Below are positions 1-64,000 of a stretch of DNA of 64,000 nucleotides, piece by piece. Source of the stretch: Beverwykella pulmonaria (Eukaryota > Ascomycota > Dothideomycetes > Pleosporales > Melanommataceae); assembly GCA_001599595.1 (NCBI GenBank), contig BCHH01000009.1, positions 1,339,774 to 1,403,773 of the forward strand, read 5' to 3'. Each line of letters opens with the position of its first letter. Within the stretch, counting starts at the first letter, position 1. Made by a program: the position numbers and the translations under genes. Below the pieces are notes generated by a model. It had not been told where the DNA came from. It did not search any database and was given only the letters and a program-made list of their open reading frames with translations.

Positions 1-2308
1 ATGACAACCCAAGAAGCTCAGGAGTCGAAATGCGACGTGTAAGTTTCATTGTTACACACAGCAACATCTTCTAACGTGCTCGCAGTCTCATAGTTGGCGC
101 TGGGCCTGCTGGGTATGTATGATGTCTCCATAACTCGACGCAAAGAGACCTGATAATTCAAAGCTTGATGATGGCGGCATGGATGGCGAGATGTGGGATC
201 AACACTCGAATCGTCGACAAGCGTAGTACGAAGATCTTCTCGGGCCAAGCTGATGGTTTGCAACTGCGGAGCTTGGAGATCTTTGACAGCTTTGGATTTG
301 CGGATCGCGCATGGAAGGAAGCAAATCATATGATCGAGGTATGGACTTCTCAAATCTTAAAAGACAAGTCACATATCTGATCCTCTATTGTTAACACGCT
401 TGGTAACTAGATGTGTATGTGGGTGAGTCAATTCGCCAGCCTACTCTACTCCATCATTTCCTAAATTATCCAGAATCCTGGTTCGGATGGTGAAATTCGA
501 CGCTCCGATCGCGTCCCGGATGTCCCTGTCGGCCTGTCCCGCTTCACCCAAATCGTGCTTCATCAAGGCCGCATCGAGCGCTTCTTTCTCGATCACATTA
601 AGAAGCACTCGAAAGACACACTTCACGTCGAGCGCGCCGTTCTCCCCGAATCGCTGTCAATCTCTGATGATCTCTGTGATGACCACTCGTCTTCTTCATA
701 TCCACTTACAGTAACTTTGAGGCACTTAACAGAGGAAGAAGCGACTCCTGCACAAAGTAATGGGAGCGAGGTCCGAGACGGGCTATTCAGGAGTAATCTT
801 GCAGAAGATGACACGGATGAATTGATCAAGAAGAGTCAGGGTAAAGAAGGAACGAGTGAGATCGTGAAGGCGAAGTATATGGTGGGCTGTGATGGGGCGC
901 ATAGTTGGACGAGAAGGCAGCTCGGTTTCCAGTTAGAAGGAGAGCCGACGGATTTCATATGGGGTGTATTAGGTACGAGTCTCGACTTCCTTGACCACAT
1001 CAAAAAAACTTTGTGGACAGGTACTCATATTTTCCAGACGTCATTCCCATCACCGACTTCCCAGACATCCGCATGCGATGCGCTGTCCATAGTGCTTCTT
1101 CCGGCTCCCTAATGGTCATTCCTCGCGAGAATAAGCTCGTACGGCTCTACATTCAACTCAATGAAATCAAGCCCGACGCCTCAGGGCGCGCAGACCGTAG
1201 CCAGATCACCCCATCAACAATCATCAAAGCTGCACAAAAGATCATCGCACCTTACAAGCTCACTTACGAATACTGCGACTGGTGGACCGCATATCAAATC
1301 GGACAGCGTGTGGGCACAAACTTTGACTATAAGAGCAGAGTCTTCCTCGCGGGTGATGCGGTGCATACGCATTCACCAAAAGCAGGTCAGGGAATGAATG
1401 TTAGTATGCAGGATGCGTATAATCTTGGCTGGAAGCTAGGCCTCGTAGTCAAGGGTATCGCAAAGCCAGACATTCTGAAGACATATCAGTCTGAGCGCAG
1501 ACGTGTGGCACAGGATCTCATTGACTTTGATCACAAGTTCTCGCGCCTCTTCTCAGGCCGCCCGGCAAAAGACGTCATGGACGAGAGCGGAGTCAGCATG
1601 TCAGACTTCAAGGACGCGTTTCTCAAGGGGAACATGTTTGCCTCTGGTCTCTCTGTGGATTACGGCGCTAGTATGCTTGTTGCTAAAGAAGGAGATGCAG
1701 CCAAACAGGGTGACGGAACGGACGTCTCACTATCATCCATATCGATCTCGACAGAGAAGAAGGGAGTGGTAGGGAAGCAGCATCTGGCCACCAACGTCAA
1801 GCTCGGCATGCGGTTCCCCTCGTACAAAGTTCTCAACCAATCCGACGCGCGCCCGTGGGAATTTCAATCGCTCCTCAAAAGCGACGGTCGCTTCCGGCTC
1901 ATCCTCTTCGCGGGCAACATCCTCTCTGCATCTCAAAAATCTCGGGTCGATACTTTCTGCACCTCGCTCGTGTCATCTACTTTCCTCGCGCCGTACTTAC
2001 ACAAACACATTGCGATCCTGACTCTGCATTCGGCGAAACGGATAGAGGTGGAATTGCTAAGGGATTTCCCGGAGGTTCTGCATCCGTTTGATGAGAGAAC
2101 GGGCTGGGATTATGAGAGTGTGTACGTGGATGACGTGAGTTATCATGAGGGGTACGGGGACGCGTATAAGGGGTATGGGGTGGATAGGGAGAGCGGGTGT
2201 GTGGCTGTGTGTAGGCCGGATCAATATGTGGGGTTCGTAGGGGGGCTGGATGAGGAGGGGTGGAGGGGAGTGGAGGGTTACTTCAGAAGCGTGTTGGTAG
2301 GGGAGTAG
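1..2308 (+). CDS. FAD-dependent phenol 2-monooxygenase-like hydroxylase
   Basis: Six exons give a continuous 673-residue protein: 1-38, 86-112, 164-338, 411-422, 474-972 and 1038-2308. The splices keep frame and rebuild family motifs: GAGPAG (residues 17-22, the FAD beta-alpha-beta fold), a CDGAHS segment near residue 222, and GDAVHTHSPKAGQGMN near residue 356, the ribityl-binding GD motif. The C-terminal third (about residues 460-673) fits the thioredoxin-like dimerisation domain of phenol hydroxylases. The family uses NADPH and O2 to ortho-hydroxylate phenols and related aromatics; the substrate here cannot be read from sequence. Exon 4 is only 12 bases (MCMW). The ATG sits at the first base of the window, so an upstream start or exon cannot be excluded and the promoter is not visible. 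No lesions were seen. Confidence 0.9.
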
Positions 2309-2940
2309 GGTTGATAAGGAACAGTGATAGGGAGAGGTTGTTGTTGGAGGGATAGAAGGCAGTACAAGAGGTGATGTTCTTGTGCTGTGGGGTCAACACG
2401 CTTGGGCGCGCGATTCTCGCAATATCAAGTTATGCATCATGAAAATGCTGCTGTGTGATGACATTTTCGAAGAGCCCAGAAGGTGGTTATGGTTGCAAAT
2501 GTGACCTTGGTTTAGGAAAATATCTGACGGATTAAGGTGCTTTTTGCACTTCCAATTCCAAAACATTACAACATATATACTCACAAACATTACATCGCAA
2601 CGAAGCTAGATTTTCGTGTTAGACATGGACTGGTTCTGTGCGACATTTCGTCCGAAGCGGTACCTGCCAAGTTACCGAACTTAGTGTTGAGGCGCAGGGA
2701 CTGACGTTGCACTCGGACCGGGGTGAGTTTGCCGTTGCTAGGGCGACACCCGCAACACAACAATCCCACGCTGCCGGCACCTCCGATGACAACGTGAAGC
2801 CCTAAAACTGCAATAAACTTCAAGATATTATTTCAATTGTATCCTTTAAACATCAGGAATTCAGCTACCTATCTTTTGCATCCATCTCAGCAAAGCCCAA
2901 GCAATCGCGCGCCGTCCACCGCAGCCGCGACCCCGTCGCA
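2309..2940. other. Intergenic, monooxygenase to chitin synthase
   Basis: No coding, tRNA or repeat signal was recognised. The right-hand part is the presumed promoter and 5' leader of the chitin synthase, becoming C-rich just before its ATG at 2941. Confidence 0.5.
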
Positions 2941-5900
2941 ATGGATGGTCCCACAACGCCACACAGGCACGACCGCTTTGCGCCGCCCTCATACGGCGGC
3001 CCTCCTTCATACACAACCGGCGACGACGACAACAACCACACACCAACTCACCCCCAGAGCGGGTCGACGATGCGCCTGTTGACCAACGCAGATGATGCGC
3101 CCAGCTACATACCGTACGTATACCTTTCTATTTTTTCTTTTCTCTACCAAGGACATACTCATTCTATGTTTCCTGCGTAGGGCATCTGTCCTGTCCGAAT
3201 CTTCGTCTCTCCTCTCCACCACGGCCAGGCTGGGCGGCACGCGCAGAGCCCCCGAAGCACGAAAACAACGGGCCACCGAGGATGCCATTGTAGACCTGCT
3301 GAGGGAGGCGGACACAGCCGTGAACCCGCGCGTGGAGGAGACGCCGAAAACGCTGAAGAGGAAGTCCTTCACATCGCGCCTCGCGGGCCGTCTCTCCCCT
3401 ACACAGCCAAAGCAAGACTCTGATCCAGGCTTACCGTTGCATGAAACCCGCAGACCCCCCTCGCCTATGACCCGAACATATCACCCCTCTGTGTCTTCCA
3501 TATCGAGAGCGCCTTCTGTGCTTGACACTGCGCCACGAATCCCGCCACCTGCGGACGACTCCCCTTCATACGTCCCGTACCGACGGTCCATCTCCCCGGA
3601 GCGACCGTACTCCCCAACACGGACATCAGCAGACTATGCGCGCCCGCCAGCATCGTCCGTCTCATACGAACCTTCAGACCTCAATGGCAGTCCGCGACCG
3701 GGTACACCCTCGTCCCGATATGGCGGAGGGCGGCCAGGCAGCCCCAAGCGCCCGCTGCCTCCTGCGCCATTGTTTGCTGGTGGCAGGCCCATCTCCCGTG
3801 ACTCCAATGCACCATCAGAACTATCCTCGATTCACGTCAACGACGACGACGTCTTCACCGACCCTTCAGGCGACCGCCCGGACCTACGCTCTCGGGACTC
3901 GTACATGACGGATGGCACATTCACCGAAGACTACGAACACACAGTGGCAGACGAGAAGGACGAGAAAGACGAAAAGGTCGAACACCACTACGGCCCGGCA
4001 CCCGTGGGCGCGCAGAGCCGACGTGGAGCGCGACACGCCGTCATGTCGAAAAAGGAAGTGCGCCTAATCAACGGCGAGCTGATTCTCGAGTGCAAGATTC
4101 CGACCATCCTCTACAGTTTCCTCCCGCGACGCGACGACATTGAGTTCACGCACATGCGCTATACGGCGGTAACGTGTGATCCTGACGATTTCGTGGACCG
4201 AGGATACAAGCTACGCCAAAACATTGGAACTACCGCTCGTGAGACGGAGCTGTTCATCTGCATCACCATGTACAACGAGAATGAAATTGACTTTACGCGA
4301 ACCATGCACGGCGTCATGCGCAACATCAGCCACTTCTGCTCGCGTACGCGATCCCGGACATGGGGCAAGGATGGATGGCAGAAGATTGTGGTCTGCATTA
4401 TTTCTGACGGTCGCCAGAAGGTGCATCCCCGGACGCTGGATGCACTGGCGGCTATGGGATGCTATCAAGATGGCATTGCAAAGAACCACGTCAATCAGCG
4501 CGAAGTCACAGGTCACGTTTACGAGTACACGACACAGGTGTCATTAGACTCGGATCTCAAATTTAAGGGGGCTGAGAAAGGAATCGTTCCGTGCCAGATG
4601 ATCTTCTGCTTGAAGGAGCGGAATCAGAAGAAGCTGAACTCGCACCGTTGGTTCTTCAATGCATTTGGTCGCGCACTGAACCCTAACGTCTGCATTCTTC
4701 TCGACGTCGGAACGAAGCCAGGGCCTAAATCACTTTACCATCTCTGGAAGGCTTTCGACACCGACTCGTCAGTTGCAGGTGCAGCCGGCGAGATCAAGGC
4801 TGGAAAGGGCAAGGGGTGGCTCGGACTGCTCAACCCGCTGGTCGCCTCGCAAAATTTCGAGTACAAGATGTCTAACATCCTCGATAAGCCGCTTGAGTCT
4901 GTATTTGGGTACATTACTGTGCTTCCCGGCGCTCTTTCCGCATACCGATATCACGCTCTGCAGAACGATCACACAGGCCACGGTCCTTTGAGCCAATATT
5001 TCAAGGGCGAGACATTACACGGGCAAGATGCTGATGTCTTCACTGCCAACATGTATCTCGCTGAGGATCGTATTCTATGTTGGGAGCTTGTGGCGAAACG
5101 GAAGGAACAATGGGTTTTGAAATACGTAAAGGCTGCTACAGGAGAAACGGATGTCCCAGGTAAGAATCTCTATGCCAGACCACGTCGTTACACACGCTAA
5201 TGTTTCCAGACTCGGTCCCCGAGTTCATCTCCCAGCGTCGGCGATGGCTAAATGGTGCCTTCTTCGCCGCCGTCTACTCACTGCTGCACTTCCGACAGGT
5301 CTGGTCCACCGACCACACCCTCTGGCGCAAAACTCTCCTCCACATCGAGTTCATCTACCAATTCGTTGCCCTCCTGTTCACCTTCTTCTCCCTGGCCAAC
5401 TTCTATCTGACATTCTACTTCATTGCCGGTTCTCTCGCCGACCCGAAACTCGACCCCTTTGGACACAACATCGGCAAATACATATTCTCTGTCCTCCGGT
5501 ACTCGTGCGTGCTGTTGATATGTATGCAGTTCATCTTGTCCATGGGTAATCGACCGCAAGGTGCAAAGAAGATGTTCATGAGCTCTATGGCTGCGTACTG
5601 CGTCATCATGGCCTACACGACTTTCGCCTCCATCTACATCGTGGTCGTGCAACTCAAAGACCCAAAGTCTAAGAAAGAGCTTGGAAATAATGTCTTCACC
5701 AACCTCATCGTCTCCACTGCTACCACAATAGGACTCTACTTCCTCATGAGCTTCCTGTACTGCGATCCCTGGCACATGTTCACCTCCTCGGCACAATATT
5801 TCGCGCTCCTCCCAAGTTACATTTGTACGCTGCAAGTTTACGCTTTCTGTAACGCTCACGACGTCACTTGGGGTACCAAAGGCGACAACGTAGCGAAGAC

Positions 5901-6465
5901 GGACCTCGGCGACGCAAAAGCCAAATCCGGGAACGTGGTTGAGCTCGAGATGCCGTCAGAGCAGTTGGACATTGATAGCGGCTACGACGAAGCGCTCCGC
6001 AACCTCCGCGATCGCATCGAAGTCCCCGCCCCCGGCGTCTCGGAAGCACAAGCACAGGAAGACTACTATAGAGCAGTGAGAACGTACATGGTGGTCGTGT
6101 GGCTCATCTCCAACGCCATCCTCGCCATGACCGTCTCCGAAGCGTACTCCGGCTCCGCCATCAACGCGAACTTCTACCTCAAATTCATCCTATGGAGTGT
6201 AGCGGGCTTGGCGATTTTCAGGGCTATCGGAAGCACAAGTTTCTTGATCATCAATTGCATACACTGGGTCATGGAGGCGAAGCTCAAGTGGGCAGATAAG
6301 ATGGAGAGTAAGAAATCGAAGACTGGGTTGGGCGGAGGCAGGGGGAAGAGGTTTGGTGGTGGGTGGGGTGGTGGAGGCGGTAGTTGGTGGAGTGGGAGTA
6401 AAGTCGGGAGTAAGGTCAGTAGTTGGGCGCCTAGTTCCTGGAGCGGGAGCAGTTTGGGGAAATAG
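2941..6465 (+). CDS. Chitin synthase, division 1 (probably class III)
   Basis: Exons 2941-3113, 3181-5159 and 5210-6465 join in frame to 1135 residues. The first ~330 residues are Pro/Ser/Arg-rich and disordered, longer than usual for this group (often about 900 residues in total). The catalytic domain follows: the chitin-synthase N-terminal block around [12 protein letters not shown], a [10 protein letters not shown] segment, the LAEDRILC acceptor region near residue 684, and QRRRW at 726-730, the processivity motif. Exon 3 then carries several membrane spans and a Gly/Ser/Trp-rich tail. It polymerises UDP-GlcNAc into chitin at the plasma membrane. The class III call rests on resemblance of the core to ChsB/ChsG-type enzymes and is less certain than the family call. 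The ATG at 2941 is preceded by a C-rich leader and starts the only frame matching exon 2. Confidence 0.95.
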
Positions 6466-7248
6466 AACTCCCCCGACGATTAAAGGCTGGAGGGGTTGTA
6501 TGAATTTCTTCCTCTTGCGATGAGGGCGTGAGAGAAGGGTCGTTGCGATGAAGGTAATGATTCATGAGCCTGGCGTTTTCGGTTGTTGGTTTGATACCTC
6601 GGAGATGCGTGGACGCGTATATTTATGCGCGTTTGGGTGCTCACGCTCCGTTCAGTTTGAGCATAGTGTTCTACGGTAGCAAAGAAAGGAAGACTCAAGA
6701 TGGAAAATGCGCGAATGTAGTCTAGTATAGAGTAATGGAAAGCGAAAGTTGTCTTCTTCTATTCTTTGATTTTAACTTGTAAAGATGTGAACTTGTGCAC
6801 ATCGAAACATGGAGAGAGTTGCGCTGTGAATGAAGCACTTCCTTACCGTATCGGGGAGGCTTTATGTTTGCTCCTCAGGGCCATATAAGAAGCATCATGA
6901 CAACTTGGCAAGAATCGTTCGGGCGTGGTGAGAGTTTTTGCTTAGTTTCAGGGATTCGGGCGTAAATGCGGATGTGTGTGTAGGGGGTGGTGTGGATTGA
7001 GATGATATGCGTCGTTCACTCTTCCCATTCGTCAAGCTGGTACACTGCGCCAGCATCAAGAAAAGGTGGGGGAAGTGAGAACGGAGGTCTATCTCGTGCG
7101 ACTTCGTAGCACGGCCACAACTGCCTGGAGCATTACCCACCCCATCCGCACGTCGTCTTGTAGCTTCCTGTTTCCTTTTACAATTCCTTGAATTTGGCTC
7201 CCATACCTATCACATCTTCCTTATCTAGCCCAATCATCCCAACGCACA
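6466..7248. other. Intergenic 3' of chitin synthase
   Basis: No gene was supported on either strand; the longest reading frames are short and show no family resemblance. The last ~100 bases are CT-rich, ending just before an ATG at 7249 that starts the fragment described next. Confidence 0.4.
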
Positions 7249-7510
7249 ATGGCACGCCACCGCTGGCAACCTCGTATTACGCACGGTGAGTTTAAGCCAT
7301 TTCGGCTATCTATTGTCTGGGAAACTAATGAGAAATTGGTCCAAATACAATGCTGTCGTTATATAGATAGAGCTGCGGATTTTTACAAAAGAAAATTGAT
7401 TACTAGCAAGAAAGAGAGTGTGAGAGCAAAGAGAGAGACCTCTCCAATTTTGAACTTGCCGAGGGAGTTGAGGGATATGATCTATGAGCTTGTACCGGTA
7501 TTGTGCGGCG
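7249..7510 (+). pseudogene. F-box-like (LPRELRDMIYE) gene fragment
   Basis: A short start exon (MARHRWQPRITH) can be spliced over 7286-7366 to a segment containing LNLPRELRDMIYELV. This is the helix-turn pattern that opens many fungal F-box or 2EXR-type proteins. The similarity stops about 10 residues later: the DNA runs into sequence that makes sense only on the other strand, as a transposase tail. The fragment therefore has an N-terminus and no body. Whether it belongs to the same original gene as the transcription-factor remnant at 8029 is unknown; the two families differ, so a chimera made by rearrangement is more likely. Confidence 0.45.
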
Positions 7511-8009
7511 AGAGAGAGCAGAGGGGTAACGACAACAAGGATGCTGGCGCTTTACTCGTCCGCGCCAGATTGGGATTTGGTTCTGGCTCTGGCTCCTCTG
7601 GCTCTGGCTCTGGCTCTGTATCTGCCTCTAGCACAGTACTTTTGCGCTTCCGAACCTGTTCTGCGGTGGCTTCCTCTGCCTCTGGAGTGGCACTTCTACG
7701 CTTCCGATCACGTTTACCCTTACCTTTAGCTTCTTTGGCTTTTTTGGCTGCGTCTTTTACGACACGCTTCGCTCGTGCTTCCTCGAGGTCCTCATAGCTC
7801 ATGAACTTCGCCTTCCCTAGCACTAATGACTTGGTCGATCGTCGAACCTTGGCTTCGTTGTTGATTGTGGTCAGGAACTGAATTCGGTCCTCTTGGAGGA
7901 TGGCCTGAGCAGAGGATTTCTGGAACGCTTTGGTAAATTTCTGTAAGTAGGTACGCACCACCTCTGCGCCTGGCTCTGGGGGCTTTGGGACCAGATTTTG
8001 TATTGATTA
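7482..8009 (-). mobile_element. Pogo/Fot-type (DDE1) transposase C-terminal fragment
   Basis: Read on the minus strand from about 8006 there is an open frame beginning just after a TAA. It resembles the C-terminal tail of fungal pogo-like transposases: a segment around TTINNEAKVRRSTKSLVLGKAK, then MSYEDLEEARAKR, a Lys/Arg-rich stretch and an acidic EPEPEPEE repeat. The catalytic DDE domain, the helix-turn-helix and the terminal inverted repeats are all missing, so this is a dead piece of about 500 bases. The GluPro repeat is encoded by the ggctct microsatellite at 7581-7618. The family call is from memory of dothideomycete elements. Confidence 0.5.
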
Positions 8010-8028
8010 CTAACCACACTCCAGGTCC

Positions 8029-8963
8029 ATTAACTTCTGCACAGGAGACGCACTCTTTGCTACCGAGGATCCCAGTCCCGAAGATATCTTACCCATATTC
8101 GACAAAAACGAGTGGGAAGAACACGTGAGACCTCTTCCTCTGTCCTCGAAAACATTACACCAGACGATTACTAACAAGCGCATAGTCATTCATGCGCGAC
8201 ACCTACACAACAATATCCACCGCAGCAGACATCCCCGTCTCCCCTTTCGCCCGCGAATGCCAAATCGCACACCTCATAGGCCGTGTCCTCCGCCACGTCT
8301 ACGAACCAACATCTGATATAGCTTTTCACAAGGAGGAATATGCACAGCTTGAGAAAACGTTGATGGCTTTCTTTTCACTTCTTAGCCAGGAACAGACTGG
8401 TTATGTGGACTATTGTGCTGCTTTGAGAATGTGTGGCTGGTAAGGATCCCCATCTCTTCGATACTTAGTATTCGCCGGAAGTTGATCTCAAGGTGGCAGT
8501 GGGCTATTCATACTCTACGACTTTGAGTTACTACTCAATCAACACGATGAAACCATCCTGGGATTCATGGAAGCTACATCTACCCATCTTGTATAGATCT
8601 TTACTATGCTATTCACGCCTCTCGAGAAGGCGCGCATCGACTTGGTTTCACCGTTCATATTATACCGTTTCTACCAAGCGGCTGCAGTGCAACTTCGCTT
8701 GTGGAGACTAAACAAGCAGAAAGTCGAAATGAATCGGCTGAATGTATTGAAAAGTTTGCTTGATCATTTCAATACGAGATGGCGGGTTGCAGGTAAGAAT
8801 ACATACCAGACTATTCACTCGGGATCTCAAATTTGGGAAAGACCTAATGGGAGTCATTCCAGGCGTTTATCTAGATGCTTTGGATAATCTTGATGTTGAC
8901 TTTCCGATCATGATGTACTCTTTGCAGGGAGGCACAGTCAGTGCAAGAAAGCCTCAAAGTTAA
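8029..8963 (+). pseudogene. Remnant of a fungal-specific transcription factor (middle homology region)
   Basis: A well-formed acceptor (actaaccacactccag, ending near 8025) opens a series of exon-like blocks: INFCTGDALFATEDPSPEDI, then after 8186 IPVSPFARECQIAHLIGRVL, then LFILYDFELLLNQHDETIL, then RIDLVSPFILYRFYQAA, and a last exon ending PQS-stop at 8961-8963. The order and pattern fit the regulatory middle homology region of Zn2Cys6 activators. There is no zinc cluster upstream; the 5' half is replaced by the F-box-like and transposase pieces. An in-frame TAG near 8594 breaks the third block unless an unseen intron removes it. Introns keep canonical borders (for example 8793-8862), so decay is recent or partial. 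Confidence 0.6.
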
Positions 8964-9110
8964 ATTTCGAGATCATAAGTGGCTTGATTGAAGGTGGAGT
9001 CAAGGCTAACACTGAACTCAATCCGTTAATCGGAATATACAGCAGCCAATGCAAAAACCTACCCAGACACAAACATACTCGCGATAACCCTAATTGAGCG
9101 GTGCGATCAT

Positions 9111-9926
9111 CTACCACGGAAGCGTAGCTCCATCATACGCAAAATACCCTGCCGTCTTCTCCACTGTCAACCTTTCAATAGCCTTTACCACCCCCTCCGC
9201 CGCCTCCTCCGTCGTCGTCCTCGTCGTATCTGGCGCATATTTCTCCATCCACGGCGTAATTCCATCGCCCATATCCGTGCTCGGCACCCAACGCGGATGG
9301 ACCGCCGCCGTAGCAATGTCCTCGCCCTTCAACGCACCACCCCATTTACGCACCAACATATTCAGCCCTGCACGAGTCACAGAGTAAATATCGTTCAGAC
9401 CCGGCATATGCACGGCTGTCTCGATGGAGCCGAGGATGGAGGAGATGACGATTATTTTCTTTTCTTGGCCGGCGCGGACGAGGGGAAAGAGCGGATGAGG
9501 GAGATGGTGCCGGTTATCATGTGGTGGAGTTCTTGGTCGACTTTTGAGAGATCGCTACCTTCGTTAGTTGGGATAGGGAACTGTGGGAGGGATGGCGTAC
9601 AGCTTCTCGAACGGAACTAAAAGCTGGAGATCTGGGCCGGCGTTCCTGAGGAGGACATCGAGACCGTTGGGAAAGATCTTCGATACTGATGCAACTGCGG
9701 CTTGAATCGAGGTTGGGTCGAGGACATCAAGTTGAACTAGGTCGAGTTTCCCTTCTGGTGAGCTGTTTGCGAGTGCAGTGGCGATAACGTGGTTGGATGG
9801 GCTCTTGAGCTGTGGAAAAATTATGTCAGTATCAGTTGTGATGAGGGGTTGGAAAGTTCTTACAAGCTCAGTTGCGAAGGCAAGTCCAAGGCCTCTGGAG
9901 GCGCCGGTGATGGGGTAGGAGGGCAT
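9111..9926 (-). pseudogene. Short-chain dehydrogenase/reductase, probably broken
   Basis: The minus-strand gene starts MPSYPITGASRGLGLAFATEL at 9926 and splices at 9864/9809. It shows the TGxxxGxG cofactor loop (ITGASRGLGL) and RNAG where NNAG is usual. The third part reads IIVISS...DIYSVTRAGLNM: the active-site Tyr is there but the Lys of YxxxK is Arg. Joining exon 2 (ending 9601) to the best acceptor (exon 3 from 9558) gives an immediate TAG in the downstream frame. The family-like stretch SDLSKVDQELHH is in another frame, which changes again in the C-run around 9481-9485. Two frame breaks plus the lost Lys argue for a pseudogene; one sequencing error could explain one break, not all three. 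It most resembles small C-factor-like SDRs. Confidence 0.65.
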
Positions 9927-10726
9927 ATTGTATATATGTCAGAATTTGAAAGTGGTCTTGACTTGGGAGGTGTTGTAAGTGAAGAATGAGGATGCTGTTA
10001 TTGATGAGCTTGCAAAAAGAGCTGGACAAGATCAAGGTATTTATACCTCTCTCTCCGAGGAACTCACGATACACCAGATGGCTCCTTAGTTCCATCTTAC
10101 CAATACTCACCCAAAACTCTTCTATTCCCAGCAATCGGATTTAGCATAATGCCTTAGCTGAGTCCTTAGAAATCATGATCCTGATCACATATTGGGTTTT
10201 GGAATTTATGTATACATACAATGTAACCAAAAAGACGTCTTAATTATATATTTCTAGAATAGAGATATATGTATACTGCTTACATACAATGATACAAGCC
10301 TTCACGAAAGAGGCTTCGGCGTTTGTCCACCCACATATCGTAGAGGAGCGGAAAATCCCGCTCCCGCGTCCTCTTTCCGACCTGCCGCGCCCGCCGACGC
10401 CACAGTGATGACAAACTTGTTACACGGTAGGTACGACCGTAACAGAGCTGCAAGATACAAAGTCCGATTTAAGTAGCGCACAGGCGGAAAGAGTTAGTGT
10501 ATGATAACGTTAACAGGAAGAGATAGTGTTCCTGGCGATTGGTAAATTCGGAATCGTCTATCATGCAGCCCAGTCATGTTACTTCGCAGCTTTTACACGT
10601 AATTCCGGTGTTTACCTCACCATCTCCATTCTGTGGCCCCTGTACACTTTCTTTTTCCTGAACAGCGCCAAACTCCGAATCAAACAACTTGCCGCTTTGG
10701 AATTTCACTTCAACACCCTGGCTGCT
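9927..10726. other. Intergenic
   Basis: No gene or named repeat was recognised. The 10190-10300 part is AT-rich with repeated tatata/atgtat words. The right half borders the 3' end of the HeLo-kinase pseudogene. Confidence 0.4.
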
Positions 10727-12708
10727 CTACAACGCATCCCCCATGATCTCTAACTTCGTTACGATACTCTCTTCTGTAAATCTCTGAAGTCTTACAGAAA
10801 CGAAAGACTCCTCTTCCCCGTAATATTCAGATTTCTCCACATCGTCTGCAGTCAAGCAACACTCAACGACGTCGCGGAACACATCGCTGCATTCAGGTGC
10901 CAATCGATGGAGACAAGGCCATTCATCTGAATGTTTTCCCAGCCTTGCCACATCTCCGCCCAACGGCCGTCCAAGAAGCCATGATCGCATTTCTAGAAGC
11001 ATAGATGGTCTTATTTTCTCCGGATCAAGACCAACGAGTTCCTCAATCGGCATCCAAAAAGCGACTTCGATAAGAATGACACCTAGGCTGTAGAAGTCAT
11101 AGGCTTTACAATAGTTCCCGTCTGTCTGACTAGATTGTGCATTAGGATGACGATAGAGGTCACCTAGAGGTTCAAATGATGGTTTTTCTGTCAACTGATT
11201 CATGATGCCCGGTCGGAAGAGATCAAAACTAGACACGTAAGGGAACCTGAGATTTGGTCGTTTTGATGGGCCGAAAAAGACGATATTCCCGGAACGTAAT
11301 CATTTATGTAACTAGTTCACAGAGTGGAAACTTTGAACACAACGTGCTAACATTGCACAGAGTGATATACGATCACTCAGCGAAGGCTTTGAGACTTTTC
11401 CAAGCACATCACGAAGAGTGATCAGCCCCGACTCTGCACCCTCATCTGGCTGCTGTTGAAAAACGATCCCAAAACGAGCTTCTTGTTCGTCACCTTCTAG
11501 TTTCACGTACCCAAGGCATGGCGGAGTCTTGAATTCATCTGGCTTTTCGTGGCAGAGCAGCTCCACCAAGAGTTGCATCCTCCTCTCCACTTGTTGAACA
11601 CCTCCGTAGTGGTTGTTCCCCGTCATTTTGTTCTACTCTATCCAAACTCTTTTCCTTTCATATGTGGCAATTGTTCTCTGTGGCATATGACTCCAATTAA
11701 GACATGTCTCGTTGATTTTGAAATCTCTCAACTCCAGCAAATTAGCCATGGCCGGGGAGTCTAAGGGGGCATCATTGCCACCAAGCTCATCGATTTTGGT
11801 ATATTGGATTTTGATCGTGGCTAGCTTCCTAAAGTATTCCATCTTCTTCGTCTGAGCTTCTGTTTCGCATGAGGCTGCCTGTGACAAAGGCTCACTCTTC
11901 GACTCAACATTTGAAGTATCAGAGTTTTCTCGAGTAAGAGTCTTGACTAGGCCATTCAAGCTTGAAATGTCGTTGCGAATCTGTAGAATCTCCAAGTAGG
12001 TTGTATCCATGGTGGTTTGCAGTCGCCTAATCTGCGAGCTGTCCAAGAGAGCAATAAGAAACGAGTTGAAACTCTCCAGCTTTGATATCAGGCTATTGAA
12101 GGATTCTTGGTCAATAACTGCCCAGACGAGACGTTTTGGCTCCACCGCGATCGTCCGTAAACTTCTGCCAGTCTTTGCGATCTTCCCCCCCAGGATGCGA
12201 ATGTGTTTCAGGTGCCCAGCTCTGTTCGAAGAAGCTTTGACCGTTGGATCGCTCTTCTGTCCCATTTGGAGACACAATAAATCCATGAGGTCCGTTTCCA
12301 GTTCCGCGTGATTGTTCCAGTCGATAGCAGCTTGTGGCAGGTCATCCTCATATTTTCCGTTTGCTGTTGCATAATGTTCAAAAAGAGCCTTAACTTCAGC
12401 AAGAACAGCCAGAAGCAGGGAACGGTTGACTTAAAGAGTAGAACATATATCACCACTGGTGTACAAAAGTCCCGCCTCTAGTCCGAAGTTCAGAAAGCGT
12501 TGCTGCTCTATCAGTAGCCGTAGGCGGAGGTAGCGATAGCTTCCTGGCATATTTGCTGCTTCATGATAAAACTTGTCCCTGCTCATTGTCAGTGCGTCTT
12601 TAGCAAGTATACAACAGTCTGGCAACCTTTAATACACTCGTCTGTTAGCTGTATTATCAGAGATGTGACGCCGATTGCAGCGCCCAAAATCGTCAAGGGA
12701 TCCGCCAT
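10727..12708 (-). pseudogene. HeLo-domain protein with kinase-like C-terminus, four nonsense codons
   Basis: A start exon at 12708 (MADPLTILGAAIGVTSLIIQ) splices over roughly 12577-12650 into AANMPGSYRYLRLRLLIEQQ, the signature of the HeLo (prion-inhibition and propagation) domain. From there one frame runs without any frameshift to the stop at 10727. It is cut by TAA at 12431-12433, TAG at 11633-11635, TAG at 11312-11314 and TGA at 11300-11302. Sequence on both sides of every stop continues the same protein, ending in a kinase C-lobe-like part with AYDFYSLGVILIEVAFW. Compared with what the family usually has there, the stops fit Gln, Trp, Trp and Arg/Gly. The first three are single C-to-T-type changes on one strand or the other, as is the fourth if it was Arg (CGA). 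HeLo proteins act in heterokaryon incompatibility and programmed cell death. The exact first donor (near 12647 or 12654) is ambiguous. Confidence 0.8.
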
Positions 12709-14104
12709 CCTCACGGACCCAATATTCTAGGCCTTAGTAGAATGGGAGAAGACTCTCTTTGAGTGGCACACGTCAAAAATATTACTGCCAGCGCTTATTA
12801 AAATCCAAGTTGGTCCAGAAACTCATGTATTCATCTGCTGACTTTGAGCCTGACGAAACGGAAGTATTGCTTTTCCTAAATCCCGTCCAATAAGCGTGAT
12901 TGCTTTGCTATGCTTTATCATCCATTGCTATCATACAACAATGAGACACAATAACGTGTTTTGGGATTGTAAATTCATATGGACCGGAAGGAACAAGAGG
13001 TTCGCTGATAGTGTCTGCCAAGATGATAATTCGGAGACATACAACGCAACCCATATTTTATCTGTCGTTTTTCTGCCCGGGTGCTGCCATTCCAATCTTC
13101 TATACAATGTTCTCATCTCGATTTCTTTGGCGTTGGCAAGGCCTCTCTCTGGAGAATATGATTCGAATGGGCTTGTCCTAGCACCTGATAATACTCGCTC
13201 GATGTTGAGTTGACTATCTCCTGATAAAAATCAGTGGTGTGATGTGAACGCCTAGCTGAATTCTTGGTAAAACAATTCCAGTAAAATCCTAGCACCTGAT
13301 AGTGCTCGCTTGATGTTGAGTTGACTATCTCCTGATAAAAGTCAGATGTGAACGCCTAGCTGAATTCTTGGCAAAACAGGTCCAATAAAAATTAGCATTG
13401 ATTTACCACAATGCATGCATTGCGCGATAATTTACAAGTATCTCGCCTCTATGTGATATATTCAGCTTGAAAAAGAAGGGCGAAACAGCTCGGATCATAT
13501 GATTAGGCTTATTGTTTCTGTGGTCTATTCATCACTCCGGCCTGTAGGAAGTAGGTAGTTTGGTCTTGGAACGCTTGTATTGGAGGCCAGAGCTCGTCTC
13601 GCCTCACGTGATTGACCGATCGTACTCAGGCTCGTGATAGGCCCCGTGAGCGTTGCGCTTGCCTTGAAGCTTGCCGTGCGCTTGTCAAGACAGGCCTATC
13701 AGAGTAGAGAGAGTAGAGCTTCTCTATCGATCAGTGAGGTGTTGATCCGCCTGAACGAAGACCGAGACGAAGCTGGGAGATGCTATCTAAAAAAACAAAA
13801 ACAAGAAACAACGCTGAAAGGGACGGCGGGTGGGTGATTCAAATCGTCGATCAAGCGTCGCGTGAGAGGCTTGATGAGATGAGCTCACATGAGGTGGATG
13901 TGATGAGGCTGAGATATCTTGTCGCGAGAATTCTTGTGGATGAGGTGCTTGGCAGCCTAACCATGAATAGAACAATACATATATTTCATAACTGGGCATC
14001 TAAGCCGCTCCTCAACTTCACTGCTAGTATTTAAATTAACAATTAAAATTGGTCGAGATAAACTTTTAAGCGCAATCTGCGGACTGTCACATCGTTCACG
14101 AGCC
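12709..14104. other. Intergenic with a tandem duplication
   Basis: Apart from the ~110-base duplication listed separately, no recognised gene is present. Two overlapping open stretches (13634-13837 and 13780-14034, plus strand) look mildly coding, with IVDQASRERLDEM followed by VDVMRLRYLVARILVDEV. They match no family I know and lack a clear promoter or splice structure. The last ~70 bases are the AT-rich promoter of the kinase-ankyrin gene. Confidence 0.35.
13177..13391. repeat. Imperfect tandem duplication, two ~105-111-base units
   Basis: Unit 1 (13177-13287) and unit 2 (13288-13391) both begin cctagcacctgat and end in an aataaaa/agtaaaa run. They share long blocks such as gttgagttgactatctcctg and gaacgcctagctgaattctt. 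Apart from one small indel (gtggt), the differences are almost all transitions: aatact/agtgct, ctcgatg/cttgatg, ggtaaaacaatt/ggcaaaacaggt. Confidence 0.85.
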
Positions 14105-16901
14105 ATGGAAGAAATGGTGATAACCACTCCCAGTCCTCAACCTCAAGACCAAGAACATACTGCCGATGCCAGTTCAATGCCGAACTTACTTATTGACTCG
14201 CCTCTTCAACAGATCGATAGTTACTTTATCAAAAACGGTGATGCCCGAAAGAAGTTCACAGACAGCGATATACAATTTGTAGCAGAATTACTATCAACAA
14301 TCAAGAAGGACTGGTCTACCAACCCGAGGCTCTATATTGTTTTGAGGACTATTCACCGTCTGGACTTATTTGAATCCCTGTATCTCATTGGTATATCCGA
14401 TCTTTGGTTCCCGTTCTCTACACGATCATTCCCAGACTTTGTCGACTCGGATGTCCGCCGGCGATTTCTAGAATCGCAATGGTTAGTCTTGACTAAGGGA
14501 CTCGATCTCGAAGCTCGTGGGGTTGGTAAACACCAGTCTTATGAAGGGGAGGAACAGGTTCCTCTGACATCGGTTCGGCCTTTAGGAGATGGTACTTTCA
14601 GTTCAGTAGATGTGGTGAAAAGTTGGTCAAGCGGAAAACTATATGCGCGGAAACGTATGGAAAGGAAGAGGTTGTTTTTGAATGCGAAAGAAGATATGAG
14701 GGCCTTTGTTAATGAGCTCGAAATATTGAAAAAAGCACGCCATCGCCATATTGTCGAATTGGTTGGAAGTTATAGTGACACACATTACGTTGGAATACTC
14801 TTCTCCCCAATCGCTGAGATGGACATGGCTGGCTATCTGATGAAGTATGATGAGGAATACTGGCCAGAAATCGAAATGGAGTTGATTAGAAGCTTTTTTG
14901 GCTGTCTTCTCTCGGGATTGGCATATCTACACAACATCAACATCAGGCACAAAGACATCAAACCAGAAAATATCTTGATCAAAGCAGGAACAGTGTACTT
15001 GACGGATTTCAATATTTCTTACGACTGGAGTGAGGTTGGAAGGAGTACTACAGAGGACACACGTCCGCTGATGACCAGGAGATATGCGTCCCCAGAAATG
15101 TTCAAAGATGAGCCCAGAAGATCTTCTGCCGGTATGCTATGATCAACTCTTCTTCTTCCTCCCAATTTCAATGATAGAGTCACTAACACCGCTCATAGAC
15201 ATTTGGTCCCTTGGATGCGTCTTTCTGGAGATGGTTTCTGTTCTTAATAGACGATCGCCCAAGCGGCTACGAGCCTACTTTGAAAAATTCGGCTCACGAA
15301 GCACTATCTTCGCCAAAAACATCGGAGCTATTAACACCTGGGTACTTGAACTACGAATTCATAGTGAGCACAAGATTGATTTAGATCCACTGACGTGGAT
15401 CTTGCCGATGCTAAAAGAGCGAGCTCAAGAACGCTTTTCGGCACAATCGCTATTAGAGAAAGTCATAGCCACGACGTCTTCATTGTTCTGTGGGTCTTGT
15501 TGCCTTCCTGCTGGAGATAGTGAAGTGAAACCGAGAGCGGCTGTTCAGGAGTATGTCAAGCCTCTTTGAGTAGTTTACTAAACTGATCATCCGTGGCTTC
15601 CTAGTGTCCCTTTACACAACTTACGATTGCATCCTCCATTTGAAAATCTGCTATCTCTACAAAGATCAGGCAGTACCACCCCCAACTCCGAAGCTGACAT
15701 TGCTGAAGATACTACGGCTTCATCAAAAGCAGCTCTTTTTGCAGCGGTCAGAGCTGGTGACGCTGTTAGAGTAGCATCACTTCTGGACCAAGGGGCAGAT
15801 ATAGAATGGCAGGATGCTGTAGGCCAGAAGGCACTTTTTAAGGCAATCTTTCACAAAAAAGAGAATGTAGCAAAACTGCTGATCGAAAGAGGAGCAGACG
15901 TTAACGCTGTGGACTACGAAAATGTTTCGGCCCTGCATGAAGCCATTGCGAAAGGATTACGTGGGACTGTTGAGTTGATGATCGACAAGGGAGCTGATAT
16001 CCATGCAAGGCTACGAGACCGTGTTGCTCTCGATGCAGCCATTGATTTCAAAAAGAGGGGAATGGCTCAACTACTTATAGATCACGGTGCAGATGTGAAT
16101 AGCAGGGGGGAGTACAACTTCACGCCACTCCATCGTACTGCAGTATCTGGAAATACAGAAATTGCTACGATATTACTTGAGAAGGGTGCCGATCCTAATT
16201 TAGGAGATGAAGACGGTAGAAGGCCACTTCACTTTGCAGTGCTTTACAACTACTCCGATCTTGTGGTAGCATTGCTAAAGCATGGAGCAAATCTGGATTA
16301 CACAGATAACGCTCACACGACTCCGTTAATGGTTGCTGTAGTGAAAGGGCAAGAAGACATCGCTGATCTCCTTTTTGAATACAATCCAGATCTGACCATA
16401 ATTCAAACGGACATGGAAGCATCCGTCCTTCATTTTGCGGCAAAAGGAGGGAACCCTAAGATCGTTCAAACGTTGCTCAGGAAAGGTCTATCCCCAAATG
16501 CGAGGGCAAAGTGGGGACGCACTCCACTATTCTATACTGCAGAAAACAACCATCTCCTTTGCACGAATGTATTGCTTGATGGAGGCGCTGATCGTTCATT
16601 GGTGGATGAGAACGGACGAACTGCGCTCTGGGTTGCGGCGAGAAATGGGAATGACAAGATCGTGGGAATATTAGCGGAAGATGACACAGATGTAAACGTG
16701 GGCGACCTCAAAGGCGTCACGCCTCTTCATGTTGCTGCATCATACGGTCACCTAGAGGCTGCACGAGTGCTGCTTCAGAAGGGTGCCAATCAGAACATTG
16801 TCGATGAAGCTGGATACAAGCCAATTGATGTTGCCGAGCATAAGGGAGAGGAAAAAATAGTAGCTTTTCTACTTGCAACGGGTCAAGGCGCGGAGATATA
16901 G
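14105..16901 (+). CDS. Serine/threonine protein kinase fused to 12 ankyrin repeats
   Basis: Exons 14105-15131, 15199-15550 and 15605-16901 join to 891 residues with no stops. The kinase domain (about 155-450) has the Gly loop LGDGTFSSV (from residue 160), an Ala-Arg-Lys block, RHKDIKPENIL with His at 282, DFN at 301-303 in place of DFG, RRYASPEM, and DIWSLGC rebuilt across the first splice. After a Cys-rich linker, residues ~495-885 form twelve ankyrin repeats (for example TPLHRTAVSGNTEIATILLEKGADPN). Kinase plus repeat sensor is an architecture common in fungal NLR-like and incompatibility proteins, but there is no NB-ARC or NACHT here. A Gly-to-Asn change in DFG could reduce activity without proving a pseudokinase. 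Its neighbour on the left is a dead HeLo-kinase gene, so a role in recognition or stress signalling is plausible but inferred. Confidence 0.88.
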
Positions 16902-18629
16902 GAGATTGAGTAATTAGGCGATCTTTTCTCTTCTTATTCGACATTGGAAAGTGCGTAATTGATCTATGGTAAACTATTCACCTCTTTAATGCCTGTCTTC
17001 TGAGTTTTGATCTGGGTTTGAGACTCGAAACGTGTGAAGTTTTCTGCTTCAGCAAAATTCACATTATATCACTTCATACTCATGATGTGAAATTTTGGTT
17101 ATTCTACCAATTTTCAAGCGTCTGCTTTGGGGATGCATAGTCAATATGAAAAACATGAAGACTTCTCGGTCTTGAGCATTTGATTTAGGCAAAGTGACAC
17201 TATTCTCTTGGCACAATAGCATGATACTCGGCCATGTCAGCACTCAAAGATCGAACCACAATACCAAACGAATTGGTGAACATATAGGTCTCGACGGCGA
17301 AGACACGAGTTGGTTGACTAGAGCTCATCGCGAGGCGTCAAGAGTGCCTACGCCACACCCTGAGGGAATTTGCAGCGTTTCCATTTTGGCGCTCTCACTT
17401 TGGCAAGATTTTGGCCAACGCGAGATATTCAACAGAAAATTGGCGAAGCCATCCCAATTCACCTACACCCGCAGCGGAACCACCTCCCTCATTGGCTACG
17501 ACTACACTCTCTCTCAAAGGGCCATTTTACGCCATCGACGTCGACATGCGATCCTTAAAATGGCGACCAATATTATAGAAGACAATCTAATCCCAAGTTA
17601 TTCACTACCGCCCTTCGAGTTCTGTTGTTAAACAATTAGAAAATAATCTAAGCAAGATAATTGTGCCGGTGCTGCTCGCCAGGCTGGTGTAACGATTCAA
17701 ACAATCGTTCCACCACATGACCGACCGGCTCCTTAACCAACTCCGATACAGGCCCTGTTCCGATCCGAACCTGTAGTACCTCAGCTTAGCTATCTCTCAT
17801 CCCTCTTACTGTATATAAGCCAGTCTTCTCGCTAGTTACATCAGGTAGCTTTTTAATATCCTTTCGTACCAGGCCTATAGGTATCAATTCAATCTTGGGT
17901 ATTCGTTATCACTCGCGCACTCGTATATGCCTTCGGTAGTGATTCGCACCCGAATCAGATAGTTCTGATAACCTGCGCCAATACATATCTAAAGGGTGAA
18001 TAAAAAGCTAACATTTTATACCTTAAAAGGTTATTTAAAGAGGGATTACTAACTACTTATAAAGAGTGTAATGTTGTAGAGCCTTGAACCTGCAGGCTTA
18101 AGCTATGCAGTATACGCGAGCAAGGTGGTAATGCAATTGGAGATACAGAAATAAGTACGGCAGGGATTGGAACTACAGTGTTCCAAGATATGATGAGTGG
18201 TATATTTAGGAATATGCCTACGCGTGTGAGGGAGGTTGTGTTTGGAGCGCAGGGAGGAAGGTTGTATGGGTTTGGGCATTCGTTGGTGCGGAGTCATGGC
18301 GTGGTTGATGGGGGTGTTTGAGGAGGAATGTGAGGAGGTTGGAGGCGTTTAGAGAGTGGGAAGAGAGAGTTAGGGTGAGACATGTGGAAGAAGGTGTGAA
18401 TGGATTGATAGTTAGGACTGCAGACCAGGAAGACTTTGTGGGCTATTAGCAGGACAAACAGGTTGTCTAGGTGTAGCATTGGGTGCCGGCCCATGGGGTG
18501 AGGTGAGTGGAGGGCCAGACGCTGCACTGGTCTGTACATTGTTCTGGATTGTCTCTGGTAGGGCAGCGCTAAGCTTATTGAATCTAAATGCGGATAGAGA
18601 ATTGATCACTTCCACATTCTCCCTACCTC
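16902..18629. other. Intergenic, possible LTR-like and gene-fragment remnants
   Basis: No complete gene. A stretch starting tgtaacgattc at 17688 contains a TATA-like tgtatataagcc near 17811 and ends near gataacc at about 17971; this resembles a gypsy LTR, but no partner copy or target duplication was found. From 18124 to the TGA at 18319-18321 one plus-strand frame reads like a protein C-terminus (STAGIGTTVFQDMMSG, then VREVVFGAQGGRLYGFGHS). It was not recognised and has no start. Confidence 0.35.
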
Positions 18630-19502
18630 TTAACCCCTAAGTCCATGATCATGCTTATGGTTGTGTTTGTGGCTGGATTCCACCCCTTCCACCACTCCCT
18701 CCTTATCCATTCCCAGCTCTTGCTCAAAAACTTCCCACTCACTCGTCCAATTCACCAGCTCCTTCCAGTTCACGCACTGGTGTTCGGTCCCAAACCCCGT
18801 CACCCCACCCTTCGCCTCATCTTTAACCTCGAGTGTCAAATCCGGCTGACACATCAACGCATGTCTTAGCAAGTCGATGCAATGCCGTATATGTGAGGCC
18901 GAGGCATGGAAAGGGAGGTCCGTTTCGTTAAGTTTGTTGCCGGCGAGCGCGAGGTCGAAGAGCGTCCAGTAGCCATGGCGGATGCCATCCTGCAGACAAG
19001 AATTAAATGGTGGATAGGAGAGGGTAGAGGGGCAGAGACGTACAAGACAGTGCAGCTGGTGAAACACGGCAAACGTAGACCGCTTGGGCGCAAGCTCAGG
19101 GTGCTTGAAGAAGCCGCCTTGGGTAGGAAATAAATCCAGCCATGCTTTGTCTGAGGTGACGTTCGGGCGTTCGGCGAATATGCGGTTGTATTTGAAGATT
19201 TGGGCTGTGGACTGCACTGTGTTTTGTTAGACCAATTTCCTCCCACAGTTCTTAACTGTGTGAGGAAGAACTGTGAACTCACAATGCAGAATATCAATGG
19301 GACTCTTAGCATGCAGATGCTGGCCCGCCAGAAACGAAAGACTTGAAACCCCAATAAGCCCTAGAACGAGCAAGCACATGGTCGCAAACGTCACATCGAC
19401 GGTATTCCGACTCGCGCCTCCATGCTGCCTGATGTACGGGCTCTTGAGCGGCTCGTATGCAGGTGTCGTCGACGACCCTCTGCGTCCGAAATTAAAGCGC
19501 AT
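18630..19502 (-). CDS. UstYa-like (DUF3328) membrane-anchored oxidative enzyme
   Basis: Exons 19502-19283, 19216-19044 and 18989-18630 join to 250 residues. A short Ser/Arg-rich cytosolic N-terminus is followed by one membrane span (about 38-60, CLLVLGLIGVSSLSFLAG). The family's paired HxxHC motifs are HQLHC at 126-130 and HIRHC at 164-168. UstYa proteins catalyse oxidative steps such as macrocyclisation of ribosomal peptides (ustiloxin) and modifications in other fungal pathways. The C-terminus ends in a His-rich HKHNHKHDH tail, unusual and possibly metal-binding. No KexB-type repeated precursor peptide, UstYb partner or tyrosinase is visible nearby, so it is an orphan here. The ATG at 19502 is chosen because residues upstream of it lack family resemblance and follow the C-rich leader. 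Confidence 0.85.
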
Positions 19503-20849
19503 TGTATATCGCGCCGCTCCGCAGAGACACGCCTGAAGGGACAAAAGAACAAAAAGTTGTGAGGTGTTGAGAGTTGGGAGCTTGGAGCTGCGACGGGGTT
19601 TACATGAGATGAGCCGGGGCCGAGTCAGGGGACCCCGCTTGAGGTGGCACAGGCCATTCACACCCCTTTATTATATTGGTCCGGCGGGTGTTGGCAACGG
19701 TGTTGGTGCCCACTTGCGAGAAACTGCAAATGGGAACGCCTTATGCGACCCCTTTGTCGTTTAGTAGTGCGACCCTTTCTTACTAATTCATTTTTATCAC
19801 AATCCGAACTAGTTCTGACCATTAGATACGCTAAGTTAGACTGCCTGTCCGCTAACATTAGCTCTCCATCGAGCTTCTATTGTGATTATAGTAGGAGTTG
19901 TTCGCTGAAGAAATACTTATTTGTTGTATCATTTTGTTCAAGTGTTCAGATAATAGTAGGCATGAAAGGAGGTAGTGAGTATTATGGAGTCAACATCAAT
20001 ATCACGTCAAACCAACCAAACTTCCGCATCGTTAGAAGCGTGCGACCGCTGCACGAAGTATGCTCTCCAGCATTTCTCGCACGCGCGTATGTATAAGCTC
20101 GTCCATCGTCCTGGCCAACCGAACAAAGACTGCCTTGCGACTCTGCAATTACAAAATTAACCTATCGTCAACGGGACATATCGCACAATGCATACCCATC
20201 TGTCCCTTAGCCGAACTTACTCGGCCCCTCCCGTGCAGGTAAAATTTGTATAGAAAGTTAAAGATACGTATGAAAGATGCACGGATGGTGCCAGTCGCTT
20301 GTTCATGGGAGGGCCGTGTATACGCTTCCGAATTAACACGCCTTTCTTGGACATGATGTCAGACCATTCTTCACAACGTAATTCACGCTGCTCCGAGGAG
20401 TGAAGGTGGGGATCCCACCAGAAAGAGGTATAGTACTTTTCCTTTTATTGATGCGATCTGCGCTCTAATGTGAGGACTCGCCATTCGCCGAGTCCTTTAG
20501 GTGCCTAACAAGTTCCGCTTATCCCTGTCGAGGCCCACGACCCTCATTCTCCTACCAATGTTAAAACTGTCCCTCAGTGACCTGAGAAATGGCGGGGATG
20601 AGATACCTGTTGCTTCAAGAGGGGCTCTTGGGGTCCTCACGCTAACAAAACAAGCTTTGAGCTTACCAGGATTCTATGTACCTGCTGCACATCACCTCTT
20701 CTAGCTTTGAAGTTAAGTTAGGCCATCGCTTCACGCAGGGGCTGCGCCTCCGCATCTCCAGTTTCTGCAAATCCAGGTATGTTTTCCAATCTCCTATAAG
20801 CTGAAAAAGAAATCGTAATCCATCTACATATATACCACGACCTCAAAGG
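19503..20849. other. Intergenic left of the Copia insertion
   Basis: No gene was supported. Short open frames on both strands show no family pattern. The first ~150 bases are the presumed promoter of the UstYa-like gene. Confidence 0.4.
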
Positions 20850-20854
20850 AGAGA

Positions 20855-20987
20855 TGTAAGCCGAGGACACCATAATGTCACGTGGATATGCCACTGACTA
20901 ATCAGTCCGTCATATATATATATCAGCTGTACATACATCACATACAATACACATCTTGACACCTCTTCCTCCGCCCTCCAGCTTACA
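20855..20987 (+). repeat. 5' LTR of the Copia element
   Basis: 133 bases beginning TGTAAGCCGAGGACACC and ending CCCTCCAGCTTACA, with short inverted ends TGTAAG/CTTACA and a tatatatata block. By eye it has no difference from the copy at 26143. Confidence 0.93.
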
Positions 20988-21002
20988 GTTATGAGCCCGG
21001 TT
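20988..21002 (+). promoter_or_regulatory. Primer-binding site matching the initiator tRNA-Met anticodon arm
   Basis: GTTATGAGCCCGG starts at the first base after the LTR. It is complementary to the anticodon stem-loop around CAU of eukaryotic initiator tRNA-Met (…GGGCUCAUAAC). That is the half-tRNA primer scheme known for Drosophila copia and yeast Ty5, not the 3'-end priming of most LTR elements. Confidence 0.75.
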
Positions 21003-21072
21003 CGTGCCTAACCGCACCATCAAATATCGTTTGACTATCACCGTTGTTTATTATTTGATCCTCGTCGTCAAT

Positions 21073-24000
21073 ATGTCTTCTACCGAACCCATTCTTCGAG
21101 GAAAATCCGACTGGGAGCACTGGATCTTTGTGGTCAAGCGAGTCGCTCAATCAGGAGGCGTATGGGATTATCTCAACCCCGAACAGCCTTATCGTCCTCT
21201 CAACAAGCCTGAGAAACCTCCTCGTCCAACTGCCGTTCCTAATGCTGCTGGAACTGCTTCTATCCAACCTACGCAGGGAGAGCTCACGCTATACAGTCAG
21301 GATATGAGCGCATATTACAAAGATATCAAAGAGTATCAGCGATTGCAAGATAAGTTAGGACAAGTTGGATCCCACATTGCTAAAACAATTCATCAGGATC
21401 TCATCTACTATATCTAAGACAAAGACGCTGTATACGATCAGCTCAAGGCGTTGGAAAAGCACTACTCACCTACGAGCTAGGATCAGAAATATCAAGTTCA
21501 ACAAGCGTACGAAACAGTTAAGATCCTGCATGCCTGCTGAACGAATATTGAGGACTGGTGCGACGCCTTTCTTGCTGCCTACAATCGCGCAAAACTACTC
21601 AAGCTGCCACAAGCACACGGCTTTCAACCTCACCACGATCTACTGCGAGCAATCAATTAGGTCAATCTAGGATATGCCGCTAGTATATCGCGCGAAATCT
21701 TCACCGCTGAGAAAGCCTGGGATGCAAACCCTGACGCTCTGATACTAGACTCTGTTCAGCTGTCAACTGTTGCCGCTGAATATCTGCAATACTATTGTGC
21801 CACACAATTAAAGAAAACCAATATACATAGGGGAGCATTTGGAGCGAAGCTGAACGGTGAAGAATCTCCATACAACAAGAAAAGAGCTAGGAACAGTAGT
21901 GATCTACTAAAGCCGTGCCTGTGTAGTAATATACACTACTGGGGCTAATGTCCCTACATTATTACATTGCTGAGACTAAGAGGATTTGTCAAAGACCCTA
22001 AAAAAGCCAAGAAAGTTGCTGATTATGAGGCTACAGACAAGAAAGGCATACTAAACAAGGTCCACAACAGGCAGAAGTGATTCAAGAAGCGCTATAGCAA
22101 GGGTAATGACAAGAAGGACGAATCTGATACAATAGAGATAGATGCTGGAGACAACCCTGCTTAGCCACTAATACCACATGCATTTGCAGTATTTTTGTTA
22201 GTGTTTAGCCCTTAATTGCATTAATCGCATCAATTGGAGCAGTACCCACTCCTCCACTCATGGACCTTGGATCCAGCCACTAATATCCACATTTGCAACA
22301 ACCTAGCCAAATTCTAATAGGTGGCACCAGCAGCTGACAATGATATTGTACTTGCTGGCAATGCCAAGATATCTATTTAGGCATGGGGAGAAGTGATGAT
22401 ACCCCTATCAACGCTGAAAGGCATTAAATCAACAACGCTCAAGTGAGTAGCGCTAATTCCGTCCTTCTTCACCAACCTTGTCTTACTATTACGCCTTGTA
22501 TTATTGAATGTCCACTTTAACTCTGGCCGCAATACCCTGTATTAGCTGACAGGATCAACCTAGGAAGACATCGCGCACCTTACCTGATATGGTGGTCACT
22601 GGCTTGTCGTGCACTGTACTAAGGCTATAACACCTTATCCTTATCAGCCACCTTAGCTATTCGCATATGCAACCACTAATTGTTGACCACAGTACTCCGC
22701 GCAGCCGCTTTAACCTTAGGCACTCACCAAGCCTTAGCTACATGTCTTGATGGCACACGCAGGCAGTGATGCAATCAACCACCTGTCCAACAACGTTATT
22801 AGTATTGACCTACCTAAGGGATCTGCTCCTTGTACCATCAACTGTGAAGAATGCTTGCAAAATAAGGCCTACAAAATTATATCTCAACACATTAGACATG
22901 AGAGAGGTGCATCACGTCTATTTGAAACAGTTGCTATCAACATTATTAAACTTAATGCCCCTAGTTACAATGGTCATTAATATGTGTTCTATAGATTTGA
23001 CCTATTCACGAAGTTCAATTTTGTATATACAATGCCCTGACGCGATAAAGAAGCACTGCTTGATATCCTTATACAACTAGATTAAACTATTAAACGCGAG
23101 TTTAATACTACTGTCACATTTATAATTATAGATGATGAGAGAGGATATAGTCTTAATAACAACTTAGTTTATGCATATTGCGCAGCACACGGTATTAACT
23201 TTTAGATTAGAGCACCTTATACTAAGGAGCAAAACGGTTCCGCAGAACGCTCAGGAAAGAATCTGATTGAAAAATCGCGATCTATGAAAGGCACATTAAA
23301 CCTACTACTAGCACTTAGCCCTGAAATCTATGTAACAGCAGGATATATACTTAATTAAACGCTGACAAAAGCATTAGGCTGGAAGACTCTATTTGAGGTG
23401 GCATATAACAAGAAGCCTTCAATTGCTCACCTTTGTATATATAGCTGTCGCGCATATGCACTTTGTACACAGATACCTAGAGGCGACAAATTGACACCAC
23501 GTGCTTTGATTGGATATCTTGTTGGTTATGACTCTTCAAACATATACTAAATATGGCTGCTGAAAGCTAGGAGCAGAGCACACTAAGGAAAGGTCATCTA
23601 AACGCGAGATGTTACTTTCAAGGAGGATCTATTCTATGATCACCGCGATGATTCTGATATACTACTCTGAGGGCAAGAACTAGAGGATATCTTACAAACA
23701 CTTTACATGCTACCACTTTGAAACCTAGAAGAATTGTCTGAATTAGAATCTGAACACAAGCCTAATTAACCTGCTAATCCTCATTAATCTGATTAACCTT
23801 CCTATCACTATTAATTTGATCACCTGATTGATTAGAATTGAATTAATTAGTTGAGCCAAAACAAATCACATGATCAGCTATCTCATCTACCAACTCCTGA
23901 TAGCTTGATATTACTATCACTAAATATCACTCCTGATTCGCACACACAGTCATCAACTACACGGTCATCAACTGTTTAGTTGACTACCTCTGAAACAAGC

Positions 24001-25884
24001 GACGCTCGTCAACTACACAATGAAGAAATGGCCGCTGTATCTACCTCTGCTGCCTCTACCGCCACTTCTACTAGAAAGCGCAAGAGACAAGATTTAACTA
24101 ACTTAAATGCAGCACAAAATCGCGAACTTATTAATAGCAACCTGCGACAATCTCATATCCTTCTGCAAGGATCCACTAGAACCAGGAAACTGTTGCAAAG
24201 GAATAGCAGCTTTTATATCACTAAGTACTAGTCAACCTTCGTCGCCGCCCTATTAAAAGGAACTAAAACATGATTTTATTAAAGCCAGCTGCCATTAGAG
24301 CCAATATCCTACAAGGAGGTGATGAAGCTACCTTATCCACACAACTAAGGATTCCTAGCAGCTGCTTAACGCAAGATTAGCACAATCTGGCGCAAAGGGA
24401 CATACACAAAGATAGCATGGAAAGACTTTAATGCCAATGATTACAAAGTTCTCCTAATAATGTGGAGATTTACACACAAGCTTGACAGTAAAGGATATCT
24501 TACTAATTACAAAGCTAGGATCTGTGTGCGCGGCGACCTCTAGACTACCGCCAAAGACACATATACAGCCACATTAGCCATTTGAACCTTCTAAGCTGTG
24601 ATGGCTATTGCAGCTCACTTTAATCTGGAGATGAGGCACTACGACGCTGTCAACGCGTTTACCAACGCTTGATTAGAAACGCCTGTCTATTGCCACGCAC
24701 TAGACGGCTTCTCTGACCCTGACCACCTATAGGAGCTGCACCGCGCGCTATATGGCCTCAAGATATTACCACTGCTATAGTACAAGGACCTTACCAAGTC
24801 GCTCAAGGAGCTAGGACTTGAAGAAGTCAAAGAAGCTCCGTGCCTGTGGATGAACGACAAGCTACTGGTATTTTTCTACGTGGATGATATTGTTGTCCTT
24901 GTCAAACTAGGTTATACACAAGTCATTGAACAGTTTGAACAAAAGCTCCTGCAGTAATATAAGATTAGATGCCTAGGAGAATTGACTACCTTCTGCAGAA
25001 TTCAAATTCAACGCGACTGAGAAGCGGGAAAGATATGGCTATCACAAGCTGCTTATGTTGACAAACTAGTGCTCAAATTCCTGCTACTAAAGCCTATTAA
25101 AGCTTCAACACTACTACTGCTCAAGGAACTGCTTCTGTCACTAAAACAGACAGAAAATGAAGCTAATATCACTCACTATGGTCAGCTAGTTGGATCAATT
25201 GGACACGCTGCGGAAGTTACTTGGCCCAATATTGCAAAAGCATATTCCAAGCTTGCCAAATTCTTGATCAATCTGTTGCAACAACATATCAACACCGCAT
25301 ATTATGTGATTGCATACCTTGGTCAGACACGTGATTAGTCACTGTGCTATAATGCATTAGTATCAACCAACTCAGCCTATATTGCTGACTGTGAAGAACC
25401 TGACTTCTTTGGAGCATCAGACGCATTATATGCTAATCACAAGGCCACGCGCAAAAGCTCACAAGGTTATATCTTCTTCCTATTTGGCGGTCCTATTGAC
25501 TGGAAAGCGACGTTGCAACGCTGTGTCACCAAATCAACCACTGAATCTGAATTGATCGCTGCATCATCAGCTGGCACTAAGTTGATATGGTGGTGGAGAC
25601 TATTCAAATCCATTAGATTTGAGCTTGACAATGAGCAACTGCTATACTGCGACAATCAACAAACAATTAGGTTGCTGAAAGAAGCTTCTCCGCGACTCAA
25701 AACCAAACTACGACATGTTGATATCTATCACTACTGGCTTCGTCAAGAGGTTCAAAACAATCAAATCAATATCGCATATATACAGACCAATAGTCAACCA
25801 GCTGACGGTCTTACAAAGCTGTTGCTGAGACAAAGGCATGAACACTGGGTGTCACTTCTTCACTTTGAGGATTTCCNATNATAA
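21073..25884 (+). pseudogene. Copia gag-pol polyprotein, single frame with ~50 stop codons
   Basis: The frame opens MSSTEPILRGKSDWEHWIF (gag start) and stays in the same phase for 4.8 kb. Along the way: an integrase core region (APYTKEQNGSAERSG near 23210-23260), an RT region with FFYVDDIVVLV near 24870-24905, and an RNase H end (TTESELIAASSAGTKLIW near 25540-25590; the ADGLTKLL motif near 25803). About fifty in-frame TAA/TAG/TGA codons interrupt it, falling where Gln, Arg or Trp would fit. No net frameshift exists from start to end, because the open pieces at 21073, 22747, 23980, 25069 and 25513 are all in one phase. The element cannot make its own proteins. Confidence 0.88.
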
Positions 25885-26131
25885 TTATTCTGTGTATCTC
25901 TTTATTTTGTATTCTTCTACTGTACATTGCTGTNAATTCTTGTAAACGGCTATTTCAAACCTCCAACCTCCATACAGAACACACGAAGCACAAATATGAT
26001 CGCCCCATCTGGAACTGCACCAGCAGTGGTTGACAAGCCTGTATTACAGCAGGACAGACCCACAAATATGCAGCTCTGCCTGAGAAAGGTAGAGGATGGC
26101 CTTCGATCGCTCCAGCTTTAAAGTTCAAAAC

Positions 26132-26142
26132 TGAGGGGGGTG
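26132..26142 (+). promoter_or_regulatory. Polypurine tract of the Copia element
   Basis: tgaggggggtg sits directly before the 3' LTR, the expected position and composition for the plus-strand primer. Confidence 0.7.
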
Positions 26143-26275
26143 TGTAAGCCGAGGACACCATAATGTCACGTGGATATGCCACTGACTAATCAGTCCGTCA
26201 TATATATATATCAGCTGTACATACATCACATACAATACACATCTTGACACCTCTTCCTCCGCCCTCCAGCTTACA
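26143..26275 (+). repeat. 3' LTR of the Copia element
   Basis: Same 133 bases as the copy at 20855, followed by the AGAGA target duplication and then sequence that continues the pre-insertion DNA. Confidence 0.93.
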
Positions 26276-26569
26276 AGAGAAGACCAGTACAAGGTCCACC
26301 GTAAAATCCTTCAAGTAGCCACATTCAACGTCTATCTTCTTTTTGCCCATAACACTTACCACTCGTGCTCCAAACAAACACTTAATGTCGCGATCAAACA
26401 CCAGCTCGTTCGTCATGCGCGCAACGAACTCAACCTCCCTGTTGATCTCAAAGTATACCTGAATCGGAAGAGCGTTGAACTGCACATACCTACTCGATGA
26501 CCCGTGATTCACCGTATACATCGACGACGTCACCATAAACTCCCCCTTGAACACCGTAGCCTCCTGCAA

Positions 26570-28110
26570 CGGTTTGTGTAGGCCACTCTTACACTTGGCC
26601 GTCCAAATGGCTTGCCTACTCCGGCGGCGAGTCGAAAGTTGAATAAACTTCGATCGTTCGAACGAAGCATGCACCCGCCCCTGGACCGGGCAACACTGCA
26701 AGCTGCCTGTTCCAAAGATCTCTTCTGTTCCTTGATTTTCCACAGATCCCACGCTTGCTGGAAGTCGTCTTTCTTGACCTCAGAGGTTCATCCGCTGACG
26801 TTGCTGGCCCTTTCGTCGTGTGCAATATCAGTAGGACCCAATATAATCGTGAGGAAAGGAGAGCAAACCGTGACATATCGGCTTACGATACCCACGAAAA
26901 TGAGGCACCCATGAGATGATATGTATTATAATCTGGATTACCGCCGTAATTTCCATTATTGGTTGCCAGTCCGTCGAGTTGATTAGGCGAATACACATAG
27001 TTCGCCCTGTTTGTACGGCAACTATTGATAGTTAGGTCCCACGCGGTGCCGCGCCGCATCGGGGTAGCTGAACATGCGTGTTTCTAGCATTACATCCGCG
27101 GACAGACCAGTTCCAGATACGGGGGTAGAAGGAGAGAATGGTACCTGTTCAATGTCGGCGAAGTAGTTGTCCGGGTTTTTTCTGAGAGTCAACTTGCCAA
27201 CGGGAAGTCCTTATGTGGCCAGATCTTGGTCGCGTCTAGAATATTCCACCTATACCCTCTGTCCTCCTTCGGCTCATGATCTGCGAATACATCGTCCAGG
27301 TTGGGAAATTCCCACTCTCTATTGCGTTATACAAGTCCTTGGCGTGGTAATCTGGTTCTTCGCCCGCCATTCGCCCCGCTTCTTCAGCGCTGAGCGTCTT
27401 GTTGTTATCATCAGGTTTGAAGTGGATTTTTATGTACTTGAACGTGCCGTCTTCGAGTTTCCCGAACTTCAAAAGTATGCGCGCCGTATCCGTTGATGCT
27501 ACGAACAGAGGTCCGTATACCACGATTGCCGAAAAGATATATCAGACAGTGTGCACTTTCCTGGTTGTTATCATGGAAGTTCTAGAACATGGTGGCATCT
27601 GGGACATTTTTTTGCGAATGGCGTTTGTGCAATCGATTCAGGGATGGAAACTTGATAAGATCACGAATGAAGAAGACGGGGGAGTCATGACCGACAATGT
27701 CGTAGTTACCTTTTTCCGTGAACACTTTCATGGCTTATCCGCGGACATTGTAGACTGTATCGGAACTGCCCTTCTCTCCACCAATTGTGGATATCCTTAT
27801 GAGCACTTTTGTCTTTTGGCCAACCTCGCTGAGGAAATTGACAGAAGTGATGTGAGTGATGTCATGGGCGCATTCAAACTCCCCAAAGGCACCAGCCACT
27901 TTGGATTGGACGAATCGAGTGGATGTTAGGATCCCTTTTGGGGCCATAGTAGACAGAACATGCCTTTCAGGCATTTTTTCTCTGAGAAAGTGCGCCAGAG
28001 TCTCGATAAGCTGCGTGTCCTGCAACAGAGCGAGACCGCTGAGGCGTAGTGGAGATCTACGCAGTACGGTGGATGTAGTCGGATCTTGGACAGTACGACT
28101 TGGTACAATT
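26570..28110 (-). pseudogene. Catalase, multiply broken
   Basis: The minus strand carries catalase blocks in the right order. They are LLQDTQLIETLAHF (near 28020), AGAFGEFECAHDITHITSV (near 27860), then DSPVFFIRD and KFPSLNRLHKRH (near 27640), YIKIHFKPDDNNKTLSAEEA with PDYHAKDLYNAIESGNFP (27300-27430), NIEQVPFSPS (near 27150), NYVYSPNQLDGL (near 26980) and a tail around DDFQQAWDLW (near 26740). Frames change several times, and TAA, TAG and TGA stops fall inside the blocks (for example a TAG where Trp is expected near 27585). The segment with the distal His is disrupted by intron-like sequence. Functional catalases detoxify H2O2 with haem; this copy cannot. The stretch 26281-26560 holds an open frame of unknown family that runs into the Copia LTR. 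Confidence 0.8.
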
Positions 28111-28998
28111 TTAACAACGGCTCAGATGAAGTGCGAAGAACCGAAAGATATCCGGGGCATTTACCTTCAGCGAGTGCTAGACTATGGGTTTCGTTGCTTG
28201 CCGAAGACCATTACCCCACAATTCACTATGTAACGCCTGAAATGCCTCAGTTCTGTATGACGACGAGTAAGTAGGATGCGACAAATGATTGCATGAAACT
28301 GAGCCCACGAAGTTTGTGCACGTATTCTCGGATGCACACGGGCGCGCACTAGACCTACGGCATTGAAAGTCAAATTTCGAGGCATCGGAACTGTAACTTG
28401 AGCCGGAAGATTGATGATTATACAATGACATGCTGCGATGGATGCTCGAGCAGTGAAGTTGAGTGGATACTGATTTCTGGAGATTGCTCGGACGCTCGCA
28501 CCCGTATCGCGCCCGAACCATCAGCGAAATTTGCTTTTGAAGTAGCGGTGTGGTTAGTAACCTGAACTAATGTCCTTGTCATTTCGATCGTCCTACGGAT
28601 ATTCCTGTCGTCAAATTCTTCATCGAAGTTGTACTAAGATGTCGCCCAAGAAAGAATGATGCAGCCAACGGGATACCCATCCAGGTAAATGTTCATGGCA
28701 GGAAACCTGTCAAAGAAATGGCAGAAATGTTCCCCATCTCGAGCATTCAAAGAAGAAATCGCTGCAGATCCTTCTCGTATTCTTCTGGGCACATGCGGGG
28801 TCTAGAAGTCATCTGCATACCCACGTGCACTCGAGTTCTGGGGTTCTCATCCCCTTCGACGGGGAAGGCGAAAACGCCGCATTCCTGCACTCCACTCCCA
28901 GCCGCCTGCATCTCTGGATAGTAAGTTTCGCCAGCTGAACAGCCTCGCATCGGCTTTTAAGCTCGCAGAACTGGTACCGCCCCTCTGCTTAAGTTCAG
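28111..28998. other. Intergenic, catalase relic to lyase gene
   Basis: No gene was recognised. The right part is the presumed promoter and leader of the aromatic amino-acid lyase, whose best start is the ATG at 28999. Confidence 0.4.
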
Positions 28999-31126
28999 AT
29001 GGCAGCCGGTGAATTTAGCCGGCGCTTCGTGTCCCACTGGCGAGAATTGAACTCGCGCCTTCAGTCCCACGACAAAACGGTTCTAATTGATGGACACAGC
29101 CTATCTTTGGCTTCAGTTATTGCGTCTGCAAGGTGTGTAAGCACGTGACAGATGAGCTTCCAGATCATCAGTGTTAACGGACAGCAGGTACGGACAGGAG
29201 GCCACAATCGGCGAAAAGTCGTTAGAGATTAGTGCCCAGAGCGCTAAGCAGGTGCAAAGAAACTCACAAGATGAGGAATCTCTGTATGGTAGGAAAGGTC
29301 ACGTTGTTTCCTCTGGCATGCATTGCGGAGTCCTCTCAGGAGACATCGGCTTCGAAAATTCGCGTGTATCATCCACGTTTTCCTCGTCCATACCTCTGGC
29401 CGAACCTATCGAGTCGACATCGATGCCAGAGTCCTGGGTTCGAGCGGCAATGTTGATTCGCGTAAACTCTCTCGCCCATGGTGCATCAGGGGTCCGACCA
29501 ATACTTCTGCAGCGAATCCTTCAATTGCTCAATCTCGATATCGTCCCCAGAATCCCTCTACGTGGCAGTATCTCAGCATCAGGTGATCCAAGTTCTTTGT
29601 CCTATATTGGAGGCGTAATGCAAGGAAAGCCCGCTGTGCAAGCTTGGGTTGGAGATCGAATTCAGGGTGGTCGAAGACTTGTACCTGGCGACGAAGCACT
29701 CCACTTCGCCGAACTCAAGCCAATCAACATTCGTGCTAGCGAAAGTTTCGCGATTGTCAACGGAACGGCAATATCAGCGGGCATAGCGAGTTTGGCGTTA
29801 CACGAAACGATCTGTCTCGCAGCTATGGCACAAGCGTTGACCTCCATGTCTGTGGAAGCGCTGTGTGGGACCGACGAGAGCTTCCACCCTTTCATCAGCC
29901 ATGTTCAACCCAATCCCGGGCAAGTTGAATGTGCCGCTAACCTACGAGGTTTCCTTCAAGGATCCAGACTCATTGTCGAGAATGCTAGCCCAGAGGGAAG
30001 CACTGGATCTGATCGATACGCAATCCGGACTGCCCCCCAATGGATTGGTCCTGTACTGGAGGACCTTCTACTCTCACACTCTCAGATTCTGGTTGAGATG
30101 AATTCGGCTACAGACAACCCCCTGATAGATCCATCGGGAAAGACATTACACGGGGGCAACTTTCAGGCCAAAGCCATCACATCCGCAATGGAGAAGGTAC
30201 GACAGAGCTGCCAAAGCCTGGGCCAGATCCTGTTCGCGCAATGCACCGAGCTCATGAACCCATCTATGAGCAAAGGTCTCTCACCGAATCTAATTGTCGA
30301 CGAACCAAGCCAGTCGTCGATGTGGCAGGGAACAGACATCCTGATTGCAGCATTGCAGTCAGAACTCGGCTTTCTATCCAATCCAGTCGGCACCCACGTC
30401 CAATTTGCTGCAAGTGGGACTCAGGCTATCAACTCCCTGGCACTGATATCCGGACGATACACGCTGACAGCTGTTGATGTACTGACGCAGCTCGCAGCGA
30501 CCCACCTGGTCGCCCTTTGCCAGGCACTCGACCTTCGGGCTCTGCACATCCAGTTTCTTTACGCGCTAGCACCCAAGTTCAAGGCGTTAACGCGCCGATG
30601 TCTTAGCGAATGTCTCGAAGATGTAGAGCCCGGCAGCGAAGGTGGCGGCGCAGAAACCGCCTACGATCTTTGGGTCAAGCTGTCTGAACACATAAATCGC
30701 AGCACGCAAATGGATTCGGCGCTTCGATACGGTACTGCAATGGACTTTCTGCAGACGAGACTGCTCCGCGAGGTTCCAGCGAGCCAAAAGGCGCTCGAAG
30801 CGGTGCAGCGATGGAATACAGACTGTGTAAATGAAGCGCTGGAGACTGATAGAGTGGTGAAAGCGAGGTATCTGGATTTCCCAGACGCGACGCCGGTTCT
30901 GGGGGTTGCGGCTAGGAGGTTGTATACGTATGTAAGGCGGACATTGGAGATTCCGTTCTTTGGGGAGGAGTATATGAGAGTTGCGGAGTGGGATGACAGT
31001 ACGAGCGCGTCCTCGAGGTACAAATATAAATCGATGGGCGCGATGATATCAACTGTGTATGAGGCGATGAAGAATGGTGCGTTGCACTCTGAAGTTGTGG
31101 AGTGCTTCAAGGAGGTGTCAGGTTGA
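28999..31126 (+). CDS. Aromatic amino-acid ammonia-lyase (PAL/HAL family)
   Basis: Exon 28999-29132 (MAAGEFSRRFVSHWRELN, then DKTVLIDGHSLSLASVIAS) splices to 29188-31126, giving 690 residues. The self-cyclising Ala-Ser-Gly that forms the MIO cofactor is present (SISASGD near residues 172-178). So are NSLAHGASGVR, YAIRTAPQWIGP, NSATDNPLID and a C-terminal helical shielding domain. The family deaminates Phe (or Tyr/His) to the aryl-acrylate. Odd points: the downstream consensus reads GDPSSLSYIGG rather than the usual GDLxPLSYI. The inner Tyr loop, normally YGVxTGFGGSAD, reads SLYGRKGH with about 20 residues apparently lost. A 51-base in-frame intron-like stretch (29291-29341) could alter that region. 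Activity is therefore uncertain. The frame is otherwise open, so it is scored as a gene. Confidence 0.85.
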
Positions 31127-31261
31127 AGAAGTGATATTCCAGCAATGGAGGTTAGTTCAACACCAGGCTACCATAATTATTAATGAGTCACTTTAGTCTT
31201 GCACTACATTTTGCTAAAGTAGACCTAAGGAAGACTAGTTACTTCGTATATATAACGTTAT

Positions 31262-33016
31262 TTATATATTTTTCCCCTTTATCTCTTTCTCCTCACAAAT
31301 TATATCACTTTCCCCATTTTCGATATCATCCACCTGCTTCCGCTTGTCCTCCAATCCAAATTCCGTAGTATGCTCTTTTCTTAGCTCTACATGTTTCTCC
31401 AGCGGTACACACATCAGCCCCAAGAGCGCCAGCGCCATCATCACCAGCCAAACCACCCTCAGCCCCTTAACATACACCTCGACCACCTGACCCTTGGTCG
31501 CTTTATCTCCAAGTCCTTTAACTCCCTGCCCACTTGCTGCAAACGCATATGCCGCCCCATCCTTGAGCATGTCCCTGACCTTCCCACTATTTACCAAGTA
31601 CAAATGAGCATCCACCTGCCCGTTGAACACGACCCCGGATATCGTGATGCCCCAGACGAACCCAAAGGACCTGATAAAGGAATATGTCGCCGTTGCAACT
31701 GCGACATCGGCCTCGTCCAGTGCCGCAAGAGTGCTAGGTAGGGTGGCTACAAATATCAGCGCTACTCCTGCACTGGGGATGATTTGGAACCAGATCCAGG
31801 CAGCACGCGATGAGTCTATATTGAGCGTGGAGAGAAGCCCAGAGCCCAGAGCCAGTAGCACAAAGGCTGTATAGTGAAGAGGAATGTACCGCCCATATTT
31901 AGAGAGGAGCGCGCCTCCAGCGCCAGCAAAAGGCATAATAGCCAAAGTGAAGGGGAGGTAGTAGACTCCAGAGAGTACTGGGGAGGCGAGCTTGACTGCC
32001 TGGAAATAAAGGGGCAGAAAGTAAGCCATGGATTGCATGATTATGGAGCAAAGGAAGATGAGGAGGTATCCAGTGGCTGATGTGCGGTTCGAGAATAAAC
32101 GAGATGGTGTGCTGGGATTTGGACAGAGAGAGGGCGTTGCTTGGTGAACGTGGTAGAGCATCCAGCCTAGAACACCGAGAATAAGGGGAATGATTGTGCG
32201 CCAGGAGGACCATGGGTGCTGGACGCCGCCGTTGATCAGGGCGAGGAAGAGCGAGATCATGGACGGGACAAAGATAAGAGCACCAAGGAAGTCGACACGT
32301 TTGAGGGCGTGGATCCAGGTGGGGCTGCGCGTGTATTTTACTTTGAGCAGAAGAACCATGACGAGGAGACCGAATATGGATATGGGCAGATTTATGTAAA
32401 AGATCCAGCGCCAATTGTAAGTACTTAGCGCACCGCCCACAATGGGGCCGATGGTAGAGCCTATACCGGCGGATGAGAGGACAGCACTCAGGTAGGGTCC
32501 ACGATGGCGAGGAGGCACAATATCGCAGATAATGATGTCGGACAATACATAGAGTCCAGCAGCACCGAGCCCTTGCACCGTTCGCCCAGCAATGAGCATA
32601 ACGGGACTATGGGCACCACCTGATAGACCACTACCGAGCGCGAATAGCGCAATTGCGAAGAGAAACGGATTCCGACGGCCGAAGATATTCGCCATTTGGC
32701 CGAAAAGAGGCTGAGGTACTGTTGATGAGAAGATGAAGCATTGTGCAACCCAAACGTAAAGTTGATCACCGCCGCCCCCAATTTCGCGCACAATGGTCGG
32801 GAGAGAGGTTGTGATTATTGTGCCGTCTAGCGCAGAAATAAAGGAGAAGAGGCAGAGTACGAAGAAAATACACCACACCGACCAGGAGTGCTTAAACGGT
32901 GGTTCTTCAATGTAATCTTTTCCCTCGTCTTTGCTGTGAATGGTGGGCCGCGATCCATTGCGTACCTGTGGGATATTCGCTGGGGTGGTCGTCATCACAA
33001 CAGAGGTTGCAGTCAT
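31262..33016 (-). CDS. Major facilitator transporter, DHA2 (14-TM) drug:H+ antiporter type
   Basis: A single exon of 584 residues. About 14 hydrophobic spans follow a ~45-residue polar N-terminus. Family marks: SALDGTIITTSLPTI in TM1, GQMANIFGRRN (motif A loop), GRTVQGLGAAGLYVLSD, and GSTIGPIVGGALS (antiporter motif C in TM5). The tail is Lys/Glu-rich and cytosolic. Such proteins export toxins and secondary metabolites. The stop lies 135 bases from the convergent lyase gene, a spacing often seen in fungal metabolic clusters. The substrate is unknown. Confidence 0.93.
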   Translation of the reverse strand: MTATSVVMTTTPANIPQVRNGSRPTIHSKDEGKDYIEEPPFKHSWSVWCIFFVLCLFSFISALDGTIITTSLPTIVREIGGGGDQLYVWVAQCFIFSSTVPQPLFGQMANIFGRRNPFLFAIALFALGSGLSGGAHSPVMLIAGRTVQGLGAAGLYVLSDIIICDIVPPRHRGPYLSAVLSSAGIGSTIGPIVGGALSTYNWRWIFYINLPISIFGLLVMVLLLKVKYTRSPTWIHALKRVDFLGALIFVPSMISLFLALINGGVQHPWSSWRTIIPLILGVLGWMLYHVHQATPSLCPNPSTPSRLFSNRTSATGYLLIFLCSIIMQSMAYFLPLYFQAVKLASPVLSGVYYLPFTLAIMPFAGAGGALLSKYGRYIPLHYTAFVLLALGSGLLSTLNIDSSRAAWIWFQIIPSAGVALIFVATLPSTLAALDEADVAVATATYSFIRSFGFVWGITISGVVFNGQVDAHLYLVNSGKVRDMLKDGAAYAFAASGQGVKGLGDKATKGQVVEVYVKGLRVVWLVMMALALLGLMCVPLEKHVELRKEHTTEFGLEDKRKQVDDIENGESDIICEEKEIKGKNI

Positions 33017-33944
33017 AATAAGGATTGTTTATTTTCTCGATCTCGAAATCTATGGCGGTTAACACCTGGAAAGCTGGACTATGGGAGAATACTACTTACA
33101 GCACGCTAAAGAATACGTTTTACGGCGTTGCCCGAATAATCCAAAATCAGGAATATTAATACACCAAAGCACCCTTCATCCACTTCGAGCTCTTCACGGA
33201 TTGTGAAGAGCCTTGGCAGTCGAATGAAATCGAAGAGACGATGAGTGGCGTGAGGGAAAGAGCAGTAGACAAAAAAGAAGGAGTAGTGGTAGTAGATCTC
33301 GAACAAAGGATGCCATCCGTTGTTCAATACAACAGGCGATGAACGATATCTGATTGATCGATTAGATTGCACCAAGCGATTATTCAGTCTGCCTTACCGA
33401 GTTATGACTGCTGCACGCTTTCCTGGCTGTTTTGGGTAATTTGCCCATATTGAATGCTGGGGCCCAGTTGATGTTTCTGGGACTCTTCCAAGATTTGAGT
33501 TCCGGCCTGGCATTTTAGATTTTATCCTTGCACTTTAGCTTACCCGGGAAACGTATATTGCCAGGATGTCCAGCTAAAGCCCCGATTGGCTTCACAATGC
33601 TGACCTGGTATCCACTCACGCGCGATCGGGAAATATATTAACGTACACGCGCCACTAGTGAATTAGTGGGACGTGAACGCCCCACTCCACAGCATGTCAA
33701 CGCCTGTTAAAGTAACTTCCTCGGCAGTCTAAAATGGCCCGGCACATGCAGCTGCAATCAAATTTCGCGCGGGGCGAGCATTCACGGGTAGCTCGTACGG
33801 CAGGAATCCTAGTTATGAGAATTGTGGAAACATTATCTGATCTTGTAACGTGTTTGAACACAGCCACGCTGAACGACTATATGGATTACACCACTTATGA
33901 CTACTCGATCGAATCAAGCACTCAGTATCTAATCTCGTCTCATC
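33017..33944. other. Intergenic
   Basis: The left part is the presumed promoter of the DHA2 transporter. No other signal was recognised on either strand. Confidence 0.4.
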
Positions 33945-34355
33945 TCATTTCCCAGCCGTCATCCCCAACAACCCCCAAAGCGCAATCGGCGCTGTGCTGA
34001 CCCCCCGAAACACCGCCTTTCCCACCATCCCCTCTTTCCAACACACATATACATCCACCAACCCAATATAAGACATCGAGGCAAACACGTAGTCCATCGC
34101 CTCGAAATGCCCCCCGAAATACATAGCCCACAGCGCAACACCAAGAGCGGAGATGCGAGCGGATTGCGTGATTATGAGCGCGTGGGCGGGTTTGGAAACC
34201 GCAGTGCGCTCGGGTAGGCCGAAGGCGATGATAGCCTTTTGGGGCCCCGCCCAGAAGGGCATTGCGCCACCGATGGTGATGGTTGTTGCAATGAGGAGGG
34301 GGAAGATATGGCGTGGGACGAACTGCTCGAACATGATGGCTGTTGGAAGTTTCAA
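33945..34355 (-). CDS. Small four-helix membrane protein, DUF4267-like
   Basis: A single exon of 136 residues. Hydrophobic segments at about 15-35 (FPLLIATTITIGGAMPFW), 60-82, 85-105 and 115-134 suggest four membrane helices. The pattern GPQKAIIAFGLPER resembles DUF4267 proteins, small membrane proteins often found beside fungal oxidoreductases; function unknown. Its position between the transporter and the P450 fits a cluster helper role, but only by context. The internal Met at residue 8 is an alternative start. Confidence 0.7.
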   Translation of the reverse strand: MKLPTAIMFEQFVPRHIFPLLIATTITIGGAMPFWAGPQKAIIAFGLPERTAVSKPAHALIITQSARISALGVALWAMYFGGHFEAMDYVFASMSYIGLVDVYVCWKEGMVGKAVFRGVSTAPIALWGLLGMTAGK

Positions 34356-35086
34356 AGCTTTAGAGAGGGAGCTGCTTTGTGATGACTCGATGCCGAATTC
34401 AGATTTCGAAGTGATAGGGTTTTCGTGGTTGTAGGGGTGAAAAATGGTTTTGTGTGTTGAAGTGAGTATATTTGGTGGTAGTGAAACTTATATGCCTCAG
34501 AAGTACTCCGCGAGATGGGGCGCAGCATACTATTCCTAATTTGGGTTCCCAGTGCGCTATGACCATGAATGAATGGAATGGAAAGCCAGGCTCTTTATCG
34601 CGTGCTAGACACGCGAATGTCATGGAAAGAAAACTTAGTAGTAACTTGATCAAACTATAGGTGCACGCTTTGATTATGTCAAAGATGTATCAACGCAAAC
34701 GGTAGAGCTTACGTCCAAGCTTTCCAAGCTTCCTTTGGGGACCATCAGGTCTAGGCACGCTTGCAAAACAAGTAGCCTAGCTCGGAGAAAACGTAGAATC
34801 GAGAAGGCCTCATGTAGGCGTAATCGATTATCACGGAAAATGTATTTAACAACTGCAGACTGCATGTAAACTAATGCCAATCCTGGTCAAATTATTGTGC
34901 CCCATATACTTTTCTTACTTGGACATCACAGCAGATCTACTATCGGGTACGAGAATTTAATAGAATCGATTTTAGGAAAGCTACGATAGGAAAGTCTTCC
35001 GAGGGTCTTCAGGTGAAGACTAACCGGGTGCAGACAAACGAAAGAAGTTGGGTATAGTGCTTGGAAAAATTGAATCCGCTTTTCCC
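34356..35086. other. Intergenic between DUF4267-like gene and P450
   Basis: No further gene was supported. It holds the presumed promoter of the DUF4267-like gene and the 3' end of the P450. Confidence 0.4.
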
Positions 35087-37157
35087 TTACGCGTTCATAT
35101 CTCTCTCACAAAGCACAATTGGCGTGCTGCGCCTAGGTACATTGCAGGTGCGCCAGTGAGCGCTTCGAGGGGCTTCCTTGTCCAAAATTTCCAAATCATA
35201 CTTGGTGAAAATCAATCCAAAGATCTGTTTCATCCCAGCAACTGCGTAGAAGCGCCCAGGGCTACGATGAAGTCAGCACTACGCACGAAGAACCGGAGAA
35301 GAGAATTTTCTTACCACGACAATCTACCAGTGCCCCAAACCTGCCAATCTGTTACATCTGTCATTGGCAACGCCTTCTCCGGCTCCGGGCTCTCGAATGT
35401 TTGGGACTTATCGAGAGATGCTAAAATTGCTGGGTTCAAGTGGCGGAAGCCGTGGAATTCGAGTGGTTGGATGTAGTTCGTTGGGTCACGCATCATGGCC
35501 CTGAGTGGTGTTGCGATCCAATGCCCCTTCTGAATGAATGTACCATCAGACAAGTGGAACGATTGTAGGGCTTTACGTCTTGAGCTCACTGAAAGGGTAC
35601 GTTATTAGTTCGGATATTGACGAGACCAGAGCCGAAGGAGACTTACTTGAGTCAAGTGGGGATAAGCGTGACGACTCTTTGAGGAAGCTGTCGAGTAGTG
35701 GAAGGCCGTCGCCAGTTGCTTCAAAAGCTTTGTATGCTGGGCCTTCGAATTCTTCTCGAAGAGGCTGGACGTATTCGGGATGCATGCTGAGATCGTGTAT
35801 TGCAAAAATGACGCTCTATCATCGAAAGTCAGCCTGGACCCAATTTCAGGGAAGGCATTGTCAATTTACCATTGCCATGCTATGAACAGATCCGAACCAT
35901 AGAGCCATCAGCTCATGAACAATTCTCTCTGCTGTCCACGGGTTTGTCTTGGAGGATTGCTCCATAAGCCATTGAATGCAATCTTTCTATTGTTCACAAC
36001 GATAATTAGCTGAAGCATTCTACCAGAAATGAACATAACAGTTTCTCACATGTTCGGGGACTTTGTGGCCTAGTTTCTTTAGCTCCATATCTGCGAGTCT
36101 CTGCTCAGCTACTGGTTCGAGGGTCTCATGGATGATATTGTGGGCGTTGAATCGCTTGGACAGAAATCGACCAACTGGTCTGGAAATCAAGTATTAGCCG
36201 TGAAGCCCGAGTAATTCCAGCAAGTCTGACTTACGGAGAAATAGCTGCCGGTAAGATGCGCACGATTTCCGCAATGACGATAGTCTTAACAACGAAATCA
36301 AGGGTGGCCTTGAGGAATGGCTTGTTGTGCACTATTACAGAGTGTCAGTTTTCCTTCTTTATCAATCTAGCACTAATAGCATCACATACCTAAATCATTC
36401 CCAAAAAATGCAAGAGCATTGGTGTGTGCTACGGCTTCGAGGATCATGTCGTTAACACAGGGCTTCTTCTCGTTCTCATTGAACATTTCATCGAAGATCG
36501 CAGAGTTTCCAATCCGAGTTTGCGGGAGAAAGTGTGGTAGACTGCTGGTGAGACGACCACGGAGCGTTCTGAGGAGGGGAATTCCATCCGCTCCTCGCTC
36601 GTCGAACCAGTTGAAACCGTGCATGGAGTATTGTGGTTGGAGTAGCTATTGCGCGTGTTAGCTGGAAGAGCTCGCCCTGCCAATAATTTCACGTACCTCT
36701 TTTGCCGCGGCTTGAAGAGATAGCACAGAGTCTGGCGCTGCGCCTATTTCCTCGATCATTTTCTTGGATGAGACGAAGGTGTGCGCCCAATCAGGGCTGT
36801 AGATGACGAATGGTTTGCCATTGGCCTAGCACTTTGTGAGCTCAATTGTCTTTCGTGGTCGAGGACTCATAGGGTGTATGTACCTTTTCATATCCATCCA
36901 TGATCATATTGGGAGCATTGATGAGAAATCGCCATGCGTTGAGTCGCTTTTTGACCAGTGTCACTGGGTATAATAGAGCCCATAGCTAGAAGAGGCACTT
37001 TAAGTTGATTTTTTCGCACCTGAACAGAAGATGACTTATTTACCAGGCCAACCAGCTTTCCTGAAGCATAAAGAACAGAGAGTCCCAGAGCGCAACTTCC
37101 AAAGAGAAGTGCAGTGATGACTTCCTCTCGAATATTGTTTGGAAGTAGAAGCAGCAT
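35087..37157 (-). CDS. Cytochrome P450 monooxygenase, ten exons
   Basis: Exons (minus order): 37157-37044, 36985-36884, 36825-36697, 36645-36390, 36331-36235, 36179-36050, 35986-35870, 35815-35647, 35588-35315, 35261-35087. All phases agree and give 520 residues. An N-terminal membrane anchor (VITALLFGSCALGLSVLYA) is followed by the I-helix region ALWFGSVHSMAM, which lacks the usual AGxxT Thr. Then come the ExxR helix (LKESSRLSP) and the haem loop WGTGRLSCPGRFYA, rebuilt across the last intron, with the Cys thiolate ligand. The FGSVH form of the I helix occurs in a fungal group that includes ent-kaurene-oxidase-like enzymes (recollection, not a search). It sits at the endoplasmic reticulum and needs a P450 reductase. 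Substrate unknown; its neighbours suggest secondary metabolism. Confidence 0.92.
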
Positions 37158-38749
37158 ATTGGTGGTCTCAATGCTTGCCCTTCTGACCTGTGGGGAAGTA
37201 GTGAAAGAAGTGATGAAGGAACAATGTGCGCAAGCTTGAGGGTGATTGAATCCTTTTGAAAAGCAGGCGGGAGGGCAAGTCGGATTATTGATTCGAATCT
37301 CCATGGTCAGCCCTGCATGAGATTGATATGATAATAGAGATTGCGCAATGGGCGGTGCATCGAACCAAAGTCACGTCTAAAATAGAATATCACTGAGCGG
37401 CTTAAATGCCTTAACCGTCGGCCGTCTAATTCGCTTCCAAGACATTACCCCGATTGGGTGGGAAAATAACAATTGCTTTTTCCTCGAACAGAGATAGTCC
37501 CGATGAGAGGCTTTCGCATGGCTTGAAACCACTTCACCGCGCCATGATTCTGCGCCATGGCCCCCCAAACACTCCATCAGTGATTATGAAATAAATTATC
37601 TTCAATTGAGCACGCCAATTTTTCAAGGCGTGTCTGCTTCGACCTTACGGAGAGAAAATCGAGGTGGATCGACAAAGCCAGCCGCGAAACGCACGGGAGG
37701 AATGTCAAGGGGGCATGGACCACAACGCTAACTTCACACAGCTGCTTGTGGTGTAGCTTGTGGTGGCTGGGCTCCATCCTTACAATTACATTATCAGATG
37801 GTAGCAAGAGGCTCCACCTTTTTTTTGCTTCTACATATTTAGATCTGAGCCGTGTGTTGCAGGGAAGCCGCCGTTGCGCATATACATTGTACATCGGTCG
37901 GGTGGGTAAAGCCGTTTCAAGCACTCGCAAGGCGTTCTTTCATGGATATGAGGTTGTCGAATGGCTAGTGACATACGCCCAAGCAATCTCGCATGAAACT
38001 AACAATGGCTTGATGCGCTCCATGGCGTTCGGTGGCTTGTCAAAGTTCTTTGTGGGCAAGGCGAACGCGTTACGCGTGGCTCCCGTGCAGTGGGGCGGTG
38101 AATAGTAGGGCCGTATATATACCAGGTCAAGAGCGCTAGCTTTCCAATTAGCCAATGTTACGGAGTATTCCGAATGCTCATACATGCACACGTTCCAAAG
38201 TTGAGTACATGTTGCCATCAATTCCCTGGATAGTGGTTCGTACCACTATGGGGAAAGAGGCGCAAGTTCCAAAGCCAAGGCTCTCTCTCAATCCTAGTGC
38301 TGGGTTTTCCGTGATCCCAAACCAACAGCCCATGTATGTCGCGATTTTTCCATTTTAACGGCTGAAATTTGCCGATCAGCAGCAGGTACATAATCAGATT
38401 AGCCCTTCTTGCCACGACTACCAATCCCCATCAAGTATTTGTCGCTCCAGTAGACACCGTCTCATCAGCACGTTCCGTGCCCTCTATCTGATCTCCTCGC
38501 TTCCTCCAGCACCCTTGTACCTCACATAGTTTTCGGACTCCGAGTATCCCTACACCTCCCCAGTGGGTCACAGACATGCCAGCCATTCCACACTTGAGCC
38601 TTGGCAGTTGGACTCCGCTAAACCCATATATCCAGCCTTATCATAAGAATTAAATGTGCTCGCTCAGCTTCAGCTCCAGCCAACGCTTCTTCGAATCTGC
38701 TTCGTGCTTGGAAACCTTCGAGGAGATTTCGACATTAAGAAAATAAAAC
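37158..38749. other. Intergenic
   Basis: 1.6 kb without a supported gene. It holds the divergent promoters of the P450 (left) and the Pth11-like gene (right); open stretches on both strands are short and unrecognised. Confidence 0.4.
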
Positions 38750-40060
38750 ATGGCCGCTCTACCACCCGGCATGGACCTTTCCAAGGTGCCGCTTATGGCG
38801 AACCCCAGTGGCGCACCACCAAACTTTATCAACCCGCCGTCGTTACATAATGCTGTTACAGGTGTGGGGATAGCACTCATGGTGGTCAGCGGCATTCTTC
38901 TGATACTAAGATTGATCACGAACCGGAAGATTTCGCGGCTGGGTTTCGATGATTGTACGTTCGACTTTGCGCAGCGTTCTGCAATTTCTAACAGTCTTTC
39001 GTTGTAGATCTATGTATATTTGCGCAAGCTGGTGGTATGAGCTATTGGATACTTTATCACATGGGTAAGTTGTTCTCATGCTAATTCCGAAGATGTGAGA
39101 TCGACTGACCACAGTTCAGTGTCCGAAAGAGGAATATCCAAACACGCCTGGGACATCCCCCTCACCATAATGACAATCTCATTCATCAAGCTGCAAGCCT
39201 CCATCCAAATTGTGGCCGCACCCACGCTCTGGGCCGCGAAATCCGCCATCCTCGCGCTCTACATCCGGCTCTTCGGCTCCATCCGCTGGCTCAAAATCAC
39301 TTGCTACATTTGGATTGTCTTCATGGCGCTTTTCTATGGCTCCAACATTGTTATTGCAGTCGTGTACTGCATTCCCAGGAAGCATGAGGCCTGGGATGGT
39401 ACTTCGTTCGCGCGGTGCTCGACGTCGACGTGGTCGGCTGTCATGATAGGCGTATTCTCCGTATGCGCTGATCTTCTTATTTTTGCGCTGCCGTTCCCGG
39501 TTATTCTCAAGTTGCGCGTTACGCCGGGGAAGAAAGTCGGCTTGGCCGTGTTATTCATGACTGGGTTACTGTGAGTCTCCGCTACTATACTCCCAAAAGC
39601 CCCCCTGCTGACGTTATCGTAAAGGCTCGTCGTTCTCAGCGTATTATCTCTAGTCTTCAGGGTAAAAACTTTCCAAGGCAAAGACCCTACCTGGAACGCG
39701 ACGGGGACCGGCATTGTGACCTTCGCCGAGGTCTTTGGCACGGTTATGGTTGCTTGCGCGCCAGCGCTCTCTGCTTTCTGGTTCAAGATTTTGACGAAGA
39801 GCTCCCTGTGGTCATCGTTCGCGTCACGGAAAAGTCAGAACTCAGACCCAGTGGCGACGAATTTGCACTTCCAGTTCGATTCCACGAGTATACTGAAGGA
39901 CAAGCCGAGTATGAGTAGCGATGACGCTTCGGGGAAGTCGGGAAGCAGAAAAGGTGAAGGACAGCCTATGGAACAACCTACGCCTTACCTTAAGCTATGG
40001 GATGATAGCACGGCTAAGAAGGGTGCTTCGTCAGCGGATAGGTCGAGGCCTAGGACTTGA
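38750..40060 (+). CDS. Pth11/rhodopsin-domain integral membrane protein
   Basis: Exons 38750-38954, 39008-39064, 39120-39570 and 39625-40060 join to 382 residues. The arrangement is the fungal rhodopsin-domain (DUF3433/Pth11-like) pattern: an extracellular Pro-rich N-terminus, TM1 (VGIALMVVSGILLILRLI), a conserved ISRLGFDDYLCIFAQ turn, a GISKHAWDIP loop, several further spans including a CxxxxTxW-like RCSTSTW element, and a polar tail of about 80 residues. Pth11 relatives act as G-protein-linked or surface-sensing receptors; many family members are uncharacterised. Neighbouring metabolic genes do not define its role. Confidence 0.87.
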
Positions 40061-40827
40061 TCGGCGGTGGTTGTTTTGGCTGTTAATGACTCTTATGAAA
40101 CTATCGAGCGTTGTTGGGTTGTAACCGAAGAGGAATAGACTTGTACAGAGATACTGCGGAGAAACCCTCAATAGCAACACCTCTATTAAAGCAAACAATT
40201 ATTGCTAAAGTCTTGGTTAGAGGCTACTTAGATTTGGCTCAACTCAGCCAACGTAGTAAATCCAAAGTGATCTGCGATAAAAACGTATTTCTGATATTTA
40301 TGTATGCTAGACAATGGCACGCAAAGAGCAGTAGCAAACGTAGAGAAAGATTCAAACACAAGTGAATTTAGTGATATGTAGGGCTGTCGTCGTCATATAC
40401 GGTGGTACGTGCGAAAATCCGTATCCTTGCGCCGCAGCCGTACATTGACGCAGGTACAAAGTACGCAGTTCATATGCAGCGTGGTACCGAGCCAAAGGCT
40501 TGGTTCTCCCCGCTGTGTGGTCTGTAAAATTCCGGAACTATACCGTTCCTGGGAGCTCGCACGACAGGTAGATTAAAATTCCTTCTGATAATTTTGGATG
40601 CAGGAGCTAAGTGGGTGTGTTGCAGTATAATATATTAGAAGCGCCTCACAATGGATAAGTGATATTTGTATTGATTAACGAGCACTGCGTTCAACTTGGA
40701 GATCGAATTTAGAGTAGCGCCTCCTAAGCTGTGATTAGAAAGGGGCTCATGCGAAGGTTTTAAAGAATTGCATTCCAAATTCGGTGCCCGTTGTAGGCGT
40801 GGATTGTGTGCTGTAATGCGCGGAATA
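40061..40827. other. Intergenic, convergent 3' ends
   Basis: The 3' flanks of the Pth11-like gene and the convergent hydrolase. No gene, tRNA or repeat was recognised. Confidence 0.4.
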
Positions 40828-42192
40828 CTACAATTTTGGTGCTCCTTTCACCCCAGGTCTCTGGAAATCAGCACCCTGCTTAGTTCCCTCGATCCACTTA
40901 TCCGAAAGCGCTTTTCTATCATCCTTGCTCTTTCCCCAGTCCACAGTCGCCCAGAACTCCTTCTCCTTTCTCCAGCGTACTATTTCTTTCTTGAGGAAAA
41001 CAGCGATATCTCCAGCCATAACGGTTGGCTTCTCAAAGACGCACAGGTGCCCAGCATCTTCAACAATCTTCTCTTCAACGCCGCCGTCTGCGACTCCACC
41101 GTTGCCGCCTGCGCCAGTCCCCGTACTCAAGACATGTAGAGGCCGTATTTCTTCGTGGTTGATGTGTGAGTAATCACCGTACATGAACAGTGTGTTCGGA
41201 CGAAGATGGGGAAGGTTTCTTAAGATAGGTATGCCCTCTGGGCGCGTAAACACCATCGTGGAGACCTCTGAGAACGGCACAAGATCAGGATTCAACATCC
41301 TTTCTCTGTTCCTCGCCTCTGGCGAATCCGCATCTCCAGACATTGGATGAAAGTTGGCACGAACATACGACCAAGCTTCCTGAGCCTTTGGAGTAGTGAG
41401 CATCACACCTCCGTTTTCGGTTTCTTTCAATGCGTGTGCAAAGAAGCTTTTCAGAACCCTTGGATCCATGGCTGAGAAGAACCCGTTCTTGCTGAGCTGG
41501 GCTTCTGCTTTGGCCCGCGACTCCCATGTCTCACGGCGAATGGAGGAGAACATGGCTGCGTTAGGGCCCGGTGGTGGGAAGTCTTGGATTACGGGCTCGA
41601 TGAGGATGAGGGAGTAGAAGAGGCGAGGGTGTATCAAGGAGAGGTTGGCGCTAGCGATTAAATTAGTAGTTATTTTGAGTTGTAGTCCATCGAGCTCCTC
41701 ATTTCATCTTACATTTGAGCACATCCCATACTGTGAGCAAGCCCGACGAACGGTGGCTTCATGCGATCGTGAAAGTGGTTCACCATGAGCAAGAGGTCAC
41801 GTGAGTGGTCGAGCCAACTCGGATCATCTCCAAGCTGTGTCTCATTTTTGGCAAAACTTGCACCCTGATGGGCGTTATCGGCCATCCAAATGGCTCTAAT
41901 GTTGAAGCCATTTGCTGCGTTCAGGAGATCATCCCATAGTGCTTCGTAGCATTCCTTTGGTAGTTAGCGAGCGTGAGGAAAAGCAAGTTGGGAGGTGGGT
42001 TACCTTAGGGAAACCATTTCCATGCGACGCAATAATGGTAATCGCGTCATCGTCTGGCGTACTTTTACGAGGTGTGTATTCCTTCACAGCCATCTGCAGC
42101 ACAGCGTCATCCCGTTTTACTGCATGGGGATATTCTCGTATGAGCGAACATGGTGACCAATGTTCTGTGACGATAAAGTTCGAAGAAGACAT
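40828..42192 (-). CDS. AKT2-like alpha/beta hydrolase (toxin-biosynthesis family)
   Basis: Exons 42192-42004, 41954-41713 and 41650-40828 give 417 residues. The N-terminal strand ITIIASHGNGFPK carries the oxyanion-hole HGNG. The nucleophile elbow AHSMG places Ser at 138, and DAGHLCVFEKP near the C-terminus supplies the catalytic His. The layout matches peroxisomal alpha/beta hydrolases such as AKT2/AFT2 of host-selective-toxin clusters in Alternaria, whose C-termini are peroxisome signals. Here the last three residues are PKL, a weak PTS1-like tripeptide. The gene is intact and faces a decayed adenylation-domain gene. The assignment is by layout and remembered homology; the product it helps make is not known. 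Confidence 0.85.
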
Positions 42193-42505
42193 AATTGGGG
42201 GCTTTTTTGGAGGGTTTGGTGGCTTGTTGTAATCCTGTTGACACGTAAAGGGTGTTTGGTCGGGATTTAATACGTGCGGCACAGCCGCCGCAACCCCGCG
42301 GTCTAACCTCCCGAGGTTAATCACATGTTGACTACGCTCCGGGCGACTCCACAGGCACATGCCACCATCTACTCAGCGTCCTTACCATACTCCTCTTTAC
42401 GCCCTGGTCATTTTTTGTATGCGGTGCTAATATGAAACGTCAGGGCTCTCAGTCGCGCGAGAAACGTGCCAGATTGACCACCGCGTTTCCATCCAGCAAT
42501 ATAAC

Positions 42506-42860
42506 ATGACGATCGACGACACATCCATAGACGCCGTTGGGAAAAGGCTCATGACAACCACAATAAACGCGATAGCGCACTCCGAACCCGGACGCCAAAT
42601 AATTATCTATTCCAAAGAACGACCGCAAGCTTTCTCAAAGATTTTGCAATGTCACGTGTAAGCAGTTTGCCAATGCCATCAACCATATCCCATCTCAGTT
42701 AGAAGCGACAAGACTCTTCGAAGTAATCGCATATCAGGGACTGAATGACCTGCGGTACCCCATATTAGCTTCTACCGCTGTGAAGGTAGGGAAATATGTA
42801 CCTACCATCCTCGTCTTCTGTGATGTCAATCCATTGATGACGGCGATAGCTTGATCCTGC
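42506..42860 (+). pseudogene. N-terminal piece of an adenylate-forming (NRPS-like) enzyme
   Basis: The frame opens MTIDDTSIDAVGKRLM and continues with IIIYSKERPQAFSKILQ, then changes frame near 42658. It resumes with KQFANAINHIPSQLEA and EVIAYQGLNDLRYPILAS, the N-terminal core of fungal AMP-binding reductase-type proteins, before similarity ends about 42800. No A3 or A5 motifs follow on this strand; the matching downstream parts lie on the other strand at 44640-43450. Confidence 0.6.
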
Positions 42861-43449
42861 TTACATTCTCACTGGCACCTCCACCAGTGAAACAGCGTTT
42901 AGTTCAGGAAACTGAAACTAAATACTACCTACACACCACTCAAACCCAGGAGCAGGTCTGGGGTTAGAGGTGGCTTGCATATTCAGCGCATTGATATTAA
43001 GAGTTTTGAACTCATTCCAGCGCCTAGGAATCCACATATTTTCGCGACTGCCCCGAACGAATACAATTTGTCCTTGGCGACCGATTGCTGATGCCGGATA
43101 ACGGTAGCTGCATGACTATGAATTTGATATCAGAGGATAGCACCGATGGCCGAAAAGACGAATTGTGTAATTTTGGATTAAAGAGCTGGCGGAAATTGAA
43201 TTGCTGATCAAGGTAAAAGTGGGATCCAAACATCCGTCGAGCAGTGCCGGATTCGTTCCGATGCCAGGGCGGTCGAATTTCGAATTTCGATATATTCTGT
43301 CCAACTCCATCCATCCTTAAACAGCGCGTCGATATATATCGCAAACTCTTTCAGGCTCGGACTCCTCAGTACTCCATTTGGTCCTTTCAAAGGTCTTCTT
43401 TCGCTACCAACCAATCTAACAAACTATCGTCGAAGCCTTGTGTAATCTG

Positions 43450-44640
43450 ATAAAGAATCATTTACTTGTTCGATAGAAGGCTATAACACATCCAACATAG
43501 CCTCTCTTCCCATTTCTTCCATACTTTGCTTGACTTCTGGTGTCAAACCGATGGTAGCCAATGACCGGTTACGCCCCACGAGCGCGAACTTCACATTCGG
43601 ATCATGCATTACCTTCTCTTCGACCGTTGGCGCATTGATATTTGCACCGATTGACAGCAACCATGGTATCGTCTGGAAGTCTAGCATAAAGCCATAGCCC
43701 CTTTTTGCTAGTATGTTTCTTCCAGAGGTCTTCCGTCTCATATACTTCAATGTCGGAGAATACGAGGAAGATTTGTTACCATATTGCATCTTCCCTCGTC
43801 TTAAAGACTAGTTCGTATAGATCGTCTCCACGTTCAACAAAATTGATGGCTTAGTCAACTTAGAACATGTAGAGCTTCTAATCCTTAGGATCATCTGGGA
43901 CTGGTAGGAAGTATGATCCACACTGCGTTTTCCTCATCGTAGGATAGAGTTTCTTTGCTTTTGAGAGCACATTTCTAGTTTCAATATCCAGCGAAGCGCC
44001 AACCCCTTAGACAAATTGTAGATTCTTGAACAATTCCAGAGTTTGCAGTTTCCTAACCATTTCTCTCAGTAGAGGTGACATTCATACAAACCCATCTGCG
44101 TCACTGAAGCGCAAAATATCGGCAAGTGCAGTAACAGTTGGAGGTTTAGTCGACTGTCCGATGGTGAGAGTCATCTGAATGGGGTAGGGCACTTTAGTGC
44201 GGCAGCCATTGTGGAGTCGTGGCTCAAGGACGCCATACAGTAAATGCGCTTTACGATACTCCAGTCACGTTGAGTCCTCTCTTTCGATCCGGGGAGCGTT
44301 TGTGCGATATCGAAACAAGGCATCATGCATTGCGTGTAGGTGATGGGTTTCGGCAAACCTGTAGCGCCGGAGGTGTGGAAGACGAGCCATGGGTCGTCTT
44401 TCCCTTCCTCGTAAGTCTTTCTATATGGGAGCTCTACGGCATCGACGTCGTTGAGCTAAGTGTTCATGTCAGGCACGACAATGACCAAACTATTCTTATC
44501 TTTAATCTTGGCTTGGCGTACGATGTCTTCTCCGCGATATTTTCTGTAGCGCTTTTGGAGCGAGGCAGTGCTGCTATTCAAAATGCTTGTCTTCTCCGCG
44601 ATATTGTAAGATCCTTACGCCACTAAATCTCTTGGAATTG
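43450..44640 (-). pseudogene. Adenylation-domain remnant, A3 motif onward
   Basis: On the minus strand from ~44600, with several frame changes, the order is PWLVFHTSGATGLPKPITYTQ (the A3 ATP-binding loop, near 44340-44400), PTVTALADILRFSDADGF (near 44090), LLREMVRKLQTLELFKNL, GASLDIETRN (near 43990), FLPVPDDPKD, DLYELVFKTRE, FLVFSDIEVYETEDLWKKH (near 43740) and LWLYARLPDDTMV (near 43680). These are the consecutive blocks of an AMP-binding domain such as occurs in fungal carboxylate reductases. Stops interrupt several blocks, including TAG after PDMNT and TAA/TAG where Trp or Gln would fit. No carrier or reductase domain follows. Confidence 0.72.
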
Positions 44641-44995
44641 CAAGCCACAATCTGGACTAACATGGGATTTTCGGTAGGCACACCGCCTCTACAGACTGTA
44701 AGTACTGTCATCTCGCAAGAGTACCATTCGCTGGAGTGGAAATTTGACAATGGCAATTTTGAGCGCCATTAGCATTGAACACTACGGCATTTCACTGGAA
44801 ATTCCCGGTGGAGCTTCACCAAAAGCATGGAGCTAGCGCGGTGCTGGACCGAAAGATATCCAGTACTTGTCTTGCACGGTTATCACGTTGGATGCCGGTC
44901 TCTCTGATGATTCATTGAGCGAAGGTTATATGCATACACTGCATAAAAGAGCGATTTCTGGTCCGAAGCGCAAGTCAGTCTAGTTCTCACATACG

Positions 44996-46687
44996 GTGGA
45001 TATTGTGACAGTGCCACAGTTTATGGAATGCCTTTTCGTCCAAACTGCTAGTAACACAAAGGCGGCTTTGGACCTCAGCTCTTTGCCTATATTCATATCG
45101 GAACACGAACTGCCTCGCGTATTTTTCTCCAACGCATACAACGTCACCGGACTCGCCACTGCTACAGCTGTATATCCCGTTTCTTCTTCATGTACACTTG
45201 CGAACGGCCCTTACTTTTTCACTCTTTCCCCTTGCGAAACGAGACTTAGTGTAACGCCTGTCTGCGGTCTACTCGAGGATGTATATGGATCGTACATGTC
45301 AGGCTCCATATCCAATCCTGAGATCCCTGGAGCTCATCTTACAATGCTAGCCTCAATTCCAGGAATTCAAGAGCTAGCAATTATCGTTCCGTCCAGAATC
45401 GCACTACCGGGGATGTGGGCCCCCTCGCAGGAGGCCTCGGATTTGCAACCAAGGACATGTTCCATATCACCGAACTAAAGACATCAGGTGGATCGCGAGC
45501 ATATTATCAATTTTACGATTCATAGAATTACTCTACGCAAACTGTTGAGAAATCGCTAGCTGGCGGAGCTCAATTAATCGGCAAGATGCGAACTATTGCC
45601 TTTGCACTTGGTGCTCCACAGAACGGCGCTGAGGTCGACTACCTTGATCCGTGAAATTCGCGCAACGACGGGTATCAGACTACTAGCGACAGTTTAAGTG
45701 TAAGTGGCTCCGCTGTCACGGCGTACAACTGGTTCGATTTCACCATTGGCACTGACACTGGGGGTAGCATCAGATTCCCGCCGCGCTTTGGCGGACTTTG
45801 CGGATACAGACCCACACAAGGAGCCTTCAACATCACTGGCATCCTTGTTGCAATCCCAGAGCAGGACACGCCCAGTTTCTTGACGCGGTCCCCGTCTATC
45901 CTCACCAAGCCCAGTAAATGCTGTGCAAAGGATACGGTTCTCGAAGAGGCGGCCGAAACGTCCATGCCATCGAACCTGCCCTACTTTTCCGACGAGCCAG
46001 CTCTTGCGCAGCTTGAAGTCGAAGCGATGAAACTCACGTTTTTTGCCAATGTCTCCGCCTCCCTCAATATGTCTACGTCTTCTGTCCACGTCACGGAGCG
46101 GTGGGTCGCGGTAGGCCGCGGTAGGCCATTCGAGCGGCGAGCTCATAGCTACGTACGTGGCGTACGTGTACTCAGACCAAACTCGATTCCATTCTACGAA
46201 CATATCGGAAAGCCACTCATGGAGCTATACGCAGAATACAATAACGGCTTCCATTTTCCCGCCGATCCCATGGTGAACGCGTCCTGGCACGATGCACATA
46301 ATAAAACTACTATATCGCGTGCTCCAACATCCACCAGCAAGCGGGAACTCTTCGCCGAATTCTGGAATTCTAACATTGTGAAATCATCAAACACGATATG
46401 CACCTAGTCGATCTTCGCGCATAGTCTGCATATCGCACCGGGCATGGAAAAAGTTACGCACAATGGGGCCAGTGCGAACACGAAACTATGCTGGGATCCA
46501 GGAGATCGTGGTCCTGACAGGTTGGATTCGGTACTGGAGTCCGTGGCAGCCTGTTACTTTTGTGTTTGCTGCGGTGTTGGGTTGTGATTTGAAGCTGTTT
46601 GAGCTGGTGGAGAAACTGGAGAGTTTGGGGTTGTTGAAGGAGATGTTGCCGGGGAAGGTGGCTTATTATACTGATAATGTGTGGTGA
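44996..46687 (+). pseudogene. Amidase-signature enzyme, broken
   Basis: An N-terminal open frame (44996-45478) shifts frame near 45420 into GFATKDMFHITELKTSGGS, which carries the catalytic Lys. In that same frame lie TAG (45523-45525) and TGA (45652-45654, where Trp fits). Then follow SDSLSVSGSA (cis-Ser region) and FTIGTDTGGSIRFP (nucleophile Ser), GLCGYRPTQGAF and IPEQDTPSFLTRSPSI. After the stop at 46405-46407 the frame shifts again, and the C-terminus GCDLKLFELVEKLESLGLLKEM closes at 46687. Amidases of this family hydrolyse amide bonds with a Ser-cisSer-Lys triad. All three catalytic segments are still readable, so inactivation looks recent. Confidence 0.78.
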
Positions 46688-46925
46688 ATTGATTATGCAT
46701 TACATCAAAGGATATTTATATTAATTTACCGATCTAATATGTAATCAAATAGGAAGGCGGCCAAATTGCCCTAAAAATTTCATTTAAGAGTTTGCAGGTA
46801 TAAACACGGATGGGCTGCCTGGGTTATAACATTACATAGAGGAATTCATTATTCCCATCTCTGAAATAATCAATAGAAAGAACTCATATTCCTCCGTTCA
46901 CAGGCCAAGTCTTTCTTCGAACACC

Positions 46926-47917
46926 ATGTGTGTCTTGACGTCCTTGCATCTGCTCCTCCCCCTCACAGACGCAATAACAATCCCACCCCCGATCGGCCCC
47001 TACAACGTCGGGTCAAAATCGTACGTTCTCAACCACACCACGCCCAACGACCCTGTAACACCCTCCCGCACCAGGCCCTCTCACCTAGTAACCCTCTACT
47101 ACCCCACTCTCTCTACCGTTTCCCTCCAACCTTACATCTGGCGCTCCCTTGCCTCATTCTACGAGTCCGCATGCATTCCAAACGGCGCATTTACCAATAT
47201 CATCGCACGTATTGCTTTCGACGTCAACTCATTATTTCCAAACCATAACCCCAGGCTCCCAACAATTCTATTCGGGCCACCGGCTGCGGGACCGCCTTCG
47301 CATCTTTTCTACCCGCTATTCTCTGATTTGGCGAGCCATTGGCATAATATTGTGGCGGTTGACCACCCGGGTGAGGCACTGGTAATCGGGTGTCCCTACA
47401 GCACTGTGATTACCGGGTTGCCGTTTGATGGAGGTGGTGAGTGTTCCAAAGATATCTACGCGTACAGACTCACTGACAACTCTGCTATTCTTGACGCCTT
47501 GTCGATGATCTTGAAGAAGTTGGATGTACACATGAATTCATCGCACGTCACTCTGCAGCGTTGGAACAGATCCTCGCTGAGAAATCCCGCGGCTCATCAA
47601 GGGGGATCAATAAGTAGGTCTTGGGTACCGTGAATATCAATGAGAGTTTCTTCGGCAGAGTGAACGCTACAGATAGTGCTGCAGATATAAGTATTCCTTC
47701 GTTCCTTATGGGAATCACGATAAATATGCCGGAAATCGATCCGTACTGGCCGCGCTTTTCCCTCCAGCTATCACACTGGACCAAAACGGTGAGGATGTGG
47801 TGGTGGGGAGAGAGTGGCCAGAGATTGTGTTTATGTTTAATGGGACAGGGATTTTTTGATGGGAGAGAGGGTGAGAGTAGCTGGATTGAAGAGTTTAATG
47901 GAATTTTTTTAACTTGA
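46926..47917 (+). pseudogene. PAF-acetylhydrolase-like alpha/beta hydrolase lacking its nucleophile
   Basis: The open part (from 46926) starts with a hydrophobic leader and has PIGPYNVGSKSYVLNHT, LVTLYYPTLS, LPTILFGPPAAGPPSHLFYP and YRLTDNSAILDALSMILKKL. This matches fungal secreted PAF-acetylhydrolase-like proteins. Directly after SHVTL (near 47551-47555), where a GHSLGG-type elbow should follow, the sequence jumps frame to ALEQILAEKSRGSSRG. It then hits a TAG near 47616 and continues with SFFGRVNATDSAADISIPSF and PYWPRF. The elbow with the catalytic Ser is missing, so a deletion has removed the active site and shifted the frame. Confidence 0.75.
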
Positions 47918-48165
47918 TACAAACTGAGAAGACAGTGCACATAAGGATCTAAACCGCCGCAATCACGCGCTTACATAAAACATTTAAAGGATCCTCCTTC
48001 ATAGTGAAAACCGTCTTGTAAACCTAGAATCCCACAAGCTCAAAGCTGCGCCAGAATTACCAATCACGAAGTTTCAAACCCCAAGCTCCTCCCTCTCTCC
48101 ATCTTCCTTCTCCTCTTCTCATTCCTCACTCCTTCCTATGCTAACAAAACATCTTAAGCTCGCTC

Positions 48166-49195
48166 TCATCGTCTCCAATCGAGTCCAGTCCCTAACTCAT
48201 GCCTAGCCTCCATCCTATGCATATCTGCCAACTCTACCGGTGCTGCAACGTTGCTAGGAGACGAAGTATCCCGATAATACTTGCCTTCTTCCGCATCCCG
48301 CGTTAGGACCATCAGTCCCTCATTAGCCGCTAAGTCGTATTTCTTCTCCGCATTTTCCTTCTTTCTCAACCTTAGTGTGAGAAGAGCTATTACTAGCAGC
48401 ATAATGAGGAAGATAAGGCCTCCAAGTGCACCTCCTGTGATAGCTACGATGTTCATTTTCTTTTTGGATACTTCGTTGTTTTGCGCTGGCGTGTTTGTTG
48501 CTGGCGTAATTGATGCTGTGATTGTTGCTAGCGTGATTGTTGCTGGCGTGCTTGGTGCGTACGTGCTTGGTGTTGACGTGCTTGGTTCTGGCGTGCTTGA
48601 TGATACTGTGCTTATTGCTGGCTGTAATGATTGCGTGGATGAGACTGTGGACGTTGAAAGCGTTGTCAAGGTCGTAGACGAAGAAGAAGACAGCGATATT
48701 GTGTCCGGGTTATTGTTTGGTAGGATCTTGAAACCGACACCAGAAGCTTGGATCGTGACCGGTATATACACGGCCGGACTCACATGCGGTTTGAATCTTA
48801 GCACGAAACGATTCTCCGATTTCGCGATCGAGTTTGGGATGTCGACTTTCCAGTCCAGACTATCTGAGGCTCCCAGTTCTATATCTTCTGTACATGCCCT
48901 CGTCAGCGCTGCCTTTTCAGGTCTAGAGAAGAGTTCAGAGTAACTAAAACACCGAACCTTTAATAATCCGCGAAAACGCATCGCTCGGAAACCAAGTAAT
49001 CCACAGATCCACCCGTTCTGGACTATTCCCTACGCCCATCCATTCGCCCTCCCACGCGATGTTCATCGTGTCGCCAATTTCCCATGTCTGAGAAAACTCG
49101 TTCGAGACGCCACCGTTGGGACTGGTGAATTGATTTTGGGCGCACGCGACGCTAAGGAACGCGGTCCATATCCATAATACTTTTAATAGCACCAT
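48166..49195 (-). CDS. Wsc/Mid2-like single-pass cell-surface protein
   Basis: Minus-strand start MVLLKVLWIWTAFLSVACA at 49195 is a signal peptide. A small extracellular domain follows (TWEIGDTMNIAWEGEW, RVDLWITWF). Exon 2 gives DSLDWKVDIPNSI and FVLRFKPHVS, a ~70-residue Ser/Thr/Pro mucin-like stretch, then one membrane span (IVAITGGALGGLIFLIMLLV) stopped by RLRKK and a ~60-residue cytosolic tail. The build is that of fungal wall-stress sensors, though no WSC cysteine domain is seen. The junction is ambiguous: donors near 48954 (AAAG/gttcgg) and near 48967 (GATGC/gttttc) give different phases. The second with the acceptor at 48921 keeps frame. Confidence 0.7.
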
Positions 49196-51227
49196 AATGA
49201 TTACAGGTGAGAGGGATCGCAAGAGAACGGCGAAGTGGAAAGTGGGAATAACGCCAAAAAGAATAAGCAAGGCGGCAGGAACATCGGCAAAATGTAAATT
49301 AGAATCTGGTTGTTGTGGTTAACCATGGTTAACCATGGTTAGCTAGGTTAGTGAGATTTGGTGGTTAGTGAGATTACGAGAGCCTCATTTGGCGGGTCGC
49401 GATTACCGTGATTAGCTGTGGTTACCACGAGCAATCTATACAGGTATCTGGTTACCCTGATTACCCAGGTTGACTTTATTTGTTATTATAGTATGTATCA
49501 CTTTAGTAGTAAATTCTCTCCATTACAGAAAGGTTTGTATCAGGTTTTAGAGCTTTGTGTCAAAAACGTATATATTGTTCTATCACACATGCCACTTTAA
49601 TCCACGCTCACCTTACATGAGCACCCAACGCCCCCAATGCCCCCTAATGCCCCCCAACGCCCAACACAACTATTGTTCAACACTTGCTGTCCCCAGCAAT
49701 TCCTGTCTGTTTAGGTTTAACTTTTGTCTAGGTGTATGCTTGCTGTGTAACACCTCATTAGCTGTGTTCCAAACAAGATGTGTTGTTTCTGCAGTCTCCT
49801 TAACTTACGTGCTCTATAATTGCCGCGTTTACCTAAGTGGTGTGCTTCTGCTGCGCGCCTGCCTTGTCATAAGAGGCTATTAGTAGCAGAGGATAAAGGT
49901 TCAATTAAATATCAGATACTACAGATACAATCTCAGGTGCGATAAATTATTATACAAGACGTTGCGTAAGGAGCTTGACCAGAGGTCCTTCGCGTTTAAA
50001 TAAATACTTAGCATGGTTCGTGCATCAGGGGTCTAGTTCGTGCGCGGGCTAAGCCTGGTTAGGACTCAGTTCAGTATTTCAGGTTAGGTCAGGTCGGCTA
50101 GTTGCCGAGCTCGTCGCACTGTGAGTCAGAATGGGATGATGTGCGCAAAGGGTATTAGTCAGTATTGTGCGCAAGTTCAGGTGTGTGACTCAGAAGTACT
50201 GTGCTGCAGAGTACAGTACTTGTCAGGACTGTTCAGGACTGTCGTTCGGGGCCGTCGTTCAGGACCATCATTTAGGATTAGTGTCGCGGTGGTTACTGTG
50301 ACACAGTGTCATCTTCTCCAAGGTTATACTCTCTAAGCCTGAATGATTTGAGACACAAACAAAAGGTTTCTACAATTTGTATAGTTTGTATATGGTTTGT
50401 ATATGGTTTGTATGGCTTGTATGGTTTGTATGGTTTGTATGGTTTGTATGGTTAGTGTGGTAACCGGTGGTCAACCATGGTTAGTACATGGTTTGGAAAA
50501 TTTAACCGAATTCCCGATGAAGGCTGTGGTTGTGGAATTGTCATTTTGACTGACGCTGAAACGAAGTACCCTGTTTCGTAAATATGGTGCAGCCCTCCAG
50601 AAGGCCCGAAATGGAGAGTACAGCTAGTGAGGGATAAGCACAGTAAAAACAACGCCTTGTAGGATCTTGGAAATGAGTGCTCATTCGACGTCGCCTCGCC
50701 GATACATGGCTTGGACGCAATCAACAAGCTTTCTCGTGCGATACTACCGTATTTCTATAGGGGTGCAAACTTCAATATCGAGTTGAAGGTATTGTGACGT
50801 CGATTTCTTATTGTTTGTTTGTTAATCTATGGTGCCGAATTATTTTTATGCTCTACAACATATCGTTTGATATAGAGAATGGCCGTTCAGCGTGCTGTCA
50901 GCTAAAGGAGAGTATAGCTCTTTATAATTTCTTAGAGTAGCAGGTGTAAAGGGCTGGGCCCTGGTTAGTGGATCCTTCCGCTCGCCTCGGATCCTTCGTA
51001 CGAGGCTTTGGCAGGATCTTATAGACTCCGCTGGCCTCTGCGTCTTCTTCGTCTTCATGCTTCCCCCTGTTAGCATATTAGGATACAATGATTCGCAGGA
51101 CGTACGGAAATCGCATACAGATGACTTCTCAATACAAAACTGACACAGAGCGGTCGTAGTCTATCAAAAAGTAACTCACTCAATTCGAAGCTCGGATCTC
51201 ATTCACGCAGACGTTTTGTTGGCAACT
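49196..51227. other. Repeat-rich intergenic region
   Basis: No gene. At 49318-49342 the palindromic unit GGTTAACCATGG is doubled; AACCATGGTTAG recurs at 50473-50484 in the same orientation, bounding 1.1 kb rich in GGTTA/GTTAC words and cccccaac runs. A ttgtatgg ladder sits at 50375-50452. Around 50850-51075 the minus strand holds an open stretch (AFTPATLRNYKEL-like words are absent as a known domain), possibly an old LTR, unproven. Confidence 0.4.
50375..50452. repeat. Short tandem array of (ta)tggtttgta units
   Basis: About eight imperfect units of 8-12 bases (ttgtatggt), ending in gtatggttagtg. Confidence 0.85.
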
Positions 51228-51285
51228 GTATGCCACTGACTCACTATGTCCGCTATTATATGTATATCAGCTGTACATTACATAC
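51228..51285 (+). repeat. Forward fragment of the Copia LTR
   Basis: gtatgccactgactcactat and gtatatcagctgtacat match the middle of the 133-base LTR with several differences. The LTR's 5' third and 3' half are not attached. A matching 3' end lies at 51914-51953. Confidence 0.6.
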
Positions 51286-51389
51286 TGCGGTGGAGCAAAG
51301 GGTGTGATATAGAAAATCACGAAGGTGGAAGGCGACTCGCAGCCATGCGATGTTCGAAGCAGCAATGCACTGAGAAGAGAGGGAGGATC

Positions 51390-51554
51390 TGTAAGCTGGA
51401 GTGTGTGGGAGAGAGTATGAAGATGTGTATTGTATGTCTGTGTGTATATATATGTGTGTGAGATGTGTGTGTGTATGAGATATGTACAGATGATATATAT
51501 ATGACGGAGTGATTAGTCAGTGGCATATCCACGTGACATAGTGTCCTGCTTACA
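51390..51554 (-). repeat. Solo LTR of the Copia family, reverse orientation
   Basis: It begins TGTAAGCTGGAG and ends GTCCTGCTTACA, the reverse complement of the LTR at 20855, including the block tgattagtcagtggcatatc. The inner part is expanded by tg/tgtgta repeats to 165 bases. GGATC flanks it on both sides (51385-51389 and 51555-51559), a 5-base target duplication proving a completed insertion followed by LTR-LTR recombination. Confidence 0.88.
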
Positions 51555-51913
51555 GGATCAAAGTGAGGTTAGGCAGTAGACTGTTGCAATTTCGTTGTAT
51601 CTAGCTACCAAACGAAATGAAAGAAAGATGTGGAATGAAAGACAGAAGAAATGTTCGTGATCTCGTTGGGGTTGTCGGTGCATTCGATTCATTCGATCAT
51701 TGATGTATCGTTGTTCGCTATTGATCATGGATGGGCCAGGTTTTCGGATACCCATATATATGCCGCGTTAGGTGGTGACGAAGCAAGCAGCTGACAGAGA
51801 AACCAAGACCCGTTCCCTGCACCATTCACCCAAGCCTTTAACCCAAGCCTTTAACCCGTGCCGAGGTAGATTCGAGCAAAGTAGCTCTTCGCTACGGCGC
51901 AATACATCATTCG

Positions 51914-51953
51914 GACACAATACACATCTTCATATACCCTCACCCTGATTACA
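51914..51953 (+). repeat. 3' end fragment of the Copia LTR
   Basis: gacacaatacacatcttcat then ccctcaccctgattaca corresponds to the last ~45 bases of the LTR with differences. Together with the piece at 51228 it may be one LTR split by later events. Confidence 0.5.
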
Positions 51954-52693
51954 AGATCGAAGCGGATATCCACCTGCTCCACTAGAGTACATTTTGCAGC
52001 TCCGCAAAGGGTAGGGATTCATGTTGGTACCATTGAGGGAATGTATTAGGTATCTGATTCTCTGTTACAGTAGCCTATTCGACCGCCGATTTTGATCTTC
52101 TTTACCAGCGGCGCCAATACATCATTTCGACGACATCCATGAGCTTTGTTGAGCTAGATTCGGTGAAGAAGAGAATGAAAGCGTGAAATAATGCCTCCGT
52201 GTCAGTGGGCCTTATTTTGCCGTGGACCAATCGGTAGCGTTTGAGAGATCCGTAATCGAGTTGAAACGCAAATTTTAGTGAAGTTTAGCAGCTAAGGGTA
52301 TTAAAATGTCCATCGTGATTAGTAGTCTGGCTGAGGAAGTGTAGTGAGATACTTGAAGATATTCATGTCTGCTAAAGTTTTAGAGACAAACTGCATATCC
52401 AAGGGCGCGAGATCAGACTCGCAGGTGACTAAGGTTTCGCTAATAAACAACCCGTCTCGAGATACTCTTTGCATTAGGAAAGAGCGTCACAAAATTTAGA
52501 TAGAAGGCGCAGGTGTCTCTACATGTGGTCACGGAGTGGTGACTTTATTACCAAACCGCCGATAGATAGTCTAAAAAGGAATGACACTTTAATATACACT
52601 CATCCCGGAGAAGCTTTAACAAAGCGAAAAGGAGAGGACAGGGATATCGAGCAAGAAAGTCCGAGGAAGGACAAATGTTTTCCCAATAGGACA
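51954..52693. other. Intergenic
   Basis: No gene or further repeat was recognised. A 15-base near-tandem (cccaagcctttaa) lies just to the left at about 51829-51858. The right end is the 3' flank of the transporter. Confidence 0.4.
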
Positions 52694-54065
52694 TCATCGC
52701 TTGCCCAACAATCCTTCTGGTGTCGCTACCTTGCTAACAAGCGTAAGAAATCCGCCGAACAAACACAGAACACCGCTGAAAATAGACATTTCTCCATACC
52801 CTTCAAACCTCTTCACAAGAACGCCACTGACAGGAGGTCCAACCAACGCCGAAAGCGCAGCAACCGCCATTCCCATGCCCATGTATGTTCCAATGTTCCT
52901 CGGATCCTTCGGAATAGCAGCAAAAGCTGCAGACCCTCCCGTAATGAGAGTCCCAGACGCAAGACCATAGGCAATCGAGTACACGACCAACGACGCCGTA
53001 GACTTCGCCGTGTTCAGACACAAAATGAGGACACCAGTAACTATACCACCCAGTGCGAGTACGTTGCAGCGTCCCCATTTGTCGGCCATCATACCTGGGA
53101 TGATACGACCGAATGTCGAAGCTGCGTTGAGGATGGCGAGTAGATATGACGCAAGCGTGACCTCGACGCCTCTAGTAACGGCGTACGTTGGAAGGAAGAA
53201 CAGCGGTGTGAACATGCCCAGCCATAGAAAGAACAATGATACAGTTACGAGGTTGAAGTGGGCCTCTTTAAACGCCTCTGGGACCCAAAATGCGGATTTA
53301 CGTGGTGGTAGACGCGATTTGACGACTATACAGCAGAAAACCAGGAGAGGTAGTATGGCGAACCCAATAATCCGCACTGACCACCCAAAACCCAGGGAGG
53401 TGGCGTTCAACATCTTTGCAAAGGCGATCGGGATCACAATGCCACCGATTGAGGATCCGGAAGCAGCAATACCCAAGGCAGCCGCGCGCTTCTTGTCGAA
53501 GTATTGGGATACAGCGGTTATGGCGGGTAAGATGAGGAGGCCAGAGAGTGCGCCGATCAGGACGCCGTGAACGAGCATGAAGTGCCAGTATTGGTGGCAT
53601 AAGCTCAGCATCATGAGGGCGAAGACATACAGGATGGAGAGAGGTCGAATGACCTAGAACTGTATCAACACATGAAGTCATATGTGAAAAGGAAAGTGTA
53701 ATTACCCAAGCACCATACCGATCAAACAGCGGGCCACCAAAAAGTCCAGCTGAGAGTTGAAGGAAAGCTGACAGTGATCCGATCCACGCCACCTCGTCTG
53801 GAGATCTGTCGTGCAGTTGGTGCGACATGTAGTATTCTTGGAAGACACCGAAAGAGTTTGTGAAGCCTAGACAAGCGAGTAGAATGCAAGCTGCGCCGAG
53901 GACGACGAGCCAGGCTTCAAGGCCGCCATCAGGGTATTTGTTGGTGGGAATAGTAGCCTGTTCAAGAGAAGAGTCGGGATTGGGAGATACATCACGGATT
54001 GAAGAGGTCTTTTCCCAAGGAAGCTCCTCGTGTGATATTTCCGAATCCGTCATTGGGTTAGACAT
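52694..54065 (-). CDS. Monocarboxylate-transporter-like MFS protein
   Basis: Exons 54065-53706 and 53653-52694 give 439 residues. A ~45-residue acidic cytosolic N-terminus precedes PDGGLEAWLVVLGA, the hallmark [D/E]GGxxAW opening TM1 of the MCT group, and a motif-A-like GPLFDRYG. About 12 spans follow, with FGRIIPGMMADKWGR in the second half. Fungal MCT-like proteins are often not monocarboxylate carriers (several move riboflavin or metabolites), so the substrate is open. The Met at 54065 is chosen over upstream ones because it starts the conserved length. It is transcribed divergently from the Zn2Cys6 regulator across 299 bases. Confidence 0.92.
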
Positions 54066-54364
54066 GCCGACGATGGGGAAGGAATGGAAGGAAGGGGCTG
54101 TATGCGCGGTACTGCAATGGAACAAACGGGCTATTGTACTCCATGGTGGGTGTCACTGGGTCGTATATAAAGTTAACTCGAAATCGGAGATGAAAAAAAA
54201 GTCGGGGATAGCGAGAGGGTTGGTGATTGTGAACGTGTTGATATTGGACGGATAGAAGAGAGCTAGTCTCGAGCAGGATGGGGTCAAACCGCCTTGGGCT
54301 TCGGGATATTCGGCCAATCATACGGTCGGAATGTGCGGAGTTAAGACCACAACAAATACGCTAG
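54066..54364. promoter_or_regulatory. Shared divergent promoter, transporter and Zn2Cys6 regulator
   Basis: 299 bases separate the two start codons. It contains scattered cgg words (cggagatg near 54183, cggccaatca near 54310, cggaatgtgcgg near 54327), the half-site favoured by Zn2Cys6 proteins. No clear palindromic pair was confirmed by eye. Confidence 0.45.
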
Positions 54365-56809
54365 ATGCCGAACCCGAACTTCCATCTCCATTCTATCAAC
54401 AGCAGATCATCTTGCACCGCAAAACTCACGCCTGGAGGAATACCATGGCCGAACCCGAACGTCGGCGCAGAAGGCCGGCTGTGTGAGTTCATGCCGGAGA
54501 GACGCCCACGACCTCTTTCCTGCTCACTGTCAGACAGGTCCTGCGTTGTCTGCCGAAGACGCAAGATCCGCTGCAATAGAGAGACACCTTGCAGCAACTG
54601 CCTACGCTCGAAGAACCAAGAATGCATCTACATAAGTCTTGCACATAATGCGCGAAAAGAACCAAGTCGGGTCGAAATAGCTCCCAGGCCTCAACTTTCA
54701 GTGTTAGTCGACCAACAATGCACAAGAACACCTCCCATTCAATCGCACCATCTAGCCACGCCCGGCTTGACAAGTGCTTCAACACCAGCTACCAAAATTA
54801 GCGAAGATGAACTCCATCAGCTTGAAGGACAATTCTCACATGCGACCAATCCTTCTCCGAATTCCCCAGCGTTAACAGTACACTCACCCCTGTCGAGCAC
54901 CATGACAGACTCAGACTGCGAAGTTCATACAAGAATCATCAAAAACCGCCTCTTTGGTCACGCTGAAGTAGTGAGCCGCAGCGTCATGGACAAATCATGT
55001 CTTTTCGGCCAGAGTCATTGGATCAACAGTACTCTCTTATTCCGAGACACATATGACCTCTTGGAAGAGTATTCGCGTAAGACTGGATCAACCCTCCTCT
55101 CGCGAATACAAAGGGGTAAGGCTCTGGCAAAGATCATCAAGAGAAATCGCGCACCGACGTGGCCCTCAATTCTCCATCCTGAGCTTCCTCCAAGAGACGT
55201 TGCTGACGCACTAGTTGAGGCTTACTTTCGGACTACAGAGACAGTATATCGGATACTACACATTCCCACCTTCAGAAGCGACTACGAGGCCCTCTGGAAA
55301 TCGGGTACCACACCCGACATGGCATTTCTAGTCCAAGTGAAATTAGTCTTTGCCATAGGAGCCACCACGGACGATGTCCGGTTCACACTTCGGCCCTCAG
55401 TCATCCAGTGGGTTTCCGAAGCCCAAACTTGGATTTCAGCACCAGACTTCAGGTCCAGGCTCAGTATACAATCAATACAGACGCAACTGCTACTCCTCCT
55501 AACACGAGAAATAGCAGGCATCTGCGGAGGTCTGGTCTGGACATCAGCTGGCGAGCTACTCCGAACTGCCATCTTCATTGGACTTCACCGAGACCCAGTG
55601 TGCCTGCCCAAGAGAACGTTGCTTGCTGCTGAGATGCGAAGGAGACTGTGGAGCACGATTCTTGAAATAACGTTGCAGTCTAGTATGACGGCAGGAGGGC
55701 CTCCGCTCTTGTCAGTCACCAACTTCGACTGTGAGCCTCCCGGTAATTTCAATGACGAAGACCTCGTGCTTGAGCATTCTGTGCCGAAACCAGAGACCGA
55801 ACTCACACAAACGTCTGTTGCAATAGCACTTCGCAAGACGTTTCCACTTCGCCTTGAGATTGCAACGTTCTTGAACAATCTGGGCTCGCAAAGCACATAC
55901 GCAGAAACACTGGCACTAGACAAGAAATTCCGAGAAGTATACAAAACACTATCTCGCACGCTTCAGGCATATAGCTCTGACATCAAGCCCTCCCCATCTG
56001 CTTTCGCACTTACATTCGTCGATTTCATAATGATGCGGTACCTCTCGTCCCTCCACAGCCCCTACTTCGGACCCGCCATCCACAACACCGCATACGCGTA
56101 CTCCCGTAAAGTAGCAGTCGATCTCTCGCTCAAGATATGGCGCGCCGCATGCCCACCCTCCTCCACCACCCATTCCCATTCCCATTCCCACTCTCAATCA
56201 ACCGATCACTCACCTCAATATCCCCAAACCAAAGACTTCCCCCTCCTCACAGTGCGAGGCCTAGGCTTTTTCCGCACTGTCAGCCTCCACGCCTCCATCC
56301 TAATAGTTGCAGAACTAAAAGCCCTCCTCCAAGAAGACCACATGCAATTCCTAACTCCCCCGATCTTACGTCCAGACCTGCTCCCAGTAGTCGAAGACTC
56401 GAAAGCCTGGAACTTGAGGACGATAGAGGCGGGTGAGACGAATATTAAAGGGTATTTGATTATGTCAGCTGTGGCTGCTCAGATCGATGGGCTGAGAAAG
56501 GGGTTGGGGATGGATGAGTTAGGGGTGGTGTTGGTGAGGGCGGCAGAGGAGGCTGCGGAGATTTGTTTGACGATCTTGCAAGAAAAGGCGGGCGTTGGGG
56601 TGGATGGACACATTGGCCGAGGTGAGCAGACGGAGGTGGAGGGGTTGCCCTATGTTGACGGCTGGGACTTAATGGTAAGAATATACAAGGGTAGCTGATT
56701 GCATGCTTAAGCTGACAATTTGTAGATGACAGATGCTCCCTTTGAATTCGAAGGTGCTGAGCCGTGGCTGTTCGATGAAGAAGCTATGCACAATCCTCTG
56801 CTTTGGTAA
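54365..56809 (+). CDS. Zn2Cys6 transcription factor with middle homology region
   Basis: Exons 54365-56674 and 56726-56809 give 797 residues. The binuclear cluster is at about residues 59-87: CVVCRRRKIRCNRETPCSNC then a seven-residue loop to the last Cys (CxxCx6Cx5CxxCx7C). A fungal-specific transcription-factor domain spans roughly 290-560 (PRDVADALVEAYFRTTETVYRILHIP, then GLHRDP and EMRRRLWSTILEI). The last exon adds an acidic tail (DAPFEFEGAEPWLF). A Ser/His run (SHSHSHSHSQS near 602-612) lies in the C-terminal half. The Met at residue 43 is an alternative start closer to the cluster. It probably controls its divergent transporter neighbour; that is inference from arrangement. Confidence 0.93.
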
Positions 56810-57323
56810 AGGGTCAGTTTCAATGAATCGGGAAAAGATGGTCTTCATACGCTTCGTACCTGTAGTGCTAAAGTCTATTAAACACTTAAGCGTGATATTG
56901 TTTTACTCTGCTGCTAGTCTTTTAAACACTTTCTTCTACATCTAAACCGAGCAGGATATCATGAACGTTGTTAAAATCTCATTAAGTTCCTATAAGCAGC
57001 TCCGGGCATTCTGTGCTCTTTCCACGAAGATGGGGACGAAGCGTCTGGAGTCTGGCTGGGAATTAGATCGCAGTTACTGTTGGGGCTTTCTTGGCTGAAT
57101 AGACTCAGGAAAAGTTTATATAGGAAAAATGTAGCTGATTCGAGGACAGACACTTCAGAGCTACTCTGTCCCGATCCCTCTTCAATCAACGCAGTCGCCC
57201 AAATGATCATTGTCCCCCCATCAGAAAACCCTGACAAAAAAAACTTCTATAAATGAAATATTTATAAAAAAAAAGGTTCCTCCCCCTTTACCCATCAGCA
57301 CTTGTACAAAAGATCAACAACAC
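56810..57323. other. Intergenic, convergent 3' ends
   Basis: The 3' flanks of the regulator and of the secreted-protein gene, with A-rich runs near 57238-57272. No gene was recognised. Confidence 0.4.
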
Positions 57324-59312
57324 TCACCAAGGCCTCGTCCAAGGCCTTAGCTTCTTCCACTCCTTCACCATCTTATTATAACCATCACAAAGATCCATCA
57401 TCTCGCTTTTGTGCTGCTTCTCTGCCGGCGTATCCGTCGGAAGCACATTCTTCCACCGATTCTGGAGCGAGACAGTACAATACTTGTTCTTAAGCTTCAT
57501 GATCCACACATCCATGAACTTTTGCTCTTTCGTCTTTGCTCTCAAGAATGCCTCATTCATATACGTGTCCCACTGTCCTGCAAGATTCGTGATACCAGCA
57601 TCCCACTGTCGATATGTTCGTGCGGCGCGACCTCGGATCTCGCGATTGTGGTTCGGTAGCTCAGTATCAAGATCGGCGAGCTTGTTGTGGATGCGGTTTT
57701 TTTGGGCTACCATGATTTGCCGGATTCGTGGTTCTTGTTGGTATTTACGAGCACCGATTATGTAGCGGAGGCGCTGGAGGACGATGCGAGGCTCGTTCGT
57801 GAGATAGTGGTCCATGCTGTCTGTGCCCGTGGTTTTGTATATTGTGCCTTCTTTGTCGGTCCACATCTAATCCGAAGCGTTAGCAGAGAGAGAGAGAGAG
57901 AGAGAGAGAGAGTGTGTGTGTGTGTGTGTGTGTGTGAGTCATTGGGCACGTACGTTAGCTTTTGCAGGAGAGTTTATCTTATCTTGCAATAAGATAAACT
58001 CATTAGTGAACGCCCGATTGTTCGGATACACGCTAGCAAGGTGCTTAACGGGATTCAACTCCTCGGTGGTCCCCGGCAACGCGAAACGATAGGATTGGGG
58101 CCCAAGATCCCAGTACTGCGTCAGGTACTGGCAAAACGTAAGCTGTCTGCTGAATAATGGATCAGGATCCAGAAAAGTCGTCTGACTGTTCTTATATTGC
58201 TCATCGAGCCAGTCAAAAAACCCTGTCACGCTCTGCCATTCAAGCACATGCTCCGTCTGCCCCACCTTGTCGGGCTCCTGGGCACTTCCTGAGCGCCAAA
58301 GATAGTTCTTGCAATTGTATGGGTCTGCGAAACCATAGTACTCGGCGTTTAGGAGGAGGAGTTTGGCGCGCTCGGGGTATGGGTTCGCGTCGAAGGGTTT
58401 GCCGCATACAGTTCCTGTTTTTGCACCGCGCTTGAGGAGTTCGGAGCGAGGGCTGCGGTGTGGAGAGGTCATGGAGTCGTAGGTGATGCTACGAGAGGAG
58501 AGCATACCCGCTTTGTCCATTAGCGCGAGTTGCTTGCATGTCTTGGTTTGCTTGGGACTGAAGGTGCTGCTGACGGATGTCGATTTCACGGATGTCGATT
58601 TTTGCGTGGGAGAGTGGGTGCTCTGGGATTGGGGCGGCTTCGAGGTAGACTTCGAGCTCGGCTTGCCACTGATTTTGGAGGTTGGCTCAGGACTGGGCTT
58701 AGCTGTTTGCTTTGAGGTGGGCTTTTGAGTGGGCTTCGACTCGTGCGTCTTTGGTGTGGGCTTCGGCTTCTGGGGCTTTGGGGTCGGTTTTGGCTTTGAA
58801 GGCGTGGGCTTGGGCTTGGGCTTTGAGGGCTTCTTTCCACCCTTTGGATCACGCTGCTCAAGACCTGTCGCCTCGCCACTACCATACTCCACATCTCTAG
58901 CAGCGATCTCTTCTCCCACATTGACATCTTGAGATCGAACAAGACGGTACTTCACATCCCCAACAAGCTTCTCGCCCCCCTCAACATTCTCCACACCAAC
59001 ACACTGGATGATGATCTGCTGGAAAGCAGCCCTGCATTCTGCAGCATGCTGACCGTGACCGGATCGATGGATGTGGAACTGCCATCCATTTTCAGTTACG
59101 AAGGTACTTTGGCCGGTTTCTTCAGTCGCGAGGCCTTGGGATACGTTGCAGAGATTGTTGACGTGGCCGTCCAAGGCTTCTTCGAGGTTGCGGTTGATGC
59201 TGGATAGGCTGGAAGAGTCATGGCGAGGAGTTTCGTTGCAGGTGAGACCGTAAACACCAAGTGTCTCTAGACCCAAGAGAGAGAAAAGGGCGGTCAGACC
59301 GGCTGACCGCAT
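57324..59312 (-). CDS. Secreted Lys/Pro-rich protein of unknown family
   Basis: Exons 59312-57954 and 57866-57324 join in frame to 633 residues. There is a signal peptide (GLTALFSLLGLETLGVYG). An N-terminal domain of about 90 residues has spaced cysteines, with GWQFHIHRSGHGQHAAECR. A ~110-residue linker is built of KPxPKPTP/SKP units, and a C-terminal domain of about 300 residues contains GKPFDANPYPERAKLLLLN, QTEHVLEWQSVTGFFDW and a polar, basic, helical end. The TEHVLEWQ pattern recurs in fungal secreted proteins whose role is not established. I do not recognise an enzyme family, and no catalytic motif is visible. Effector, wall or antagonism roles are all possible. The single intron is a microsatellite. 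Confidence 0.8.
57885..57936. repeat. (AG)n(TG)n compound microsatellite inside an intron
   Basis: About 14 AG units followed by about 12 TG units. In the transcript (minus strand) they read as (CA)n(CT)n just upstream of the branch-like gctaac and acceptor, so they form the intron's polypyrimidine-rich body. Confidence 0.95.
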
Positions 59313-60455
59313 GTTTGGTGCTAGTTAAGTTACGAAAGATAATGTTTAGTAACAGGCAAAGAGTGTGGAATAAAGGGTAGCAAGACAAAATTCTAGTAAT
59401 GAGCGTTGAGAACTGAATTGAATGAGTGTAGTAGCTTGGAATGAAATGAATGAGTGAGGAAGGAAAAGAATGTTAGTGATGCATTTCTTGCGATGCTCCA
59501 GCAATCAATATATACATCCCGCTCCTCATGAGTACGCGCTGTGGCAGGTTTTGCAGTCGCCTAAATCGAGCATATGGTACTCTCTGAAACTGCGCAGTAC
59601 ATTCCGAACGGTGATTGAAGAGGGTCGGTAAGCTTATCGACATGATAATAGCCTCCGAACACATGGAGAGTGTGGCGGTCACTACGGATGTTCTCGTCGC
59701 GCGGTCACATATTTTCGCAGTGCTCTCTATCTTCTATCAAAAGGTGTTGGAGGGTAGGCTACCGGGCACATTCCGGACGATAGGCTTGCTGCAGTCAGCT
59801 TACTTGTATACTCGGCTGTCCCTTTTCCGATTCAAAGTCGTATTCCAAAATGGAAAGGTTACCAAAGAAGAAGTTGTTAGGTGCTGAGTAAGTACCGACG
59901 GAAATCTGATTGGCAGATACATTCTTTTTTTCTGATGAGCGAAAGCCGGGCGATATAAATGGAAAGCTTATGGGTAGAAACAAGCTTTTGTATTTTGTAC
60001 CGTCGTCCGACACAGGGCAGAGGCGAGGGCTAGATTTCATCCGATGCCCTGAACCAAAGTTAATTTCCCCAAGCAGCCTCTCCGATGGCACATTTACTGA
60101 ATGAAGTTGGTGATAACTCAAGCATTGGGGTGACTTGTGACAACACTGCGCAACTCCACGGCGGTCCATTTCCAGTCCTGTCGACGTGCACGAGGTTGAA
60201 GACTGTGTTAAGTACTACGTTGTCCTCGAGCAAGACAACCGTTGCATTCACCCCAGTCCGGCATCTCATAACGGGTGTGTACCGATCAATGAGTCTATGT
60301 ATAGACAAAGGGCAATAGAGCTTGATCGGGTGTTGTGGAATATTTAAGTTTTCGGGTTCTGTTCCTCGCTGGTCTCCACCTGATACATCTCGCTCTCCGC
60401 CTCGAATCTCCCTTCAACTTCCCCGCCCCCATCACTAACATTCATCTTTCTTCTT
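59313..60455. other. Intergenic
   Basis: The left part is the promoter of the secreted-protein gene, the right part the 3' flank of the transporter. Open stretches on both strands (for example 59795-60169) show no family pattern. Confidence 0.4.
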
Positions 60456-62049
60456 TTAGAACTTGTACCTCAACTCTAAGTTTTCCTTATCCGTCAAATC
60501 ACTGAACTCAACATCGGGTCTATGCTCAACCCCGACCTCATCCCTCCTCTTATTCTCCCGACGATAGTATGCAAGTAGAACCGCTACCGCCAGAAGCACT
60601 GTGGAATCAACAGCTACGATTGTAATTTTCGCAGGGATGAACTCCGGTGCGTCCTCGTCGCGGAACGTCAGTGGGCCAAGGATGTTGCCGAGACAGAACG
60701 ACATGAGCAGGATCGCGTTCATGGTCACTTTCTTAGTGTGACCCTGCCCAACTCAGTATAAAGGCGTGGGTAATAGGGTGGCCGGAGAGACTTACAGCGA
60801 AGTTGCAGGCCGCGAACGAATACGACAAGGGAAGAAACGCCCCCGTAACATGCGTAAAGTAATTCCCCACCAACCTCGCAGCACGATGACTGGAAGGCAA
60901 AAATGCGATCAGACCTCCACCCAAAATGCCGCCCATCGCTGTCCAAACAATCTGCATTACACCACGGCAGTTGTACCGGGCGGCGATCTGGGTCCCCAGG
61001 ATCACGCTGACGACGGCAATGAAACCCCCGGGCATCTGTAGAAGCGTGGTTTGCTTGGGGGTGAATCCGAAGCTGGAGATCAGAACGCTTTGGAAGGAGC
61101 CAACAGCGCCGTTGGGAATACTTGCTGCCGTCGTGATATATGCCAGGAGCCAGACCTGTGGGTCTTTGAGCGCTTCGAAGAATTGGTAGGGCTTGAAGTG
61201 TTTGTTCTCGATGCCGGTGTTGTTCTCTCTCAGTCGTTCCACGGCTATCACTTTCTCGGCGTGGGAGAGGCGACTCGACATCGGATTGTCGGGCATGAGA
61301 AGAATGACGACCATGCCTATAGAGATGGTGACCAAGCCCACGACGAGAAACATAATCTGCCAGTTATTGAATCGCGTGCCCGTGTAGTGCTGGAACCCGT
61401 ATGACACCAGCGATCCAGCCATGACTGCACAGCCAACGCCCATGTACCAGAATCCAATGCGCTTAGGCTGCTCGTTCCTCTTGTACCACATGGACGTTAC
61501 GAGGATTAGCGAAGGGCTAATAGCAGACTCAAACATGCCAAGCAAAAAGCGACAGGCGGCGAGAGAGGCGTATGAGTTGCAGGCGGATGTGCAAGCGACG
61601 ACGGTGCCCCATAGGCAGACCATGGTTCCGAGATACTTGGCCAAAGGAAGACGCTGCATGAGGTAGGCGTGTGGCATCTCAAATATCATAAAGGCTAGAT
61701 AGAACAGCCAACTAAGCGTCCCGAATTGTTCGGTGGTTATGTTTGCATCGTCAAAAATGCCCATGGCGGCAGCATAGTTCACTGTCTCCATTAGCGCCGA
61801 GGACCACTCCGTGGCAGGGAACCTACGCAAACTCTTATCCATGTACTGGAGGAAATAACAAGCAAACATGAGAGGAACGACCATCCAGTCGATCTTTTTC
61901 ACCAGCGCCTTCTCGTCGATAATGGACAGCTCATCGCCTGTCTCATTGTACCGCAGGAACTCGAGCGCTTCGTCGGCATCTTTGTACTGGTCTTTTTGCG
62001 CCACCTCTTCGTCCGCCGTATGGCCACGGTAGATCTCATCTTTTCCCAT
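60456..62049 (-). CDS. DAL5-type (allantoate/anion:cation symporter) MFS transporter
   Basis: Exons 62049-61833, 61781-60796 and 60743-60456 join to 496 residues. The order is typical: an acidic N-terminus; KKIDWMVVPLMFACYFLQYMDK, with the splice rebuilding MDK-MNYAAAMGIFDD; LSWLFYLAFMIFEMPHAYLMQR; CRFLLGMFESAISPSLILVTSMWYKR; GYxFQHYTG; the central loop; and TM7-12, with NFAGHTKKVTMNAILLMSF rebuilt by the last splice. The C-terminus is charged. DAL5 relatives take up allantoate, ureidosuccinate, vitamins or small organic acids with H+; the exact substrate cannot be inferred. Intact. Confidence 0.93.
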
Positions 62050-63252
62050 TTTCGCCGCTGTGTTACCCGGGTCTAATACCGAAGGCTGAAATCTTGATCT
62101 CGCCGCAACCTATCTCCATTATATGCACATTCGCTTGCATTGTGAATGTCCAGATGTGCCGGCCAGCAATGCGTTTTCCAAGATGCCAAGCAGACATGTC
62201 AGTACCAGAAGAGGAAGGTCGACAGGCGGGGGTTTCTCCATTTAAAATACTGCGGTGAAGATGATTGCGCGAAGCGCGCATATCCGACCGTTGTGGTCGC
62301 GGGACGGTTGCGCAGTGCCGATGCGGGGGAGATAGCTTATCGCAAGTAAGCGTTTCGGCAGATATGCTGATGGCTGGGCGAGCTGGTGTGGTAAGGTGAG
62401 ATGGACTTCATGAGATAGTGGGAACAGAGCCTCGACGCATGTTACGTCACGAGAATGCATGGCTTCACCAGGCGTCGCATAAACTCGAGTCGGTTTGTGC
62501 AGAATATAAAGAATTATAACAACTTTAAAAGTACCACTCTGCTCTTCAACAACAGCATAAGTACACTTTACTGTATGTATTATTTAGAGTATAAATCTTA
62601 TGTTGCTTTATTAACGTTCCTCCCTGCGTGGCGGAAGCCCAGCAATGCTTTCCGTCATAATAAAGTCAACAACAATTAAGAAAAGCAGTCAATCTCGGAA
62701 TAGAGACCTTAGTCTGTAAGCTTTACCTACTCTTAATGTTTCTTGTAAGCAATTCTAACGGAACCTGTAATACGATATTTCAGTGCCGACGTACAGGATA
62801 GCGCCCCCTCGGCCAGCCTCGGATTTCTAGCGACTTTGCGCACCCTACCTTAGAACTTGTCAAGCTTTAGATCAAAATATAAAGATGATATCCCGAGAAC
62901 ATTGCCCAGAAGTTTGAGCTTGTTGCGCTTTAGTGGTGGTCTCTTGCCTTCTTCAACACTTTTATGGCTGTACAGAAAAGCCAAAAGCGGATTAGTTACG
63001 TTTAAGGGTGCTGATGTAACTGCAAGCGTGACTCGAGTTGGACCGCGCTTTGGCGAGAAGGCCCGTGCGCACGTGGAGCATAGCACCAGTGACCGCACAG
63101 CCTCAAGCGCGCCCATCAACCGCCAGCTTGCAGCCTGCCCGATGTGTTGAGAGACATGTGCTGCTCTGCGCTTCCTACCTCTTCACGACACCGCGCTTGC
63201 GTCGCCATCGTACTCGACCAGCATTCTCTGCTCAAGGAGAATATGTAGTGAC
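62050..63252. other. Intergenic
   Basis: Transporter promoter on the left and HET-gene promoter on the right. AT-rich around 62490-62700. Nothing further was recognised. Confidence 0.4.
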
Positions 63253-64000
63253 ATGATGCGCCTTCTGAAGTCCTTACCAGGCGGCGACTTCGAGCTGACC
63301 TCTTTTAACGACGACGACCCTCCTCCGTATGCCATTCTATCGCACACTTGGACTGAAGGGCAAGAAGTCACTTACAGTGAGCTGCTGGCTGGTACAAGCA
63401 GGGACAAGACTGGCTACGCCAAAATCCGCTTTTGTGCCGAACGAGCTGCAGCAGACGGTCTCGAGTACTTCTGGGTCGATACCTGCTGCATCAACAAGTC
63501 TACCAGCTATGAGCTGAGTACAGCTATCAACTCTATGTTCCGCTGGTACCAGCGTGCATCCAAGTGCTATGTATACCTATCGGATGTCTTGGTGCCGGAC
63601 GAGGTCACGGATGCCCAGGCCTTTCCGATAGCGTGGGCGGAAGCCTTTTGACGGAGCTGATGGTTCACGCGGGGCTGGACCTTGCAAGAGCTTCTAGCCC
63701 CTGCCAGCGTTGAGTTCTTTTCGGTTAACGGTATGCGGCTGGGTAGTAAGATGTCGTTAGAGCAAGAAATCCACGAGACCACCAAGATCCCTATCCGAGC
63801 GTTAAGAGGAGAAAGATTTACGGAATTCAGCGTTGATGAGCGAATGATGTGGGCGGCTAAACGCACAACGACCTTGAAGGAGGACAGAGTCTATTGTCTG
63901 CTGGGAATCTTTGAGGTATTCTTACCACTTATCTATGGAGAAGGAGAAGCCTATGCGACTCGGCGGCTCAGAGATGAGATACATAGGCAGCAGGAAGGGC
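63253..64000 (+). pseudogene. HET-domain (heterokaryon incompatibility) gene, two nonsense codons, runs off window
   Basis: From ATG 63253 (or 63256, MRLL): YAILSHTWTEGQEVTY, GYAKIRFCAERAAADGLEYFWVDTCCINK and SMFRWYQRASKCYVYLSDV are HET blocks 1 and 2. The frame then meets TGA at 63649-63651 and TGA at 63658-63660. It continues without any shift as WFTRGWTLQELLAP (HET block 3), IPIRALRGERFTEFSVDERMMWAAKR and YCLLGIFEVFLPLIYGEGEAYATRRL to the window edge. The family usually has Arg at both stop positions, so each fits CGA-to-TGA. HET proteins trigger cell death on fusion with an unlike partner. The 3' part is outside the window. Confidence 0.85.

Follow-up and report, generated by a model that had tools for sequence, protein, structure and literature searches.

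A Copia-type retrotransposon lies in the window (the whole stretch of 64,000 nucleotides that was analysed) with two identical LTRs enclosing a reading frame broken by 53 internal stop codons. Retrotransposon insertions are usually dated by the identity of their LTRs. The question raised by this locus is therefore how the ends of an element can look newly inserted when its interior is dead, and whether such a combination is an accident of one copy.

The element and its copies in the host genome

The element occupies positions 20855-26275 (5421 bp) and is of the Copia type. The preliminary description had placed it at 21073-25884; these positions are those of the open frame, the element itself being longer. 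The other structural claims of that description, i.e. identical 133-base LTRs with an intact 5-base TSD and about fifty in-frame stops with conserved phase, were borne out. The features of the locus are the following.

20850..20854, no strand assigned: 5' TSD copy AGAGA, read off the sequence
20855..20987, + strand: 5' LTR, 133 bp, TGTAA...TTACA (repeat search, 100% identity to the 3' LTR)
20855..21387, + strand: 5' spared zone, first 533 bp (1/243 C/G columns derived)
21073..25884, + strand: gag-pol frame in constant phase, with 53 stops inside it and one at its end
23404..23547, + strand: retroviral SH3-like domain PF25597 (SH3_retrovirus), on a piece between two stops (Pfam, 7.6e-11)
24436..25086, + strand: RVT_2 (PF07727), Copia-type reverse transcriptase with 8 stops within (1.1e-24, above the curated cut-off; C9:1364209-1364859)
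25943..26275, + strand: 3' spared zone, last 333 bp (1/155 C/G columns derived)
26143..26275, + strand: 3' LTR, 133 bp (repeat search)
26276..26280, no strand assigned: 3' TSD copy AGAGA, read off the sequence

The frame contains 54 stops in total (22 TAA, 19 TAG and 13 TGA), and the two other frames of the same strand contain 78 and 133. Three N are found at 25877, 25880 and 25934, near or after the end of the frame. Among ten pieces of the frame analysed with Pfam, SH3_retrovirus was detected above its cut-off, RVT_2 weakly, and two unrelated DUFs also weakly; six pieces had no match, and no match to an integrase core was obtained among the short pieces tried. RVT_2 is located downstream of the SH3-like domain and, on the basis of these two domains, the element is a Ty1/copia LTR retrotransposon. 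It resembles the Ty1/copia systems by its length of 5.4 kb, its short TG...CA LTRs, its 5-bp TSD and its RVT_2 domain, and its anatomy presents nothing unusual compared with them.

The host genome (45.6 Mb, 31 contigs) was searched with four queries. Those from the start of the open frame (its first 133 bp), from the centre and from the 3' part gave 29, 25 and 30 matches respectively, and the LTR gave at least 44 matches (40 of 603 first-look candidates scored). Thirty-two regions were taken, and 17 full-length copies, the window copy among them, were aligned; N are present in 11 of these 17. The alignment gives a median identity of 90.7%, with a median transition/transversion ratio of 8.6, and the number of stops per copy ranges from 2 to 69. 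The gaps of the frames relative to the other copies total multiples of three, and phase is therefore kept; the exception is a gap of 23 bp in L026, in which 502 N are present. Two additional pieces of the family were encountered: a second copy of about the first 480 bp of the element (L010:6239-6735, 96.8% identical to the window), separated by a gap from the full-length copy, and an inverted interior piece of 145 bp (L028:1644-1789) at the junction of a 2.8-kb internal deletion.

Nature of the mutations and their occurrence in place

Columns of the alignment with at least 12 letters vary as C/T in 734 cases, as G/A in 553 and otherwise in 195. In the central part of the element, the load per site is 0.194 at CpA and 0.190 at CpG, compared with 0.028 at CpT and 0.026 at CpC. 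The window copy shows C>T at 161 of 955 columns and G>A at 57 of 696, and single copies are strongly and oppositely strand-biased (C>T 163/945 and G>A 24/668 in L012; 50/937 and 134/704 in L017). The preliminary description had read the stops as Gln, Arg or Trp codons altered by C-to-T changes on either strand. The alignment agrees with this reading: for 51 of the 53 window stops, an open codon differing solely by C>T or G>A (mostly CAA, CAG, CGA, TGG or CGG) exists in at least one of the 16 other full-length copies, and for 2 it does not. This family-wide change, restricted to transitions and biased to CpA and CpG, is far beyond chance.

Judged from these contexts, the mutator has the character of a RIP-like C-to-T process acting in CpA and CpG on both strands. 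Over the repeats examined, C-to-T transitions affect both strands and sibling divergence is transition-only in three repeat families; since the ends are spared in all three (see below), we name the process RIP-like. The standard RIP indices, which the preliminary description had put forward as a check, are not raised in the window copy (TpA/ApT 0.97 and composite -0.36 for the frame), and they are raised in the interior of a copy of a second Copia family. A likely reason for the flat indices of the window copy is that CpG is targeted as often as CpA; surveys based on indices only could therefore miss such elements.

Two cytosine methyltransferase genes were found in the genome (L041 and L042/L043). 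L041 matches the solved DNA (cytosine-5) methyltransferase chains 9bap and 9baq with 349 bits, and its relatives include proteins named Dim-2, the nearest named one being from Pleomassaria siparia (65% identity); by these similarities it is DIM-2-like. Its nearest relatives, P. siparia included, presumably belong mostly to the Pleosporales, and the host is itself probably a fungus of this order. L042/L043 is a putative RID gene on account of a motif.

For the coexistence of intact LTRs and a mutated interior, the preliminary description had offered two options: either the interior had been struck after insertion with the LTRs being spared, or an already mutated copy had been mobilised in trans, with reverse transcription resetting the identity of the LTRs. 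The first option is supported and the second is not. Trans-mobilisation by an intact relative would account for identical LTRs around a dead interior in the window copy, and it could draw on the fact that 51 of the 53 window stops recur as stops in one or more of the other copies, only 2 being private. It would however predict lineages sharing their stops, and the sharing equals that of a swap null preserving row and column sums. Among the 17 full-length copies, no other one has the stop set of the window copy (its top Jaccard is 0.51) and no two insertions have nearly the whole pattern in common; the highest Jaccard of any pair is 0.52, below the 95% point of the null (0.55). The use of stop patterns as lineage markers was abandoned, as sharing at the level of the null leaves no visible genealogy. 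So few private stops, together with this null-level sharing, indicate repeated hits at preferred sites.

Linkage between mutated sites also speaks against mobilisation of a dead copy. Opposite-strand sites more than 50 bp apart show an r2 of 0.065-0.074, i.e. almost no linkage as about 0.0625 is expected, and at distances within 20 bp the value reaches 0.11. Between sites on the same strand, linkage is stronger and falls gradually from 0.147 to 0.082, as predicted by the strand bias of each copy. Moreover, closely related copies differ by hundreds of transitions and practically nothing else: L009 and L011 are separated by 284 transitions and 0 transversions (283 and 0 in a second projection), and L018 and L019 by 163 transitions and 1 transversion (161 and 3 in a second projection). 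The flanks within each of these two pairs do not match where sequence exists, the 3' flank of L009 being a gap. The mutations have occurred in place after insertion, by independent and recurrent hits, and there is no need to invoke the mobilisation of a dead copy in trans; with the further evidence of the repeat ends given below, we consider it very improbable.

Distribution of the mutations along the repeats

The combination seen in the window had been called unusual whichever option applied. In fact, identical LTRs are the rule: with the window included, 13 of the 15 copies in which both LTRs are complete have identical pairs and 2 have a single transition. The 14 other copies account for 12 identical pairs and the 2 with one transition, and their 5-bp TSDs match in 14/14. 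L009, L014, L018, L022 and L026, in which an LTR is truncated or gapped, and the second row of L010, all N, were left out of this count. From the interior rates, 81-190 transitions would be expected over the 15 pairs, compared with the 2 observed.

The low level of mutation is not confined to the LTRs. On the 5' side of the window copy, the first 533 bp have a single derived column among 243 C/G columns, compared with 28/287 in the following 667 bp; on the 3' side, the fraction is 50/323 at element positions 4200-4888, 1/155 in the last 333 bp and 4/68 in the 200 bp between. Over the 17 copies, the outermost 67 bp at the 5' end have a derived fraction of 0.000; it amounts to 0.024-0.042 up to 533 bp and to 0.096-0.126 farther in. 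Toward the 3' LTR it passes through 0.109, 0.076, 0.081, 0.043, 0.126, 0.031, 0.012 and 0.015, to reach 0.002 and 0.030 within the LTR bins; the value of 0.126 belongs to a small zone at 5022-5088, high within an otherwise falling profile. Part of the low level near the ends is inherited, as one half of the LTR has 0.03 despite identical pairs. The pairwise difference follows the same course: it is about 0.025 within the LTRs, 0.036-0.056 over the adjoining 400 bp and 0.06-0.15 farther inside, and has fallen to 0.026 in the bin just ahead of the 3' LTR. A single heavily loaded copy, L015, also declines toward its 3' LTR (55/189, 20/74, 14/58, 8/53, 2/17, 6/30, 4/35 and 3/33) and within it (2/28 and 0/29).

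The sibling pairs delimit the zone directly. Transitions between L009 and L011 start at position 244 and stop 721 bp short of the 3' end, and those between L018 and L019 start at position 620 and stop 374 bp short of it, with none outside in either pair. In a partial pair, L023 and L029 (245 transitions, 2 transversions), differences come as close as 167 bp to the 3' end. The sparing is a positional gradient, without a border at the LTR.

This gradient bears on two other explanations. N gaps in or near several copies might suggest that the ends were made alike by short reads or by polishing during assembly. Between copies, however, the LTRs differ both in length (131-135 bp) and in sequence while the pairs agree; the gradient lies moreover inside the element, and recurs in the longer LTRs and in the transposon pair described below, so that an assembly artefact has very little probability. 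Alternatively, LTRs mutated as often as the interior could have been re-homogenised by gene conversion, either between themselves or with solo LTRs, and the many LTR-like stretches of the genome (the at least 44 matches mentioned above) would provide donors. The spared zone extends, however, past the LTR into sequence that is absent from solo LTRs.

A second Copia family was more decisive on this point. Its LTRs measure about 305 bp, except in the C5 copy, where the length is about 241 bp; RVT_2 rows are present on C5, C7, C14 and C16, and the copies L046-L048 differ pairwise by 241-258 transitions and 0 transversions. In the LTR pairs of four copies, all differences (27/27) are oriented by position: at coordinates up to 96 the T or A is carried by the 3' LTR, and from coordinate 112 on by the 5' LTR. 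Five positions of the C5 copy (241-250), two of them transitions of opposite sense, were removed before this count because they lie at or beyond the LTR end, family 1 resuming at coordinate 242; the LTRs are only partly comparable, L046 having 70 + 12 N and the 3' LTR of L047 100 N. The LTR sequence of this family is mutated when inward-facing and spared when outward-facing. Gene conversion would equalise both LTRs instead of leaving them different in their inward-facing parts only, and resetting during trans-mobilisation cannot yield such a pattern either.

The sparing was also observed in a DDE transposon of 2115 bp (L049 and L050; 44-bp TIRs in L049). Over 2110 aligned bases, its two copies are separated by 57 transitions and 0 transversions, and no transition falls in the first 312 or the last 406 bp, where the target sites per base in L049 are more numerous (0.295 and 0.254) than in the centre (0.170). 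Under even targeting, such bare ends would have a probability of 5e-11 by length and of 1.5e-15 by targets, values which are indications only since these data also served to choose the end points. The sibling comparisons thus consist of two full-length pairs and a partial one in family 1, three copies of the second Copia family and one transposon pair. As the ends of a DNA transposon are spared, the sparing is special neither to LTRs nor to reverse transcription. This argues further against trans-mobilisation, and gene conversion between LTRs, for which the transposon ends would require a separate cause, is hardly to be believed. The same result bears on hypermutation of the cDNA during reverse transcription, for example by a deaminase, with the ends exposed more briefly. 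Such a process would fit the set of changes and the strand bias particular to each copy, but deamination of the minus strand predicts G>A alone, and both strands are affected in most copies, as in the window copy cited above. Derived sites are more numerous in broken relics than in full-length copies, which is also contrary to mutation of the cDNA, and we regard this explanation as extremely improbable.

The outer 0.1-0.7 kb of a repeat is thus largely spared, to a length that varies by pair and by family. Some sequences depart from this. One is an LTR of yet another family, lying nested within a family-1 copy (L035:1714-2384): 53 of its sites are derived, the first at 36 bp from the outer end, and the first 100 bp contain 3 of them compared with 6-14 in every following 100; the same LTR in an apparently solo state (L025:6097-6721, 625 bp) has 0 derived sites. 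The mutated domain may become wider where repeats are nested. Two broken relics, L033 and L034, considered as a means of telling the end of the homology from the end of the element, are mutated right to their broken ends, and the breakage possibly came after the mutation. Gypsy-like sequences (L044 and L045) were considered as a test family and dropped, no LTR pair being found within 10 kb. In the one pair compared of a 426-bp repeat with about 30 genome matches (L015:3988-4413 and L029:5976-6401), 12 transitions and 9 transversions were counted, i.e. no RIP signature, as expected for a short repeat.

Proposed process, its consequences and known systems

Taken together, these results make it very probable that the copies were mutated in place by a RIP-like process which is weak or absent near repeat ends, and that the 133-bp LTR lies inside the spared zone. 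A copy would insert and afterwards undergo C-to-T changes in CpA and CpG on both strands, to differing degrees among the 17 full-length copies, with mutation staying low near the repeat ends and reaching a plateau some hundreds of bases inward. The mutations would be made by the premeiotic RIP machinery of the host. The ends could be spared because the pairing of copies is less stable, or the mutator more poorly recruited, beside non-homologous flanks. As the LTR falls wholly in the spared terminal zone, its two copies stay identical whatever the fate of the interior. The window element is in this respect an ordinary casualty of a RIP-like process, and its value is the positional rule that it exposes: most likely, a RIP-like defence of the host mutates the middle of repeats and largely spares the outermost few hundred bases.

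Somewhat less firmly, we think it probable that, here and perhaps in other fungi, it is the core of the paired homology that determines the RIP footprint, the outer 0.1-0.7 kb being a blind zone. If so, dead copies would retain intact LTRs, TIRs and end-proximal promoters, LTR divergence would track the length of the LTR more than its age, and the ends of short-ended elements could remain recognisable in trans long after the loss of coding capacity. As the ends are almost untouched by the mutator, the LTR clock reads near zero here for heavily mutated elements. Being quantitative, the rule lends itself to verification by alignment in any fungal genome. It also bears on the premeiotic homology search, in which the middle of a homologous tract seems to matter more than its ends; homology recognition in RIP was reportedly the subject of a 2014 paper in Nature Communications.

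The process resembles RIP of Neurospora crassa by the C-to-T changes on both strands in repeats, the creation of stops and the hits recurring independently in each copy, as well as by the presence of a DIM-2-like gene with a second cytosine methyltransferase gene. It differs in that CpA and CpG are equally targeted here, whereas CpA dominates in Neurospora according to the excerpted text of PMC4522978. Repeats shorter than 400 nt are said often to escape RIP in the excerpts of PMC10823647. In the literature searched, partly in excerpt and with subscription papers mostly outside it, no distance-from-end rule for RIP was found stated. For the crapaud element of the Podospora anserina complex, the portion of PMC10787394 available describes full copies whose LTRs of 339-443 bp are RIPed and solo copies most of which are not. 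RIPed full copies alongside solo LTRs with few or no RIP mutations are common to both systems; by contrast with what that portion describes, the 133-bp LTRs are unRIPed here and longer LTRs are affected in their inward-facing part alone. The closest parallel to the window element concerns Mycosphaerella graminicola, in which 1 of 149 elements with intact LTRs has an identical pair and a RIPed interior, the LTRs having somehow escaped according to the authors (PMC4522978, in the same excerpts). This zero-age element resembles ours by its identical LTRs and mutated interior. As it appears in those excerpts, it is a single unexplained case, for which the positional rule offers an explanation; here, the pattern holds for most copies of the family and obeys a positional rule common to other families.
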